Source of the DNA: Betaproteobacteria bacterium
GTDB lineage: Bacteria > Pseudomonadota > Gammaproteobacteria > Burkholderiales > Thiobacillaceae
Assembly (NCBI GenBank): GCA_016873935.1
Contig: VGVT01000015.1
Coordinates: 1-56,927 of the forward strand
Length of the DNA: 56,927 bases
Direction of reading: 5' to 3'
Positions 1 to 56,927 of this stretch are shown here, piece by piece. A model generated the notes under the pieces. It saw nothing but the letters and a program-made list of their open reading frames with translations. It made no database searches and was not told the origin of the DNA. A program made the translations under genes and the position numbers. The number at the start of each line of letters is the position of its first letter. Within the stretch, counting starts at the first letter, position 1.

Positions 1-66
1 GCATCATGGGGGCTTACCTTCTTCTTGTTGATTACGCGGAAATATAGCCCCGCTGCGGGGCAAACG

Positions 67-1227
67 TCACGTGCCCCAGTGCGGCGTGGCGATGCCCTCG
101 CCCAGATCGGCATCGACCAGGCGGCGACGCGCCTCCAGCAGCTTCTCGATGAGGGCGGGCTCGGCTTGGCCGTAGGCCTCGGCATCCGGCACGCGCTTGA
201 CGACCACGCCGAGCAGTTCGGTGATGGCATTGCCGATGGAGTTCTGGCTGATGGTGACGATCAATTTGCCGGCGTCGTTGCGGTAGATGAGTTGCTTGAA
301 GGCGGGCTGCCAGCGGATGGAATTGGCGTACTTGGCGTCCTTGATGCAGCGGTCGCGCACCATCTTGGCGGACTTCAGGAAGTCGTTGTTGAACTGGAGC
401 TTTTCCTCGACCAGGGCCGGGAAGTAGATGTCTCTGGGCAGGGGCGCGTTGCGCGTGGAGACCTGGCTGAAGAAGGCGCGATAGAAGTCGATGAAGCCCT
501 TGAGGATGGTGTCGTATTCCTTCCAGAAGCGGACTTCCTTGAGCGAATCGGCGTCGCCGGTCACTTCCCAGCTCGGCAGACCCTGCGGATAGCCGGTGAT
601 GGCGATCTTGCAGGAACCCGGCGTGCAGGGCCGCAGGATTTCCAGGTCCAGCTCGTCGAAGAAGGCGCGATAGACGTCGCGCATGTATTGCTGGAACAGG
701 GAATGCTGGCCGCCGTCGGTGAGGTTGGGATTGCTGGCATCGGCGAGGGGGGCGTCGCGCAGCGCCTGCTTGTCGAAGACGATGAAGTGGTTGTGCAGCA
801 TGCGGATGCTGGGCACGCCCGGCGAAGTCAGCGGCCAGGTGGCGTCGAGGCTGGCCTCGCCGGCGAGGACCAAATGTCTGTCCGGGTCCGGATACTGTTC
901 CAGCATGTAGTCGAACAGGATCTGGTTCATCCGGTTCCACACGTTCTTCACCGCCTCCGGCACCTGCGTGCGCCGCACCGGGCGGCCGAGGGGGTCGAGG
1001 ATGGAGCGCGAGGTGTTGTAGATGATCGAAGTGTCGAACTCGTTGCTATGGCCCAGGGCCTTGCGGTAGAGCAGCAGCCCTTCCGGGTTCTGCAGCAGGC
1101 CGTTGTTGTGCACCAGGTCGTTGAGGTTCTCGGTGCTGTTGAAGAACTCGTTGGGCTTCATGCCCTCGGGCACGTCGAGGGGAATGGGGCGGAAGGGGGT
1201 GACGATTTCGCGGGAACCGGACTGCAT
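67..1227 (-). CDS. Unrecognised cytoplasmic protein at the end of the hydrogenase operon
   Basis: I do not recognise this 386-residue protein and assign no function. It has no signal peptide, no membrane segment and no ferredoxin-type cysteine cluster. Visible features are an HNH-like stretch in MLHNHFIVF (residues 143-151) and a cysteine pair C201/C206 in RPCTPGSCK. The sequence is globular, with normal codon use and GC-rich third positions. It lies 112 bp downstream of the hydrogenase maturation protease on the same strand, so it may be the last gene of the hdr-mvh operon or have its own promoter. Start chosen at the ATG at 1227; a weak AGG lies 9-11 bases upstream. That it is a real gene is fairly sure; its role is unknown. 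Confidence 0.75.
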   Translation of the reverse strand: MQSGSREIVTPFRPIPLDVPEGMKPNEFFNSTENLNDLVHNNGLLQNPEGLLLYRKALGHSNEFDTSIIYNTSRSILDPLGRPVRRTQVPEAVKNVWNRMNQILFDYMLEQYPDPDRHLVLAGEASLDATWPLTSPGVPSIRMLHNHFIVFDKQALRDAPLADASNPNLTDGGQHSLFQQYMRDVYRAFFDELDLEILRPCTPGSCKIAITGYPQGLPSWEVTGDADSLKEVRFWKEYDTILKGFIDFYRAFFSQVSTRNAPLPRDIYFPALVEEKLQFNNDFLKSAKMVRDRCIKDAKYANSIRWQPAFKQLIYRNDAGKLIVTISQNSIGNAITELLGVVVKRVPDAEAYGQAEPALIEKLLEARRRLVDADLGEGIATPHWGT

Positions 1228-1339
1228 GGCGGGGCCTGTGGAAGGGGTGGCTCGGAAATATTAGCCGGTGATGATAGAGCATCGACCGGCGCGGACAAGC
1301 CAAGGGCTTACCTTTGATCAAGTCGACACGCGGACCGTC

Positions 1340-1804
1340 TCAGGCTTGCAAGGCATCCAGCACCGCGGCGACCGCGAGCGGAACCGCGCGGCTCACCGCC
1401 TCGCCCAGGCTTTCGCCGAATTCGAACTCCGGCCGCGCCTCGACGCCGACCACGCGGATGTCCTCCGGCAAATCCAGGCCCGACTCCCGGGCGAAGACCA
1501 GGGCGGAGCGCAGGCTCAGGTCGTGCACGGAGGCGGTGTGCTGCACACCCAGCTCGTCCAAGTCGCGGGCGGCGAAGCGGTGCAGGCTGCCGGGCGCGGC
1601 GCCGGTGGTCATGGCATCGACGATGATCGCCCGGCGATAGCCGGCCAGGTGCTCGACCAGCGACAGTCCGCCCAGGGAAAGGCACAGCACATCCACCTCG
1701 GGATCGTCGACCGCCTCGCGCACCCTTTCCGCCACCCGCCAGCCCACTCCGTCGTCGCCGAGGATGGGATTGCCGAGACCGACGACCAGGGTGGTGGCGG
1801 TCAT
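1340..1804 (-). CDS. Hydrogenase maturation protease (HycI/HyaD family)
   Basis: A 154-residue nickel-dependent endopeptidase that removes the C-terminal tail of the [NiFe]-hydrogenase large subunit after metal insertion, in the cytoplasm. The family signature GLGNPILGDDGVG is at residues 9-21, with the nickel-binding acidic residue in LGDDGVG; a second conserved acidic stretch is IIVDAMTTG near residue 61, and a conserved histidine is in ASVHDLS. The length is normal for the family. Its start overlaps the stop of the upstream large-subunit gene by 4 bp, so the two are translationally coupled, and that subunit (MvhA-like) is its evident substrate. Confidence 0.93.
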   Translation of the reverse strand: MTATTLVVGLGNPILGDDGVGWRVAERVREAVDDPEVDVLCLSLGGLSLVEHLAGYRRAIIVDAMTTGAAPGSLHRFAARDLDELGVQHTASVHDLSLRSALVFARESGLDLPEDIRVVGVEARPEFEFGESLGEAVSRAVPLAVAAVLDALQA

Positions 1805-3258
1805 CCGCGCAGCACCTCTATCACCTCCCCCGTCGCGTCGTGGATGCTGACCTGCAGCGGAATCTTGCCCGGCAGGGCATGGGTGGCGCAGCCCAGGCAG
1901 GGGTCGTAGGCGCGGTAGGCCATCTCGATGCGGTTCAGCAGGCCCTCGGTGACCACCGTGCCGGCCTTGATGAAGGACTGCGCCGCCTTCTTGATGGACA
2001 TGCCCATGGCGGCGTTGTTGTTGGTGGTGCCGACCACCAGGTTGACCATGCTGAGCAGGCCGCGCTCGTCGGTGCGGTAGTGGTGGGTCAACGTGCCGCG
2101 CGGCGCCTCGACGATGCCGATGCCTTCCGTCGGCGGATTCGTGGGCAACGCGCGCACCTCGGGCGAGGTGATCTCCGGATCGGTGGCCAGTTCCACCCAG
2201 CGCTCGGCGGCGTAGAGCAGCTCGATGAGGCGTGCCCAGTGGATCGCCAGGCGGCTGTGGGCGGGCTTGCCCAGGGTGGCGACGAACTTCTCGTATTCGG
2301 CCTGGGCGAGCGGCGTGGCCATGCCGTCGGAAACATTCAGGCGGGACAGCGGCGTGGCCATGTAGACCCCGGAATCCGGGCCGTCCACGAAGCCCTTCCA
2401 GCCCACCTTCTTCAGGTAGGGGAATTTCAGGTAGCTCCAGGGCTCCACCCGTTCGGTGATCCAGTCGGTGTATTCGTTGGCGGAATACATGCCGTGCAGG
2501 CTGCCGTCCGGACCGACCACCCGCACCTTGCCGTCGTAGAAATTCACCTTGTTGTTGGCGTCCACCAGGCCCATGTAATAGGTCCTGTGGGTGTAGGCGT
2601 CCCCCAGGATCAGGTCCAGATAGTCCTTGTTGCCCAGCACCAGGTCGTGGAAGGCCTGGAGGGCGAACTGGCCGAACTCCACGGCCCAGCGCCCCATCTT
2701 CTCGATCTCCTGGCGCTCGGCTTCGGAGAGGACCTTGGTCATGCCGCCGGGGACGGCGGTGCAGGGGTGGACCTTGCGGCCGCCGATGATCTCCACGGTG
2801 GTGTGGCCGTACTTGCGGGCCTGGATCACCTTGCCGCCGATCTCCAGGCCCACCTTCCGGATGACGCCCAGGATGTTGCGTTCCGCCACCGGGGTGTCCG
2901 GGCCCATGATGAAGTCCGGCCCGCCCAGGATGAAGAAGTGGGTGGTGTGGTCGGCGACGAAGAAGGCGGAGTACAGCAGCTCCCGCAGCTTGCGCCCAGC
3001 GGGGGGCGGCGTCAGGCCGTAGACCGCGTCGGCGGCCTTGGCGGCGGCCATGTGGTGGGCCTCGGGGCAGACGCCGCAGATGCGGTTGGTGAGGGTGGGC
3101 ATCTCCTCCACCGGGCGGCCCACGCAGAAGCGCTCGAAGCCGCGCAGTTCCGGCACCTGGAGATAGGCGTTGGCCACGTCGCCGGCGTCGTCCAGGAAGA
3201 TCTCGATCTTGCCGTGGCCTTCGAGACGGGTCAGGGGATCGATGCTGATGCGTTGCAT
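1801..3258 (-). CDS. mvhA: [NiFe]-hydrogenase large subunit, group 3c (MvhA-like)
   Basis: A 485-residue catalytic subunit carrying the Ni-Fe site. The N-terminal L1 motif RICGVC is at about residues 59-64 and the C-terminal L2 motif DPCLGCATH near residue 452. Together they give the four cysteine ligands. The tail after the histidine, about 25 residues starting ALPGKI, is the part expected to be removed by the protease encoded next. The sequence resembles F420-non-reducing (Mvh) hydrogenase subunits more than Hup or Hox enzymes, and its partners MvhG, MvhD and HdrABC lie directly upstream. It is separated from mvhG by about 115 bp filled with two strong hairpins. No hypABCDEF genes are in the window, so metal-site assembly must be encoded elsewhere. 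Confidence 0.93.
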   Translation of the reverse strand: MQRISIDPLTRLEGHGKIEIFLDDAGDVANAYLQVPELRGFERFCVGRPVEEMPTLTNRICGVCPEAHHMAAAKAADAVYGLTPPPAGRKLRELLYSAFFVADHTTHFFILGGPDFIMGPDTPVAERNILGVIRKVGLEIGGKVIQARKYGHTTVEIIGGRKVHPCTAVPGGMTKVLSEAERQEIEKMGRWAVEFGQFALQAFHDLVLGNKDYLDLILGDAYTHRTYYMGLVDANNKVNFYDGKVRVVGPDGSLHGMYSANEYTDWITERVEPWSYLKFPYLKKVGWKGFVDGPDSGVYMATPLSRLNVSDGMATPLAQAEYEKFVATLGKPAHSRLAIHWARLIELLYAAERWVELATDPEITSPEVRALPTNPPTEGIGIVEAPRGTLTHHYRTDERGLLSMVNLVVGTTNNNAAMGMSIKKAAQSFIKAGTVVTEGLLNRIEMAYRAYDPCLGCATHALPGKIPLQVSIHDATGEVIEVLRG

Positions 3259-3276
3259 GTCGTTCTCCGTTCGGTC

Positions 3277-3369
3277 CCCTCTCCCGCGGGCGGGAGAGGG
3301 TTAGGGAGAGGGGAATGCCTGGTCTTGCTTCCCTCTCCCCCGGCCCCTCCCCCGCTTGCGGGGGAGGGG
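3277..3369. repeat. Two strong hairpins between mvhG and mvhA
   Basis: CCCTCTCCCGC (3277-3287), loop GG, then an 11-bp perfect complement to 3300. A second: CCCCTCCCCCGC (3344-3355), loop TT, 12-bp perfect complement to 3369. Both belong to the same C/G-rich palindrome type. They fill the gap and may act as partial terminators or stabilisers. Confidence 0.85.
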
Positions 3370-3374
3370 AGAAA

Positions 3375-4364
3375 TTACGGCTCCTCGGCCAAAGCTTCCC
3401 GGTTCGCCCGCAACAGGGAATGGGCCAGGCTGAAGCGGTAGAAGCTGCCGGCCGGGTCGGGGATGCCGTTTAGCACCCGGTCGATGGCTTCCGGCTCATT
3501 CGCGTCCACCACCGAGGCGATGGCGGTCATCAGCCGGGCGCCCTGGTCCAGCACGCCGGGGGCGGCGCCGTAGCAGCCGATGCAGGGCGCGCCCACGTTG
3601 GGGCAGCGGGAATTGCAGCCGCTCCGCGTCGCCGGGCCGGCGCACAGGAGGCCCTGCTCCAGCAGGCAGTCGGTGGTGTTCAGTTGCGGCAGTTCCTGGA
3701 TGCGGGAGAGCTTGTCGATGACTTTCACGTCCCGCTTGCGGGCGCATTCGTCGCACACGGTGGAATTGCCGGCGCCCAGCACCGCGCCCTTGGGGGGCAG
3801 TTCGGCTTCGCCCTTCACCACCTGGATGAGCACGTCCAGGATGGCGGCGATCTGATGGGATTCCGGCGGGCAACCCGGGACGTGGTAATCCACTTCGACG
3901 ACCTGATCCAGTGTCCGGATCACGGCTTGCAAGGGCGGCAGGGTCAGGGTGCCTTCGGGAACCTGGCAAGCAGCCTGGGGGCGCAGGTGATTGGGGTTTT
4001 CGGTACTGGGACTCTCGTAGGCCCGCTCGAAGATCTGTTCGCGCGGGCTCAGGTTGGCAAGGCCGGGAATGCAGCCCTCGTTGGCGCAGGAGCCGAAAGC
4101 CACCAGGATTTTCGATTTCCTCCGCAACAGCTTGGCCAGGTGCTCGTTCTCGTCGGTGCGGATGCTGCCGTTGAACAGGGTGACCAGGATGGATTCATCC
4201 TCCATGGCCTCCACATCCTTGTACTTCGCGTCCATGGCCGCCGGCCAAAAGGCCACGTCGAAATTGGCGTCCAGGTCCAGCACCTTCTCGTCGATGTTGA
4301 GCACCGCGATCTCGCAGCCGCCGCAGGAAGCGGCCCAGTACATGGCGAATTTGGGTTTGCTCAT
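3375..4364 (-). CDS. mvhG: [NiFe]-hydrogenase small subunit, group 3c (MvhG-like)
   Basis: A 329-residue electron-transfer subunit that binds the proximal, medial and distal Fe-S clusters. Cysteine motifs in order are SCGGCE near residue 11, GSCANEGC near residue 93, a PGCPPESH motif near residue 160, and a C-terminal set beginning CDECARK and ending GAPCIGCYG. It has no twin-arginine signal, so the enzyme is cytoplasmic, as expected for group 3. The ATG at 4364 was preferred to an upstream in-frame start at 4409 because AAGGA precedes it at normal spacing and because MSKPKFAMYW matches the usual N-terminus. The gap to mvhD contains a large composite palindromic repeat. Confidence 0.92.
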   Translation of the reverse strand: MSKPKFAMYWAASCGGCEIAVLNIDEKVLDLDANFDVAFWPAAMDAKYKDVEAMEDESILVTLFNGSIRTDENEHLAKLLRRKSKILVAFGSCANEGCIPGLANLSPREQIFERAYESPSTENPNHLRPQAACQVPEGTLTLPPLQAVIRTLDQVVEVDYHVPGCPPESHQIAAILDVLIQVVKGEAELPPKGAVLGAGNSTVCDECARKRDVKVIDKLSRIQELPQLNTTDCLLEQGLLCAGPATRSGCNSRCPNVGAPCIGCYGAAPGVLDQGARLMTAIASVVDANEPEAIDRVLNGIPDPAGSFYRFSLAHSLLRANREALAEEP

Positions 4365-4407
4365 GGGGTGTCCTTGGTTAGCGGTGGCGGGATTGAGGAG
4401 CGAGGTC

Positions 4408-4501
4408 AAATCCCCCCTGTCCCCCCTTTACAAAGGGGGGAACGCCCGGCCAACCGACAACGACACTCCCCCCTTTCCTAAAGGGGGGCTGGGGGGGATT
4501 T
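4408..4501. repeat. Composite palindromic repeat between mvhD and mvhG
   Basis: Outer arms AAATCCCCCC (4408-4417) and GGGGGGATTT (4492-4501) are exact inverses. Inside are two hairpins, each CCCCCCTTT with AAAGGGGGG (4421-4440 and 4468-4488). It resembles the dispersed AAATCCCCCC-type repeats found in many genomes. Confidence 0.9.
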
Positions 4502-4511
4502 CGCCAACCGT

Positions 4512-4988
4512 TCACGCCGCCACCTCGCTCAATTTGGGAATTTCCGCCGGCGCGGTGGCCACGGGCAACGGCCGGGCCGGCCAGTTGAGGGGTCCCAGGG
4601 CTTTCACCTCGTTCACCATGGCGGCGATCTCCTCGGCGAACAAGGCACCTTCGGCGGCGCTGGCCCAGGTCAGGCGCACCCGCGCAGGTTCGATGCCGAA
4701 CTGGGCCAGGGTCTTCTGCAACAGGCGATGCCGCCGCAGAGCCTTGTAGTTCTGTTCCAGGTAATGGCACTCGCCCGGGTGGCAGCCGGCGATGAGCACG
4801 CCGTCGGCGCCCTCGGACAGAGCCTTGAGCACGAAGGTCGGGTCGATGCGGCCGCTGCACATGACGCGGATCAGGCGCACGTTGGGCGGATACTTGATGC
4901 GCGCCGTGCCGGCGAGGTCGGCGGCGCGGTAGGAGCACCAGTTGCAGGTGAAGCCGATGATGACCGGCTCGAAAGTGGAATCACTCAT
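4512..4988 (-). CDS. mvhD: Hydrogenase/Hdr linker iron-sulfur subunit (MvhD-like)
   Basis: A 158-residue [2Fe-2S] protein that passes electrons from the MvhAG hydrogenase to HdrA. The conserved cysteines are in CNWCSYRAAD (residues 15-18), RVMCSGR (near 44) and GCHPGECHY (near 68-73), which matches the MvhD/FrhD-type delta subunit. The C-terminal roughly 20 residues are alanine- and proline-rich and probably not structured. Its ATG overlaps the TGA of hdrA by 4 bp (ATGA), so translation of the two is coupled, which agrees with direct contact in the complex. Confidence 0.92.
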   Translation of the reverse strand: MSDSTFEPVIIGFTCNWCSYRAADLAGTARIKYPPNVRLIRVMCSGRIDPTFVLKALSEGADGVLIAGCHPGECHYLEQNYKALRRHRLLQKTLAQFGIEPARVRLTWASAAEGALFAEEIAAMVNEVKALGPLNWPARPLPVATAPAEIPKLSEVAA

Positions 4989-7036
4989 ACGACCTCCGGT
5001 ACTCGGCTGAAGTCCCGCAACAGGCCTTCGATCTGCGCGAACAACTGCGCGTTGCTGAAGCCGGTGCCCTGGATGGCGCCGGCTGGACAGGCGGCGACGC
5101 AGGTGCCGCAGCCCTGGCAGAGGGCGGCGTTGATCTCGGTGACCTTGCGCGCCGCGTCGAAGGAAATCGCGTTGAAGGGGCAAAGACCGTTGCAGAGGCG
5201 GCAGCCGGAACATTGTTCGGCGAGGACACTGGCGCGCACCGGCTCCAGGGCCAGCTCGCCCTGGCGGATGTAGTTCAGCACCCGCGCCGCCGCCGCCGAG
5301 CCTTGCGAGACGCTGGCGGGGATGTCCTTGGGGCCGGCGGCGCAGCCGGCGATGAAGACGCCCTCGGTCATGGTGGCGATGGGGTCCATCTTGGCGTGCT
5401 TCTCGATGAACCAGCCGTTGCTGGAACAGGCGATGCCGAAGGTCTTGCCCACTTCCGCGCTGTCGCGTCGCGGTTCCAGGCCGGCGGAAAGCACCACCAT
5501 GTCTACCGGGATGCGCCGCTGCATGCCTGCCAGGGTGTCCTCCACCTGGACGTAGAGGGTGCCAGCGCCATTGCGGCTCGCCTCGGCCGGATCGAAGGGA
5601 ATGTCGGTGATCTCGGCCACCTTGCCGCGCACGAAATGAATGCCGTCGTCCAGCACCCGCTGATAGAACTCGTCGTACTCCTTCCCCGGCGTGCGGATGT
5701 CGATGTAGAAGTTGTAGACCTCGGCGCCGGTGCGCTCCTTCACCAGGTGCGCCGTCTTCAGGCTCTGCATGCAGCAGATGGCGGAGCAGTGGCGGTTGTA
5801 GGTGCGGTCCCGGCTGCCCACGCAGTGGACGATGCCCACGGTTTCCGGCGTGCTCTTGCCGTCGCGCATGACCACCTTGCCGCCCGTGGGGCCGGCGGCG
5901 TTGCACATGCGTTCCAGTTCCAGGTTGGTGAACACGTTGGGCAGGCGCCCGTAGCCGTATTGCGGGATGCGCCGGGCGTCGAACAGATCCCAGCCGGTGG
6001 CCAGGACGATGTTGCCGACGCGCAGGGTGACCCGTTCCTCCTTCTGGTCGAACTTGATGGAGTTGGGCACCGTCGGGCAGAACTTCTCGCAGGCCTTGCA
6101 GCCCCCCTTGCCGCCCACGTAGTAGGTGCAGGTGTCCGGGTCGAGCACGGGCAGGTTGGGCACCGCCTGGGCGAAGGGCCAGTAGATGGCCTTGCGGTAG
6201 CCGATGCCGGCCTCGAACTTGTCGTCCACCACCAGCACCGGACATTTCTCCACGCAGATGCCGCAACCGGTGCAGACGTCCTCGTCCACGTAGCGGGGCT
6301 TCTTCTTCACCGTCACCGTGTAGTTGCCGACGAAGCCCTCCACCTTCTCCACCTCGCTCCAGGTGAACAGGTGGATCTTCGGATGGCTGCCCGCCGCCGC
6401 CATCTTCGGCGTCAGGATGCAGGCGGCGCAGTCGAGGGTGGGAAAGGTCTTGTCGAACTGGGCCATGTGGCCGCCCAGGGAAGCTTCGCGCTCCACCAGC
6501 ACCACCTCGTAGCCCGCCTCGGCTACCTCCAGGGCAGCCTGGATGCCGGCGATGCCGCCGCCCACCACCAGGGTCTGGGCGTCGATGGGCACGCGGATGG
6601 CCTCCAGCGGGTCGTTCTTCAGCACCCGCTCGACGGTGCCGCTGACGATGGCCTTGGCCTTCGCCGTCGCCGCCGCCTTGTCGGTGTGCACCCAGGCCAC
6701 GTGCTCGCGGATGGAGGCCATCTCGGACAGATAGGGGTTCACCCCGGAACGCTCGCAGACGCCGCGGAAAGTCTTCTCGTGCAGGTGCGGCGAACAGGCG
6801 GCCACGACCACGCGGGTCAGTTGCTGCTCGTGGATGTCCTGCTCGATCAACTCCTGGCCGGCCACGGAGCACATGAAGGTGTAGTCGCGCGCCAGCACGA
6901 CGCCGCGGTCCTTCAGGTCCTCGGCGGCGAACCGGGCGACCGACTCGACGTCGACGACCCCGGCGATGTTGGTGCCGCAGTGGCAGACGTAGACACCGAT
7001 GCGTTCCTGGCTTTCGGGTTTGCTGTTGTCGGTCAT
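4985..7036 (-). CDS. hdrA: Heterodisulfide reductase subunit A, FAD-containing
   Basis: A 683-residue flavin subunit and the proposed site of electron bifurcation. The N-terminal domain has cysteines in VCHCGT (18, 20), MCSVAG (56) and AACSPH (81), the ligand pattern of full-length HdrA. The FAD-binding GGGIAG is at 159-164. There is an LDCAACILTP motif near 201-210, a ferredoxin-type CTGCGICVEKCP at 255-266, and two further [4Fe-4S] motifs near the C-terminus (CSGCRLCNGLCP and CQGCGTCVAACP). This is the complete architecture seen in methanogen HdrABC-MvhADG complexes, not the shorter sHdrA of sulfur-oxidising sHdr systems. The gap to hdrB carries an inverted pair of palindromic repeats. Confidence 0.94.
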   Translation of the reverse strand: MTDNSKPESQERIGVYVCHCGTNIAGVVDVESVARFAAEDLKDRGVVLARDYTFMCSVAGQELIEQDIHEQQLTRVVVAACSPHLHEKTFRGVCERSGVNPYLSEMASIREHVAWVHTDKAAATAKAKAIVSGTVERVLKNDPLEAIRVPIDAQTLVVGGGIAGIQAALEVAEAGYEVVLVEREASLGGHMAQFDKTFPTLDCAACILTPKMAAAGSHPKIHLFTWSEVEKVEGFVGNYTVTVKKKPRYVDEDVCTGCGICVEKCPVLVVDDKFEAGIGYRKAIYWPFAQAVPNLPVLDPDTCTYYVGGKGGCKACEKFCPTVPNSIKFDQKEERVTLRVGNIVLATGWDLFDARRIPQYGYGRLPNVFTNLELERMCNAAGPTGGKVVMRDGKSTPETVGIVHCVGSRDRTYNRHCSAICCMQSLKTAHLVKERTGAEVYNFYIDIRTPGKEYDEFYQRVLDDGIHFVRGKVAEITDIPFDPAEASRNGAGTLYVQVEDTLAGMQRRIPVDMVVLSAGLEPRRDSAEVGKTFGIACSSNGWFIEKHAKMDPIATMTEGVFIAGCAAGPKDIPASVSQGSAAAARVLNYIRQGELALEPVRASVLAEQCSGCRLCNGLCPFNAISFDAARKVTEINAALCQGCGTCVAACPAGAIQGTGFSNAQLFAQIEGLLRDFSRVPEVV

Positions 7037-7063
7037 GGCGCGACACCTGTCTGAAAAACCGCC

Positions 7064-7133
7064 GTCATACCGGCGCAGGCCGGTATCCAGGACGACGGTT
7101 CAATGACTGGATTCCGGCCTGCGCCGGAATGAC
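7064..7133. repeat. Inverted pair of GTCATTCCGGCG-type palindromes between hdrB and hdrA
   Basis: Unit 1 at 7064-7090 has stem ATACCGGC/GCCGGTAT; unit 2 at 7107-7133 has ATTCCGGC/GCCGGAAT. The two units are near-perfect inverses of each other (GTCATNCCGGCG... ATCCAG). This is a known type of dispersed extragenic palindrome. Confidence 0.9.
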
Positions 7134-7158
7134 GATCGGGTAGGGTTGCGCCCATGCC

Positions 7159-8124
7159 TCACTCCATCCCCGGCATGGGCAGCGCATCGCCAGGCTTCGG
7201 CCGGCGCTTGCGCTTGGCCTCCGCCACCTTGGGCGCCTCGGCCTGGATCCTGGACAGGGCCGGGGCGGCGTCGACGAACTCCTTGCCGATGCCCAGTTCC
7301 TTCGCTTTCTTGCCGAAGGCCAGGCCCATCAACTGGGTGAAATACAGCACCGGCACGCGGTAGTCGGTGTGGAAGTGCTTGTTCATCTCCACCTGGTAGG
7401 CGTCCAGGTTCAACTGGCACATGGGGCACAGGGTCACCACCAGGTCGGCGCCGGCCTCCTGGGCGCCGTGGATCAGGCGGCGGATCAAGCCGAAGGCGAC
7501 GTCCGGGCCGATCACCGTCATGTGGCCGCCGCAGCACTGGGTCTTCAGCGCCCAGTCAACCGGTTCGGCGCCGAGGGCGGCGAGCAGCTTGTCCATGGAG
7601 GTGGGGTGCTCGTGGTTGTCCCAGCGGCCGTCGTAATCCGGGCGCACCACCTGGCAGCCGTAGTAGGCCGCGACCTTGAGGCCGTGCAGCGGCTTCACCA
7701 CCCTGGCCTTCACCGCCTCGTAGCCGATGTCGTGGCAGACCAGGTCGAGCAGATGGCGCACCTTCATGGCGCCGGGTTGATACTCCAGGCCGCCCGCCGC
7801 CAGGGCCTGGTTGACCGTGTCCTTGAGGCCGGCGTCTTCGCGCATCTGGTTGTCGGTCTTCGCCAGGTTCAGGTAGCAGGCGCTGCAGCCCGCCGTAAGC
7901 AGGTCGGTGTCCCCCGCCTGTTCCCGCGCCAGGGCCAGGTTGCGGCCGACCAGGGCATGCGCGGCGACGCGGTGCACCGACATGTACTCGGTGGCGCCGC
8001 AGCAGTTCCAGTCCTGGATTTCCTGGAGTTCCAGGTTGATGTCCTCCCTGATCGCCTGCAACGAATCCAGATAGGGCCGCGCATTTTTCTGCATGGAACA
8101 GCCGGGATAGAACAGCGCTTTCAT
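7159..8124 (-). CDS. hdrB: Heterodisulfide reductase subunit B
   Basis: A 321-residue subunit of the CCG-domain family that reduces the disulfide substrate at two non-cubane [4Fe-4S] clusters. The first motif is C9, C41-C42, then C80-x2-C83 (spacing C-x31-CC-x37-CxxC). The second includes YYGCQVVRP, TQCCGGHMT and LCPMCQLN. The C-terminal 40 or so residues (RKRRPKPG region) are basic and look like a lineage-specific tail. The ATG at 8124 overlaps the hdrC stop by 4 bp. The natural disulfide in a betaproteobacterium is not known; coenzyme M-coenzyme B is not expected. Confidence 0.93.
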   Translation of the reverse strand: MKALFYPGCSMQKNARPYLDSLQAIREDINLELQEIQDWNCCGATEYMSVHRVAAHALVGRNLALAREQAGDTDLLTAGCSACYLNLAKTDNQMREDAGLKDTVNQALAAGGLEYQPGAMKVRHLLDLVCHDIGYEAVKARVVKPLHGLKVAAYYGCQVVRPDYDGRWDNHEHPTSMDKLLAALGAEPVDWALKTQCCGGHMTVIGPDVAFGLIRRLIHGAQEAGADLVVTLCPMCQLNLDAYQVEMNKHFHTDYRVPVLYFTQLMGLAFGKKAKELGIGKEFVDAAPALSRIQAEAPKVAEAKRKRRPKPGDALPMPGME

Positions 8125-8705
8125 TGCAGCCCCCTTTCCAGCGCCTTGGCCTTGTCGAGGATGGCTGTCAGTTGCGCCATGTTGTCGATCTTGTGCGGCG
8201 TCAGGTCCATGCGCCCGCGTTTCAGCATGCCTAAGCCCAGGGGCGCCATGCCGGTCAGGCTCAGCGGGTGATGGCGCAGGTTGAAGCGGGTGGCGATGCC
8301 GAGTTCGAAGCTGCGGCCGTATTTCTCCACGTAGTCGACGAAGGTCTCGGAGAAATCCGGCAGCGAGGTGTCGTGGAAGAGCCCCGCCTCGATCGCCATG
8401 GCCTTCAGCGTGTACATCAGCTCGGTGATGTGCACCTCCTGCGGACAGCGCACGGTGCAGTAGTAGCAGGACACGCAGTACCAGGGCGCGTTGCTGCGCA
8501 GCACCTGTTCCCGCTCGTCGGCGCGGATCAGCGCGAACAGCCGGCGCGGGGTGTGCTCCATCTCCCGCCCGGCCGGACAGGAACCGCCGCAGGAGCCGCA
8601 CTGGATGCAGAGGTCGAGGCGGTTGTCGCCCGGCGTCCTGTCCATGACTTCACCGAGAAAGCCGGGACGGCCGGAGGCGGAGGGAACTCTGGTTGCCGCG
8701 TTCAC
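8121..8705 (-). CDS. hdrC: Heterodisulfide reductase subunit C
   Basis: A small electron-transfer subunit with two [4Fe-4S] clusters bound by CIQCGSCGGSCP and CVSCYYCTVRCP, linking HdrA to HdrB. It is soluble, so this is the HdrC of the cytoplasmic HdrABC type and not the membrane HdrE/HdrC pair. I chose the GTG at 8705 (194 residues) because GAGGAG lies 6 bases upstream; a GTG at 8735 in the same frame is the alternative and would add 10 residues. It is the first gene of the operon hdrC-hdrB-hdrA-mvhD-mvhG-mvhA-protease. Confidence 0.9.
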   Translation of the reverse strand: MNAATRVPSASGRPGFLGEVMDRTPGDNRLDLCIQCGSCGGSCPAGREMEHTPRRLFALIRADEREQVLRSNAPWYCVSCYYCTVRCPQEVHITELMYTLKAMAIEAGLFHDTSLPDFSETFVDYVEKYGRSFELGIATRFNLRHHPLSLTGMAPLGLGMLKRGRMDLTPHKIDNMAQLTAILDKAKALERGLQ

Positions 8706-8820
8706 GATCAACTCCTCGTAAGGGAGGAAATGCACGGCCGCCGGAGATGTCGGCAGCGTCGGCGTCGTGATGACCGGCGGCGGGAGGCTTTAATTGGACG
8801 TTAGTATCTGCTTATATGCT

Positions 8821-8862
8821 TGTCAAAGCCAGCGGCCTTGCTTAGTTCAATACTCTGTATTG
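8821..8862 (-). promoter_or_regulatory. Candidate hdr-mvh promoter with a 15-bp palindrome
   Basis: On the minus strand a TTGACA -35-like hexamer lies at 8826-8821, with AT-rich sequence after it but no clear -10 at standard spacing. Just upstream is a perfect palindrome CAATAC-TCT-GTATTG at 8848-8862, suited to a dimeric regulator. This is the only AT-rich part of the 198-bp gap between hdrC and the DctP gene. The palindrome is seen; its role as operator is inferred. Confidence 0.4.
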
Positions 8863-8903
8863 GCTCTGCGGCCGCAGCGAGGCCCCGCCAGCCGGACGGC
8901 GGC

Positions 8904-9977
8904 TCAGCGGCGCGCGGGCCGGGGCCGGACGGGGCCGGGTTTGTCCTTGGGGGTCGCCGCATCGGGCCGCGCGGCGCGCTCCTTCTCCACCTCGGCGGCC
9001 ACGCGGTACACGGCCTGCAGCAGGTCGCGGCCGATCTTGTCCTCGAAGGCGCGATGCACGGGCAGCAGTGCCTGTTGCCAGATGACGCGGTCCTTGTAGG
9101 GCAATACATAGATTTGCGTAGTGCCGGCCGCCTTGACGCGGGCCAGCGCGGCGTCGTTCTCCTCCTGGGCGATGCCGCGCTCGTACACCGTGGCGGAGTG
9201 CATGGCCCCCTCCAGGATGGCGCGCAGATCGGCGGGCAGGCTTTCCCAGAAGGCCTTGTTGACGATGACCGCGTAGCCCAGGTAACCGTGATCGGAAAGG
9301 GTCAGGTGCTTCTGCACCTCGTGCATGCGCTGCGTGGCCAGATTCGACAGAGGATTCTCGGTGCCGTCCACCACGCCCTGGCGCAAGGCCTCGTGGGCGT
9401 CGGAGAACGCCATCACCCGCGGCTGCGCGCCAAGGGTGCGCATCTGCGCCTCGATCACCCGCGAGGACTGGATACGCATCTTCAGGCCCTGGAAATCCTC
9501 GACCCGGCGCAGGGGGGTATTCGCGCTCATCTGCTTGAAGCCGTTGTCCCAATAGGCCAGGCCCTTGACGCCGCGTTCCGCCAGCATGGCGAACAGCCGC
9601 GCGCCGACTTCGCCGTCCATCACCCGGTGCAGGGTTTCCAGGTTGGGAAAGATATAGGGCAGATCGAACAGCTCGAAGGCGTGCACGCCCAGGGGCCCGA
9701 ACTTGGCCAGGGACGGTGCCAGCATGTGCACCGCGCCCAGGCGCAGCGCCTCCATTTCCGTGCGGTCCTGGTAGAGCTGGCCGGCGGCATACACCTCCAC
9801 CCTGACCCGGCCGCGGCTGCGCTCCTCGGCCAGTTTCTTGAAATATTCGGCGGCCTTGCCCTTGGGCGTGTCGGGGACCACCACATGGGAGAACTTGATG
9901 ACGATGGGCTCGGCCGCCTGAGTGGCGCAGGCGGCGAGTGCCAGCAGCAGGGCGAACAGGGTTGCGCGCGATGACAT
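8904..9977 (-). CDS. dctP: TRAP transporter solute-binding protein (DctP family), second copy
   Basis: A 357-residue periplasmic binding protein. The signal peptide SRATLFALLLALAACATQAA ends just before AEPIVIKFSHVV. Family features are the GxxxMLAPSLAKFGPLGV stretch, FDLPYIF, and the signature KMRIQSSRVIEAQMRTLGA containing the arginine that binds the substrate carboxylate. C4-dicarboxylates are the usual ligands but are not proven here. The C-terminus has an extra proline/arginine-rich tail of about 25 residues absent from the paralogue at 12223-13227. It is the last gene of the TRAP cluster, after dctM and a long hairpin. The ATG at 9977 was chosen at the start of the signal peptide. Confidence 0.9.
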   Translation of the reverse strand: MSSRATLFALLLALAACATQAAEPIVIKFSHVVVPDTPKGKAAEYFKKLAEERSRGRVRVEVYAAGQLYQDRTEMEALRLGAVHMLAPSLAKFGPLGVHAFELFDLPYIFPNLETLHRVMDGEVGARLFAMLAERGVKGLAYWDNGFKQMSANTPLRRVEDFQGLKMRIQSSRVIEAQMRTLGAQPRVMAFSDAHEALRQGVVDGTENPLSNLATQRMHEVQKHLTLSDHGYLGYAVIVNKAFWESLPADLRAILEGAMHSATVYERGIAQEENDAALARVKAAGTTQIYVLPYKDRVIWQQALLPVHRAFEDKIGRDLLQAVYRVAAEVEKERAARPDAATPKDKPGPVRPRPARR

Positions 9978-10050
9978 GACGAAGACATCCTCGATGCGGG
10001 AGCGATGATTGATCCTAGACCCGCCGGCACGGATCACAAGCAGAACCTTG

Positions 10051-10082
10051 CCGCCGCCCGAGCGCTTCCGGTCGGGCGGCGG
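10051..10082 (-). promoter_or_regulatory. Strong hairpin between dctM and the second dctP
   Basis: An 11-bp perfect stem (CCGCCGCCCGA at 10051-10061 pairing with 10072-10082) with a 10-base loop. No T-run follows on the minus strand, so it is not a classical terminator. It may stabilise upstream mRNA or limit read-through into the downstream dctP. Confidence 0.5.
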
Positions 10083-10098
10083 CGGTCCGATCAGCTTG

Positions 10099-11382
10099 CT
10101 ACATCATGCCCAGCGTGCGCGGCAGCCACAGCGACAGGGGCGGGTAGTAGGTGACGATCATCAGGAACACCAGCATGGTGAGCAGCCACGGCCACACCGC
10201 GATGGACATCTCGGTCAGGCCCAGCTTGCTGATGCCGCTCGCCACATACAGGTTGAGGCCCACCGGCGGCGTGATCATGCCGATCTCCATGTTCACCGTG
10301 ATCATCACGCCGAAATGCACCGGATCGATGCCCAGGGCCATGGCGATGGGGAACAGGATGGGCGCGGTGATGAGGATGATGGAAGACGGCTCCATGAAGT
10401 TGCCCATGAGCAGCAGCAGGATGTTCACCGCCAGCAGGAAGCCGACCACGCCGAGGCCGCTGGTCATCAGCCAGTCCGAGATCTGCTGCGGGATGTTCTC
10501 GTGCGTCAGCAGGAAGGAGAACAGCACCGCGTTGGTGATGATGTACAGCAGCATGGCGCTCATGTTGGCCGAGGCCAGCAGCACCTTGGGCACGTCGCGG
10601 ATGGAGAAGTCCCGGTACACGAACACCACCACGATGAAGGCGTAGACCGCGCTCATCGCCGCCGCCTCGGTGGGCGTGAACAGGCCGGAATAGATGCCGC
10701 CCATCACCACGATGATCAGCATCAGCCCCCAGATGGCCTCGCGGAAGGCCTTCCAGCGTTGCCCCCAGGTGGCCCGCGGCTCGCGCGGATAGCCGTTCTT
10801 CTTGGCGCGGTACCAGGTGGTGAACAGCAGCATGGAAGCCAGCACCAGGCCGGGGATGACACCAGCCATGAACAGGGCGCCGATGGAGCTGTTGGTGGAC
10901 ACCGCGTACATCACCATGACGATGGACGGCGGGATGAGGATACCCAGGGCGCCGGAACTGGCCACCACGCCGGCCCCGAAGCGCCTGGGATAGCCGGCCT
11001 TGAGCATGGCCGGCAGCAGGATGGAGCCGATCGCCACGACGGTGGCCGGGCTGGAGCCGGACACCGCCGCGAACAGGGCGCAGGCCACCACCGCGCCGAG
11101 GCCGAGACCGCCGTGCCAGTGCCCCACCAGCGATGTGGCGAAGCGGATCATGCGCTTGGCCACACCACCGTGGGTAAGGAAGTTGCCGGCCAGGATGAAG
11201 AACGGGATGGCCATGATCTCGAACTTCTCGATGCCGGTGAACAGCTTCAAGGCCACCGCGTCGATGGGGACCTGGGTCAGGGTATAGAGGAAGGTCAGCA
11301 CCGTCAGGCCGAGGGCGATGGAGATCGGCATGCCGGTGAGCATGAGCACGGCCAGCAGGCCGAAGATGATCAGTTCGGTCAT
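10099..11382 (-). CDS. dctM: TRAP transporter large permease (DctM)
   Basis: A 427-residue inner-membrane protein with about 12 hydrophobic segments, the sodium-coupled transport subunit. Visible family features are FFILAGNFLTHGGVAKRMI near residue 62, the SGSSPATVVAIGSILLPAM re-entrant region near 110, and NLYVASGISKLGL near 375. Its length is standard. The start overlaps the dctQ stop by 4 bp. It acts with DctQ and one or both flanking DctP proteins. Confidence 0.95.
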   Translation of the reverse strand: MTELIIFGLLAVLMLTGMPISIALGLTVLTFLYTLTQVPIDAVALKLFTGIEKFEIMAIPFFILAGNFLTHGGVAKRMIRFATSLVGHWHGGLGLGAVVACALFAAVSGSSPATVVAIGSILLPAMLKAGYPRRFGAGVVASSGALGILIPPSIVMVMYAVSTNSSIGALFMAGVIPGLVLASMLLFTTWYRAKKNGYPREPRATWGQRWKAFREAIWGLMLIIVVMGGIYSGLFTPTEAAAMSAVYAFIVVVFVYRDFSIRDVPKVLLASANMSAMLLYIITNAVLFSFLLTHENIPQQISDWLMTSGLGVVGFLLAVNILLLLMGNFMEPSSIILITAPILFPIAMALGIDPVHFGVMITVNMEIGMITPPVGLNLYVASGISKLGLTEMSIAVWPWLLTMLVFLMIVTYYPPLSLWLPRTLGMM

Positions 11383-12110
11383 GGCCGCTTCTCCTTGTCC
11401 GCGTCCTTGCTTTCCTCGCCCAGCAGGGGTTCTTTCAGTTCGTGCGGGTGCAGAGCGTCGTCCATGCGGTAGATGCGGTCATCTTCGCCGGGTTTGGGCG
11501 GTGTCGCCTCATCCTCCACCCCGGACACCTTGCCGTGGTCGTGGTGCGGCAGTTCGCCGGTGCGCAGGAAGCTCCAGGTCACCTGCAGGAAGCGGAAGCA
11601 CATCAGGGAGGAACCCAGGGGAATCGCCGAATAGACGATCCAGGTGGGCCATTCCAGGTCCGGGGTGGTGGGTCCCTCGGGGATGTCGCCGACATCCAGG
11701 CCGCGCCAGGTCAGCCAGGCGTAATGGGCGCCGTTCTCCCAGACGAAATGGGCGCCGAGGACCGCGATGACGCCGGTGAAGAAGGCGCCGGCGAGCAGGC
11801 CGATGACGATGAAGACACCGCGCTTGCGGTCGCTCAACTGGTTGATGAGCACGTCGACGCCGACGTGGATGCCGGTGCGCACGCCGTAGGCCGCGCCGAA
11901 CTTGGCCATCCACACGAACAGGATGATGGTCAGTTCCTGCGCCCAGGCCAGGTTGAGCTGGATCAGCCAGTCCTGCACGGCCTCGGAGGGAATCCAGTTG
12001 GAACTGGCGAGGTAGCGGTGCACCACCGCCGTGAAGGTGATCAGCGTGGCGGCGCCGATGAGGAGGGAGATGAAGATCTCCTCCAGGTGATCGAGGATCT
12101 TCATGAACAT
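11379..12110 (-). CDS. dctQ: TRAP transporter small permease (DctQ)
   Basis: A 243-residue small membrane subunit with four hydrophobic segments spread over residues 10-180. At 243 residues it is longer than the usual 160-200 because of an acidic, lysine-rich cytoplasmic tail of about 60 residues with HDHGK and HPHELK stretches. It is translationally coupled to dctM. The upstream gap of about 110 bp to the first dctP holds a perfect hairpin. Confidence 0.9.
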   Translation of the reverse strand: MFMKILDHLEEIFISLLIGAATLITFTAVVHRYLASSNWIPSEAVQDWLIQLNLAWAQELTIILFVWMAKFGAAYGVRTGIHVGVDVLINQLSDRKRGVFIVIGLLAGAFFTGVIAVLGAHFVWENGAHYAWLTWRGLDVGDIPEGPTTPDLEWPTWIVYSAIPLGSSLMCFRFLQVTWSFLRTGELPHHDHGKVSGVEDEATPPKPGEDDRIYRMDDALHPHELKEPLLGEESKDADKEKRP

Positions 12111-12155
12111 GGCGGCATCCCGAGGCTGTGTCCGGCACCCTCACCCGGATGGACA

Positions 12156-12178
12156 CCATCCAGGCTGGGCCTGGATGG
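12156..12178 (-). promoter_or_regulatory. Perfect hairpin between dctP and dctQ
   Basis: CCATCCAGGC (12156-12165), loop TGG, GCCTGGATGG (12169-12178): a 10-bp perfect stem. Hairpins at this position often protect the binding-protein part of the message so that it is made in excess over the permease. There is no T-run after it on the minus strand. Confidence 0.55.
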
Positions 12179-12222
12179 ACGCGGGCGAGGGGACGCGGTC
12201 GGTTTGTGGGTGAAGCCGGGGC

Positions 12223-13227
12223 TTACAGCTTGGACGGATCGAAGCCGGTTTCCTTGTAGATGCGCTGCACCATCTCCACGCCCAGGCGGTCATCCATCTT
12301 CTCGTGGACGCTCACCAGGGCCTTCTTCAAGGCGGCCTTCTCGGCGGCGGTGGGCGTGTAGATCGTGGTCTTGCCCGACTTGCGCACCGCCTCCAGGGAC
12401 TCGTCGTTCTCCTGCTTGGCAATCTTGTTGGCGTACTCGGTGGATTCCTTCATGGCCTGCTCGAGCTGCGCGCGGATGTTGGCGGGCAGGCCCTCCCAGA
12501 ACTTCTTGTTGGTGATCACCGCGTAGCCCAGGTAGCCGTGCTCGGTCAGCGACAGGTGCTTCTGCACCTCGTGCATCTTCTGGGTGTAGAGGTTGGAGAT
12601 GGGATTCTCGGTGCCGTCCACCACGCCGGTCTGCAGGGCCTGGTAGACCTCGGAGAAGGCCATCACCTGGGGCAGCGCGCCGAGGGCGCGCATCTGCGCG
12701 TCGAGCACCTTGGAGGACTGGATGCGCATCTTCAGGCCGCGGAAATCAGCCGGCGTCTTCAGCGGCTTGTTCGCCGAGAAGGACTTGAAGCCGTTGTCCC
12801 AGAAAGTCAGGCCCTTGACGCCCTTGGGTTCCAGGCGGTTGAGCAGTTCGCGGCCGATGGGGCCCTGCGTGACCTTATTGAGTTCCTGGTAGTTGTCGAA
12901 GATGTAGGGCAGATCGAAGACCTCGAATTCCTTCACGCCCAGGGGGCCGAACTTGGCCAGTGACGGCGCCAGCAACTGCACCGCGCCGAGCTGCAGGGCC
13001 TCCATCTCCTCCTTGTCCTTGTACAGGGTGCTGTTCGGGTACACCTCCACCTTCACCGCGCCCTTGGTCAGCGCCTCGGCGCGCTGCTTGAAGTAATCCG
13101 CCGCCTTGCCCTTGGGCGTGTTCTTCGCCACCACGTGGGCGAACTTGATGACGATGGGTTCGGAAGCCTGGGCGGCGAAAGCGGCAAGGCCCAGAGCCAG
13201 GGCGAGCAAGGAAGAACGCAGACGCAT
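12223..13227 (-). CDS. dctP: TRAP transporter solute-binding protein (DctP family), first copy
   Basis: A 334-residue periplasmic binding protein with a clear signal peptide (LLALALGLAAFAAQA, then SEPIVIKFAHVV). The substrate-binding signature KMRIQSSKVLDAQMRALGA and the sequence DGTENPISNLYTQKMHEVQKH are nearly the same as in the downstream copy, so the two arose by duplication. It leads the dctP-dctQ-dctM-dctP cluster. The start at 13227 is supported by GAGGGGA 6-8 bases upstream. C4-dicarboxylate uptake is the most likely role. Confidence 0.93.
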   Translation of the reverse strand: MRLRSSLLALALGLAAFAAQASEPIVIKFAHVVAKNTPKGKAADYFKQRAEALTKGAVKVEVYPNSTLYKDKEEMEALQLGAVQLLAPSLAKFGPLGVKEFEVFDLPYIFDNYQELNKVTQGPIGRELLNRLEPKGVKGLTFWDNGFKSFSANKPLKTPADFRGLKMRIQSSKVLDAQMRALGALPQVMAFSEVYQALQTGVVDGTENPISNLYTQKMHEVQKHLSLTEHGYLGYAVITNKKFWEGLPANIRAQLEQAMKESTEYANKIAKQENDESLEAVRKSGKTTIYTPTAAEKAALKKALVSVHEKMDDRLGVEMVQRIYKETGFDPSKL

Positions 13228-13352
13228 GAGATTCCCCTCAAAAAAGTCCGGTCGGAAGGATGTGGGGAGATCGCCCGCAAGCCGCTCCTCAGCGGATAAG
13301 CGACTCCTTATAGAGCATCCTAAAGCGGCCGCAACACGAACACAAGGTGGAA

Positions 13353-14027
13353 TCAGCCGACTTCTTGACCAGGGCGAAGACTGATGACCGGCCACCCCCT
13401 CTGCTCGGCATGGGCTTTCAGGGTGGGGTCCGGGTCCACCGCCACGGGGTGATGTACCCGCTGCAACAGGGGCAGGTCGTTGAGGGAATCGCTGTAGAAC
13501 CAGCTTTCCTCCACGTCCGCCCAGGTCCTTCCGCGCTCCGTCAGCCATTGCTCCAGGCGTGCCACCTTGCCCTCCCTGAAGGACGGCGTGCCGTAGGGCC
13601 TGCCGCTGAACTCGCCGCCCACCACTTCCGGCTCGGTGGCGATCAGGTGCGGCACGCCCAGATGGGCGGCGATGGGCGCGGTGACGAAACTGTTGGTGGC
13701 GGTGACGATCACACACACGTGGTCGGCGTGCCGACGCAGCAGTTCCGGGGTGCCGGCGGCGACCATGGGCACGATCCGGCGCGCCATGAATTCCCGGTGC
13801 CAGATGTCGAGCTGGGTGCGCGGGTGGCGCGCCAGCGGCCTCAACTGGAAATCCAGGAATTCGAGGATATCCAGGCTGCCGGCCTTGTATTGATCGTAGA
13901 ACGCCTGGTTGCGGGCCTCGTAGACCTCGCGGTCGAGCACGCCCTTCTCGATGAGGAACTGGGCCCATTCGAAATCGGAGTCGCCGGCCAGCAGGGTGTT
14001 GTCCAGGTCGAACAGGGCGAGGCGCAT
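13353..14027 (-). CDS. HAD-IB family phosphatase (SerB-like)
   Basis: A 224-residue HAD hydrolase. Motif I is FDLDNTLLAGDSD at the N-terminus (nucleophile and general-acid aspartates), motif II is IVTATNSF near residue 107, and motif III/IV is YSDSLNDLPLL near residue 184. Substrates cannot be read from the sequence; phosphoserine or histidinol phosphate are the candidates for this subfamily. ATG at 14027 chosen; a TTG two codons upstream is possible. It is divergent from the CbiM-like gene. Confidence 0.88.
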   Translation of the reverse strand: MRLALFDLDNTLLAGDSDFEWAQFLIEKGVLDREVYEARNQAFYDQYKAGSLDILEFLDFQLRPLARHPRTQLDIWHREFMARRIVPMVAAGTPELLRRHADHVCVIVTATNSFVTAPIAAHLGVPHLIATEPEVVGGEFSGRPYGTPSFREGKVARLEQWLTERGRTWADVEESWFYSDSLNDLPLLQRVHHPVAVDPDPTLKAHAEQRGWPVISLRPGQEVG

Positions 14028-14047
14028 GGGCAAGTCGTGGTGCCGTT

Positions 14048-14053
14048 TAGAAT
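14048..14053 (+). promoter_or_regulatory. Candidate -10 box of the CbiM-like gene
   Basis: TAGAAT at 14048-14053, 25 bases before the ATG at 14079. The same TAGAATC string precedes rpoZ and nadE in this window, which suggests it is the preferred -10 form here. No strong -35 is visible. Confidence 0.45.
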
Positions 14054-14078
14054 CGGGTCATTGTAGCCGAGGCCGAAT

Positions 14079-14741
14079 ATGGACCTTATTTCCGCCAACC
14101 TGCCGCATTCCCTGCTCTGGGGCGTCTGGGTGCCCGCCCTCCTGCTCGGTCTTCTTGTCGCCCTGCGCGCGGGCTGGGGCATGCTGCGCGACGCCGGCAA
14201 CCTCAACATCTTCCTCGCCGCCACCGTCGCGGTGCTGGGGCTCTGGCTGATCAAGACCGGCGTCAAGCCGGGCCTGAGCTTCCATCTGCTGGGCGCCACC
14301 GCCCTCACCCTCATGTTCCGTCCCCTGTTCGCGCTGCTGGCGCTGGCCCTGGTCACCGCCGCGATCTCGCTGTGGCGGGGCGAATACGCCAGCTTCGCCG
14401 CCAACTGGCTGATCATGGGGGCGGTGCCGGTGGCGGTGTCATGGCTGCTGTTCCGGCTCATCGACCGCAAGCTGCCCAATCACTTCTTCATCTACGTCTT
14501 CCTTAACGCCTTCTTCGGCGCCGCCCTCGCCATCGCCGCCGTCGGCCTGGCGTCCACCGCCTTCCTGGCGGCGGCGGGGGCCTATGGCCTGGACTACCTG
14601 CTGGAGGAATACCTGCCCTACTACCTGCTCATCGCCTGGAGCGAAGCCTTCGCCACCGGCATGCTGATCACCCTGATGGTGGTCTACAAGCCCGCCTGGG
14701 TCGCCACCTTCGACGACCGTCGCTATCTGATGGGCAAGTAG
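14079..14741 (+). CDS. CbiM-like energy-coupling factor transporter permease
   Basis: A 220-residue integral membrane protein with about seven hydrophobic segments, resembling the CbiM/COG3235 group of metal-uptake ECF components. The C-terminal half (KLPNHFFIYVFLNAFFGAAL to WVATFDDRRYL) is the most family-like part. No CbiQ, CbiO or other ECF genes are next to it, so it would be a lone component, and the substrate (cobalt or nickel by analogy) is not established. Nickel would fit the hydrogenase, but that is speculation. Confidence 0.7.
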   Translation: MDLISANLPHSLLWGVWVPALLLGLLVALRAGWGMLRDAGNLNIFLAATVAVLGLWLIKTGVKPGLSFHLLGATALTLMFRPLFALLALALVTAAISLWRGEYASFAANWLIMGAVPVAVSWLLFRLIDRKLPNHFFIYVFLNAFFGAALAIAAVGLASTAFLAAAGAYGLDYLLEEYLPYYLLIAWSEAFATGMLITLMVVYKPAWVATFDDRRYLMGK

Positions 14742-14742
14742 A

Positions 14743-14790
14743 GAGTAGCGAGTAGTGAGTAGTGAGTAGCGAGTAGCGAGTAGCGAGTAG
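14743..14790. repeat. Heptanucleotide tandem repeat (GAGTAGY)n
   Basis: Six exact seven-base units (GAGTAGC or GAGTAGT) plus a seventh of six bases follow directly after the stop of the CbiM-like gene. It belongs with the other heptamer arrays of this window but has only one arm. Confidence 0.9.
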
Positions 14791-14836
14791 GGCGGATTAG
14801 CCGAAGGCGCTTGCACCCGTCAGGGTGTAATCCGCC
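14791..14836. repeat. Inverted repeat GGCGGATTA / TAATCCGCC
   Basis: GGCGGATTA at 14791-14799 is exactly inverted at 14828-14836, separated by 28 bases that include AAGGCGCTTGCACC. This resembles dispersed intergenic palindromes common in proteobacteria. It starts one base after the heptamer array. Confidence 0.75.
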
Positions 14837-14852
14837 GGATGCGCTACCTGGG

Positions 14853-16067
14853 TTATTGCGGCGCGGCGGGTTCGTAGACGAAGTACAGGCGCACACCGCC
14901 GATCAGCGCGTCCCCCGGCAAGCGGCGCCCCGGTTCGGTTTCCATCAAGACTTCGACCAGCCCAACGCTGGCTTCCTCGCCCTGGCCGGCACCCGCCTTC
15001 AGCGTCGGGGCGGGCAGTTGCCAGGTGGCGCTGGTGGTCTTGCCCGGCTCGCCGCGCAGGACAGTGGGGCCGAGCGGGATCGCGGCCGTGGCGCAATCCG
15101 AGGCCAGGCCTTGCACGGCCGTGGTGTCGCCGCGGCCGAGGCGTTCCAGCGCCGCGCGCAGGGCGTCGCGGTGGCCGCAGAGGACTCGCGTGCTCTGACG
15201 CGCCGACACCGGCTCCTGTCCTTCCGGCAGGCTGAGGCTCAGGCTCCATGGCGCCGTGTCGCTCCATTCCGCCGGCGCCTCCACGCGCAGGGTCCCGCGC
15301 ACCTCCCAGGCCGAGCGCGCCGAATTCTCGCTGGCGTCGCGCCAGACATAACCGTCCATGAACCATTCGACGCCGGATTCCCCATAGCGCAGGCCATGGC
15401 CGGTGAGCATGCCGTCCCCCAGGTGGCGGACCTCCGCCACGGTCCGCTGCTCCAACTCCTCGGCGGCGACTTGCGCGCGGTAGGCGTGCGTGCGCAACCA
15501 GCGCTCGGGGGGCGCCTGGGTCGAGGTGCGGGGGGCTTGGCTCGCTTGGGTTGGTTTTGGCTCGCCGGCGGCGAAACGGATGCCGTCGAGCAGTTGCCGG
15601 GCCGGCGCCGGCAGCGTGGTCGCCGTGCCCGGCACGAAGACCAGCAGGCTGTAGGCGCGGCCAGCGTGGACGGTGACCAGCTGGAAGACCCCCATGCCCT
15701 GCTCCTGGGCGGGCCGGCGCAGGCCGCGCCAGCGCGCGCCGTCGGCTTCCTGCCAGTACACCAGCACGGACTTGCCGTAATTGGCATGCCAGAAGCGGGT
15801 GAGGCGGTCGTAGTAGGCGTCGGCGTCGCCGCGCACGACCGGCGCCGTCCGCAGCACGACGACCTGCAAGAGATTCTCCGGCTCCGCCGCGCGTTCGAGG
15901 ATGAAGGCGTCGTCGGTGGTTTCCTGGTCGGCGCTGCCCCGCCGCCAGGCGGCGTCCTCGGGCAGGCAGAGGGCGTGCACGCAAAGCGGCGCGCTTGCCG
16001 CCGGGCCCGCCGCGTAGGCCCACAGCATGCAGAACAACCCGATCCCGGCCAAGCTCCTGCCATTCAT
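14853..16067 (-). CDS. Secreted protein of unknown function
   Basis: I do not recognise this 404-residue protein. An N-terminal signal peptide (SLAGIGLFCMLWAYAAGPAASA) is clear. A first half (residues 25-150) reads like a compact alpha/beta domain, then a proline/threonine/glutamine-rich linker near residues 152-168 (PTQASQ... STQAPPE), then a second domain of about 230 residues with one cysteine in each of VLCGHRD and ASDCATA. It is probably periplasmic or exported. The ATG at 16067 is only 16 bp from the hrpA ATG on the other strand. Confidence 0.75.
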   Translation of the reverse strand: MNGRSLAGIGLFCMLWAYAAGPAASAPLCVHALCLPEDAAWRRGSADQETTDDAFILERAAEPENLLQVVVLRTAPVVRGDADAYYDRLTRFWHANYGKSVLVYWQEADGARWRGLRRPAQEQGMGVFQLVTVHAGRAYSLLVFVPGTATTLPAPARQLLDGIRFAAGEPKPTQASQAPRTSTQAPPERWLRTHAYRAQVAAEELEQRTVAEVRHLGDGMLTGHGLRYGESGVEWFMDGYVWRDASENSARSAWEVRGTLRVEAPAEWSDTAPWSLSLSLPEGQEPVSARQSTRVLCGHRDALRAALERLGRGDTTAVQGLASDCATAAIPLGPTVLRGEPGKTTSATWQLPAPTLKAGAGQGEEASVGLVEVLMETEPGRRLPGDALIGGVRLYFVYEPAAPQ

Positions 16068-16083
16068 GCTAAAACGGCGCCCC

Positions 16084-19000
16084 ATGTTCGAACCAGCCAT
16101 CACGATACCCGAGCTCGCCTTCCCCGAGCACCTGCCCGTTTGCGCCCGCCGCGAGGACATCGCCGCCGCCCTCCTCGGCCACCAAGTAGTCATCGTCTGC
16201 GGCGAGACCGGCTCCGGCAAGACCACCCAGTTGCCGAAGATCGCCCTCGCCACCGGGCGTGGCCGGGTTGGCCAAGGCGGGGGCCGCGTCGGCATGACCC
16301 AGCCCCGCCGCATCGCCGCCAAGAGCGTGGCCGCGCGCATCGCCGAGGAGACGAAGACGCGCCTGGGCGGCCTGGTGGGCTGGCAGGTGCGCTTCACCGA
16401 CCAGGTGGGGCCGGAGTCCCGCATCAAAGTCATGACCGACGGCATCCTGCTGGCGGAAACCCAGTCCGACCCAGAATTCCGCAACTACGACACCCTGATC
16501 CTGGACGAGGCGCACGAGCGCAGCCTCAACATCGATTTCCTGCTGGGCTACCTGAAAACCCTGCTGCCGCGACGGCCTGACTTGAAGCTGGTGATTTCCT
16601 CCGCGACCCTGGAGGCGGACCGCTTCTCCGCCTACTTCGGCGGCGCGCCGGTGGTGGAAGTGTCGGGCAGGACGTATCCGGTGGAGGTGCGCTATCGACC
16701 GCCCGCACCCCCCTCCCCGCCTCCCCCCCTCAAGGGTGGAGGCGTCACTCCCTCCCCCTTGAGGGTGGAGGGCAGGGGTGGGGGTGGCAGCAAGCAGGAG
16801 GAAGAACCCGATCTCGACCAGTCCCTGCTCGACGCCGTCGACGAACTCGCCCGCGAAGGCCCCGGCGACATCCTGGTTTTCCTGCCCGGCGAACGGGAGA
16901 TCCGCGAGGCCCAGGAGTCGCTGCGCAAGCACCATCCGCCGCACACGGAAATCCTGCCCCTGTTCGCCCGCCTGTCGGTGGCCGAGCAGGAAAAGGTGTT
17001 CCAGCCGCACGGCGGCCGCCGCATCGTGCTGGCCACCAACGTCGCGGAAACCTCGCTCACCGTACCCGGCATCCGCTACGTGGTGGACGCCGGCCTGGCG
17101 CGGGTGAAGCGCTATTCCCTGCGCAACAAGATCGAGCAACTGAAGATCGAGAAGGTGGCCCAGGCCGCCGCCAACCAGCGCGCCGGCCGCTGCGGCCGGG
17201 TGGCGGCGGGGGTCTGCATCCGCCTCTACGACGAGCAGGACTTCCTGTCACGGCCCCAGTACACCACGCCGGAACTGCTGCGCTCCTCCCTGGCCGGCGT
17301 CATCCTGCGCATGAAGTCCCTGCGCCTGCCGGAGATCGACGCCTTTCCCTTCCTCGACCCGCCGGAATCCAAGCGGGTGCGCGACGGCCAGCAGTTGCTC
17401 GTCGAGCTGGGCGCCCTGGACGAGGCCGGCCACCTGACCTCCATCGGCCAACAACTCGCCCACCTGCCCGTCGACCCGCGCATCGGCCGCATGCTCATCG
17501 CCGCCCGCGACAAGGCCTGCCTGGCCGAGATGCTGGTCATCGCCGCCTATCTCTCGGTGCAGGACCCGCGCGACCGCCCCCTGGAACGCCAGGAGGCCGC
17601 CGACCATAAGCACAGGCGCTTCGTCGACGAGAACTCGGATTTCGTCAGCCTGCTCAACCTCTGGCGGCACATCGACCAGCTCAACGTCCACCGCAAGTCC
17701 CAGCGCAAGTTCCGCGAGGCCCTGCAAGCCGACTTCCTCTCCCCCAACCGGGTGCGGGAATGGCGGGATGTGTTCGGGCAGTTGAGTACCCAGGTGAAGG
17801 AGCTCGGATGGAGGGTGGAAGGGAAAGAGGAGGTAAAGGGGCAGGACGTAAAGGGGGAAGGGGGAAGGGTCAAGGGTGAAAACCAGGAGGCCGCGCCCAC
17901 CCTTCACCCTTCACCCTTCCCCCTTCACCAATACGCCCCTCTGCACCAGGCCCTCCTGCCCGGCCTGCTCGGCAACCTCGGCATGCTCACCGAGGACGGC
18001 GTCTATCTCGGCGCCCGCGACATGAAGTTCGCCCTCTTTCCCGGCTCCGGCGTCAAGAAAAAGCCCAAGTGGGTCATGGCCGCCGAGATCGTCGAGACGC
18101 GCCGGGTCTATGCCCGCACGGTGGCGAAGATCGAGCCGGAATGGATCGAACACGCCGCGCGCCACCTGCTCAAGGTGAGCTATGCCGATGCGCATTGGGC
18201 GAAGAAGCCCGCGCACGTGGCGGCGAGCATGCGCGCCACGCTCTACGGCCTGCCGGTGGTGAACGGACGCAAGGTGCATTACGGCCCCATCGACCCGGTG
18301 AAGTCGCGCGAACTCTTCATCCGCGGCGCCCTGGTGGAGGGCGAGTACGAGTGCCGCGCGCCCTTCTTCCTGCACAACCGCAAGCTGCTGGAGGAGATCG
18401 ACGACCTCGCCCACCGCTCCCGCAACGCCCGCGTCGCGGTGGACGAGGAAACCCTGTTCCGCTGGTTCGACGACCGCATCCCGGAAGGCATCCACAACGG
18501 CGCTGCCTTCGAGAAGTGGCGCCGTGAGGCGGAGGCGAAATCGCCGCGCCTGCTGCACCTGTCCCGCGCCGACCTGCTCGATCAGCGTGGCGCCGACGCC
18601 GCCGACTTCCCGCCGGAACTGGACCTCTCCGGCGTGCGCTTTCCCCTCGCCTACCGCTTCGACCCGGGCGCCGAGGACGACGGCGTCACCCTGCTGGTTC
18701 CCCTCGCCGCCCTCAACCAGGTGCCCGCCACTCCTTGCGAATGGCTGGTGCCGGGCCTGCTGGAGGAAAAGATCGCCGCCCTCATCAAGGTCCTGCCCCA
18801 GTCCATCCGCCGCGCCTTCGTGCCGGTGCCAGAGTTCGCCCGCGCCGCCGCCGCGGCGCTGGCAAGCGGGAAGTCGGGAGTGGGAAGTGGGGAAAACCGT
18901 TCAACTCCCACTCTCCACTCCCCACTTTCCACTCTCCAGGACGCATTGGCCGACTTCCTCACCCGCGCCACCGGCCAGCCCATCCCCCGCGACGCCTGGC

Positions 19001-20025
19001 GGCCGGAGGCGCTGCCGCCGCACCTGGCCATGAACTACCGGGTGCTCGACAGCCAAAACCGCATCCTCGCGGAAGGCCGCGACCTCTCCGCCCTGCGCCG
19101 GCAACTGGGCGGCCAGGCCAGCGAGAGCCTGCGCCAGGCCGCCGCCCCCGGCGAGCGCGAGGACATCACGCGCTGGGACTTCGGCGATCTGCCGGAGCGG
19201 GTCGAAATCCAGAGCGGCGGCCGCCAGGTGGCGGCGTTTCCCAGCCTGGTGGAAGAGGCCGGCGGCATCCGCCTGCGCCTGCTGGACAGTCCTGCCGTGG
19301 CGCGGGAAAAACACCGGCGCGGCGTCTGCCGCCTGGTCTGGCAGAACTTCCCCGACCTGCTGAAGCAGACCGAGAAGGACCTGGCCCAGCGCCTGAAGGG
19401 CGCCGCCCTGCACTATCTGATGCTGGACAAGTCACTGTCCGCCGAGGCCCTGAGCCGCGACGTCCTCTTCGCCGCCGTCCGTTCCGCCCTGGCCGGAGAT
19501 CCGGCCGAACTGCGTCGGCAGACCGCCTTCGAAAGCGCCGCGCAGACGGCGCGCGCCCGGCTGCCCGAGGCGGCACGCGAAACTGCGCGGCTGGCTGCCG
19601 AATGCCTGGAGCACGCGCATCGCCTCAGCCAGTTCCTGGCCAAGCCCAATGCGGCCAGGGAAACGCTGACGGACCTGCGCGAACAACTGCGCGGCCTGGT
19701 CTTCCCCGGCTTCATCGCACAACTGCCGCCGGAGCTGCTGCTCCACCTGCCGCGCTACCTGCGCGCCATGCAGCGGCGCCTGGACAAGCTGGCCAGCCAC
19801 CCGGCGCGTGACACCCAGCACATGCGTGCCATGGCGCCGCTGCTCACCCAGTACCAGGCCCGCCGCAAACGCCAGGAGGAGGCCGGCGGTGTCACGCCGG
19901 AACTGGAGGATTTCCGCTGGCGGCTGGAGGAATTGCGCGTCTCCCTGTTCGCCCAGGAGTTGAAGACGCCGGAGCCGGTGTCGGTGAAACGCCTGGAGAA
20001 ACGCTGGGCGGAAATCCTGGCCTGA
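16084..20025 (+). CDS. hrpA: ATP-dependent RNA helicase HrpA
   Basis: A 1313-residue DEAH-box helicase. Motif [10 protein letters not shown] is at residues 40-48, motif II DEAH at 141-144, motif III SSAT at 172-175, then AETSLTVPG and QRAGRCGR (motifs V and VI), and the HrpA-specific C-terminal region. It acts on mRNA and ribosome-associated RNA in the cytoplasm. Three low-complexity insertions interrupt it in frame: about residues 206-238 (proline/glycine-rich), 577-616 (lysine/glycine-rich then [10 protein letters not shown]) and 929-952 (SGVGSG... TLHSPLSTL). Each is encoded by a palindromic or heptamer repeat and falls where, from memory, E. coli HrpA has only a short loop. The ATG at 16084 is preferred; 16066 is an in-frame alternative. 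Confidence 0.93.
16707..16786. repeat. Imperfect inverted repeat inside hrpA (insertion 1)
   Basis: C-rich 16707-16722 pairs imperfectly with G-rich 16771-16786, and CCTCAAGGG (16728-16736) is inverted as CCCTTGAGG (16756-16764). It encodes a proline-rich then glycine-rich stretch in the loop after [12 protein letters not shown]. The reading frame stays open through the whole element. Confidence 0.75.
17853..17925. repeat. Heptamer inverted-arm repeat inside hrpA (insertion 2)
   Basis: The left arm is four heptamers GGGGGAA, GGGGGAA, GGGTCAA, GGGTGAA at 17853-17880. The right arm is CACCCTT three times then CCCCCTT at 17898-17925, the reverse complement pattern, with a 17-base loop. The element is in frame and codes for [11 protein letters not shown]... 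[10 protein letters not shown]. Confidence 0.88.
18868..18937. repeat. Heptamer inverted-arm repeat inside hrpA (insertion 3)
   Basis: The left arm is GGGAAGT, CGGGAGT, GGGAAGT, GGGGAAA at 18868-18895. The right arm at 18904-18937 is ACTCCC, ACTCTCC, ACTCCCC, ACTTTCC, ACTCTCC. The arms are complementary in type but use another heptamer than insertion 2. The reading frame stays open. Confidence 0.88.
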
Positions 20026-20096
20026 GCGGACAACTCAAGTTCGGCGGCCCTGCTGCCGTTATCGCGGCATCACTCAAGCCTCCCCTGGAGACCCGA

Positions 20097-21713
20097 TTGG
20101 GACTGAACACCATCACCGGCACGGTGACCGCCAAGATCATGGCCTTCACCGCCCTGCTCTTCCTGGTCCTGCTGACCGCCTCGCTGATCCACTCGCATTA
20201 CAGCGAAAACAATCTGGCCGAGGCATTCACCACCGACAAGGTGAAGGATCTGGCCGACGGCTATTTCGACGGCCTCAACAAGCTGATGCTGACCGGCGGC
20301 ATGGATACCCGGGAGGAGTTAAAGAAACAGGTGGCCGGCCAGACCAATGTGTTGGAGGCGCGGGTCATCCGCGGCGAGGGCATCACCGGCCAATACGGTC
20401 CCGGCAAGGAGGGTGAACAGGCCCGCGACGACCTCGACCGCGCCGCCCTCGGAGGCGAGGAGATCGTGCGCTTCGAGCAGGCCGAGGCAGGCCGCCGCCT
20501 CGTCATCATCCGCCCCTACAAGGCCACCGAGCAGACCCGCGGCGTCAATTGCATGGGCTGCCACAGCGTGCCCGCCGGCAGTGTGCTGGGCGCGGTGCGC
20601 ATCACCTACGACCTGGCGCCGGTGGATGCGCGCATCCGCAATTCCGGCCTGCAAAGCCTGGCCATCCACCTGGCCCTGTTCCTCATCGGCATGGGTCTGC
20701 TGTCGGTCGCCTTTGGCCGCGTCGTCGCCCAGCCGGTGCGCCATCTCACCGATTTCATGCGGCGCATCGAGGAGCAGTCCGACCTGTCCCTGCGCGTGCC
20801 CGTGCGCGGCCGCGACGAAATCGCCGAGGCGGGCATCGCCTTCAACAACATGCTGCGGCGCTTCGCCGGCATCATCGAGCAGGTGCGCGGCGCCACCCAT
20901 CACCTGGCCGGCGTCGCCGGCCAACTGGTCGACGTCTCCAGCCAGACCCAGAACGGCGTGCAACGCCAGCTTGCCGATACCGAACTCCTGGCCGCCACCC
21001 TGCACCAGCTCGCCGGCACCGTGCAGGAGGTGGCGCAAAACACCCGCGAGGCGGCGGCCGCCGCCAACCAGGCCGACGGCGAGGCGCGCGATGGCGCGGC
21101 CACCGCCACCCAGGCCCTGGACGCGATCTCCGCCATGTCGCAGCAACTGGAACAGGCGGTGGGGGTGATCCAGCGCCTGGACACCGACAGCCGCGACATC
21201 GGCCGCGTCATCGGCCTCATCCGCGAGATCGCCGAACAGACCAACCTGCTCGCCCTCAACGCCGCCATCGAGGCGGCGCGCGCCGGCGAACAGGGCCGCG
21301 GCTTCGCCGTGGTGGCGGACGAGGTGCGCACCCTGGCGCAGCGCACGCAGTCCGCGACCCAGGAAATCGAGACCATCATCGTCAAGGTCCAGGGCCGCGC
21401 CCAGGAAGCCGTGGGCGCCATCCAGACCGCCGAGCAGAAAACCGAATCCAGCGTGAACAGCGTGCGCGAGAGCGCCAACGCCCTCTCCACCATCTCCGGC
21501 TCGGTCGGCGTCATCAACCGCATGAACGCGCAGATCGCCGGCGGTTCGGGCGAACAGAGCAAGGTCGCCGAAAACATCAGCCGCAAGATCGGCGACATTG
21601 GTTCGGTGGCCCAGGAAGCCGCCGGCCATGCCCGCGACACCGAGGAAGCCAGCCGCCAGTTGGCCCGCCTCGCCGAGGAACTGGAACAGCTTCTCAACCA
21701 GTTCAGGGTCTAG
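20097..21713 (+). CDS. Methyl-accepting chemotaxis protein with a periplasmic CXXCH haem motif
   Basis: A 538-residue chemoreceptor. TM1 spans about residues 14-31, a periplasmic sensor domain about 32-183, TM2 about 185-207, then a HAMP domain and a methyl-accepting signalling domain with the hairpin tip [38 protein letters not shown] region. The sensor contains NCMGCH (C152, C155, H156), a c-type haem attachment motif, near its C-terminal end, so it probably senses redox state or a gas. There is no CheR-binding pentapeptide at the C-terminus. The TTG start at 20097 is supported by GGAG 6 bases upstream. Confidence 0.92.
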
Positions 21714-21769
21714 GAGCCTCTCCTCCAGCGCTCCCGGCCGGCGACCTCCTCCCGCCGGCCGCCCATCTC

Positions 21770-21796
21770 AGCCCCCCGCGCGGGGGCTTTCTTTTA
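21770..21796 (+). terminator. Intrinsic terminator after the chemoreceptor gene
   Basis: AGCCCCC (21770-21776), loop CGCGC, GGGGGCT (21782-21788), followed by TTCTTTTAT. Confidence 0.85.
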
Positions 21797-21842
21797 TGAC
21801 CGGCTGCGTGCCGACCCCTGCTGTTCCCGGCGGCCTTGCGGA

Positions 21843-21848
21843 TAGAAT
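21843..21848 (+). promoter_or_regulatory. Candidate -10 box of nadE
   Basis: TAGAAT at 21843-21848 ends six bases before the nadE ATG at 21855. Transcription from it would begin at or next to the start codon, giving a leaderless message. No good Shine-Dalgarno is present, which agrees with that. The -35 region is weak. Confidence 0.45.
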
Positions 21849-21854
21849 CCGCGC

Positions 21855-23459
21855 ATGAAGATCGCTATTGCCCAGATGAATCCCGTGGTCGGCGACCTCG
21901 ACGGCAACGCCGGCCGCATCGTCGTCCTTGCCCGCAAGGCCGTCGAAGCGGGCGCCGAACTGCTGGTCACGCCGGAGCTGGCCCTGTGTGGCTATCCGCC
22001 GGAGGATCTGGCCCTGCGTTCCGATTTCTATGCCGAATGCGCCCGCGCCCTGGCGGCCCTGGCGGCGGCACTGCCAGCGGAGATCTGCGTGCTGGCGGGC
22101 CACCCGCTGATGGAGGGGGAAAACCGTTACAACGCGGCCTCGGTTTTGCGCGATGGCGGCATCGTCGCCACCTACCGCAAGCAGAAGCTGCCCAACCATT
22201 CGGTGTTCGACGAGCTGCGCACCTTCCAGGCCGGCACCGAGGCCTGCGTGTTCGCATGCGCCGGCGTGCATTTCGGCGTCAACCTGTGCGCCGACATCTG
22301 GGAACCCGGCCCGGCCACGCAGGCCCGCGAAGCCGGTGCCCAGGTGCTGCTGGTGGCGAACGCTTCGCCCTTCCACATGAACAAGCAGCAGGAACGTTTC
22401 GATGTGGCGCGCGCACGCATCGCCGAGTGCGGCCTGCCGCTGGTCTACGTCAACATGGTGGGCGGCCAGGACGAACTGGTGTTCGACGGCACCTCCTTCT
22501 GCATGGACGCGGCGGGCACCGTCACCGCGCAGTTCCCCGCCTTCGACGAGGGGCTGCACATCGTCGAACTGGCCGACGGCGTCGCCCGCGGCGAGATCAC
22601 CCCCCTGCCCGCGTGCGAAGCCTCGGTGTACAAGGCCCTGGAGGTCGGCGTGCACGACTACGTGGTGAAGAACGGTTTTCCCGGCGCCATCCTGGGCCTG
22701 TCCGGCGGCATCGATTCCGCCCTCACCCTGACGGTGGCGGTGGATGCCCTGGGCGCCGAGCGGGTGCGCGCGGTGATGATGCCCTCCGAGTTCACCGCCG
22801 GCATCAGCCTGGAGGATGCCCAGCGGCTCGCCGACAACCTGGGCGTGAAGTACGACGTGCAGCCCATCAAGCGCATGTACGACGTCTTTCTGGAAGAACT
22901 GGCCGACGAATTCGACGACCTGCCCTTCGACCAGACCGAGGAGAACATCCAGGCCCGGGTGCGCGGCGTGCTGCTCATGGCGCTGTCCAACAAGTTCGGC
23001 CCGCTGGTGCTGACCACCGGCAACAAGAGCGAGATGGCCAGCGGCTACGCCACCCTCTACGGCGACATGGCCGGCGGCTTCGCGGTGCTCAAGGACGTGG
23101 CGAAGACCCTGGTCTGGCGCCTGTCCCGCTACCGCAACACCGTCTCGCCGGTGATTCCGGAGCGCATCATCACGCGGCCGCCCAGCGCCGAACTGCGCGC
23201 CGACCAGTGCGATCAGGACAGCCTGCCGCCCTATGACATCCTCGACGCCATCATGGAGCGCTACGTGGAGCAGGACATGGCGCCGCGCGACATCGTCGCG
23301 GCCGGCTTCGCCGAGGCCGACGTACGCCACGTGGTACGCCTCATCGACCGCTCGGAATACAAGCGCCGCCAGGCGCCGCCGGGCATCCGCATCACGCCGC
23401 GCGGCTTCGGACGCGACCGCCGCTACCCCATCACCAACCGCTACAAGGCCCCGTTCTAG
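21855..23459 (+). CDS. nadE: Glutamine-dependent NAD+ synthetase
   Basis: A 534-residue enzyme that converts nicotinate adenine dinucleotide to NAD+ using glutamine. The N-terminal nitrilase-type glutaminase domain shows the Glu-Lys-Cys triad in TPELALCGY (near residue 44), YRKQKLPNH (near 113) and NLCADIWEP (near 148). The C-terminal ATP-pyrophosphatase synthetase domain has GLSGGIDSALT near residue 281 and TTGNKSEMASGY. The length is typical. It is followed after 9 bp by glnB, so the two are probably co-transcribed. Confidence 0.96.
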   Translation: MKIAIAQMNPVVGDLDGNAGRIVVLARKAVEAGAELLVTPELALCGYPPEDLALRSDFYAECARALAALAAALPAEICVLAGHPLMEGENRYNAASVLRDGGIVATYRKQKLPNHSVFDELRTFQAGTEACVFACAGVHFGVNLCADIWEPGPATQAREAGAQVLLVANASPFHMNKQQERFDVARARIAECGLPLVYVNMVGGQDELVFDGTSFCMDAAGTVTAQFPAFDEGLHIVELADGVARGEITPLPACEASVYKALEVGVHDYVVKNGFPGAILGLSGGIDSALTLTVAVDALGAERVRAVMMPSEFTAGISLEDAQRLADNLGVKYDVQPIKRMYDVFLEELADEFDDLPFDQTEENIQARVRGVLLMALSNKFGPLVLTTGNKSEMASGYATLYGDMAGGFAVLKDVAKTLVWRLSRYRNTVSPVIPERIITRPPSAELRADQCDQDSLPPYDILDAIMERYVEQDMAPRDIVAAGFAEADVRHVVRLIDRSEYKRRQAPPGIRITPRGFGRDRRYPITNRYKAPF

Positions 23460-23807
<348 letters not shown>

Positions 23808-23953
23808 GAGCGGATAGGGCTCTGTTCGCGTTGCGTGTGGGGATTCCATGCGCTGCCGTCTTTTCGGCAACCATCGACGATTCCCCGGCGAAGTTTCTCC
23901 ATCACCCCCTGTGAAAAATCCATAACCCTATGTTTTGATTGATTTCTATAGCC

Positions 23954-23969
23954 TGGCATGAGAACTGCA
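23954..23969 (+). promoter_or_regulatory. Sigma54 (-24/-12) promoter of the PEP-CTERM gene
   Basis: TGGCATG-AGAA-CTGCA at 23954-23969 fits the TGGCACG-N4-TTGCA consensus with two mismatches and correct GG/GC spacing. It lies 38 bp before the ATG at 24008. PEP-CTERM genes are often controlled by RpoN with the PrsK/PrsR pair, which supports the call. Confidence 0.7.
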
Positions 23970-24007
23970 TAGGTCTGCTCAGTTTATTTCTGATGTTGGA
24001 GACGACC

Positions 24008-24841
24008 ATGCGCAAGTCCTTCACTCACCTGATGCTGCTCGCTGGGTTGAGCCTTTCCTTCGGGGCGCAAGCCATTGCCATCAATGGAAAGCTGAATGAC
24101 TGGGGGGTGAAGAAGAATGCGGGCGCCGCAGGCTGGATTCCTCACCAGGGAATCGAATACACCATCGAGGACCAGACCGGCAATGCCAATACCTACCTGA
24201 ACCCCGGATGGGGCGGGCAGGCTTACGACGCCGAGGCCCTGTACGCGGTCATCCAGGGCAATTACCTGTACATCGCCCTGGCCACGGGACATAACCCCAA
24301 TACGCGGCAAGACCCGGGGCGCAACAGCTACGGTGCCGGCGATTTCGCCATCGATTTCGGCAAGGACGGCATATACGAACTGGCGATCAACATCCGGCAT
24401 GTGAACGCGAGTGGCGTCAAGGACGACTTCGGCGTGGAGGGCGGGGTATACATGAGCCCGACCTGGGCCATGGGGCTGTTCGCGGAGTCGGATGCCAACT
24501 ATCCGACCCCGACCACCAAGCGCCCCGCCTATCTGACCGGTGGTACACAAATCGGCGTCGCCGAACTGATGTACACGACGGCGGGAGAAGCCGGCTATGG
24601 CCAGTACATCAATGACCTGCATTATTTCTACGAAATGAAGGTGGATCTGGATCTGCTGACGCTCGCGGGTTGGGACAACAATAACTTCAACATCCACTGG
24701 ACGATGAATTGCGGCAACGACAGCATCTGGGTCGATCCGCCGCCCGGCGTGCCCGAGCCCGCCACCCTGGCCCTGTTGCCGCTCGGCCTGCTCGGCCTGG
24801 TGGCGATGCGCCGGCGCGGTTCAAGCCAGGACGCGGCGTAG
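24008..24841 (+). CDS. PEP-CTERM sorting-domain protein
   Basis: A 277-residue exported protein. It has a signal peptide (SFTHLMLLAGLSLSFGAQA) and ends with a PEP-CTERM signal: VPEPATLALLPLGLLGLVA followed by MRRR, which exosortase processes at the inner membrane. The middle begins INGKLNDWGV and is rich in G, N, Y and D, resembling secreted beta-sandwich surface or matrix proteins. Its exact role is unknown; these proteins usually join exopolysaccharide or biofilm matrix. The ATG at 24008 is supported by GGAG and by the sigma54 promoter. Its 3' end overlaps the convergent aminotransferase gene by 21 bp. Confidence 0.9.
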   Translation: MRKSFTHLMLLAGLSLSFGAQAIAINGKLNDWGVKKNAGAAGWIPHQGIEYTIEDQTGNANTYLNPGWGGQAYDAEALYAVIQGNYLYIALATGHNPNTRQDPGRNSYGAGDFAIDFGKDGIYELAINIRHVNASGVKDDFGVEGGVYMSPTWAMGLFAESDANYPTPTTKRPAYLTGGTQIGVAELMYTTAGEAGYGQYINDLHYFYEMKVDLDLLTLAGWDNNNFNIHWTMNCGNDSIWVDPPPGVPEPATLALLPLGLLGLVAMRRRGSSQDAA

Positions 24842-25978
24842 CCGGGCGACCGCCTCGCCGATGCGCTGTAGGGAGGTGGTGTAGGCGAAGCGGACGTGGC
24901 GGTCGGCGGCGTGGGTGCCGAAGTCCGTGCCCGGGGTGACGGCCACGCCGGCCTCCAGCAGCAGTTTCTCGGCGAAGGCTTCGGCCTCCATGCCGAAGGC
25001 GTCGATGCCCGCATAGACGTAAAACGCCCCCTGCGGCGCGGCGCCGACGCGGAACCCCAGGCTTTGCAGTTGTGGCAGCAGCCAATCCCGACGTTCGCGC
25101 AGTTCGGCTTTCCTCTGTTCCAGCAGCGCGCGGGTGTCCGGCGCCAGCGCCGCCAGGGCGGCGTGCTGGGCGACGGTGGGGGCGGAGAGGAAAACATTCT
25201 GGGCGACGCGGTCGATGGCCGGCATCAGGCTGGGCGGCGCCAGCATCCAGCCCAGGCGCCAGCCGGTCATCAGCCAGTATTTCGAGAAGCTGTTGAGGAC
25301 GATGACGTCCTCGCCCAGACCGGCGGCGCTGGGCGGCGCATCCCCGTAGACCAGTTCGTGGTAGATCTCGTCGACCAGCAGGTGGCCGCCGCGCGCGCGC
25401 ACCAGGGCGTGGATGGCGCGCAGTTCATCTTGCGGAATCAGGGTACCGGTGGGGTTGCCGGGATTCGCCACCAGCACGCCGCGGGTATGCGGCCCCCAGT
25501 GCCGGGCGACCAGATCGGCGCTGAGTTGGTAGCCGGTGTCCGGGCCGACCGGCACGCCGACGCCGCGCGCCTCGACGAGACGGGCGAAATGCCGGTTGCA
25601 GGGATAGCCAGGATCCGCCAGCAGGATTTCCTCGCCGGGGTCGAACAACACCGCCATCGCCAGCAACAGGGCGCCGGAAGCGCCCGGCGTGACGCAGACG
25701 CGGCCCGCGTCGAGTTCGACGCCGTGCCGCTCGCGGTAGTAGCCGGCAATGGCCCGGCGCAGTTCGGGCAAGCCCAGGGCCGGGGTGTAATGCGTCTGTC
25801 CGGCTCGCAGGGCGGCGATGCCGGCCTCGACGATGGGCGGCGGCGTGGCAAAGTCCGGCTCGCCCACTTCCATGTGCACGATGTCGTGGCCGCGCGCCTG
25901 CAATTCGCGCGCGCGCGCGAGGATGGCCATGACGCGGAAGGGTTCGATGTCCTGGGCGCGGCGGGTGGGTGCGGGCAT
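24821..25978 (-). CDS. Pyridoxal-phosphate aminotransferase, class I
   Basis: A 385-residue aspartate/alanine-type aminotransferase. Features are HMEVGEPDFATPP near residue 35, the PNPTGT-like ANPGNPTGTL near 170, DEIYHELVY near 201, and the PLP lysine in SFSKYWLMTGWRLGW near 233. A conserved arginine that binds the substrate carboxylate is in HVRFAYT. The amino acid substrate is not decided by sequence. It is divergent from the TauE gene with a 152-bp gap. Confidence 0.92.
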   Translation of the reverse strand: MPAPTRRAQDIEPFRVMAILARARELQARGHDIVHMEVGEPDFATPPPIVEAGIAALRAGQTHYTPALGLPELRRAIAGYYRERHGVELDAGRVCVTPGASGALLLAMAVLFDPGEEILLADPGYPCNRHFARLVEARGVGVPVGPDTGYQLSADLVARHWGPHTRGVLVANPGNPTGTLIPQDELRAIHALVRARGGHLLVDEIYHELVYGDAPPSAAGLGEDVIVLNSFSKYWLMTGWRLGWMLAPPSLMPAIDRVAQNVFLSAPTVAQHAALAALAPDTRALLEQRKAELRERRDWLLPQLQSLGFRVGAAPQGAFYVYAGIDAFGMEAEAFAEKLLLEAGVAVTPGTDFGTHAADRHVRFAYTTSLQRIGEAVARLRRVLA

Positions 25979-26130
25979 GTGGGCAAGGGTGGAGGCGTCC
26001 TCCGCGCGACTGCGGGGAGTGCCAGCATGATAGGAGGCTTTCTCGGCCGGCCCAAGACTTCTTCGGCGCGATCCGCCGCGCGCATCGCGGATAATGCAGG
26101 CCGCCCCCGCCCAACCCCCTCCCCCGCGCC

Positions 26131-26874
26131 ATGTCCTCCAGCGATTACCTCTATGCCGCCGGCGTCCTGCTGCTGGCGTACTTCGTGCGCGGCATTTCCG
26201 GCTTCGGTTCCGGCCTCGTCGCGGTGCCGCTGCTGGCCCTGCGTTTTCCGCTGACGCAGGTGGTGCCGTTCATGCTCATCGCCGACTTCGCCGCCTCGGC
26301 CCTGGTCGGCGGGCTGAATTTCCGGCGCGTCGAGTGGGCGGAGATCCGCCGTCTGCTGCCGGCCACCCTGGTGGGCGTGGCGCTCGGCACCAGCCTGCTG
26401 GTGTCGCTGCCGGCCAGCGTCCTGCTGTCGGTGCTGGGCGGTTTCATCCTGCTGTTCGCCGTGCGCGGTCTGCTCTCGCAAGCCGGTCCCTTCACCCCCG
26501 CCTCGCCGCGCTGGGCCTGGCCCGCAGCCCTCTCCGGCGGTGCGGTGAGCGGGCTGTTCGGTACCGGCGGCCCGCCCTACGTGATCTATCTCTCGCACCG
26601 CATCCGCGACAAGTCGGCCCTGCGCGCCACCCTTTCGGCCCTGTTCTTCCTGGAAGGCCTGCTGCGCATCCTCGCCTTCCTGGCGGCAGGCCTGTTGTGG
26701 AGCACGACGGTGTGGTGGCACAGCCTGCTGGCGGCGCCCCTCATCCTCGCCGCGCTGTTTGCCGGCAGCCACGTACACACGCGCCTGAGCGACGCGCAGA
26801 TGCTGCGCCTGGTCAATCTGCTGCTGCTGGGCAGCGCAGCGGCGGTGCTGGCGAAGGCCTGGTGGAGCGCATGA
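26131..26874 (+). CDS. TauE/SafE family sulfite or organosulfonate exporter
   Basis: A 247-residue membrane protein with about eight hydrophobic segments. The two family repeats are visible: GISGFGSGLVAVPLLALRFPL near residue 20 and SGGAVSGLFGTGGPPYVIYL near residue 134. Substrates in this family include sulfite, sulfoacetate and taurine, so export of a sulfur anion would fit a sulfur oxidiser, but this is inference. A bidirectional terminator follows. Confidence 0.88.
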   Translation: MSSSDYLYAAGVLLLAYFVRGISGFGSGLVAVPLLALRFPLTQVVPFMLIADFAASALVGGLNFRRVEWAEIRRLLPATLVGVALGTSLLVSLPASVLLSVLGGFILLFAVRGLLSQAGPFTPASPRWAWPAALSGGAVSGLFGTGGPPYVIYLSHRIRDKSALRATLSALFFLEGLLRILAFLAAGLLWSTTVWWHSLLAAPLILAALFAGSHVHTRLSDAQMLRLVNLLLLGSAAAVLAKAWWSA

Positions 26875-26895
26875 CCGGCTCCCCGTCCTCACCCG

Positions 26896-26925
26896 AAAAA
26901 AAAGCCGCCCGAGGGCGGCCTTTTT
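26896..26925. terminator. Bidirectional terminator between the TauE gene and rplS
   Basis: GCCGCCC (26904-26910), loop GA, GGGCGGC (26913-26919), with eight A residues on one side and five T residues on the other. It can stop transcription from both converging genes. Confidence 0.92.
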
Positions 26926-26941
26926 CATGCGGCGTAAAGGC

Positions 26942-27322
26942 TCAGGCCTTGGGCGCGCGCTTGTGGTCGAGCTTTTCCTTGATGCGCGCGGACTTGCCGG
27001 AGCGCTGGCGCAGGTAGTAGAGCTTGGCCCGGCGCACGTCGCCGCGGCGCTTCACCTCGACGGTGGCGACCAGCGGGGAGTAGGTCTGGAAGGTCCGCTC
27101 GACGCCCTCGCCGGCGGAAATTTTGCGCACGGTGAAGGCGGAGTTGAGGCCCCGGTTGCGCTTGGCGATGACCACGCCTTCGTAGGCCTGCAGACGCTCA
27201 CGGTTGCCTTCCTTCACTTTCACATGCACCACCACGGTGTCTCCGGGGGAGAACTCGGGCAGGGTCTTGCCGGCCGACAGGCGGGCGATCTCTTCTTTTT
27301 CCAACTGTTCGATCAGGTTCAT
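26942..27322 (-). CDS. rplS: 50S ribosomal protein L19
   Basis: A 126-residue protein at the 30S-50S interface. Recognised by [12 protein letters not shown], the [15 protein letters not shown] region, [27 protein letters not shown] and [17 protein letters not shown]. It is the last gene of the rpsP-rimM-trmD-rplS operon, about 100 bp after trmD. Confidence 0.97.
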
Positions 27323-27423
27323 CTTCGTTTCCTTGCACGAATGTGGGCGCCAGAGGTATCCGCGGATACATGCCGCCGTTTCTACACTGGTCCGGACCGG
27401 GCCGGACCGCTCACTGCACTGCC

Positions 27424-28185
27424 TTAACGCCGCCCGGATTCCGCATCCAGCTCGGCGAGCAATTCCTGTTCCAGCGGGCTCAAGGCCCGTCCTGCCAACA
27501 ACTCCGGCCGTCGCGCCCGCGTCCGCGCCAGGGCCTGCTTCAGCCGCCAGCGCGCCACCTGGGCGTGGTTGCCGCCGCGCAGTACTTCCGGCACCGGCAG
27601 CCCGAGCCAGCTTTCCGGCCGGGTGTAGTGCGGGCAGTCCAGCAGCCCGTCGGCGAAGGAATCCTCCCTGGCCGAATCCGCGTGGCCCAGGGCGCCGGGC
27701 AACTGGCGGATCACCGCATCCAGCAAAACCATGGCCGGCAACTCGCCGCCCGACAGCACGTAGTCGCCGACCGACACTTCCTCCAGCCCGTGGCGGGCGA
27801 AGAGGCGTTCATCGATGCCTTCGTAGCGCCCCGCCAGCAACACCAGCCCGGGCTCCGCCGCCAGCTCTTCCACCAGGGCCTGGTCCAACCGTCGCCCCTG
27901 CGGCGACAGGTGGATCAGCCGGGGCTTCGCCACGCCTGCCCGGCGCAGGGCGGCTTTCGCCGCGATCAGGGCCAGGTCCAGCGGTTCCGCCAGCATCACC
28001 ATGCCGGGGCCGCCGCCGAAGGGCCGGTCGTCCACCGTCCGGTAGTTGTCCTGGGTGAAGTCCCGGGGATCCCAGAACCTCACCGAGCACAACCGCCTGT
28101 CCACCGCCCGGCCGCTGACGCCAAATCCGGTCAGCGCGGCGAACATCTCCGGAAACAGGGTCACCACGTGGTAGCCGGGGGCCAT
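27424..28185 (-). CDS. trmD: tRNA (guanine37-N1)-methyltransferase
   Basis: A 253-residue SPOUT enzyme that methylates G37 of tRNAs reading CNN codons. Features are VVTLFPEMF at the N-terminus, [13 protein letters not shown] near residue 50, the trefoil-knot SAM site GRYEGIDER and [15 protein letters not shown], and [19 protein letters not shown]. The ATG at 28185 was chosen over one 9 codons upstream because of TGAGG at correct spacing; it lies 8 bp after the rimM stop. Confidence 0.96.
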
Positions 28186-28193
28186 GCCGCACC

Positions 28194-28682
28194 TCAGTAA
28201 TCCAGGCCCCAATCCACCACCAGGCGACCCGCTTCCAGGTCGACCTCCTTGACCACCGCGCCAACGAAGGGAATGAGGCGTTCCCGCTCATCCTTGCGCA
28301 CCTGCAACACATCGTTGGCGCCGGTCTCCAGCAATCCTTCCACCCGGCCGAGGACTTCGCCCGCCAGGTTCACCACTTCCAGGCCGATGAGATCGTCCCA
28401 GTAGTACTCGTCCGCGTCGGCCTCGGGCATCTCCCCCCGCGGCACCGCGACGTCGAGGCCCATCAGGGCTGCGGCCGCGTCACGGTCGTTGACGCCTTCC
28501 AGACTGGCCACCAGGCTCTGGCCGTGGATGCGGCCATCGAGCAGGCGGTAGTCGCGCCAGTCGCCCTCGCGACCGATGCGCCAGACCTCGTAATCCAGCA
28601 GGCTGTCCAGGTATTCGGTGTAGGTCCGCAGCCTGACCCAGCCCCGCACCGCGTAGGGGGCGACGATGCGCCCCATGACCAC
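28194..28682 (-). CDS. rimM: Ribosome maturation factor RimM
   Basis: A 16S rRNA processing and 30S maturation factor that binds S19. The N-terminal beta-barrel begins [18 protein letters not shown], and the PRC-barrel half includes [22 protein letters not shown] and [16 protein letters not shown]. The start is uncertain. I place it at the GTG at 28682 (162 residues), 4 bases after a TGAGGA that includes the rpsP stop. Alternatives are the ATG at 28676 and a GTG at 28715 that would overlap rpsP. Confidence 0.92.
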
Positions 28683-28689
28683 GTAGTCC

Positions 28690-28941
28690 TCAGGCGGCGG
28701 GAGCGGCTGCGCCACGCACGATCCGGGCGACGGTGGGAGAGGTCTGGGCGCCGACGCCCTGCCAGTAGGCCAGACGGGCCTGGTCGACGCGCAGGCCATC
28801 GGCGGAGCCGGCGGCGACGGGGTTGTAGAAGCCGATGCGCTCGATGAAGCGGCCGTCGCGCCGATTACGGGAATCGGCCACGACGATGTTGAAGAAGGGG
28901 CGCTTCTTGGAGCCGCCGCGGGCGAGACGAATGGTCACCAT
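28690..28941 (-). CDS. rpsP: 30S ribosomal protein S16
   Basis: An 83-residue small-subunit protein. [25 protein letters not shown] and the [14 protein letters not shown] region are diagnostic. The ATG at 28941 is chosen because homologues begin there; the longer open frame upstream covers the promoter. Confidence 0.97.
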
Positions 28942-29004
28942 GTCGAGTATGTCCTCTGTGCCTATGCCGGCCGAAATGGCGCGGCGAATCCGGAAAAGCC
29001 GCGC

Positions 29005-29033
29005 ATTGTACAGGAGCCCGCCGGCCAATCCAA
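29005..29033 (-). promoter_or_regulatory. Sigma70 promoter of the rpsP operon
   Basis: On the minus strand TTGGAT (29033-29028), a 17-bp spacer, then TACAAT (29010-29005). It is 64 bp upstream of the rpsP ATG and a very good match. Confidence 0.8.
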
Positions 29034-29057
29034 GTGTTTGTTTTATCTGGAGGAAGC

Positions 29058-29546
29058 TCAATCCCGGAAGTTCTGGAACTGGAGCGGAAATTCGGTGATG
29101 GATTTCTTCACCAGGGCGATGCATTCCTGCAGGGTGTCGCGCTTGGCACCGGAGACGCGCACCGCCTCGCCCTGGATGCTGGCAGTGACCTTGAGCTTGG
29201 CGTCCTTGATGAGCTTGACGATCTTCTTGGCCTGCTCGGACTCGATGCCGTTCTTCACCTTGACCTCGCGCTTGACCTTGTTGCCGGAGACCTTCTCGCT
29301 CTTCTCGGCGACATCCAGACAGCGGATGTCCACACCCCGCTTGACCAGCTTGCCGTTGAGCACTTCCTGCACCTGGTCCAGCTTGAAGTCGTCGTCGGCG
29401 AACACGGTGAGGACGTAATCGGCCTGTTCCACGCGGGCGTCGGATCCCTTGAAGTCGAAGCGGTTGGCGACTTCCTTGTTGGCCTGGTCGACGGCGTTGC
29501 GGATTTCCTGCTTGTCCACTTCGGAGACGATGTCGAAGGATGGCAT
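29058..29546 (-). CDS. yajQ: YajQ family nucleotide-binding protein
   Basis: A 162-residue DUF520 protein with two RNP-like ferredoxin folds. It begins [21 protein letters not shown] and contains [13 protein letters not shown] and [20 protein letters not shown]. Family members bind nucleotides, and some bind cyclic di-GMP. The ATG at 29546 follows GGAAAAAG. It is divergent from rpoZ. Confidence 0.95.
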
Positions 29547-29577
29547 GACTTTTTCCGGGAGCTTGATAAAGGGAGGA

Positions 29578-29603
29578 ATTATAGGACTCGCATCGTTTAG
29601 AAT
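29578..29603. promoter_or_regulatory. Divergent promoter region of yajQ and rpoZ
   Basis: TATAAT on the minus strand (29583-29578) would serve yajQ and TAGAAT on the plus strand (29598-29603) would serve rpoZ. The two -10 boxes are 14 bp apart and face outward, so the promoters overlap. Both -35 regions are weak. Confidence 0.55.
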
Positions 29604-29636
29604 CGGTCCGTCAGCAACTGTTTTCGAGAGATTCCC

Positions 29637-29843
29637 ATGGCCCGCGTCACCGTCGACGACTGTATCAAGCACATTCCCAACCGCTTCGAGATGACCCTGG
29701 CCGCAGCCTACCGCGCCCGCCAGATCTCCACCGGCGCCACGCCGCGCGTGGAAGCCGAGAAGGACAAACCCGCCGTGCTGGCGCTGCGCGAAATCGCCGA
29801 AGGCCTCACCGGCCTTGAAGTCCTGAAGAAGGCCCAGGCCTAA
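29637..29843 (+). CDS. rpoZ: RNA polymerase omega subunit
   Basis: A 68-residue subunit that assists beta-prime folding and contributes to the ppGpp site. [29 protein letters not shown] is diagnostic. GAGAG precedes the ATG. It is directly followed by the ppGpp synthetase gene after 23 bp, as in many proteobacteria, but without gmk upstream. Confidence 0.97.
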
Positions 29844-29866
29844 CGCGTTTTTCCCGGGGCGGCGGC

Positions 29867-31999
29867 ATGGATTCCTCTCCTGGCCTGCCACTGCTGCCCG
29901 AGGCGCTCGCCTACCTGCTACCGGCCGATCAGGAAGCCTTCGCGCGGGCCTACGAATTCTCCGCGCGCGCCCACGAGGGCCAGTTCCGCAAGGGCGGCCT
30001 GCCCTACATCACGCATCCGCTGGCCGTCGCCGAAATCCTCGCCGGCTGGCATCTCGACGTGCAGACCCTGATCGCCGCCCTGCTGCACGACGTGGTGGAG
30101 GACACCGGGGTCGGCACGGAGGAGGTCGCCACGGCTTTCGGCAAACCGGTCGCGGCGCTGGTGGACGGGGTCACCAAGCTCGACAAGATCCAGTTCGAGA
30201 ACAAGGCCGAGGCGCAGGCCGAGAATTTCCGCAAGATGCTGCTGGCCATGGCCCGCGACGTGCGCGTCATCCTCATCAAGCTGGCGGACCGCCTGCACAA
30301 CATGCGCACCCTGGACGCCATGCAACCGGAGAAGATCCATCGCATCGCCCAGGAGACCCTGGAAATCTACGCCCCCATCGCCAACCGGCTGGGACTCAAC
30401 AAGGTCTACCAGGAACTGGAGGACGTCGCCTTCCTCTACCTGCACCCGACCCGTCACAAGGTCATCGAAAAGGCGGTGAAGTCGGCGCGCGGCAACCGCA
30501 AGGAGGTGGTGGACAAGATCAAGACCGCGATCGAGGCGAAATTGCAGGAGTGCAGGATCCAGGCCCAGGTGCGCGGACGCGAGAAGCACCTGTTCAGCAT
30601 CTACCGCAAGATGCAGGAGAAGCACCTGGCCTTCTCCGAGGTCTTCGACATCTACGGCTTCCGCATCGTGGTCGAGGACCAGCGCGACTGCTATCTCGCC
30701 CTGGGCGCCCTGCACGCGCTGTACAAGCCCATCCCCGGCAAATTCAAGGACTACATCGCCATCCCGAAGCCGAACGGTTACCAGTCCCTGCACACCACCC
30801 TGTTCGGCCCCTTCGGCGCGCCGCTGGAGGTGCAGATCCGCACCCAGGAGATGCACCGCGTCGCGGAGGCCGGCGTCGCCTCGCACTGGCTCTACAAGTC
30901 GGGGGAAACCTCGCTGTCCGACGTGCAGAAGAAGACCCACCACTGGATGCAGAGCCTGCTCGACATCCAGGCCGACAGCCGGGATTCGGCGGAATTCCTG
31001 GAACACATCAAGGTGGACCTGTTTCCCGACGAGGTCTACGTGTTCACGCCCAAGGGCCGCATCGTCGCGCTGCCGCGTGGCGCGACGCCGGTGGACTTCG
31101 CCTACAACGTGCACTCGGACGTGGGCGACCATTGCGTGGGCACCAAGATCAACGGCGAGTTCATGCCGCTTTCGACGCCGCTGAAGAACGGCGATCGGGT
31201 GGAGATCCTCACCTCCGCGTCGGCCCGTCCCAACCCGGCCTGGGCGCATTTCGCCATCACCGGCAAGGCCCGCGCGCACATCCGCAGCGCCCTCAGGAAA
31301 ACGCATCGGCACGAGTCCGTGCTGCTCGGCGAACAGCTGCTGGAACAGGCGGTGCGCGCGCTGGGCGGCGAACCGGTGGTCGAGGCGCAGTGGGAGCGCC
31401 TGCAGAAGGAAGGCGGCAAAGGCCGCGACGACACCCTGGCGGAAATCGGCCTGGGCAAGAAACTGGCCTTCGTGGTGGCCAAGCAACTGCTCACCCAGGA
31501 CAGCGAAACGGCGCCGCGCAAGGCTGCGGGCCCCATGCTCGTGCGCGGCGCCGAGGGCGTGGCGGTGCGCCTGGGCAAATGCTGCCGGCCGATTCCGGGC
31601 GACCCCATCATCGGCCAGATCAAGAAGGAACAGGGCCTCATCATCCACACCCACGACTGCGCCCAGGTCCGCCATTACCGGGAGGATCCGGAGAAATGGG
31701 TGGACGTGGCCTGGGCGGCGGAGCTGAACCGCCTGTTCGACGTCGGCATCAAGATCATCGTCGTCAATCAGCGCGGCGTGCTGGCCAAGGTGGCGGCGGC
31801 CATCGCCAACGAGGGCTCGGACATCGACAATGTGCACATGCACGACGAGGCCGGTGCCTACACCAGCCTCTACTTCACCGTCAGCGTGCAGAACCGCCTG
31901 CATCTGGCGCGGCTGATGCGGGCGCTGCGCTCGCTGCCCGAAGTCATCCGCCTGACCCGCGTGAAGGGCCGCGAGGAGCGCGGCGTCAACGTGGTGTGA
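29867..31999 (+). CDS. spoT: Bifunctional (p)ppGpp synthetase/hydrolase SpoT
   Basis: A 710-residue stringent-response enzyme. The hydrolase domain is intact: [16 protein letters not shown], the HD motif in [10 protein letters not shown] near residue 72, and [13 protein letters not shown]. The synthetase domain has [32 protein letters not shown] and [14 protein letters not shown] domain ([20 protein letters not shown]), a zinc-finger-like [10 protein letters not shown] and a C-terminal ACT domain follow. With both active sites complete it is SpoT/Rel-type. It is convergent with cbbY, 6 bp apart. Confidence 0.95.
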
Positions 32000-32005
32000 A
32001 GCGTT

Positions 32006-32761
32006 TCAGCCCAACCAGTCCCTGATCCTGGGCAAGTCCACCAGCCCCTGTTCTCCGGCTCCGCCCGCATCCAGGCGTTGGTAGGGCGCGCCTGGCTCGC
32101 CCAGGTCGGACAGCACGGCGAGCGCGCCGCTGAAATCGTCCTCCCGGGTGTAGTCGTTGACGGTGATCAGGGTACGCAGGCCGGCGCCCAGGGAGGCGCG
32201 GATACCGTTGCGGGAATCCTCGAAGGCGAGGCACTCCTCAGGCTCCAGTCCCAGTTTCCGCAGTGCCCAGACATAGATGTCCGGCGCCGGCTTCTTGGCC
32301 GGGACAATGTCGCCGGCGGCGATGACGGCGAACCAGTCCGGACCGTCCTCGGCCAGGCTGTGGCGCAATAAGGCGGTGACGTTGTCCGGGGTGGTGGTGG
32401 TGGCCACCGCCAGGGTCAGGCCGGCGGCGCGGGCTTGCGTGAGCAGGCGCCTGACGCCGGGACGCAGGGGAATGCCGCCGGCGGCCAGCATGCGGGTGTA
32501 ATGGCGGGTCTTGGCCTGGTGCAGTGCGGCCACCAGCGCGTCGAAGTCGGCGGGCTTTGCATAATCTGGGCGGAAGCGATCGACGTAGTACTTCATGCGC
32601 TCCTTGCCGCCGGTGACCGCCAGCAGTTGGCCGTACAGGGCCACGTCCCAGTCCCAGTCCAGGCCGTATTCCCGGAAGGCGGCGTTGAAGGCGGGGCGGT
32701 GGCCGTCGCGCTCGGTGTCGGCCAGCGTGCCGTCGACGTCGAAGATCAGTGCCTTGAGCAT
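32006..32761 (-). CDS. cbbY: CbbY-type HAD phosphatase
   Basis: A 251-residue HAD hydrolase. It begins LIFDVDGTLADTERDGHRPAFNAAF, followed by YGLDWDWDVALYGQLLAVTGGKERM, a signature of CbbY. The later motifs are VATTTTPDNV, KKPAPDIYVWAL and AFEDSRNGIRA. CbbY dephosphorylates xylulose-1,5-bisphosphate, a misfire product that inhibits Rubisco, so its presence points to a Calvin-cycle autotroph. No other cbb genes are in the window. The ATG at 32761 follows AGGAAAC. Confidence 0.87.
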   Translation of the reverse strand: MLKALIFDVDGTLADTERDGHRPAFNAAFREYGLDWDWDVALYGQLLAVTGGKERMKYYVDRFRPDYAKPADFDALVAALHQAKTRHYTRMLAAGGIPLRPGVRRLLTQARAAGLTLAVATTTTPDNVTALLRHSLAEDGPDWFAVIAAGDIVPAKKPAPDIYVWALRKLGLEPEECLAFEDSRNGIRASLGAGLRTLITVNDYTREDDFSGALAVLSDLGEPGAPYQRLDAGGAGEQGLVDLPRIRDWLG

Positions 32762-32806
32762 GTCGTTTCCTGTTTGAAAGCGTGTTATCAAATGTTTAGG
32801 CGCGGG

Positions 32807-32812
32807 TACAAT
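32807..32812 (+). promoter_or_regulatory. Candidate -10 box before the conserved hypothetical gene
   Basis: TACAAT at 32807-32812 preceded by AT-rich TTATCA about 16 bp upstream. It supports a start codon at 32844 and argues against the ATG at 32811. Confidence 0.45.
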
Positions 32813-32843
32813 GCGCCTCCCTGTCTGTCCCGGCCACTCCGCC

Positions 32844-33299
32844 ATGGATCTCTCCATGCAGCAACCCTCCGAATTCGACCGGCTTTTCGACGGCACCCTC
32901 TACAGCCTGCTGTCCTGGAAACAGCTCACGGCCTTCTGGGAACGCCTCGATCCCGCCGCCGGCTGGTTCCTCTACGCGGTCGGCGAAGCGCGTCCGCAAG
33001 CGCCGGCCGATGCCGAGCACGTGGCCGCCTTCGTGCGCGAGATCGACGCCCTGCTGCGCCGCGAACACCACGAGGACTACTGCGGCATCGTCTATGCCGA
33101 CGATCTGGACACGCCGCGGATCATCAAAATCTACGATCCCAACCATCTGGGGACCTCCTGTGGTTCCAGCAAGCACCGCATTCTGCCCGGCTGGGTCATG
33201 TCCCGCATGCCGCCCTCCGACCTGGACCCGCCCGCCTTCGTGCCGCAGAACCGCAAGCGCTGGTGGCAGGGCTTCCTGGACATGATCGGGGCGCGCTGA
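32844..33299 (+). CDS. Conserved hypothetical protein
   Basis: A 151-residue soluble protein that I cannot assign. It is tryptophan- and tyrosine-rich (LYSLLSWKQLTAFWERL, AAGWFLYAVGE, CGIVYADDLDTPRIIKIYDPNHLGTSCGSS). It has no signal peptide and no known motif. Codon use is like its neighbours. ATG at 32844 chosen, with another ATG at 32856; no good Shine-Dalgarno is visible for either. It ends at a bidirectional terminator shared with pnp. Confidence 0.78.
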   Translation: MDLSMQQPSEFDRLFDGTLYSLLSWKQLTAFWERLDPAAGWFLYAVGEARPQAPADAEHVAAFVREIDALLRREHHEDYCGIVYADDLDTPRIIKIYDPNHLGTSCGSSKHRILPGWVMSRMPPSDLDPPAFVPQNRKRWWQGFLDMIGAR

Positions 33300-33319
33300 G
33301 GCGAGACCGGACCTGCCAG

Positions 33320-33347
33320 AAAAAAGCGGCCCGAAGGCCGCTATTTT
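33320..33347. terminator. Bidirectional terminator between the hypothetical gene and pnp
   Basis: AGCGGCC (33325-33331), loop CGAA, GGCCGCT (33336-33342), with a run of A before and ATTTT after. It serves both converging genes. Confidence 0.9.
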
Positions 33348-33364
33348 CATGCTCTCGCGCGGCC

Positions 33365-35497
33365 TTATTCGGCGGCCGGAGCTTCCGCGGCGGGCGCGGC
33401 GGCGGGTGCCGCCGGCGGCTCGATGAGCGCCTTCATGGACAGGCGCATGCGGCCCTTCTCGTCGGTCTCCAGCACCTTCACCTGCACGGCCTGGCCTTCC
33501 TTCAGGTGGTCGGTGACGGCGTTGACGCGCTGGTGGGCGATCTGCGAGATGTGCAGCAGGCCGTCCTTGCCGGGCAGGATGTTGACGATGGCGCCGAAGT
33601 CGAGAATCTTCAGCACGGTGCCGTCGTAGGCCTTGCCCACTTCCACCTCGGCGGTGATGTCCTCGATGCGCTTCTTCGCCAGGGCGCCGGATTCGGTGCT
33701 GGTGCAGGCGATCTTGATGGTGCCGTCCTCGGCGATGTCGATCTGGGTGCCGGTCTCCTCGGTGAGCGCGCGGATGGTGGCGCCGCCCTTGCCGATGACG
33801 TCGCGGATCTTCTCCGGGTTGATCTTCATGGTGATGATGCGCGGCGCGTACTGGCTCATCTCGTGCGGCTGGGCCTCGGCGGTGTTCATGATGCCGAGGA
33901 TGTGCAGGCGCGCCTCGCGGGCCTGGGTCAGGGCCACCTGCATGATCTCCTTGGTGATGCCGGTGATCTTGATGTCCATCTGCAGGGCGCTGACGCCCTC
34001 GGTGGTGCCGGCCACTTTGAAGTCCATGTCGCCGAGGTGATCTTCGTCGCCGAGGATGTCGGTGAGCACGGCGAAGCGATTGCCTTCCTTGATCAGGCCC
34101 ATGGCGATGCCGGCCACGTGGCGGGTCATGGGCACGCCGGCGTCCATCAGGGCGAGGCTGCCGCCGCACACCGAGGCCATCGACGAGGAGCCGTTGGATT
34201 CGGTGATCTCGGACACCACGCGGATGGCGTAGCCAAACGCTTCCTTGTCCGGCAGGCAGGCCACCAGGGCCCGCTTGGCCAGGCGGCCGTGGCCGATCTC
34301 GCGGCGCTTGGGGCTGCCGACGCGGCCGGTCTCGCCGGTGGCGAAGGGCGGCATGTTGTAGTGCAGCATGAAGTAGTCGCTATAGCCGCCGGTGAGTGCC
34401 TCGATGGTCTGCTCGTCACGGCTGGTGCCGAGCGTGGCGACCACCAGGGCCTGGGTCTCGCCGCGCGTGAACAGGGCGGAACCGTGGGTGCGGGGCAGCA
34501 CGCCGGTGCGGATGGTGATGGGCCGCACGGTGCGGGTGTCGCGCCCGTCGATGCGGGGCTCGCCGCCGAGGATGCGGCCACGCACCACCTTGGCTTCCAG
34601 GCTGTGAAACAGGTCCTTGATGACGTTGGCGGCGGTGGTATCCATGTCCTCCGTGATCATCTCCGCGAACACCCGGCCGCGGATCTCGTCGACGGCGGCG
34701 ACGCGGGCCTGCTTCTGCTTGATGGAGTAGGCCTGGTTGAGGCCGTCGCCGCAGATCGCCTGCATCTTTTCGATCAGCGCCGTCGGGGTCTCGGGCGGGG
34801 TCCACTCCCAGGCATCCTTGCCGGCCTCGTCGGCAAGGTCGTTGATGGCGTCAATGGCGGCCTGCATCTGCTCGTGGCCGAACACCACGGCGCCGAGCAT
34901 GACGTCCTCGGGCAGTTCCTTGGCCTCGGACTCGACCATCAGCACCGCGGTCTCTGTACCGGCCACCACCAGGTCCAGCTTGGAGTTCTTAAGCTCGGTC
35001 TGGGTGGGGTTGAGCACGTACTGGCCGTCCACGTAGCCCACCCGGGCGGCGCCCAGCGGACCGTTGAAGGGCAGGCCGGACAGGGCCAGGGCGGCGGAGG
35101 CGCCGATCATGGCGGGAATGTCGGAATCCACCTCGGGGTTGGCCGAGACCACGGTGGCGATGACCTGCACCTCATTGAAGAAGCCGTCCGGAAACAGGGG
35201 GCGGATGGGGCGATCGATCAGGCGGGAAGTCAGGGTTTCCTTCTCGGTGGGCTTGCCCTCGCGCTTGAAGAAGCCGCCGGGGATGCGGCCCGCGGCGTAG
35301 GTCTTCTCCATGTAGTCGACGGTCAGCGGGAAGAAGTCCTGGCCGGGCTTGACTTCGTTCTTCGCCACCACGGTGACCAGCACCACGGTGTCGTCCATGC
35401 TGACGACCACCGCGCCGGTGGCCTGGCGGGCGATCTCGCCGGTTTCCAGGGTGACTTCGTGGCGACCGTATTGAAATGTCTTTTTGACCGGATTCAC
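33365..35497 (-). CDS. pnp: Polyribonucleotide nucleotidyltransferase
   Basis: A 710-residue 3'-5' phosphorolytic exoribonuclease of the degradosome. Two RNase PH domains are present ([45 protein letters not shown]), then KH ([22 protein letters not shown]) and S1 ([21 protein letters not shown]) domains, and an alanine-rich tail. The GTG start at 35497 ([20 protein letters not shown]) matches homologues and follows GGAAGG; a longer frame upstream is not likely. It follows rpsO. Confidence 0.96.
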
Positions 35498-35536
35498 GCT
35501 GTTGCCTTCCAAATGGTTGTACCGATAAAGCGGAAC

Positions 35537-35555
35537 GGCGCCCGAGGAGGGCGCC
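35537..35555 (-). terminator. Hairpin between rpsO and pnp
   Basis: GGCGCCC (35537-35543), loop GAGGA, GGGCGCC (35549-35555). No T-run follows on the minus strand. By analogy with E. coli rpsO-pnp it may be a partial terminator or a processing site that lets PNPase control its own message. Confidence 0.6.
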
Positions 35556-35573
35556 GGCTGCATGATGCTTGGC

Positions 35574-35843
35574 TTACTTGCGCAGGCCGAGGCGCTGGAT
35601 GAGCTGGGTGTAGCTGTCCGCGTTGCGGTCCTTCAGGTAGTCCAGCAGGCGGCGGCGACGGCTGACCATCTTGAGCAGGCCGCGGCGCGAGTGGTGATCC
35701 TTGGCGTGGGTCTTGAAGTGGCCGGTGAGGTCGTTGATGCGCGCGGTCAGCAGCGCGATCTGCACTTCCGGGGAGCCGGTGTCGGCGGCGGCGCGCTGGT
35801 AATCCTTGAGGATCTGCGCTTTCTGGGGGGTAGTGATAGCCAT
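35574..35843 (-). CDS. rpsO: 30S ribosomal protein S15
   Basis: An 89-residue 16S-binding protein. [22 protein letters not shown] and [21 protein letters not shown] are diagnostic. The ATG at 35843 follows GGAG at 7 bases. Confidence 0.98.
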
Positions 35844-35906
35844 GGCGATACTCCTATGCAATCGCGTGGCCCGAGGCTATTCAGGACACGTTCGGGAAAG
35901 TCGGCG

Positions 35907-35936
35907 ATTGTACGCCGAGTGTTTGATTTCGTTCAA
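35907..35936 (-). promoter_or_regulatory. Sigma70 promoter of rpsO-pnp
   Basis: On the minus strand TTGAAC (35936-35931), an 18-bp spacer, then TACAAT (35912-35907), 64 bp before the rpsO ATG. Confidence 0.78.
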
Positions 35937-35975
35937 GAAAAAGAAAACTCGCCCTACCCGGCCGACGCCGGCGGA

Positions 35976-36863
35976 TCAAGCCTGGGCGAGCAGTCGCCTC
36001 GGCGCCAGCTTACCGTCCTCGCCCACCTCGGCGACGCCGAGAAAGCGTTCTGCCGGTGCATAGATGCGATGCAGGACACCGACTTGCAGCCGCGGCAACC
36101 AGACCGCCTGGCCATGCATGATCTGCCAGGCCGCCTCGGCGTCGAGGCACAGTTCCGGCAGACCGGCGATGAGGGCGTCGGCGGGCGCCAGGCGGGCGTC
36201 CCGCTCCACCTCGGACAAGTTATCCAGTTCAGCCAGGGAGCAGGCATCGGCCAGATCGAAATCGCCCACCCTCAGCCTGGCGAGACCGGCCAGGTGGGCG
36301 CCGCAGCCCAGAACTTCGCCCAGGTCGTCGGCCAGGGCGCGCACGTAGAAGCCCTTGCCGCAATGGACACGCAAGACGCAGGCGTCGCCGTTGAAAGTTT
36401 CCAGTTCCAGACCCCGCACCAGCACGCGGCGGGCCTTGCGTTCGATCTCGATGCCCTTGCGGGCGTACTCGTACAGGGGCCGACCGTGGTGCTTGAGGGC
36501 GGAGTGCATGGGCGGCACCTGTTCGATCTCGCCCAGGAAATTGTCCAGTGCCCGGCGCAAGCGGGCTTCCGTCAGGTCGACAGGCCGGCTGGCGATGACT
36601 TCGCCGTCGAGGTCGCCGGAGTCGGTGCGGACGCCGAACTTCAGCTCGGCCCGATAGACCTTGTCGGCATCCAGCAGGAATTGGGAGAACTTGGTGGCCT
36701 CCCCCAGGCACAGGGGCAGCAGGCCGGTTGCGAAGGGATCCAGGGTGCCGGTATGGCCGGCCTTCTCCGCACGATAGAGCCGCTTGGCCTTTTGCAGGGC
36801 GGCGTTGGAGGTCAGGCCGGCGGGCTTGTCCAGCAGGAGGACGCCGTCAACCTTGCGCTTCAT
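35976..36863 (-). CDS. truB: tRNA pseudouridine55 synthase
   Basis: A 295-residue enzyme that makes pseudouridine 55 in the T-loop of tRNAs. The catalytic aspartate is in KAGHTGTLDPFATGLLP (near residue 42). Other family parts are KVYRAELKFGVRTDSGDLDG, PPMHSALKHHGRPLYEYAR and CGKGFYVRALADDLG. The C-terminal PUA-like part is present. It overlaps rbfA by 17 bp. Confidence 0.96.
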   Translation of the reverse strand: MKRKVDGVLLLDKPAGLTSNAALQKAKRLYRAEKAGHTGTLDPFATGLLPLCLGEATKFSQFLLDADKVYRAELKFGVRTDSGDLDGEVIASRPVDLTEARLRRALDNFLGEIEQVPPMHSALKHHGRPLYEYARKGIEIERKARRVLVRGLELETFNGDACVLRVHCGKGFYVRALADDLGEVLGCGAHLAGLARLRVGDFDLADACSLAELDNLSEVERDARLAPADALIAGLPELCLDAEAAWQIMHGQAVWLPRLQVGVLHRIYAPAERFLGVAEVGEDGKLAPRRLLAQA

Positions 36864-37236
36864 CGTCCCGCGGCGGCTGGTCCTGGTGATGGCGGCGGTC
36901 TTCCTCCACCGCCAGATCGATCAGGTGCGACAGGTGCGCCCCGCGTTCCACCGACTCGTCATACTGGAAACCGAGCTTGGGCACGGTGCGCATGCGCATG
37001 CGATGCGCCAGTTCCGTGCGCAGGAAGCCGGCGGCGTGGGCCAGGCCCTGGCGGGCCGCCTCGTGGTCGGCCTGGAAGGTGGTGAACCACACCTTGGCGT
37101 GTTCCAGGTCGCTGCTCACATCGACGGCTGTGAAGGATACGCCGGCGACGCGGGGGTCCTTCATCTCGCGCAGGACGATGTCCGCCAGTTCGTGGCGGAT
37201 CTGTTCGGCGACGCGGCGGGAACGGGGGTTGGTCAT
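36847..37236 (-). CDS. rbfA: Ribosome-binding factor A
   Basis: A 129-residue KH-fold 30S maturation factor. Features are RRVAEQIRHELADIVLREMKDPRV and HRMRMRTVPKLGFQYDESVERGAHLSHLI. The tail is rich in histidine, aspartate and arginine. Its gap to infB contains a heptamer array. Confidence 0.95.
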   Translation of the reverse strand: MTNPRSRRVAEQIRHELADIVLREMKDPRVAGVSFTAVDVSSDLEHAKVWFTTFQADHEAARQGLAHAAGFLRTELAHRMRMRTVPKLGFQYDESVERGAHLSHLIDLAVEEDRRHHQDQPPRDDEAQG

Positions 37237-37240
37237 GAAT

Positions 37241-37327
37241 TAGCGGGTAGCGGGTAGCGGGTAGCGGGTGTTTCCGCGCCTGCGGGGCGCATGAAAAGCC
37301 ACAAGCCACCCACTACGCGCTACAGGC
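37241..37327. repeat. Heptamer array (GGGTAGC)n between infB and rbfA
   Basis: TAGC then three GGGTAGC units at 37245-37265 and a degenerate GGGTGTT. A weak opposite arm (CCACCCACTACGCGCTACAG) lies near 37302-37321. It occupies most of the 94-bp gap. Confidence 0.8.
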
Positions 37328-37330
37328 TCC

Positions 37331-39994
37331 TCACAAAGTTCTCGCCACCTCGACCACCTCGTAGCATTCGAGCTGATCGCCTTCCTGGATGTCGTTGAAG
37401 TTCTTGAGGGACAGGCCGCATTCGAAGCCGGCCTTCACTTCCTTCACGTCGTCCTTGAAGCGCTTGAGGGAATCGAGTTCGCCGTCGTGCACCACCACGT
37501 TGTCGCGCAGCACCCGCACCCGCGCGGCACGCTTGAGCTGGCCGTCGAGCACGTAGCAGCCGGCCACCGCGCCGACCTTGGTGATGCGGAAGACCTGGCG
37601 GATCTCGGCCAGGCCGAGGGCGTTTTCCTTCTTCTCCGGGGAGAGCAGGCCGGAGAGGGCCGCCTTCACGTCATCCACGGCCTCGTAGATGATGTTGTAG
37701 TAGCGCAGGTCGACGCCGGCGGATTCCGCCAGCTTGCGGGCCTGGGCGTCGGCGCGCACGTTGAAGCCGATGATGACCGCGCCGGAGGCGATGGCCAGGT
37801 TGATGTCGGATTCGGAGATGGCGCCCACCGCCGAGTGGATGATGTTGACCTTGACCTCGCCGGTGGAGAGCTTGCCCAGGGCATGCGCCAGGCCCTCGTA
37901 GGAGCCCTGCATGTCGGCCTTGAGGATGAGGGCCAGGGATTTGACCTCGCCCTCGCCCATCTGCTCGAACATGTTCTCCAGCTTGGCGGCCTGCTGCCGG
38001 GCCAGCTTGACGTCGCGGAACTTGCCCTGGCGGAACAGGGCGATTTCCCGCGCCTTGCGCTCGTCGGGCAGCACCAGCACATCCTCGCCGGCGCCGGGCA
38101 CGTCGGACAGGCCCTGGATTTCCACCGGGATGGCGGGACCCGCCTCGTTCACCGGCTTGCCGGTCTCGTCCAACATGGCGCGCACCTTGCCGAAGGCGGA
38201 GCCGGCCAGCATGACGTCGCCGCGCTTGAGGGTGCCGGACTGCACGAGGATGGTGGCCACCGGACCGCGGCCCTTGTCCAGGCGGGATTCGATGACCACG
38301 CCCTTGGCCAGGGTGTCCACCGGCGCCTTCAGTTCGAGCACCTCGGCCTGCAAGAGCACCGCGTCGAGCAAATCGTCGATGCCCTTGCCGGTCTTCGCGG
38401 AGACGTCGACGAACTGGGCGTCGCCGCCCCATTCCTCGGGCACCACGCCCTCGTTGGAGACTTCCTGGCGGATCTTTTCCGGGTTGGCTTCCGGCTTGTC
38501 GATCTTGTTCACCGCCACGACGATGGGCACGTTGCCGGCCTTGGCGTGGTGGATGGCTTCCCGCGTCTGCGGCATGACGCCGTCGTCGGCGGCCACCACC
38601 AGGATGACGATGTCGGTGGCTTTCGCGCCGCGCGCCCGCATGGCCGTGAAGGCCTCGTGGCCGGGAGTATCCAGGAAGGTGATCATGCCCTTGCCGGTTT
38701 CCACGTGATAGGCGCCGATGTGCTGGGTGATGCCGCCTGCCTCGCCAGCGGCGACACGGGTGCGGCGGATGTGGTCGAGCAGGGAGGTCTTGCCGTGGTC
38801 GACGTGGCCCATGACGGTGACCACGGGGGCGCGTGGCTTGAGTTCGGCCTCCTTGTGCTCGCCGCTTTCCTCCAGGTAAGACTCGGGGGTGTCGGTCGCC
38901 GCCTGCTTGGCGACATGGCCCATCTCCTCGACCACGATCATGGCGGTCTCCTGGTCCAGCACCTGGTTGATGGTGACCATGGAGCCCATCTTCATGAGCA
39001 CCTTGATGACCTCGCCGGCCTTCACCGACATCTTGTGGGCCAGGTCGGCGACGCTGATGGTCTCGGGAATCAGCACCTCGCGCACCACCGGCTCGGCCGG
39101 CGCCTGCGGGGCGGATTCATGATCGGACTTGTGGCGGCCCTTCTTCGCGCGCCAGCCATCGCCCGCATCGACGGCGCCGCGGGTCCTGAGGCCCGGGCGC
39201 TTGCCCGACACCGGCTCTTCCTTGCCCTTCTTGGCGGCGGCCTTCTCCTTGTCCACCTTCGGCTTGACGCTGGGCTTCACCGCCGGCTTGGTTTCCTCGG
39301 GCTTGGCCGCCTCCGCGGGCTTCGCGGCCTCCGCCGCCTTGGCCGATTCCTCGGCCTGCCGACGCGCGGCCTCGCGCTCCTGCTTGGCCTTCAGTTCGGC
39401 CTCCTGGATGGCGCGCAACTTGGCGGTGCGTTTGGCCTCCAGTTCGCGCGCCTTGCGCTCGGCATCACTGAGGATGGAAGGGATGACGCGTGGTATCACC
39501 GGCGCCGGCTTCGCTTCCACCACGGCGGCTTCGGCGGCGGGCTCCACCTCGGCGGTATCGGCGGCAACGGCCTCCACCTCGGGCGCCGCCGCCGGGGCTT
39601 CCACCGGCTCCGGCGCTGCGACCGGGGCAACCGCTTCCGCGACGGGCGCCGCGGCAGGCGGCGCCTCAGCGGCGGCTTCGCCGGGATGCGCCTCGACGCC
39701 GGCACCCTCGCGCTTGACCAGCACGCGCTTCTTGCGCACTTCGACCTGAACGGTACGGGTGCGGCCGGTACTGTCGGCGGTCTTGATCTCGCCGGTCTGC
39801 TTGCGCGTCAGGGTGATCTTGGTCTTCGGCTCGCGGGCGCCATGCTTGCCACGCAGATAATCCAGCAGACGGGATTTGTCCTGATCCGACAGAGCATCCT
39901 GCACACCCTGGACGGCCACGCCCGCGGACTGGAGCTGCTTGACCAGCAGCGCGGGATCCACCTTGAGTTCCGTGGCGAACTGTTCGACGTTCAT
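37331..39994 (-). CDS. infB: Translation initiation factor IF-2
   Basis: An 887-residue GTPase that brings fMet-tRNA to the 30S subunit. The N-terminal IF2-N domain ([21 protein letters not shown]) is followed by a long alanine/glutamate/proline-rich linker (about residues 95-270). The G domain has G1 [12 protein letters not shown] near 396, G3 [16 protein letters not shown] and G4 [10 protein letters not shown]. The C-terminal barrels end in [22 protein letters not shown]. It is 12 bp after nusA. Confidence 0.97.
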
Positions 39995-40006
39995 CTTCTA
40001 CTCCCG

Positions 40007-41488
40007 TCAGGCCCCCGCCAACATCGGCGCGCGCGCAGTCATGATCAGCGCCTTGGCGCGTTCCTCGTCCATGGCGACCAGCTCGATCAGCTCGTCGACG
40101 GCGAGGTCGGCCAGATCCTCGGCGTTCTGGATGCCCTGCGCGGTCAGTTGGGCGGCGGTTTCCTCGTCCATGCCGGCCACGCTCATGAGGTCGGCGGCGG
40201 CGCTCTCCACCGCCTCCTCGCGCACGATGGCGTCGGTGAGCAGGGCGTCGCGCGCGCGGGCGCGCAGTTCGTTGACGGTGTCCTCGTCGAAGGCATCGAT
40301 CTCCAGCATCTCGGCCAGCGGCACGTAGGCCACCTCCTCCAGGCTGTTGAAGCCTTCCTCCACGAGGACCTGGGCCACGTCCTCGTCCACGTCCAGCTTG
40401 ACCATGAACATGCGGATCAGGCTCTCGGCCTCCTGCTGATGCTTCTCCTGGGCCTCGTCGACGGACAGGATGTTGATGGCCCAGCCGGTGAGTTCCGCGG
40501 CCAGGCGCACGTTCTGGCCGTAGCGACCGATGGCGACTTCGACCTGCTCGGGCTCGACCACCACGTCCATGGCGTGCTTTTCCTCGTCGACGACGATGCT
40601 GGTCACCTCGGCCGGCGACAGGGCGTTGATGACGAATTGCGCGGGGTCGGGCGACCACAGCACGATGTCGACACGCTCGCCGTTGAGCTCGTTGGTCACC
40701 GCGGTGACGCGGGTGCCGCGCACGCCGATGCAGGTGCCCTGCGGATCGACGCGCGGATCGTTCGACTTCACCGCGATCTTCGCGCGCATGCCGGGATCGC
40801 GCGCGGCGGCCTTGATCTCGACGATGCCCTCTTCCACCTCGGGCACTTCCAGGCGGAACAGCTCCATGATGAATTCCGGCGCGGTGCGCGACAGGGTCAA
40901 CTGCGGCCCGCGACCGCCGCGCTCGGCGCGCACCAGATAGGCGCGCACACGGTCGCCCACGCGCAGGTTTTCCTTCGCGATCATCTGGTCCTTCTCCAGG
41001 CGACCCTCGATGCGTCCCGATTCGATGATGGCGCTGCCGCGGTCCATGCGCTTGATGGTGCCGGACACCAGTGCCTCGTTGCGGGCCAGGAAGTCGTTGA
41101 GCACCTGCTCGCGCTCGGCGTCACGGATGCGTTGCAGGATCACCTGCTTGGCGGCCTGGGCGCCGATGCGGCCGAAGGCCACCGCCTCCAGGGGTTCCTC
41201 GATGAACTCGCCGACCTGCGCGTCCGGCCGGATCGCCTGCGCCTGGCTCAGGGTGTACTGACGTTCCGGCGCCTCGATCTCGACATCGTCGGGCAGGATT
41301 TCCCAGCAGCGGAAGGCCTCGTACTCGCCGCTCTTGCGGTCGATCTCGACACGCACGTCGGCGTCCTCGTTGAACCTTTTCTTGGTGGCGTGGGCCAGGG
41401 CCGCCTCCAGGGCGGCGAACACCACGTCCGGCTCCACATTCTTCTCGCGCGCCAAGGCGTCCGCCAGCATCAAAACTTCGCGACTCAT
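40007..41488 (-). CDS. nusA: Transcription termination/antitermination protein NusA
   Basis: A 493-residue RNA polymerase factor. An N-terminal domain ([18 protein letters not shown]), an S1 domain ([16 protein letters not shown]), KH1 ([27 protein letters not shown]) and KH2 are followed by two acidic C-terminal repeats. It regulates pausing and termination and may control its own operon through the terminator in the rimP leader. Its ATG overlaps the rimP stop by 4 bp. Confidence 0.97.
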
Positions 41489-41934
41489 CGCTTCCTCCGG
41501 GTATGACCCTCAAGCTCCGGCGCCAGACGGGCGGAATCCACCTCGACCAGGGGAATCGCCAGCATCACGCCATCCATCTCCAGTTGCAGTACGCCGTCCA
41601 CCACTCCGCGCAGGATCCCGGCGAAGCGCTTGCGCCCGGAAAGGGGCGCGTGCAGCCGGATGTTGGCCCGCTCGCCGGCGAAGCGGAGAAAATCCGCCTC
41701 CTTGACCAGGGGCCGATCCAGTCCCGGAGAAGACACCTCCAGACGGTCGTAATCCACGTTCTCCACCATGAACAGGCGCGTGAGCTGATTGCTCACCCGC
41801 ACGCAGTCATCCAGCGTGATGCCGCCGGGCTGGTCGATGTAAAGCCGCAGCAAGCCGCGGCCGACCCGTTCCAGGGCCACCATCTCGTACCCCATGCCCG
41901 CCAGGGTCGGTTCGATCAGTGCGCGCAAGTCCAT
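41485..41934 (-). CDS. rimP: Ribosome maturation factor RimP
   Basis: A 149-residue 30S assembly factor. [41 protein letters not shown] and [21 protein letters not shown] are diagnostic. The ATG at 41934 has no clear Shine-Dalgarno because the leader is a terminator hairpin with a T-run. It is the first gene of the rimP-nusA-infB operon. Confidence 0.96.
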
Positions 41935-41941
41935 GTCGGAG

Positions 41942-41967
41942 AAATAAAAAATGGGCGCGAAGCCCAT
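41942..41967 (-). terminator. Intrinsic terminator (attenuator) in the rimP-nusA-infB leader
   Basis: On the minus strand ATGGGC, loop TTCGC, GCCCAT (41967-41951), then TTTTTATTTC, only 8 bases before the rimP ATG. It lies downstream of the TATAAT promoter box and upstream of the first gene, so it is placed to attenuate the operon. Confidence 0.75.
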
Positions 41968-41980
41968 CGAAAACTTGTCG

Positions 41981-41986
41981 ATTATA
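41981..41986 (-). promoter_or_regulatory. -10 box of the rimP-nusA-infB operon
   Basis: A perfect TATAAT on the minus strand (41986-41981). The -35 region (GCGGGC at 17 bp) is poor. The start of transcription would be near 41974, giving a leader of about 40 bases that is mostly terminator hairpin. Confidence 0.6.
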
Positions 41987-42062
41987 CATCACTTCAAGGG
42001 CATGCCCGCTAGTCTGTTCGATGCGCGCATGGAGCGCGCCCGGCGCATGCGGGAAGACGCCG

Positions 42063-42080
42063 GCGCGGCATGTGCCGCGC
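42063..42080. repeat. Perfect short palindrome downstream of the FixH-like gene
   Basis: GCGCGGCA, TG, TGCCGCGC at 42063-42080. There is no T-run, so termination is doubtful. It sits 12 bp after the stop of the minus-strand gene. Confidence 0.5.
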
Positions 42081-42091
42081 GCTGCCAGGAC

Positions 42092-42868
42092 CTACTCGCC
42101 GCCCAGTATCCGCTCCAGCTCGATGTTGTCCTCGCCGGCGCGCAGACGCAGATTGGCCAGCCACGCACCGGAATCCGGTAGGCGGGCCTCGGTCCGATAC
42201 TCGCCGTCGCCGACGTCGTCCAGGTTCAGGGTCTCGCTGGGCGGCTGACCTGGGCGGCCGAGCAGGATTTGCACCGGCACGCCCACCACGCCGCGGCCGT
42301 CCGCGCCCAGCACGCGCACCCGCACAACTCCGGCGCGAAGGGGACGCAGATCGTCCAGCCCGGCGACTTCCAGGCGCCAACCCAGGCGGAGCAGCTTGGC
42401 TTCCATGCCGCGGCGATGACCCAGCACCTTGGCGGCATCCTCGCGATGCGCCACCACTCCGGCGAAACCGGTATGGATGTTCTTGCCTTCGGCGCCCGGC
42501 AGCAGGATGCGCGCCAGCGCGGGCGGCAGGCCCTGGCCGGCGATATAGACGAAGGCGCCGAAAATGATGGTAAGGAACACGAAGAAGCCGATCATCAGCT
42601 TCGGCACCCAATGCGTCTGGCCATGCGCCCCCGCCTTGCTGTGATAGAGCTGGAACAGCAGGACGGCCACCGTCGGGTAGGCGATGACGTGCAGGGTGAC
42701 CACATCGAGGCCCGGCCAGACCATCGTGGCGTGCACCAGATAGGCGGCGGAGGGCAGCGCGCTGGCGACTACCGCGGCCCAGAAATTCGACATGCGCAAG
42801 CGGCGGGCGGCGCCATACAGCACAACTGTGAGCAGCATGCCGCCGAAGACGGTGATGAGTAGATTCAT
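42092..42868 (-). CDS. Membrane protein with C-terminal FixH-like domain
   Basis: A 258-residue protein with four predicted membrane segments (about residues 1-20, 28-50, 57-75 and 88-112) and a C-terminal domain of about 100 residues, VRVRVLGADGRGVVGVPVQ through DSGAWLANLRL, that resembles FixH/CcoH. CcoH helps stabilise the cbb3 oxidase. A classical CcoH has a single membrane segment, so this is a longer form. It is 6 bp after ccoG, in the position of ccoH. The start at 42868 is an ATG (MNLLITVFGG). Confidence 0.75.
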   Translation of the reverse strand: MNLLITVFGGMLLTVVLYGAARRLRMSNFWAAVVASALPSAAYLVHATMVWPGLDVVTLHVIAYPTVAVLLFQLYHSKAGAHGQTHWVPKLMIGFFVFLTIIFGAFVYIAGQGLPPALARILLPGAEGKNIHTGFAGVVAHREDAAKVLGHRRGMEAKLLRLGWRLEVAGLDDLRPLRAGVVRVRVLGADGRGVVGVPVQILLGRPGQPPSETLNLDDVGDGEYRTEARLPDSGAWLANLRLRAGEDNIELERILGGE

Positions 42869-42874
42869 GAGGGT

Positions 42875-44290
42875 TTAGTGTCGTGTGAAGAATCGGGCCG
42901 GATCGACCACCACATCGCCCTTGCCGGAGCGGATGACGAATTCGAATTCAGAGACCTGGCCAGCCTTTTCGGGATCGAGTTTGACGCTGGCCTGGACGAT
43001 GACGCTCTTGCCGTTGCGGATGCGCACATCCCTGAAGCTGCCGAGATCGAGGGCGTCGGGCGGCAGGCCGCGGGCCTCGATGTGGTAGGTTTCCTCCGCG
43101 CCGGAAAGGTTGGTCAGGCGGATCTGGTAGCGGTTGCGTATGGAGCCGTCGGACAGCACCACGTAGAGCGGCTGGCGGATTTGCTGGATGCTGTGCTCGA
43201 AGCTGTCGCGATGGCTCATGTCATAGACCAGGTAGGCGGTCATCAGCACCAGGGCGACGCCGTAGCCCAGCACCTTGAGGTTTTTCCAGTGCAGGCGCAC
43301 CGGCCCGGGCTCGGCCCTGGCCAGGTTGGTCTCCGAGTCGTAGCGCACCAGGCCGCGCGGCCAGCCGATCCTGTCCATGATGCTGTTGCAGGCATCGACG
43401 CACAGGCCACAGGAAATGCAGGTGTATTGCAGGCCGTCGCGGATGTCGATGCCCACCGGACAGACCTGCACGCACAGACCGCAGTCGACACAATCGCCGT
43501 GGCCGCGCGCGCCGCGTTCGGCGCGCTCGCGCAGTCCGCTGCGCGCGGCGACACGGCCGGCGGCACCCTCGCCGCGGACGCGGTCGTAATGCACGGTGAG
43601 GGTTTCCGGTTCATACATGGCGCCCTGGAAGCGGCCATAGGGGCAGATGAAGGTGCACACGTGCTCGCGCAGCACGCCGGCGGACAGGTAGGTGCTGAGG
43701 GTCAGGGCCAGGGTGGTGATGTAGGCGGCGGCCGGCGCATGACCCAGGAAGAAGTCGTGCAGCAGGCTCGGGGCATGGCCGAAATAGAGCACGAAGGTGA
43801 GGGCCGTCCAGAACGACAGCAGCACCCAGGCCAGACGCGTGGCACCCACCTTGAGGAGCTTGTCGCGGCTGCGCCAGGACTCCCGCGCCAGCCGCAGGCG
43901 CGCTGGCCGCTCGCCCTGGAGCACGTGTTCCAGCCAGATGAAGGCATCGGTCCACAGGGTCTGGAAGCAGAAATAGCCGCAGAAGGCGCGCCCGACCAGG
44001 GCGGTGGCGAAGAACAGCAGGACCGCCGCGATGAACAGCAACATCGCCAGCCAGAACACGTCCTGGGGATAGACGGTCAGGTCGAAGATCAGATAGCGGC
44101 GGCCGGGAATGTCGAACATCACCGCCTGCGAAGGCGCGTCGCCGCGCGACCAGGGCAGCCAGGGCAGCAGGAAATAGACGGCGAAACCGAGCCAGAGGAC
44201 GCCGGTCTTGAAGCGGCGAAATGGCCCCCGGATGGAACGGGGCACGATGGGCACCCGCTTGAAATACAACTCCTTGCCTGCGTTTTCCAC
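42875..44290 (-). CDS. ccoG: Cytochrome c oxidase accessory protein CcoG
   Basis: A 471-residue membrane protein of the RdxA/FixG family with five membrane segments and two ferredoxin motifs: CVDCGLCVQVCPVGIDIRDG and CISCGLCVDACNS. It reduces copper(II) for cbb3 assembly. There is also a CTFICPYGRFQGAMYE motif. The C-terminal periplasmic domain has an Ig-like fold. The GTG start at 44290 is preceded by AGGTGA. A terminator and a long hairpin lie between ccoP and this gene. Confidence 0.95.
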   Translation of the reverse strand: MENAGKELYFKRVPIVPRSIRGPFRRFKTGVLWLGFAVYFLLPWLPWSRGDAPSQAVMFDIPGRRYLIFDLTVYPQDVFWLAMLLFIAAVLLFFATALVGRAFCGYFCFQTLWTDAFIWLEHVLQGERPARLRLARESWRSRDKLLKVGATRLAWVLLSFWTALTFVLYFGHAPSLLHDFFLGHAPAAAYITTLALTLSTYLSAGVLREHVCTFICPYGRFQGAMYEPETLTVHYDRVRGEGAAGRVAARSGLRERAERGARGHGDCVDCGLCVQVCPVGIDIRDGLQYTCISCGLCVDACNSIMDRIGWPRGLVRYDSETNLARAEPGPVRLHWKNLKVLGYGVALVLMTAYLVYDMSHRDSFEHSIQQIRQPLYVVLSDGSIRNRYQIRLTNLSGAEETYHIEARGLPPDALDLGSFRDVRIRNGKSVIVQASVKLDPEKAGQVSEFEFVIRSGKGDVVVDPARFFTRH

Positions 44291-44312
44291 AACATCACCT
44301 GCTGGACGGATT

Positions 44313-44340
44313 CGCGAAGCCGCTCGACAACGGCTTCGCG
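44313..44340 (-). promoter_or_regulatory. Perfect 10-bp hairpin in the ccoG leader
   Basis: CGCGAAGCCG (44313-44322), loop CTCGACAA, CGGCTTCGCG (44331-44340), 22 bases before the ccoG GTG. It follows the ccoP terminator and may affect how much read-through reaches ccoG. Confidence 0.55.
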
Positions 44341-44354
44341 GATCGGCCCGGGCA

Positions 44355-44383
44355 AAAGAAAAACCCCGGCGAACCGGGGCTTT
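44355..44383 (-). terminator. Intrinsic terminator after ccoP
   Basis: On the minus strand GAAAGCCCCGG, loop TTCG, CCGGGG, then TTTTTCTTTT. It ends the ccoNOQP message, so ccoG would be reached by read-through or from its own promoter. Confidence 0.88.
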
Positions 44384-44426
44384 CCGGACGAACGGCTCGG
44401 GGTAAGCCCCTCAGTGGCTCCGCCCC

Positions 44427-45359
44427 TTACTTGCCACCACCCAGTTCATGCACATAGAGCGTCAGCAACCTGATCTGTTCCGCACTCAGGCGGCCTTGCC
44501 AGGCTGGCATCACGCCCTTGTCGAGGCCACTGGCGATGACCTTGCGCACGGCATCCAGCTTCGCGGCATCGCCCTCGGCAGCGGGCACGTTGGCCCACAG
44601 CCAGACCTGGTCGGTGAGGTTGGCGGAGCCAATGTCCTGACGACCCTTGCCATCGTCGCCGTGGCAGTAGTAGCAGGCGCCGGCGTGCGAGTTGAACAGT
44701 TCCTTGCCCTTCGCCGCCTTGGCCGCGTCGACCTGGGCCGCGCCCGACAGCGACACCACGTAGTGCGCCAGCTCGTCGAGTTGCGCGGCGCTCATGGCCT
44801 CGCCGTAAGGGGGCATGTAGCCGCGCCGGCCCTGGGCGATGGAGGCATGGATCCGCTCGAAGGAACCGCCATACAGCCAGTCGTCATCGGTCAGGTTGGG
44901 GAAGAAACCGACCTTGCCCTGCCCGCCGGCCTGATGACAGGCGGCGCAGTTCTCGGAGAACAGGGCCTTGCCAGCGGAGACCACGAAGCTGTTGAGTTCC
45001 GGGTCCTGGGTGACCTGCTCGTAGGGCAGGCTGGCGATGCGGTCGAAGTAGGGTTTCTGCAACGCGGAAGCTTCCTGCGTTTCCGCCAGCAGCTTGGCGC
45101 GCGTGTTCCAGTGCCAGGATTCCTCCTCGCCCTGCGCATTGACGTAGGTCACCTTGCCAATGCCCGTCATAAAGCCCGCGCCCACCGGCCAGGACGGATA
45201 CCACACCCAGTACACCAGGGCAAAGAGGATGGTCACGTAGAACCCGTAGGTCCACCAGGCCGGCAGCGGGTTGTTGAATTCCTGAAGGTCGTCATCCCAG
45301 ACGTGGCCGGTGGTTTGCGCACCGGAAGCGGGCGATGGGCCGGTAGTGTGGTCAGCCAT
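44427..45359 (-). CDS. ccoP: cbb3 oxidase subunit III, dihaem cytochrome c
   Basis: A 310-residue membrane-anchored cytochrome. A CcoP N-terminal domain (DDLQEFNNPLPAWWTYGFYVTILFALVYWVWYPSW) precedes two haem motifs, CAACHQ near residue 138 and CYYCHG near residue 228. The methionine ligands are likely in RGYMPPYG and KGVMPAW. The ATG at 45359 is used. An identical upstream ATG with the same first ten codons at 45485 comes from a tandem duplication and reaches a stop after 37 codons. Confidence 0.96.
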   Translation of the reverse strand: MADHTTGPSPASGAQTTGHVWDDDLQEFNNPLPAWWTYGFYVTILFALVYWVWYPSWPVGAGFMTGIGKVTYVNAQGEEESWHWNTRAKLLAETQEASALQKPYFDRIASLPYEQVTQDPELNSFVVSAGKALFSENCAACHQAGGQGKVGFFPNLTDDDWLYGGSFERIHASIAQGRRGYMPPYGEAMSAAQLDELAHYVVSLSGAAQVDAAKAAKGKELFNSHAGACYYCHGDDGKGRQDIGSANLTDQVWLWANVPAAEGDAAKLDAVRKVIASGLDKGVMPAWQGRLSAEQIRLLTLYVHELGGGK

Positions 45360-45581
45360 TGGACTTGTCCTTCATGTCTTCGTCATCGAGAAACGGGATG
45401 TTCTTGTGTTCTTCCAGCCGTTTGCCACGCTGCTTGCTGCCGTAGACCCAGAGCAGGGCGATGGGCCGGTAGTGTGGTCAGCCATTGGACTTGTCCTTCA
45501 TGTCTTCGTCATCGAGAAACGGGATGTTCTTGTGTTCTTCCAGCCGTTTGCCACGCTGCTTGCTGCCGTAGACCCAGAGCA
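45330..45581. repeat. Perfect 126-bp tandem duplication at the ccoQ/ccoP junction
   Basis: Copy 1 is 45330-45455 and copy 2 is 45456-45581; I find no difference between them. Each copy holds the last part of ccoQ and the first ten codons of ccoP with its ribosome binding site. ccoQ is completed in copy 2 and ccoP starts in copy 1, so both proteins stay intact. The flanking bases differ (C before copy 1, C after copy 2 where copy 1 has G). Confidence 0.95.
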
Positions 45582-45657
45582 CGATCAGGCAAAAGGTCAC
45601 GAAGAAGATCAGCAGGCCAAGCGACTTGGCGTTGGCGGGATCGGCGAACCACTCCAT
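45478..45657 (-). CDS. ccoQ: cbb3 oxidase small subunit CcoQ
   Basis: A 59-residue protein with one membrane segment (SLGLLIFFVTFCLIVLWVYG), then a charged tail (SKQRGKRLEEHKNIPFLDDEDMKDK). It supports oxidase stability. Its ATG shares a base with the ccoO stop (TGATG). Because of the duplication its stop is now 119 bp before the ccoP ATG, and not overlapping it as it must have been before. Confidence 0.92.
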   Translation of the reverse strand: MEWFADPANAKSLGLLIFFVTFCLIVLWVYGSKQRGKRLEEHKNIPFLDDEDMKDKSNG

Positions 45658-46400
45658 CAGCGATATTTCACCAGGTCTTCGGGCTTGATCTTGCTGAAGT
45701 CCACCATGGTGCCCAGCACCTGCAGGTAGGCAACCAGCGCGTCCATCTCGGTGACGCTGGCGCGATCGCCGTCGAAGTTGCCTTCCTGGGCCTGCGCCAC
45801 CAGGATATTCCGCGCGTCCGGAATGTGCAGGGTCTTCGCCACGTCGGCACCGAATTTCTCAACGTTGCGCTGGTATTCCTCCTGGTTGGCGGAATAGGGC
45901 ACGCCGGTCACGCGCAGGGCGCGCATGCGGTCGCCGATGTCGGCGTAGTCGAGCGGGGACATCAGCCAGGGATAGTTGGGCATGACCGACTCGGGCACCA
46001 CCGATTTGGGCTGGATCATGTGCTGCACGTGCCATTCGTTGGAGTACTTGCCGCCCACACGCGCCAGATCCGGGCCGGTGCGCTTGGAACCCCACTGGAA
46101 GGGATGGTCGTACTTGGACTCGGCGGCCAGGGAATAATGGCCGTAGCGCAGCTGCTCGTCACGGAAGGGGCGGATCATCTGCGAATGGCAGGTATAGCAG
46201 CCCTCGCGGATGTAGATGTCGCGGCCACGCTGTTCGAGGGGCGTATAGGGACGCACGCCGGGCACGTTCTCCATGGTGTCCTTGATGAAGAACAGGGGGG
46301 CGATCTCCACCAGGCCGCCGGCGCTGATGGCCAGCATGGTAAGGACCAGCAGGACGCCGGCGTTGGTCTCGACTTTCTCGTGCTTGAAGTTCTTGAGCAT
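45657..46400 (-). CDS. ccoO: cbb3 oxidase subunit II, monohaem cytochrome c
   Basis: A 247-residue membrane-anchored cytochrome. The N-terminal anchor ([21 protein letters not shown]) is followed by haem motif [10 protein letters not shown] near residue 69 and the methionine ligand region SVMPNYPWL. The sequence [19 protein letters not shown] is typical. It transfers electrons to CcoN. Confidence 0.97.
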
Positions 46401-46416
46401 GACGACCTCGTCGGAA

Positions 46417-47862
46417 TCAGGCGGCCGCGGCGGCGGGCGCGGCGGTGGCTTGGGCGGCGAGCACGCCCTGGCGGATGGTCCTGTACACGTTGTACGCCAT
46501 CAGGCACATGCCCGCGAGGAAGAACATGCCGCCTATGGCGCGCATGACATAGAAGGGATGCATGGCGGCGACGGACTCGACGAAGGAATACTGCAGGTTG
46601 CCGAAGTCGTCGAAGGCGCGCCACATCAGACCCTGCGAGATGCCGGAGATCCACATCGCGGTGATGTACAGCAGCACGCCGATGGTGGCGAGCCAGAAGT
46701 GGGTGTTGATCAGCCTGACGCTGTACATCTCGGTTTTCCACAGGCGCGGAATCATGTGGTACAGGGAGCCGAAGGAGATCATCGCCACCCAGCCCAGGGC
46801 GCCGGAGTGCACGTGGCCCACGGTCCAGTCGGTGTAGTGCGACAACGCGTTCACATCCTTCAGCGACATCAGCGGGCCCTCGAAGGTGGACATGCCGTAG
46901 AAGGACAGGGCGACGATCATGAAGCGCATGATGGGGTCGGTGCGCAACTTATCCCAGGCCCCGGATAGGGTCATGATGCCGTTGATCATGCCACCCCAGG
47001 ACGGCAGCAGCAGCATGATGGAGAAGGTGGCGCCGAGGGTGGAAGCCCAGTCCGGCAGGGCGGTCCAGTGCAGGTGATGGGTGCCTACCCACATGTACAT
47101 GAAGGACAGTGCCCAGAAGTGGACGATGGACAGTCGGTAGGAGTAGACCGGCCGGCCGGCGTGCTTGGGCACGAAGTAATACATCATGCCCAGGAAGGCG
47201 GCGGTAAGGAAGAATCCGACGGCGTTGTGCCCGTACCACCACTGCACCATGGCGTCCTGGGCACCGGAGAAGATGCTGTAGGACTTGAGGGTGAACAGGC
47301 CCACCGGGATGGCGATGTTGTTGAAGGTATGCAGGATGGCCGTGGCCAGGATGAAGGACAGGTAGAACCAGTTGGCCACGTAGATGTGCGCCTGCTTGCG
47401 CCGCATCAGGGTGCCGATGAACACGGCCATGTAGGCGACCCAGACGAACAGGATGAGCAGGTCGATGGGCCATTCCATTTCCGCGTATTCCTTGCCCTGG
47501 CTGTAGCCCATGACGTAGGACAACGCGGCCAGCACGATGACCGCCTGCCAGCCCCAGAAGGTGAAGGTGGCCAGTCCTGGCGCGAACAGGCGGGTCTGGC
47601 AGGTGCGCTGCACCACATAGTAGGAGGTGGCGAACAGCGCGGAGCCACCGAAGCCGAAGATCACCGCGCCGGTGTGCACGGGTCGGAAGCGACCGAAGGT
47701 GATGTAGGGGCTGTCGAAGTTGAGCACCGGCCAGGCCAGTTGCGAGGCGATGTACACCCCCACGAACATGCCCACCACGGCCCAGACCACGGCCATGACG
47801 GCGAACTTCTTGATGACGTCGTAATCGTACGGCTCGGCAACTGCCGCGTTGGTTGCAGACAT
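46417..47862 (-). CDS. ccoN: cbb3-type cytochrome c oxidase subunit I
   Basis: A 481-residue catalytic subunit with 12 membrane segments, binding haem b, haem b3 and CuB. Histidine ligands are in [34 protein letters not shown] and [13 protein letters not shown]. The cross-linked tyrosine is expected in the helix NSIVxxxY region equivalent ([10 protein letters not shown]). It is a high-affinity oxygen reductase for low oxygen. It leads the ccoNOQP operon. Confidence 0.97.
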
Positions 47863-47954
47863 AACGCCTCCTAGGGTTACTGCTTCTCCGGGACACCCCG
47901 GAGCGTTGTATCGGTGCCGGACATCCCATCAGCGGGCCGGCGAAAAGACGCGGG

Positions 47955-47984
47955 AGTATAGTTCGGCTCGAACTTATCCCGCAA
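47955..47984 (-). promoter_or_regulatory. ccoN promoter with an embedded palindromic operator
   Basis: On the minus strand TTGCGG (47984-47979), an 18-bp spacer, then TATACT (47960-47955). Inside the spacer is a perfect palindrome AGTTCG-GCT-CGAACT at 47960-47974. No FNR/ANR box (TTGAT-N4-ATCAA) is seen here. The palindrome would let a dimeric regulator block the promoter. Confidence 0.65.
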
Positions 47985-48001
47985 GGCGGACCGGGTTGTT
48001 C

Positions 48002-48598
48002 TCACTCTCGCGCGGCCGCCAGCAGGTTCAGATCATGGGCGATATCCGCCGGGGAATGGCCGTACGGCAGATACAGGCGCGGCCGCCCCCTGGCGTCGAG
48101 CACATACATGCCGGCCGAGTGGTCCACCAGGTACCCCAGCGCCCCGGCCTCCCCCTGCTTGCGGTAGACCACCCGGAACTCCCGAGCCACCTCGGCGACC
48201 TCTTCGGGGCTGCCGTGCAGGCCCAGGAACGCGGGGTGGAAATGGGGCACGAACTGCCGCAACAACTCGGGCGTATCCCTTTCCGGGTCGACCGTCACGA
48301 ACAGCACCTGCACCCTGCCGGCGGCCTCAGGCGGCATCAGGCCGAGGGCCTGGGCCAGGTCCGACAGCGTGGTGGGACACACGTCCGGACAATGCATGTA
48401 ACCAAAGAACAGCACCACCAGCCTGCCGCGCAAGGATTCCAGGCTCACCGGCTGGCCATTGTGGTCCGTCAGTTGCAGGCGGCGGCCGAAATCCACGCCG
48501 CTGATGTCGCTGCCCCGGTATTGCACGGCCGGCTCGCCGCAAGCGGCCAGGCCGAGGACGACCAGGGCCAGCGCCAGGCCCCGCGCAAGCCGGTTCAA
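48002..48598 (-). CDS. SCO1/SenC family copper chaperone lipoprotein
   Basis: A 198-residue thioredoxin-fold protein that delivers copper to the oxidase. The lipobox is LGLAAC at about residues 15-20. The copper-binding CPDVC is in FFGYMHCPDVCPTT near residue 67 and the distal histidine in LVDHSAGMYV. The TTG at 48598 overlaps the TGA of the upstream Rrf2 gene (TTGA) and gives a lipoprotein signal; any longer start would lie within that gene. It is directly upstream of ccoN on the same strand. Confidence 0.9.
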   Translation of the reverse strand: MNRLARGLALALVVLGLAACGEPAVQYRGSDISGVDFGRRLQLTDHNGQPVSLESLRGRLVVLFFGYMHCPDVCPTTLSDLAQALGLMPPEAAGRVQVLFVTVDPERDTPELLRQFVPHFHPAFLGLHGSPEEVAEVAREFRVVYRKQGEAGALGYLVDHSAGMYVLDARGRPRLYLPYGHSPADIAHDLNLLAAARE

Positions 48599-49050
48599 CC
48601 CGGCAACGCCGCCGCCGGCAGGTCGGCCAGCCGATACTTGCCGGTCATTACCGCCTTGGCCAGTTCCTCCAGATTCATGTCGTTGAGCAGCGCTAGAATC
48701 TTCTTCTTCACGGGAATCCACTTGAAATGCATGGGACATGCGGTCGCGTCCGAGCATTCCTTGAGGCCGAGGATGCAGTTCTTGGTGAAGTCCGGTCCCT
48801 CGGTGAGCAGCAGCACCTGCATGAGCGTGGTCCTGTGCATGCCCTCGCGCAGACAGAAACCGCCCAGACGGCCGCGGTAGGAATCGAGCAGACCATGCTT
48901 GCAGAGATTCTGCAGAATCTTGGCCAGATAGGCCGCCGGCACGTTCAGGCGACTGGCGATGTCACGGTTGAGCACCGGCTCGCCCATCGGCTGGGTGGCG
49001 ATGTAGATCAGGGCCTGAACGGCGTACTGGCTGGTGCGAGACAAGACCAT
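48595..49050 (-). CDS. Rrf2 family iron-sulfur transcriptional regulator
   Basis: A 151-residue winged-helix regulator. The recognition region is LNRDIASRLNVPAAYLAKILQNL, with the wing GLLDSYRGRLGGFCL. Three cysteines in NCILGLKECSDATACPMHF (C-x6-C-x5-C then x2-H) suit an IscR/NsrR-like cluster that could sense NO, oxygen or iron. It is translationally coupled to the SCO gene and upstream of ccoNOQP, so it probably controls oxidase genes and itself. The ATG at 49050 follows GGAG; two upstream codons are less likely. Confidence 0.88.
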   Translation of the reverse strand: MVLSRTSQYAVQALIYIATQPMGEPVLNRDIASRLNVPAAYLAKILQNLCKHGLLDSYRGRLGGFCLREGMHRTTLMQVLLLTEGPDFTKNCILGLKECSDATACPMHFKWIPVKKKILALLNDMNLEELAKAVMTGKYRLADLPAAALPG

Positions 49051-49061
49051 AACCCACTCCA

Positions 49062-49077
49062 AAGACATTTTTGTCTT
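49062..49077 (-). promoter_or_regulatory. Palindromic candidate operator of the Rrf2 gene
   Basis: AAGACA-TTTT-TGTCTT at 49062-49077, a perfect 6-4-6 inverted repeat placed at the predicted transcription start and just before the ribosome binding site. It suggests autoregulation. The half site AAGACATTT resembles NsrR-type sites. Confidence 0.6.
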
Positions 49078-49079
49078 GA

Positions 49080-49109
49080 ATTATCAAAGGTAAATGCGAT
49101 CCCATGCAA
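49080..49109 (-). promoter_or_regulatory. Promoter of the Rrf2-SCO unit
   Basis: On the minus strand TTGCAT (49109-49104), an 18-bp spacer, then GATAAT (49085-49080). The predicted start is near 49073, inside the palindrome. Confidence 0.65.
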
Positions 49110-49188
49110 AGTGTTTTTTTCCGGCCCGGTCTGCCGCCAGTGCTCGGCTCCGCGGCGAGGCGGCCGCTCGGCCCTGTCGGCGGGCCGC

Positions 49189-49911
49189 CTATGGCCCGGC
49201 GGCGCAGAGGGATTGCAGCGCGCGCGGCGAAATCAGGCGCGCCGCCGCACCCGCGTCGACAGACTGCATGTGGGGCAGCTCCGCCAACAGCGGCGCGGGC
49301 AAGCGGGCCATGAGCGCGGACAGGTTCTCGTCGTAGGCGGCCATGTCGGCGTCAATGCGGTTGGCCACCCAGGCCGCGAGCCGCAGACCGCGCGTGGCGA
49401 TGGCCTCGGCGGTGAGCAGGGCATGGTTGAGGCAGCCCAGGCGCATGCCCACCACCAGAATGAGGGGCAGGCCCAGACGTACGGCCAGATCGGCCATGTC
49501 CGTCCGCGGTCCGAGGGGCACGCGAAAGCCGCCCGCGCCTTCCACCACCACCAAGTCGGCGCTTTGCGCCAGCGCATCCAGGGCGGCGGCGATGCGGGGG
49601 ATGCCGATGACCACGCCCTTGCGCTCCGCCGCGATATGCGGGGCGATGGGCTCACGGAACAGATAGGGATTCACCAGTTCGGGCGGCGCCGCGACGGCAG
49701 ATGCCGCGCGCAGCAGGGCCACGTCCTCGTTGACCCAGACGCCGTCCTGCAACGCCGCCCCCGCCGCCACCGGCTTCATGCCGACCGCGCGCACCCCGAG
49801 CCCGGCCAGGGCGTGCAACAGGGCGGCGGAAAACAGGGTCTTGCCGACGCCGGTGTCGGTGCCGGTGATGAAAAAGCCGCGAGGCGCGAGGGGCGGGGCG
49901 TGAGGACTCAC
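49189..49911 (-). CDS. bioD: Dethiobiotin synthetase
   Basis: A 240-residue ATP-dependent enzyme that closes the ureido ring from 7,8-diaminopelargonate and CO2. The P-loop FITGTDTGVGKT is at residues 14-25, with MKPVAAG near 45 and VVVEGAGGFRVPL near 122. The N-terminal SPHAPPLAPRG is encoded by a heptamer repeat. The GTG start overlaps the bioC stop by 4 bp. Confidence 0.95.
   Translation of the reverse strand: MSPHAPPLAPRGFFITGTDTGVGKTLFSAALLHALAGLGVRAVGMKPVAAGAALQDGVWVNEDVALLRAASAVAAPPELVNPYLFREPIAPHIAAERKGVVIGIPRIAAALDALAQSADLVVVEGAGGFRVPLGPRTDMADLAVRLGLPLILVVGMRLGCLNHALLTAEAIATRGLRLAAWVANRIDADMAAYDENLSALMARLPAPLLAELPHMQSVDAGAAARLISPRALQSLCAAGP
49881..49908. repeat. Heptamer repeat at the bioD/bioC boundary
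   Basis: Four units GAGGCGC, GAGGGGC, GGGGCGT, GAGGACT at 49881-49908, exactly 28 bp. It codes for the first residues of BioD on the minus strand and abuts the bioC stop. Confidence 0.7.
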
Positions 49912-50810
49912 AGCCCACCCCTTTTGCCGGCGATTTTCATCTGGATGATCTGGCGGCCGTCTTCCAGCCGGTCCTTGCGGCCTGCCCAGGCGTGGCCATA
50001 GACCACCTCGTAGGTGGCGGGCAGGCGGCCATCGCGGCGGAAGCGCTCGTAGTGGTCAGCCAGGCGTTTCCACTCCGTCTTGCCCATGAGGCCGGCGCGG
50101 CGGTTTTCCAGCACGGTGTGGGCGCCGATGGCCTTGAGGTCGCGCAGCAGGCCGGGCAGGGCGTCATAGGTCAGGGTGATGCGCTCCATCTCCATGACCG
50201 GATTGCTGAAGCCGGCGTGGACCAAAGCGTCGCCCAGGTCGTGCATGTCGATGAAGCGGTTCACGTGCTGGTGACCGTCCAGGTCGGCCGAGGCGGCGCG
50301 CAGTTCCATCAGGGTGTCCGGGCCGAAGGTGGCGAACAGGAACAGCCCCTCCGGCTTCAGCACCCGGTGGGCTTCGCGGAAGGCGGCATCCGGCTCGCCC
50401 ACCCATTGCAGGGCCAGGCTGGACCAGACCATGTCCAGGCTGTCGCGCGCCAAGGGCAGGCGTTCCATGTCGGCGCACAGGGTCGTCAGGCGCGAGGCCT
50501 GAGGCGTGAGGCGGGATAACCAGGTGCGCCAGCCTGCCACCTGGGCGTGGCGGCGGGCGGCGCGCAGGGCCATGGCGTGGGCCAGGTCCAGGCCCAGCAG
50601 CCGCGCCTTGGGAAAGCGCGCCTTGAGCAGGGAGAGGCCGAAGCCGGTACCGCAGCCGGCGTCCAGGATCAGGCCCGGATCGATCTTCATGCCGTCCAGA
50701 TGGTCGTCCAGGCGGCGGGCCACCTCGTGTTGCAGGAAAGCGGCCTCGTCGTAGCGCTCGGCCGCGGCATCGAAGGAACGGCGGATGGCCCGCTTCAGGC
50801 TGTCATCCAT
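49908..50810 (-). CDS. bioC: Malonyl-ACP O-methyltransferase
   Basis: A 300-residue SAM methyltransferase that starts pimeloyl-ACP synthesis. The SAM motif is LILDAGCGTGFGLSLL near residue 44, then LLGLDLAHAM. Between these and CADMERLPLARDSLD lies SRLTPQASRLTT, encoded by a heptamer repeat; from memory E. coli BioC has only a short loop there. It overlaps bioH by 8 bp. Confidence 0.94.
   Translation of the reverse strand: MDDSLKRAIRRSFDAAAERYDEAAFLQHEVARRLDDHLDGMKIDPGLILDAGCGTGFGLSLLKARFPKARLLGLDLAHAMALRAARRHAQVAGWRTWLSRLTPQASRLTTLCADMERLPLARDSLDMVWSSLALQWVGEPDAAFREAHRVLKPEGLFLFATFGPDTLMELRAASADLDGHQHVNRFIDMHDLGDALVHAGFSNPVMEMERITLTYDALPGLLRDLKAIGAHTVLENRRAGLMGKTEWKRLADHYERFRRDGRLPATYEVVYGHAWAGRKDRLEDGRQIIQMKIAGKRGGL
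50485..50512. repeat. Heptamer repeat inside bioC
   Basis: Four seamless units GTCAGGC, GCGAGGC, CTGAGGC, GTGAGGC at 50485-50512. In the gene's direction they give RLTPQASRL. The same unit type occurs in bioF. Confidence 0.85.
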
Positions 50811-51543
50811 CGAGGAAGCCCCCCACCTGCTCGGCGAACCAGAGCGGATGCGACAGGAAAGGCGCGTGCGCGGCGCGTTCGTGCAGGGCCAGGCGGGCGT
50901 CCGGAATCTGTTCTGCCAGCCAGTGTGCGGCCGCCACGGGGCACAGGGTGTCGTAGGCCCCGTGCACCACCAGGGTGGGGCAGCGTACGCGGGCCGCGAC
51001 GGCGCGCAGGTCGACGTCCCGCAACAGGTCGAGGCCGGCGGCGAGCACTTCGCTGGCCGGCTCGCCGCGTTGCAACACGCTCTCCCGCAAGCGGGCGATG
51101 ACCTCCCGCGCCGCGTCGCCGCCGCGGGCCTGGAGGGAAAGGAAACGCAGCAGGGTGGCGCGGTAATCCTGCTTCAGGGACTCGGCGAAGCCCGCCAGTA
51201 TCTCGGGGGCCAGGCCGTAGGGCCAATCGGGCCGGCTGACGAAGGCCGGGCTGCTGCCCACCAGCACCAGCTTCGCCACCTTGTCCGGATGCCGCGCCGC
51301 CAGGGCCAGGCCCACCATGCCGCCCAGCGACCAGCCGACGAGCTGGACGGGCGTTTCGATGGTGTCCGCCACCGCTTCGGCCAGGGTTTCCGCCGTGTAA
51401 GGCGAAACCGAGGGCGTATCGCCATAGCCGGGCAGCTCCGGGCTGGCGCCGGCCAGGCCGCACTCGGCCCAGATGCCGCCGTGCAGGCCCCATCCGTGCA
51501 GAAGAATCCGCTGGCGCGTAAGCGTTGAGGCGTGAGGGGTCAT
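50803..51543 (-). CDS. bioH: Pimeloyl-ACP methyl ester carboxylesterase
   Basis: A 246-residue alpha/beta hydrolase that removes the methyl group from pimeloyl-ACP methyl ester. LLHGWGLHGGIW is the oxyanion region, GWSLGGM near residue 83 the nucleophile elbow, and HGAYDTLCPV and ERAAHAPFLSHP give the Asp and His. The N-terminal TPHASTLT is repeat-derived. Its ATG shares a base with the bioF stop. Confidence 0.93.
   Translation of the reverse strand: MTPHASTLTRQRILLHGWGLHGGIWAECGLAGASPELPGYGDTPSVSPYTAETLAEAVADTIETPVQLVGWSLGGMVGLALAARHPDKVAKLVLVGSSPAFVSRPDWPYGLAPEILAGFAESLKQDYRATLLRFLSLQARGGDAAREVIARLRESVLQRGEPASEVLAAGLDLLRDVDLRAVAARVRCPTLVVHGAYDTLCPVAAAHWLAEQIPDARLALHERAAHAPFLSHPLWFAEQVGGFLDG
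51518..51540. repeat. Degenerate heptamer repeat at the bioH start
   Basis: GTAAGC, GTTGAGGC, GTGAGGG at 51518-51538, an imperfect form of the GTGAGGC repeat found in bioF and bioC. It codes for the first residues of BioH after the ATG. Confidence 0.55.
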
Positions 51544-52727
51544 CAGGACGCCAGCTCCCGCAAGGCGGCCAGCAAGGCATCGAGGTCAGCGACGTCGTGG
51601 GCGGCGGACAAGGATATGCGGAGCCGAGCCTGGCCCTGGGGCACGGTGGGCGGCCGGATCGCGGGGATGAGGATGCCCCGCGCGCGCAAGCCCTCCGCCA
51701 GGCGCACGGCATCCTCGTTACCGCCCACCAGCAGGGGCTGGATGGGACTGTCCGAGGCCATCAGGGGCCAGGGCAGGCCGACAACGCCGGCTTTCAGGCG
51801 GGCGATCAGTTCGGTCAGGCGCTGACGCCGCCAGGGCTCCCCGGCGATAAGCTTCAGGCTTGCCGACACCGCCGCCGCCAGCAGGGGCGGCTGGGCGGTG
51901 GTGTAGATATAGGTGCGAGCCCGGTTCACCAGCCATTCGACGAGTTCTTCCGTGCCCACGACGAAGGCCCCGGCGACGCCGGCGGCCTTGCCCAGAGTCG
52001 CCATGTAGATCAGGGCGGGGTGAGGCGTCAGGCGCGAGGCGGACAGGGCGTGGGGCATTTCCGCCGCACGCCTCACGCCTGACGCTTCACGCTCCAGCAC
52101 GCCGAAGCCATGCGCGTCGTCCACGTAAAGCCAGGCGTCGTGCTTCTCAGCCAGGGCCAGTAGTTCGGGGATGGGCGCCAGGTCGCCGTCCATGCTGAAC
52201 ACCGTGTCGGTGGCGATGAGCTTCACCTGGGCCTCGCTCTCCCCCAGCCTGCGGTCGAGCCAGGCCAGGTCCAGATGGGGGTAGCGGGTGAGTTTCGCCC
52301 GCGAAAGCAAGGCCGCGTCGACCAGGGAGGCGTGGTTGAGGCGGTCCTCGAAGACTTCGCCGTGACGGTCCAGCAGTGCCGGGATCACCCCCAGGCTGGC
52401 CATGTAGCCGGTGGAAAACAACAGGGCAGAGGGCAGGCCGACGAAGGCCGCGAGTTCCGCTTCCACTTCGTGGTGTAGGCGGTGGTGGCCGGTCAGCAGG
52501 TGGGCGGCACCGGCGCCCACGCCGAAGCGGGCGGCGGCAAGTTGGGCGGCGCTGACGATCTCGGGATGGTTGGCCAGGCCGAGATAGTCGTTGCTGGAAA
52601 AGGACAGGTAGTCGCGGCCGTCCACCCGCACCCGCACGCCCTGGGGTCCATCGAGGACCCGGCGGCGGCGGCGTAGGCCCTGGTGGTCCAGGTCGGCGAG
52701 GGCGGACCGGAGTTGGTCGGGTTTCAT
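51543..52727 (-). CDS. bioF: 8-amino-7-oxononanoate synthase
   Basis: A 394-residue PLP enzyme that joins pimeloyl-ACP and alanine. Features are YLSFSSNDYLGLANHPEI near residue 40, DDAHGFGVL near 203 and the PLP lysine in MATLGKAAG. Between these last two, SGVRRAAEMPHALSASRLTPHP is encoded by a heptamer inverted repeat and makes the loop about ten residues longer than I recall for E. coli BioF. Confidence 0.95.
   Translation of the reverse strand: MKPDQLRSALADLDHQGLRRRRRVLDGPQGVRVRVDGRDYLSFSSNDYLGLANHPEIVSAAQLAAARFGVGAGAAHLLTGHHRLHHEVEAELAAFVGLPSALLFSTGYMASLGVIPALLDRHGEVFEDRLNHASLVDAALLSRAKLTRYPHLDLAWLDRRLGESEAQVKLIATDTVFSMDGDLAPIPELLALAEKHDAWLYVDDAHGFGVLEREASGVRRAAEMPHALSASRLTPHPALIYMATLGKAAGVAGAFVVGTEELVEWLVNRARTYIYTTAQPPLLAAAVSASLKLIAGEPWRRQRLTELIARLKAGVVGLPWPLMASDSPIQPLLVGGNEDAVRLAEGLRARGILIPAIRPPTVPQGQARLRISLSAAHDVADLDALLAALRELAS
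52020..52097. repeat. Heptamer inverted-arm repeat inside bioF
   Basis: The left arm is GTGAGGC, GTCAGGC, GCGAGGC at 52020-52040. The right arm is GCCTCAC, GCCTGAC, GCTTCAC at 52070-52090, then GCTCCAG. Read in reverse complement, the right arm matches the left at 19 of 21 positions, around a 29-base loop. It is in frame with bioF. Confidence 0.9.
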
Positions 52728-52744
52728 CGCAGACGGCGGGAGAA

Positions 52745-52830
52745 GGGAAACGGGAAACGGGAAAAGTACATAGCCGGCCCTCCCGCCGCGGTGGCCTTAC
52801 ACGTTTCCCTTTTCCCTTTTCCCGTCTCCC
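52745..52830. repeat. Heptamer inverted-arm repeat between bioF and bioB
   Basis: The left arm is GGGAAAC, GGGAAAC, GGGAAAA at 52745-52765. The right arm is GTTTCCC, TTTTCCC, TTTTCCC, GTCTCCC at 52803-52830. It fills the 104-bp gap and ends one base before the bioB stop codon. Confidence 0.9.
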
Positions 52831-52831
52831 C

Positions 52832-53815
52832 CTAGTGGCCCGCGCAACGGCGGCCCTGCGCGCCCTCGCCTCTCAGGCCCAGCTTGGCGAACAGGATTTC
52901 GTCCGCTTCCACGTCCGGGTTGCCGGTGGTGAGGAGCTTGTCGCCGTAGAAGATGGAATTGGCGCCGGCGAGAAAACACAGCGCCTGCACCGCCTCGCCC
53001 AGTTCCCGGCGTCCGGCGGACAGGCGCACGTGGGAGGCGGGCATGGTGATGCGGGCGACGGCGATGGTGCGCACGAATTCCAGGGGGTCCAGATCCGTCT
53101 CGGCCGCCAGGGGCGTGCCCGGCACCTTCACCAGCATGTTGATGGGCACCGACTCCGGCTGGGGATTCAGGTTGGCCAGTTCCAGGATCAGGCCGGCCCG
53201 CACCCGGCGCGATTCGCCCAGGCCGACGATGCCGCCGCAGCAGACGTGGATGCCGGCGTCGCGCACCTGCGCCAGGGTATCGAGGCGGTCGGCGTGGGTA
53301 TGGGTGGTGATGACCTGGCCATAGAACTCGCTGGCGGTGTCCAGGTTGTGGTTGTAGTAATCCAGGCCGGCTTCCTTCAGTTGCTCCGCCTGGCCGGGCT
53401 TGAGCATGCCGAGGGTGACGCAGGTCTCCAGGCCCAGGGCCTTCACTTCCCTGACCATGTCGACGACGGCGCCCAGGTCCTTGTCCTTGGGGCCGCGCCA
53501 GGCGGCGCCCATGCAGAAGCGGGTGGCGCCGGCGTCCTTCGCGGCCTGTGCGGCTTGCACCACTTCCGCCACGTCCAGCAGTTTCTCCCGTTCCAGGCCG
53601 GTGTCGTGACGGGCCGACTGGGAGCAGTAGCCGCAATCCTCGGAGCAGCCGCCGGTCTTGATGGACAGCAAGGTGGACAACTGCACGGCGTTGGCGTCGA
53701 AGTGGGCGCGGTGCACGGTCTGCGCCTGGAACAAGAGATCGTTGAAGGGCAGCGCGAACAGCGCCTCCACCTGGGCCAGGCTCCAGGCCACCGGGACTTG
53801 GGTGAGATCGTTCAT
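52832..53815 (-). CDS. bioB: Biotin synthase
   Basis: A 327-residue radical SAM enzyme that inserts sulfur into dethiobiotin. The radical SAM cluster motif is [10 protein letters not shown] near residue 52; the [2Fe-2S] ligands are in [18 protein letters not shown] and [13 protein letters not shown] with the arginine in HVRLSAGR. The ATG at 53815 follows GGAGG and overlaps the TGA of the small membrane protein gene upstream. A longer frame to 53920 is not used. Confidence 0.96.
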
Positions 53816-54261
53816 CAATGCGCCTCCTTGATCACTTCGATATCCCTCCAGTTCTCCCTGCCCGCCTTCCAGACATCGTAGGCCGCCCAAGGCACCAGGG
53901 CGAGGATGAACAGGCCCCACACGCCGAGCCAGCCGGTGGGCAAGCGGGCCAGGTCATTGGAAAAGATGGTCAGCGTGCCCACCACGGCGTAATAACGGTA
54001 ACCGGCCCACTTGTTGTAATGGCGCACGGTGAGATCCGGATGGTGGGCGATGGAGGCATAGACGAAAATGGATGCGGCCAGCCAGATCATGATCGGTGGC
54101 AGGGACATGGCCATGGGCAGGAAGGCCAGCTTCTTGTCGGCGACGAGCTGGCCCAGGCCGAACAGGCTCGCCGCCAGCAGGGTCGAGGCGATGGCGAGCA
54201 GGTTGAACATGCGCGCGCTGCGCAGGCAGGAGGCGGCGGTGACCAGTTGTGTTTGCGTCAT
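53815..54261 (-). CDS. Small membrane protein of unknown function
   Basis: A 148-residue protein with four hydrophobic segments (about residues 18-38, 46-68, 88-104 and 114-132). I do not recognise a family. It ends with TGATG overlap with bioB, so it is co-translated with bioB, which may mean only shared transcription. The start at 54261 was chosen because upstream residues overlap the divergent comF promoter region; there is no good Shine-Dalgarno. Confidence 0.75.
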
Positions 54262-54323
54262 GGCGTGGGCAATCCGGGGAAGAATCGGGTAAAACGCCCG
54301 GATGTTCGGGGAGGAGATCGTTG

Positions 54324-55043
54324 TTGTCAAACTGGCTCGTGTCCGTTCTGAACAATTGCATCAATAGCGTGCAATCCAGGCTGCCGCAGGCCTGCCTGCT
54401 GTGTGGCGCGCGCACCCTGGACGGGCTGTTGTGCGCCGGCTGTGTCGCCGACCTGCCCGCGTTGTCGCGCGACGGCTGTCCGCGCTGCGCCCTGCCCATG
54501 AGCGGCGCCCTGGCCGAGGCCGAAGTCTGCGGCCGTTGCCTGCGCCATCCTCCCGCCTTCGAACTGACGCGCGCGGCATTCCGCTACGCCTTTCCCCTGG
54601 ATGCCCTGATCCGGCATTGCAAGTACCACGGCGCCCTGGAACTCACCGACTGGTTCGCCCGCGTCGTCGAGCGTGCAGTCGCCGACCTGCCGCGCCCGGA
54701 CCTGCTGCTGCCCATGCCCCTGCACCCCGCCCGCCTGGCGGAACGGGGCTTCAATCAGGCGGCGGAGATCGCGCGCCGGCTGGCGCCGCGACTCGACATC
54801 CCGTGGAGCGCGACAGGTGCCCGGCGCCTGCGCGACACGCCGCCGCAGGCCGGTCTGGACCTGCGCGCCCGGCGCGGCAACCTGCGCGGCGCATTCCACT
54901 GCGACCTGGACTTGCGCGGCCGGCACGTGGTCCTGCTGGATGACGTCATGACCAGCGGCGCCAGCCTGCACGAACTCGCCCAGGCGGCGCGCCAGGCCGG
55001 CGCGGCGCGGGTTTCCGCCTGGGTGGTGGCGCGGGCCGTGTGA
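54324..55043 (+). CDS. comF: ComF family phosphoribosyltransferase-like protein
   Basis: A 239-residue protein of the ComF/GntX family. The N-terminal double zinc-finger has CLLCGARTLDGLLCAGC and GCPRCALPM with CGRC. The C-terminal PRTase domain has the PRPP loop VVLLDDVMTSGAS near residue 202. Members act in DNA uptake for transformation, though many have unknown roles. The TTG at 54324 follows GGAGGAG by 7 bases; a TTG at 54321 is possible. Confidence 0.9.
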   Translation: MSNWLVSVLNNCINSVQSRLPQACLLCGARTLDGLLCAGCVADLPALSRDGCPRCALPMSGALAEAEVCGRCLRHPPAFELTRAAFRYAFPLDALIRHCKYHGALELTDWFARVVERAVADLPRPDLLLPMPLHPARLAERGFNQAAEIARRLAPRLDIPWSATGARRLRDTPPQAGLDLRARRGNLRGAFHCDLDLRGRHVVLLDDVMTSGASLHELAQAARQAGAARVSAWVVARAV

Positions 55044-55056
55044 GGCGCGGGCGTCC

Positions 55057-55488
55057 TCACTCTCCGCCCAGGCGGCGGATGGCCGCCGCGTTGCTCCAGG
55101 AAAAACAGCGTTCCGCCGCTTCCTGCCAAGGCAGCCAGACCTGCTGCAGATGCTCGCGCGGCGACAGCACGACCGGCTCCGGCGCCGGCAGGGTCAGGCC
55201 GAAGACGTGCTCGGTGTTGTGCGTCACGCCGGGCGCGTAGCGCGCCCGCCAACGCGGGAAGATCTCGAACTCGTACTGGAGTTGCCAGTCGCGCAGATCG
55301 TGTTTGCCGGCATCCAGGCCGGTTTCCTCGAACACCTCGCGGATGGCGGTCTGGGCCAGAGTTTCCCCGACATCCTGGCTGCCGGTCACCGACTGCCACA
55401 AACCGGGCGCATCGGCGCGCTCGAGCAGGAGCACTTGCAGATCGGGGGTGTGGATGACCACCAGCACGGAAACGGGAATTTTGTACAT
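55057..55488 (-). CDS. nudB: Dihydroneopterin triphosphate diphosphatase
   Basis: A 143-residue Nudix hydrolase of the folate pathway. It begins YKIPVSVLVVIHTPDLQVLLLERAD and the Nudix box is GSQDVGETLAQTAIREVFEETG at about residues 35-56. The ending HNTEHVFGLTLP and EHLQQVWLPWQEAAERCFSWSNAAAI matches NudB. The start at 55488 is chosen from the homologous N-terminus; ATG at 55524 is an alternative. Confidence 0.87.
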   Translation of the reverse strand: MYKIPVSVLVVIHTPDLQVLLLERADAPGLWQSVTGSQDVGETLAQTAIREVFEETGLDAGKHDLRDWQLQYEFEIFPRWRARYAPGVTHNTEHVFGLTLPAPEPVVLSPREHLQQVWLPWQEAAERCFSWSNAAAIRRLGGE

Positions 55489-55801
55489 GAGGCACGACGA
55501 GGCGATGCGGGGACGATGCAGCATAGTCCGAAACCCCGCCTGCGGCGGTGTCGGTTTAATTGACACTGCGCACCGGCCGCGCCCGGTCGGCAGCGCCAAC
55601 ACATTGATCCGACAGGGTTGTTAACAACTGGCAGGAATCTTGCTGGGCATCAGTGCCCCCGGCATTGGTACACACCGGCCCCGAACCCATGTCTTACGCA
55701 TCCAACCGCCCCGCCCTCCCCGCCCAACACGCGGCGCACAGCAAGCAAACGCTTGGTCACGCAGCGCCGGAGCGGCACACCGGCTTTCCGGTCGACGCAT
55801 C
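55489..55801. other. Gap with a 12-bp palindrome and no supported gene
   Basis: This 313-bp stretch contains a possible longer N-terminus of nudB (to 55602), a perfect palindrome GTTGTTAACAAC at 55617-55628, and no convincing open frame in the remainder. Its base composition becomes less GC-rich around 55600-55640. I see no RNA gene in it. Confidence 0.5.
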
Positions 55802-56074
55802 ATGCTGATTCCCCTGCGCCATCGCACCACCCCGTCCGCCGTTACCCGCAAGGCTAGCGACAACTCGGCATCCGGTCAGGCGGAGGACGGGCTGAGCAGG
55901 CTGACCCTGACCAGCACCCAGGGCATCGAAGTCGAGGAAGTCGGCCAGGTGGAGTTCACCCGCGAGTGGGCGCAAGCCATCACCCGGGCGGCACTCGCGC
56001 AAACCGGACAACAACGGGAAGCCGCCGACGGCGTCGAGGATATGGCCGAGCCTTTGCCTCACTCTTCCCCGTAG
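55802..56074 (+). CDS. Small hypothetical protein
   Basis: A 90-residue hydrophilic ORF, MLIPLRHRT then SRLTLTSTQGIEVEEVGQVEFTREWAQAIT. Codons of the middle part have GC-rich third positions like the neighbours. It has no ribosome binding site and no known motif. It overlaps the 3' end of the VOC gene by 16 bp tail to tail. A longer frame from 55640 is less likely. The call is uncertain. Confidence 0.45.
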   Translation: MLIPLRHRTTPSAVTRKASDNSASGQAEDGLSRLTLTSTQGIEVEEVGQVEFTREWAQAITRAALAQTGQQREAADGVEDMAEPLPHSSP

Positions 56075-56454
56075 AAGCCGATCTCCACCAGGTTGCCGTC
56101 CGGATCGCGGACATACAGGGAAGTCATCGGCCCCTCGGCACCGGTGCGCGCCACGGGCCCCAACTCCACGGCCACATCGAGGGCTGCAAGGTGTCCGACC
56201 CATTCAGCAGGCGGACGCCGAGTGCGCAGGCACAGATCGCCACTCCCCGCGGTGGGTCGCGCGGCATGGGGCCGCAATGGCGCCTCGGCCGGATGTAAAT
56301 TGATCTTCTGCGATCCGAATCTGAGGGCCAGGCGCCCCTCTCCGAACCGTTCCAGTTGCATGCCCAGCACCTGCGTATAAAACCGCACCGTCGCTTCCAT
56401 GTCGGCCACGGTCAATACCAGGTGATCCAGGGTATCGACCCGCGGCGGTGACAT
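56059..56454 (-). CDS. VOC family (glyoxalase/bleomycin resistance fold) protein
   Basis: A 131-residue metal-binding fold with two paired beta-alpha-beta modules. LDHLVLTVADMEATVRFYTQVLGMQLERF is the typical N-terminal half, with the metal-ligand histidine in DHLVL. The second half ends SLYVRDPDGNLVEIGFYGEE with the glutamate ligand in VEIGF. The substrate cannot be told. It follows the partial gene by 2 bp on the same strand, so they probably share an operon. Confidence 0.9.
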   Translation of the reverse strand: MSPPRVDTLDHLVLTVADMEATVRFYTQVLGMQLERFGEGRLALRFGSQKINLHPAEAPLRPHAARPTAGSGDLCLRTRRPPAEWVGHLAALDVAVELGPVARTGAEGPMTSLYVRDPDGNLVEIGFYGEE

Positions 56455-56456
56455 GG

Positions 56457-56927
56457 TCAGAACAACTCGACGTCCGCGCCGGAACCGGACTGCTGCTGCC
56501 GGGCCTCGACATAGCGCGCCAGGGCCTCGCGCACGTCGCCGGTGCGGATCAGGGTGTCGAACATCAGCTTCTCGTCCTCCATCGTGTACTGCGAACGAAT
56601 CTGCTGCTGCAGGGCATGCCAGGCGAAGGGGTTATACAGCCGCGACGGATCGTTGACGATGCCGGTGAGGTCATCCAGGCTGCGGCTGACGTGGGACAGC
56701 CGCTGCGACAGCCGGTCATAGAACTGGAAAGCGATGATGGCCTGCTGCATCTGCACGGAAACCGCCATGCCGGAACTCTCGATGCCCGCCTTGGCCGGTG
56801 AATCCGGCAGGGCGCGGGCCTGTTCCACCAGGGCCATGATGTTGCCGTACATGCCGGTGAAGCTCTCCGCCAGCACATCGACGGAGCCGCTGGAATCCTT
56901 CAGGGCGATCTCGATCTGCGCCACCGC
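56457..56927 (-). CDS. Unrecognised protein, 5' end outside the window
   Basis: The C-terminal 156 residues of a helical protein; the frame stays open to the window edge, so the start is missing. It has long helices with the motif AIIAFQFYDRLSQRLSHVSRSLDDL, and ends SGADVELF. That acidic-hydrophobic tail recalls CheY-binding ends of chemotaxis proteins, but this is a weak resemblance and I give no function. Confidence 0.7.
   Translation of the reverse strand, partial: AVAQIEIALKDSSGSVDVLAESFTGMYGNIMALVEQARALPDSPAKAGIESSGMAVSVQMQQAIIAFQFYDRLSQRLSHVSRSLDDLTGIVNDPSRLYNPFAWHALQQQIRSQYTMEDEKLMFDTLIRTGDVREALARYVEARQQQSGSGADVELF

Follow-up and report, generated by a model that had tools for sequence, protein, structure and literature searches.

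A complete HdrABC-MvhADG operon in Thiobacillaceae: a predicted H2-oxidizing, electron-bifurcating complex with a Qmo-like HdrB

Results and Discussion

A 56,927-nucleotide stretch of DNA (the window) from a Thiobacillaceae-like genome containing dsr, qmo, rnf and PFOR genes encodes, as judged from the protein sequences, the subunits and cluster sites of a putative electron-bifurcating HdrABC-MvhADG complex. The best reading of this operon, to which we assign a probability of about 0.55, is H2-driven bifurcation to ferredoxin and to an acceptor other than CoM/CoB, perhaps a quinone-linked one. This reading is favoured by (i) the full set of subunits, their order and their cysteines, (ii) MvhG and MvhD proteins of the 3c type, (iii) an HdrB nearer to Qmo-linked HdrB, and its score with the SdhE model, (iv) the exchange of hdrBC for a CCG protein in two Chloroflexota, (v) COX1-family matches and cbb3 genes, and (vi) PFOR and rnf as ferredoxin users, together with one related locus (L015) in which PFOR and an ntrB-like gene flank the operon. 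It is weakened by a fold search pointing to methanogen HdrB, an unsettled HdrB tree, searched partners that do not track the operon, a PFOR neighbourhood confined to one carrier, and a hdrBC-exchanged relative (L051) that gave no COX1-family match.

Organization of the operon

The seven genes occupy positions 8705 to 1340 of the minus strand, in the order and the single direction claimed by the earlier note:

8121..8705, minus strand: hdrC, carrying two [4Fe-4S] ferredoxin motifs; starts at GTG, preceded by GAGGAG
7159..8124, minus strand: hdrB, two CCG domains, ten motif cysteines
7159..7224, minus strand: C-terminal tail of HdrB (residues 301-321), low model confidence; LPMP at 7171-7182
7037..7158, minus strand: dispersed palindromic repeat, hdrB-hdrA gap
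4985..7036, minus strand: hdrA, FAD and Fe-S subunit of 683 aa, not fused to MvhD
4512..4988, minus strand: mvhD (FlpD family), five motif cysteines
4365..4511, minus strand: dispersed palindromic repeat, mvhD-mvhG gap
3375..4364, minus strand: mvhG, long small subunit with an extra cluster domain
3259..3374, minus strand: palindromic sequence, mvhG-mvhA gap
1801..3258, minus strand: mvhA, [NiFe] large subunit; both CxxC motifs present, C-terminus extended
1340..1804, minus strand: hydrogenase maturation protease (HycI/HyaD family; TIGR00072, 120.3 bits, cut-off 47.45)

The ATGA overlaps also claimed were found at three of the six junctions (hdrC/hdrB, hdrA/mvhD and mvhA/protease; 4 bases). 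The other three junctions are gapped, by 122 (hdrB-hdrA), 147 (mvhD-mvhG) and 116 bases (mvhG-mvhA), and these gaps consist largely of palindromic repeats. In relatives, the hdrB-hdrA gap is 3 or 6 bases (L009, L010, L014 and L015) or 67 and 100 bases (L012 and L013), the mvhD-mvhG spacing is -4 in four of six, and mvhG and mvhA are separated by 114 and 120 bases (L009 and L010) or by 3 bases (L013 and L015).

The operon proteins fit their expected families (Pfam, NCBIfam), and the six enzyme subunits, all encoded together as a complete set, match those of the solved complexes of the methanogens Methanothermococcus thermolithotrophicus (5odc) and Methanothermobacter marburgensis (8rvu), which share with the operon its cluster motifs and separate HdrA and MvhD. 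HdrA (655 bits to 5odc_A and 8rvu_a) would, by analogy, be the bifurcating flavin protein, and MvhG scored 192.8 bits to MvhG (5odc_E) versus 54.1 bits to HoxY (5xf9_C).

Conservation was followed in alignments of matches covering at least 70% of the query, with the window counted (rows kept: HdrB 61 of 64, HdrC 59 of 61, HdrA 67 of 71, MvhD 71 of 71, MvhG 73 of 78, MvhA 80 of 81). The N-terminal cysteines, FAD site and C-terminal ferredoxin domains previously described for HdrA are present, and 27 of its 30 cysteines are invariant over 66-67 rows (C94, C378 and C565 vary). All eight motif cysteines of HdrC are kept in 59/59 rows and all five of MvhD in 71/71. The loss of the disulfide-site cysteines from HdrB, which the earlier note had named as evidence against its proposal, was not observed: the two CCG sites, of five cysteines each, are complete in 61/61 rows.

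Distribution and genomic setting

A betaproteobacterial, sulfur-oxidizing host is supported by the titles of the relatives and by the dsr and qmo genes. The survey of betaproteobacterial genomes revealed that the operon recurs, with a patchy distribution: it is present in 7 of the 23 genomes of the genus and in 1 of 94 further genomes of the family. Among the other sampled genomes of the class, 3 of 368 matched at E 1e-115; these proteins, at 42-44% identity, look HoxH-like by eye, and two have HoxU-like neighbours. The best 80 of 563 relatives comprise 7 such betaproteobacterial loci, all from records titled as metagenome-assembled genomes, the rest being, with one exception, Chloroflexota by title. 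The same gene arrangement was found in 60 of these 80 loci (all seven genes in 58; no match to the protease in 2), which argues against a chance assembly; 18 more agree as far as the contig reaches, and 2 differ at hdrBC. In the latter, both Chloroflexota, Etf and a CCG fusion of membrane-like character take the place of hdrBC; the CCG protein, hydrophobic in its N-terminal half, is encoded directly before hdrA-mvhDGA.

Misbinning or a contig-end artefact is unlikely, given the same flanks in L009 on a 315-kb contig and the housekeeping genes in the window. A fixed insertion site was rejected, as five sets of flanks occur among the seven betaproteobacterial loci (the window, L009, L010 and L012-L015). 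Of the 23 genomes, 22 contain the downstream gene of 386 aa, two of them only in pieces, and its upstream neighbours differ in the ten regions read. Plasmid carriage was likewise rejected: none was found at E 1e-80, the four plasmid records being 39.0-40.4% identical and annotated as hoxH or Ni/Fe hydrogenase subunit alpha.

Affinity of HdrB

HdrB is 29-31% identical to the HdrB of the methanogen complexes, from which it also departs in the residues beside the clusters and in an extra C-terminal tail. With the Qmo-linked HdrB of its own host (QmoAB-HdrBC genes on contig C12) it shares 38% identity (220.5 bits), while methanogen HdrB, about 30% identical, scored 144.8-164.8 bits in a different program run. 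QmoAB-HdrBC is used by Gram-positive sulfate reducers. In the phylum sample, Qmo-linked HdrB was the nearest HdrB kin; at the level of consensus, the motifs DWNCC and CPxCQLNL are common to the clade and Qmo-HdrB, in contrast to methanogen HdrB, and at the 113 clade-conserved positions Qmo agrees at 65 and the methanogens at 50. In sequence, HdrB resembles the Qmo-linked protein more than that of methanogens. In sulfur oxidizers, QmoAB-HdrBC is described as linked to APS reductase, in an account that places no hydrogenase there (PMC2211403). The tree of HdrB (21 of the 61 clade rows, 10 Qmo, 4 PDB and 1 other row) settled neither placement (p-AU 0.428 for grouping with methanogens).

Scored on the last 306 of its 321 residues, HdrB fell below the curated NCBIfam equivalog cut-offs (TIGR03288, 203.3 of 345.15; NF041780, 94.1 of 450) and below that of the quinone-linked SdhE model (NF042965, 189.2 of 500). 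The SdhE score is near that of the HdrB model, and exceeds it in three of four relatives scanned. In the AF2 model (mean pLDDT 87.9), the best PDB fold matches were methanogen HdrBs (TM 0.94 of the target for 5odc_B), a search that does not separate the candidate functions.

The C-terminal tail contains LPxP in 57 of 61 HdrBs (LPMP in 55), and its residues 301-320 are predicted to be disordered (mean pLDDT 46-47). The LPMP tail is absent from the host's own Qmo-HdrB and from 23 complete and 1 cut other Qmo-HdrBs. In three of four methanogen HdrB chains, no more than 3 residues follow the aligned core; in the fourth, 19 residues are not seen.

Proposed electron flow and its alternatives

From the solved methanogen complexes we infer a cytoplasmic, flavin-based complex in which MvhAG would take electrons from H2 and hand them via MvhD to HdrA. 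The HdrA flavin would split them, one stream reaching ferredoxin through the C-terminal ferredoxin domain and the other crossing HdrC to reach HdrB and its two noncubane clusters. Reduced ferredoxin could then serve PFOR and Rnf. The host has a PFOR (1650.5 bits) and two rnf clusters, one containing a PFOR-like protein. The operon was seen beside PFOR in one carrier only (L015); on host contig C70 the homologues of the PFOR and ntrB-like genes flanking it there (80% and 82% identical) are adjacent, with no operon between them. The nitrogen metabolism suggested in the earlier note as a use of ferredoxin did not hold as a general sink: nifH was above the cut-off in 10 of the 23 genomes of the genus, and among its seven carriers three have nifH, one a fragment and three, including the host, only weak partial matches.

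The acceptor at HdrB is presumably not CoM-S-S-CoB. Given bifurcation, our first, still tentative, choice is that the outlet is linked to quinone, either at the membrane or via a partner bound to the LPMP tail, by analogy with a proposal for the related Qmo complex. Only a little less likely is that HdrB of the same complex instead reduces the disulfide of a DsrC-type sulfur-oxidation protein, of another thiol protein or of a small molecule. The ten cysteines of disulfide-reducing clusters, the methanogen-like fold of the HdrB model and the DsrC-family proteins (six matches in the host, some in all 23 genus genomes) are in keeping with this. However, 31 of the 44 non-betaproteobacterial carriers gave no DsrC-family match, which weakens DsrC as a general acceptor, and no conspicuous thiol-protein neighbour was seen by eye in the ORF clusters common to at least three loci. 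Genomes with and without the operon both contain POR-family proteins, RnfC and DsrC, so none of the partners searched tracks the operon; within the genus, DsrC does not track it either. The quinone and disulfide readings overlap, and together they do not take up the whole probability given bifurcation.

Reverse running, in which reduced ferredoxin and a second donor would jointly reduce protons (confurcation) as an H2-releasing valve under anoxia, is unlikely: a thiol or a quinol is, by potentials, a poor donor for proton reduction, and the other hydrogenases of the host (uptake types 1d and 1e, regulatory 2b, assigned by eye) point to H2 as a fuel. It has been proposed, nevertheless, that QmoA and QmoB confurcate (PMC6037941) and that the Mvh-HdrA of 'Candidatus Symbiobacter mobilis' evolves H2 (PMC4053972), and the host PFOR could supply reduced ferredoxin. 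Like the present host, Symbiobacter is a betaproteobacterium with Mvh and HdrA; its Mvh was reported in 2013 as group 3c, and that account gives it no HdrB or HdrC and an NADH domain in HdrA, whereas HdrBC is complete in the present operon.

For the large subunit, a group 3c placement was neither shown nor rejected (p-AU 0.463; trees with 28 and 17 of the kept MvhA rows), and with the VhuA model the host's own HoxH (419.0) outscored MvhA (388.6); a long MvhG small subunit and a linked MvhD, both of the 3c type, are present. An ordinary NAD-linked (group 3d-like) hydrogenase with passenger Hdr genes, to which the similar scores of the large subunit (MvhA 412.2, Hyl 392.4, HoxH 354.5 bits) and its grouping with 3d in one tree (96/84) might point, is very improbable, given MvhG/MvhD-type partners, the absence of diaphorase genes beside the operon and a seven-gene order shared between two phyla.

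Implications

The kind of complex is already known: a Chloroflexi and Proteobacteria MvhA clade, published in 2018 by Poudel et al. (PMC6085437) and, judged by taxa, probably the same as ours, is in print, and Mvh carriers are described there as obligate anaerobes. In contrast, a COX1-family protein was matched in 46 of 50 carriers searched (50 of the best 80 loci, 6 betaproteobacterial and 44 others, one titled Chthonomonadales; these were also searched for DsrC), L051 being one of the four without, and the window itself encodes cbb3 ccoN and ccoO. Besides this, the Qmo-like HdrB with its conserved LPxP/LPMP tail, the exchange of hdrBC in two Chloroflexota, and the lack of DsrC-family matches in many carriers and of nifH in the host are new.

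A complex that had been reported from obligate anaerobes only is here placed in bacteria with terminal-oxidase genes, and the LPMP-tailed HdrBs, together with the hdrBC-exchanged relatives, form a family for testing the acceptor of bacterial HdrB. Were the quinone pool to act as the outlet, ferredoxin could be reduced with H2 at a cost to respiration. More speculatively, Thiobacillaceae and Anaerolineae that respire oxygen or nitrate would use the complex to reduce ferredoxin with H2, an oxidized quinone pool pulling on the HdrB side directly or via an LPMP-bound partner; if so, flavin-based bifurcation would be driven by respiration and not by a heterodisulfide.

Gene content and junctions of the operon

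The operon lies on the minus strand of the window (8705-1340), as the earlier note had placed it, and comprises hdrC, hdrB, hdrA, mvhD, mvhG, mvhA and a maturation protease gene, all seven of which match their families. Six of the products match solved methanogen subunits (HdrA 655 bits, MvhA 412, MvhG 193, MvhD 169, HdrB 165 and HdrC 65), and the motif cysteines are conserved in every aligned row: 10/10 in HdrB (61 rows), 8/8 in HdrC (59 rows), 5/5 in MvhD (71 rows) and both CxxC pairs in MvhA (80 rows). The ATGA overlaps described for the operon are present at three of the six junctions, and the genes at the remaining three are separated by gaps whose sequence consists largely of palindromic repeats.

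Palindromic repeats (three different ones) in the operon junctions
7037-7158, palindromic repeat
4365-4511, palindromic repeat
3259-3374, palindromic repeat

Four of six betaproteobacterial relatives have two of these gaps closed (-4 to 6 bases), and two of six have the third (mvhG-mvhA) closed. The repeat family of 4365-4511 recurs many times in the hydrogenase maturation region (L117), and that of 7037-7158 recurs in L116 and L117.

Distribution and gene neighbourhoods

With a MvhA match at E 1e-130 or better as the criterion, the operon was scored in 8 of 117 Thiobacillaceae genomes (7/23 of the genus and 1/94 others), several of the non-carriers being incomplete. Of 368 other genomes sampled from the class, three gave an MvhA match at E 1e-115 (42-44% identity, HoxH-like). 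The host's own HoxH (L115:4385-5863) scores 419.0 bits on the NCBIfam VhuA model, versus 388.6 for the window MvhA, and therefore this model does not separate group 3c from 3d below its cut-off.

Among the best 80 of 563 relatives kept from a genome-collection search, seven loci are betaproteobacterial (81-96%), and the remainder (73-79%) are titled Chloroflexota or its groups, save one titled Chthonomonadales. Gene order is conserved in 60 of the 80, and 18 are cut by a contig end. The records of related carriers bear the names Thiobacillus, Hydrogenophilales, Gallionellaceae, Burkholderiales or something less specific; judged by title, the seven betaproteobacterial records are all MAGs. The betaproteobacterial MvhAs form a single clade (99/96 in one tree, 97/95 in another) adjoining a Chloroflexota clade, in trees that give no direction of transfer. 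PMC6085437 describes an MvhA clade whose members are anaerobic Chloroflexi and Proteobacteria.

The seven betaproteobacterial loci with flanks show five gene neighbourhoods, so either the operon has moved or its surroundings have. In one of them, L015, the operon lies between a divergent PFOR gene and a gene for an ntrB-like kinase; on host contig C70 the counterparts of these two genes, 80% and 82% identical, are adjacent, with no operon between them. This is one case, which may be a chance coincidence.

Directly upstream of the operon lies a TRAP transporter (8904-13209) with dctM, dctQ and, around them, two DctP-type binding proteins; among the loci searched, L009 alone has it too. A 386-aa gene (67-1227), present in 22/23 genomes of the genus, matched no Pfam or NCBIfam model at E 0.001. 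L034 (14830-17585) carries a second hdrCBA set farther along the same contig, with an HdrA that is 44% identical.

HdrB and the second acceptor

HdrB scores 220.5 bits (38% identity) against the host's Qmo-linked HdrB and 144.8-164.8 bits against methanogen HdrBs. Of 24 further HdrBs, fetched as the best-scoring matches in the phylum sample (a weaker second set, 114-148 bits and 25-31%, is not among them), 23 adjoin qmoB and one has a cut flank. The residues adjoining the clusters are in part of the Qmo type, and in the HdrB tree a grouping with methanogens is not rejected (p-AU 0.428). DsrC was found in 6/6 betaproteobacterial carriers versus 13/44 other carriers, two of the 13 being weak.

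An LPxP tail, preceded by a variable linker rich in Lys/Arg, ends 57 of 61 Mvh-linked HdrBs (LPMP in 55 of the 57) and is missing from four divergent ones. It was not found in the host's Qmo-HdrB or the 24 other HdrBs (one cut short), nor does LPMP occur in any of the six remaining proteins that the operon encodes at the aligned loci. In the AlphaFold model of HdrB the core is confident and the tail low-confidence. Loci L026, L050, L062 and L066 have the same HdrA-Mvh genes, but their HdrB is divergent (43-46%) and lacks the LPMP tail.

Two Chloroflexota loci, L051 and L083, have no HdrB at this position; its place is taken by a CCG protein, the beta and alpha subunits of Etf, and a protein that joins a hydrophobic N-terminal half to a CCG domain.

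Replacement of hdrBC, directly ahead of hdrA-mvhDGA
L051:1527-6495
L083:1021-6284

We read the hydrophobic half as possibly NarI-like, a label for which a Pfam search at E 1e-10 gave no supporting match.

Host metabolism, ferredoxin and oxygen

The host genome (2.70 Mb, 98.26% complete, 1.66% contamination; the window is its contig C15) carries a dsr cluster, qmoAB-hdrCB, PFOR, a PFOR-like gene within an rnf cluster and a second rnf cluster (gene names other than PFOR read by eye). Its other [NiFe] hydrogenases are presumably of groups 3d, 1d, 1e (Isp type) and 2b, judged by eye from neighbours and sequence. A search for nifH gave weak partial matches and none beyond. POR-family matches above cut-off occur in 23/23 genomes of the genus and RnfC in 22/23. 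The PFOR-like protein encoded inside the rnf cluster (L113:2948-13526, host contig C14) has 1653 aa; match coordinates put the two members of such a pair a few kb from each other in 14 or more of the genus's genomes.

Mvh homologues are reported from obligate anaerobes in PMC6085437. Two cbb3 oxidase genes in the window itself, ccoN and ccoO, score above their cut-offs, and COX1-family matches (best per genome E 5e-119 or better) were obtained in 46 of 50 carriers examined (6/6 betaproteobacterial, 40/44 others), with none in the genomes of L028, L046, L051 and L063; some of the carrier genomes may be incomplete. Score and length suggest that the matches are true oxidases, but nitric oxide reductases belong to the same family, and MAG contamination is a possible source.

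The window holds a genuine, complete HdrABC-MvhADG-type gene set, which in sulfur-oxidising betaproteobacteria is patchy and found in changing places. A literature search that left out most subscription papers found no report of it in Thiobacillaceae. The operon is of a kind already known; the variant is new, because of its oxidase-gene hosts, the type and tail of its HdrB, and the replacement of hdrBC that two relatives show.
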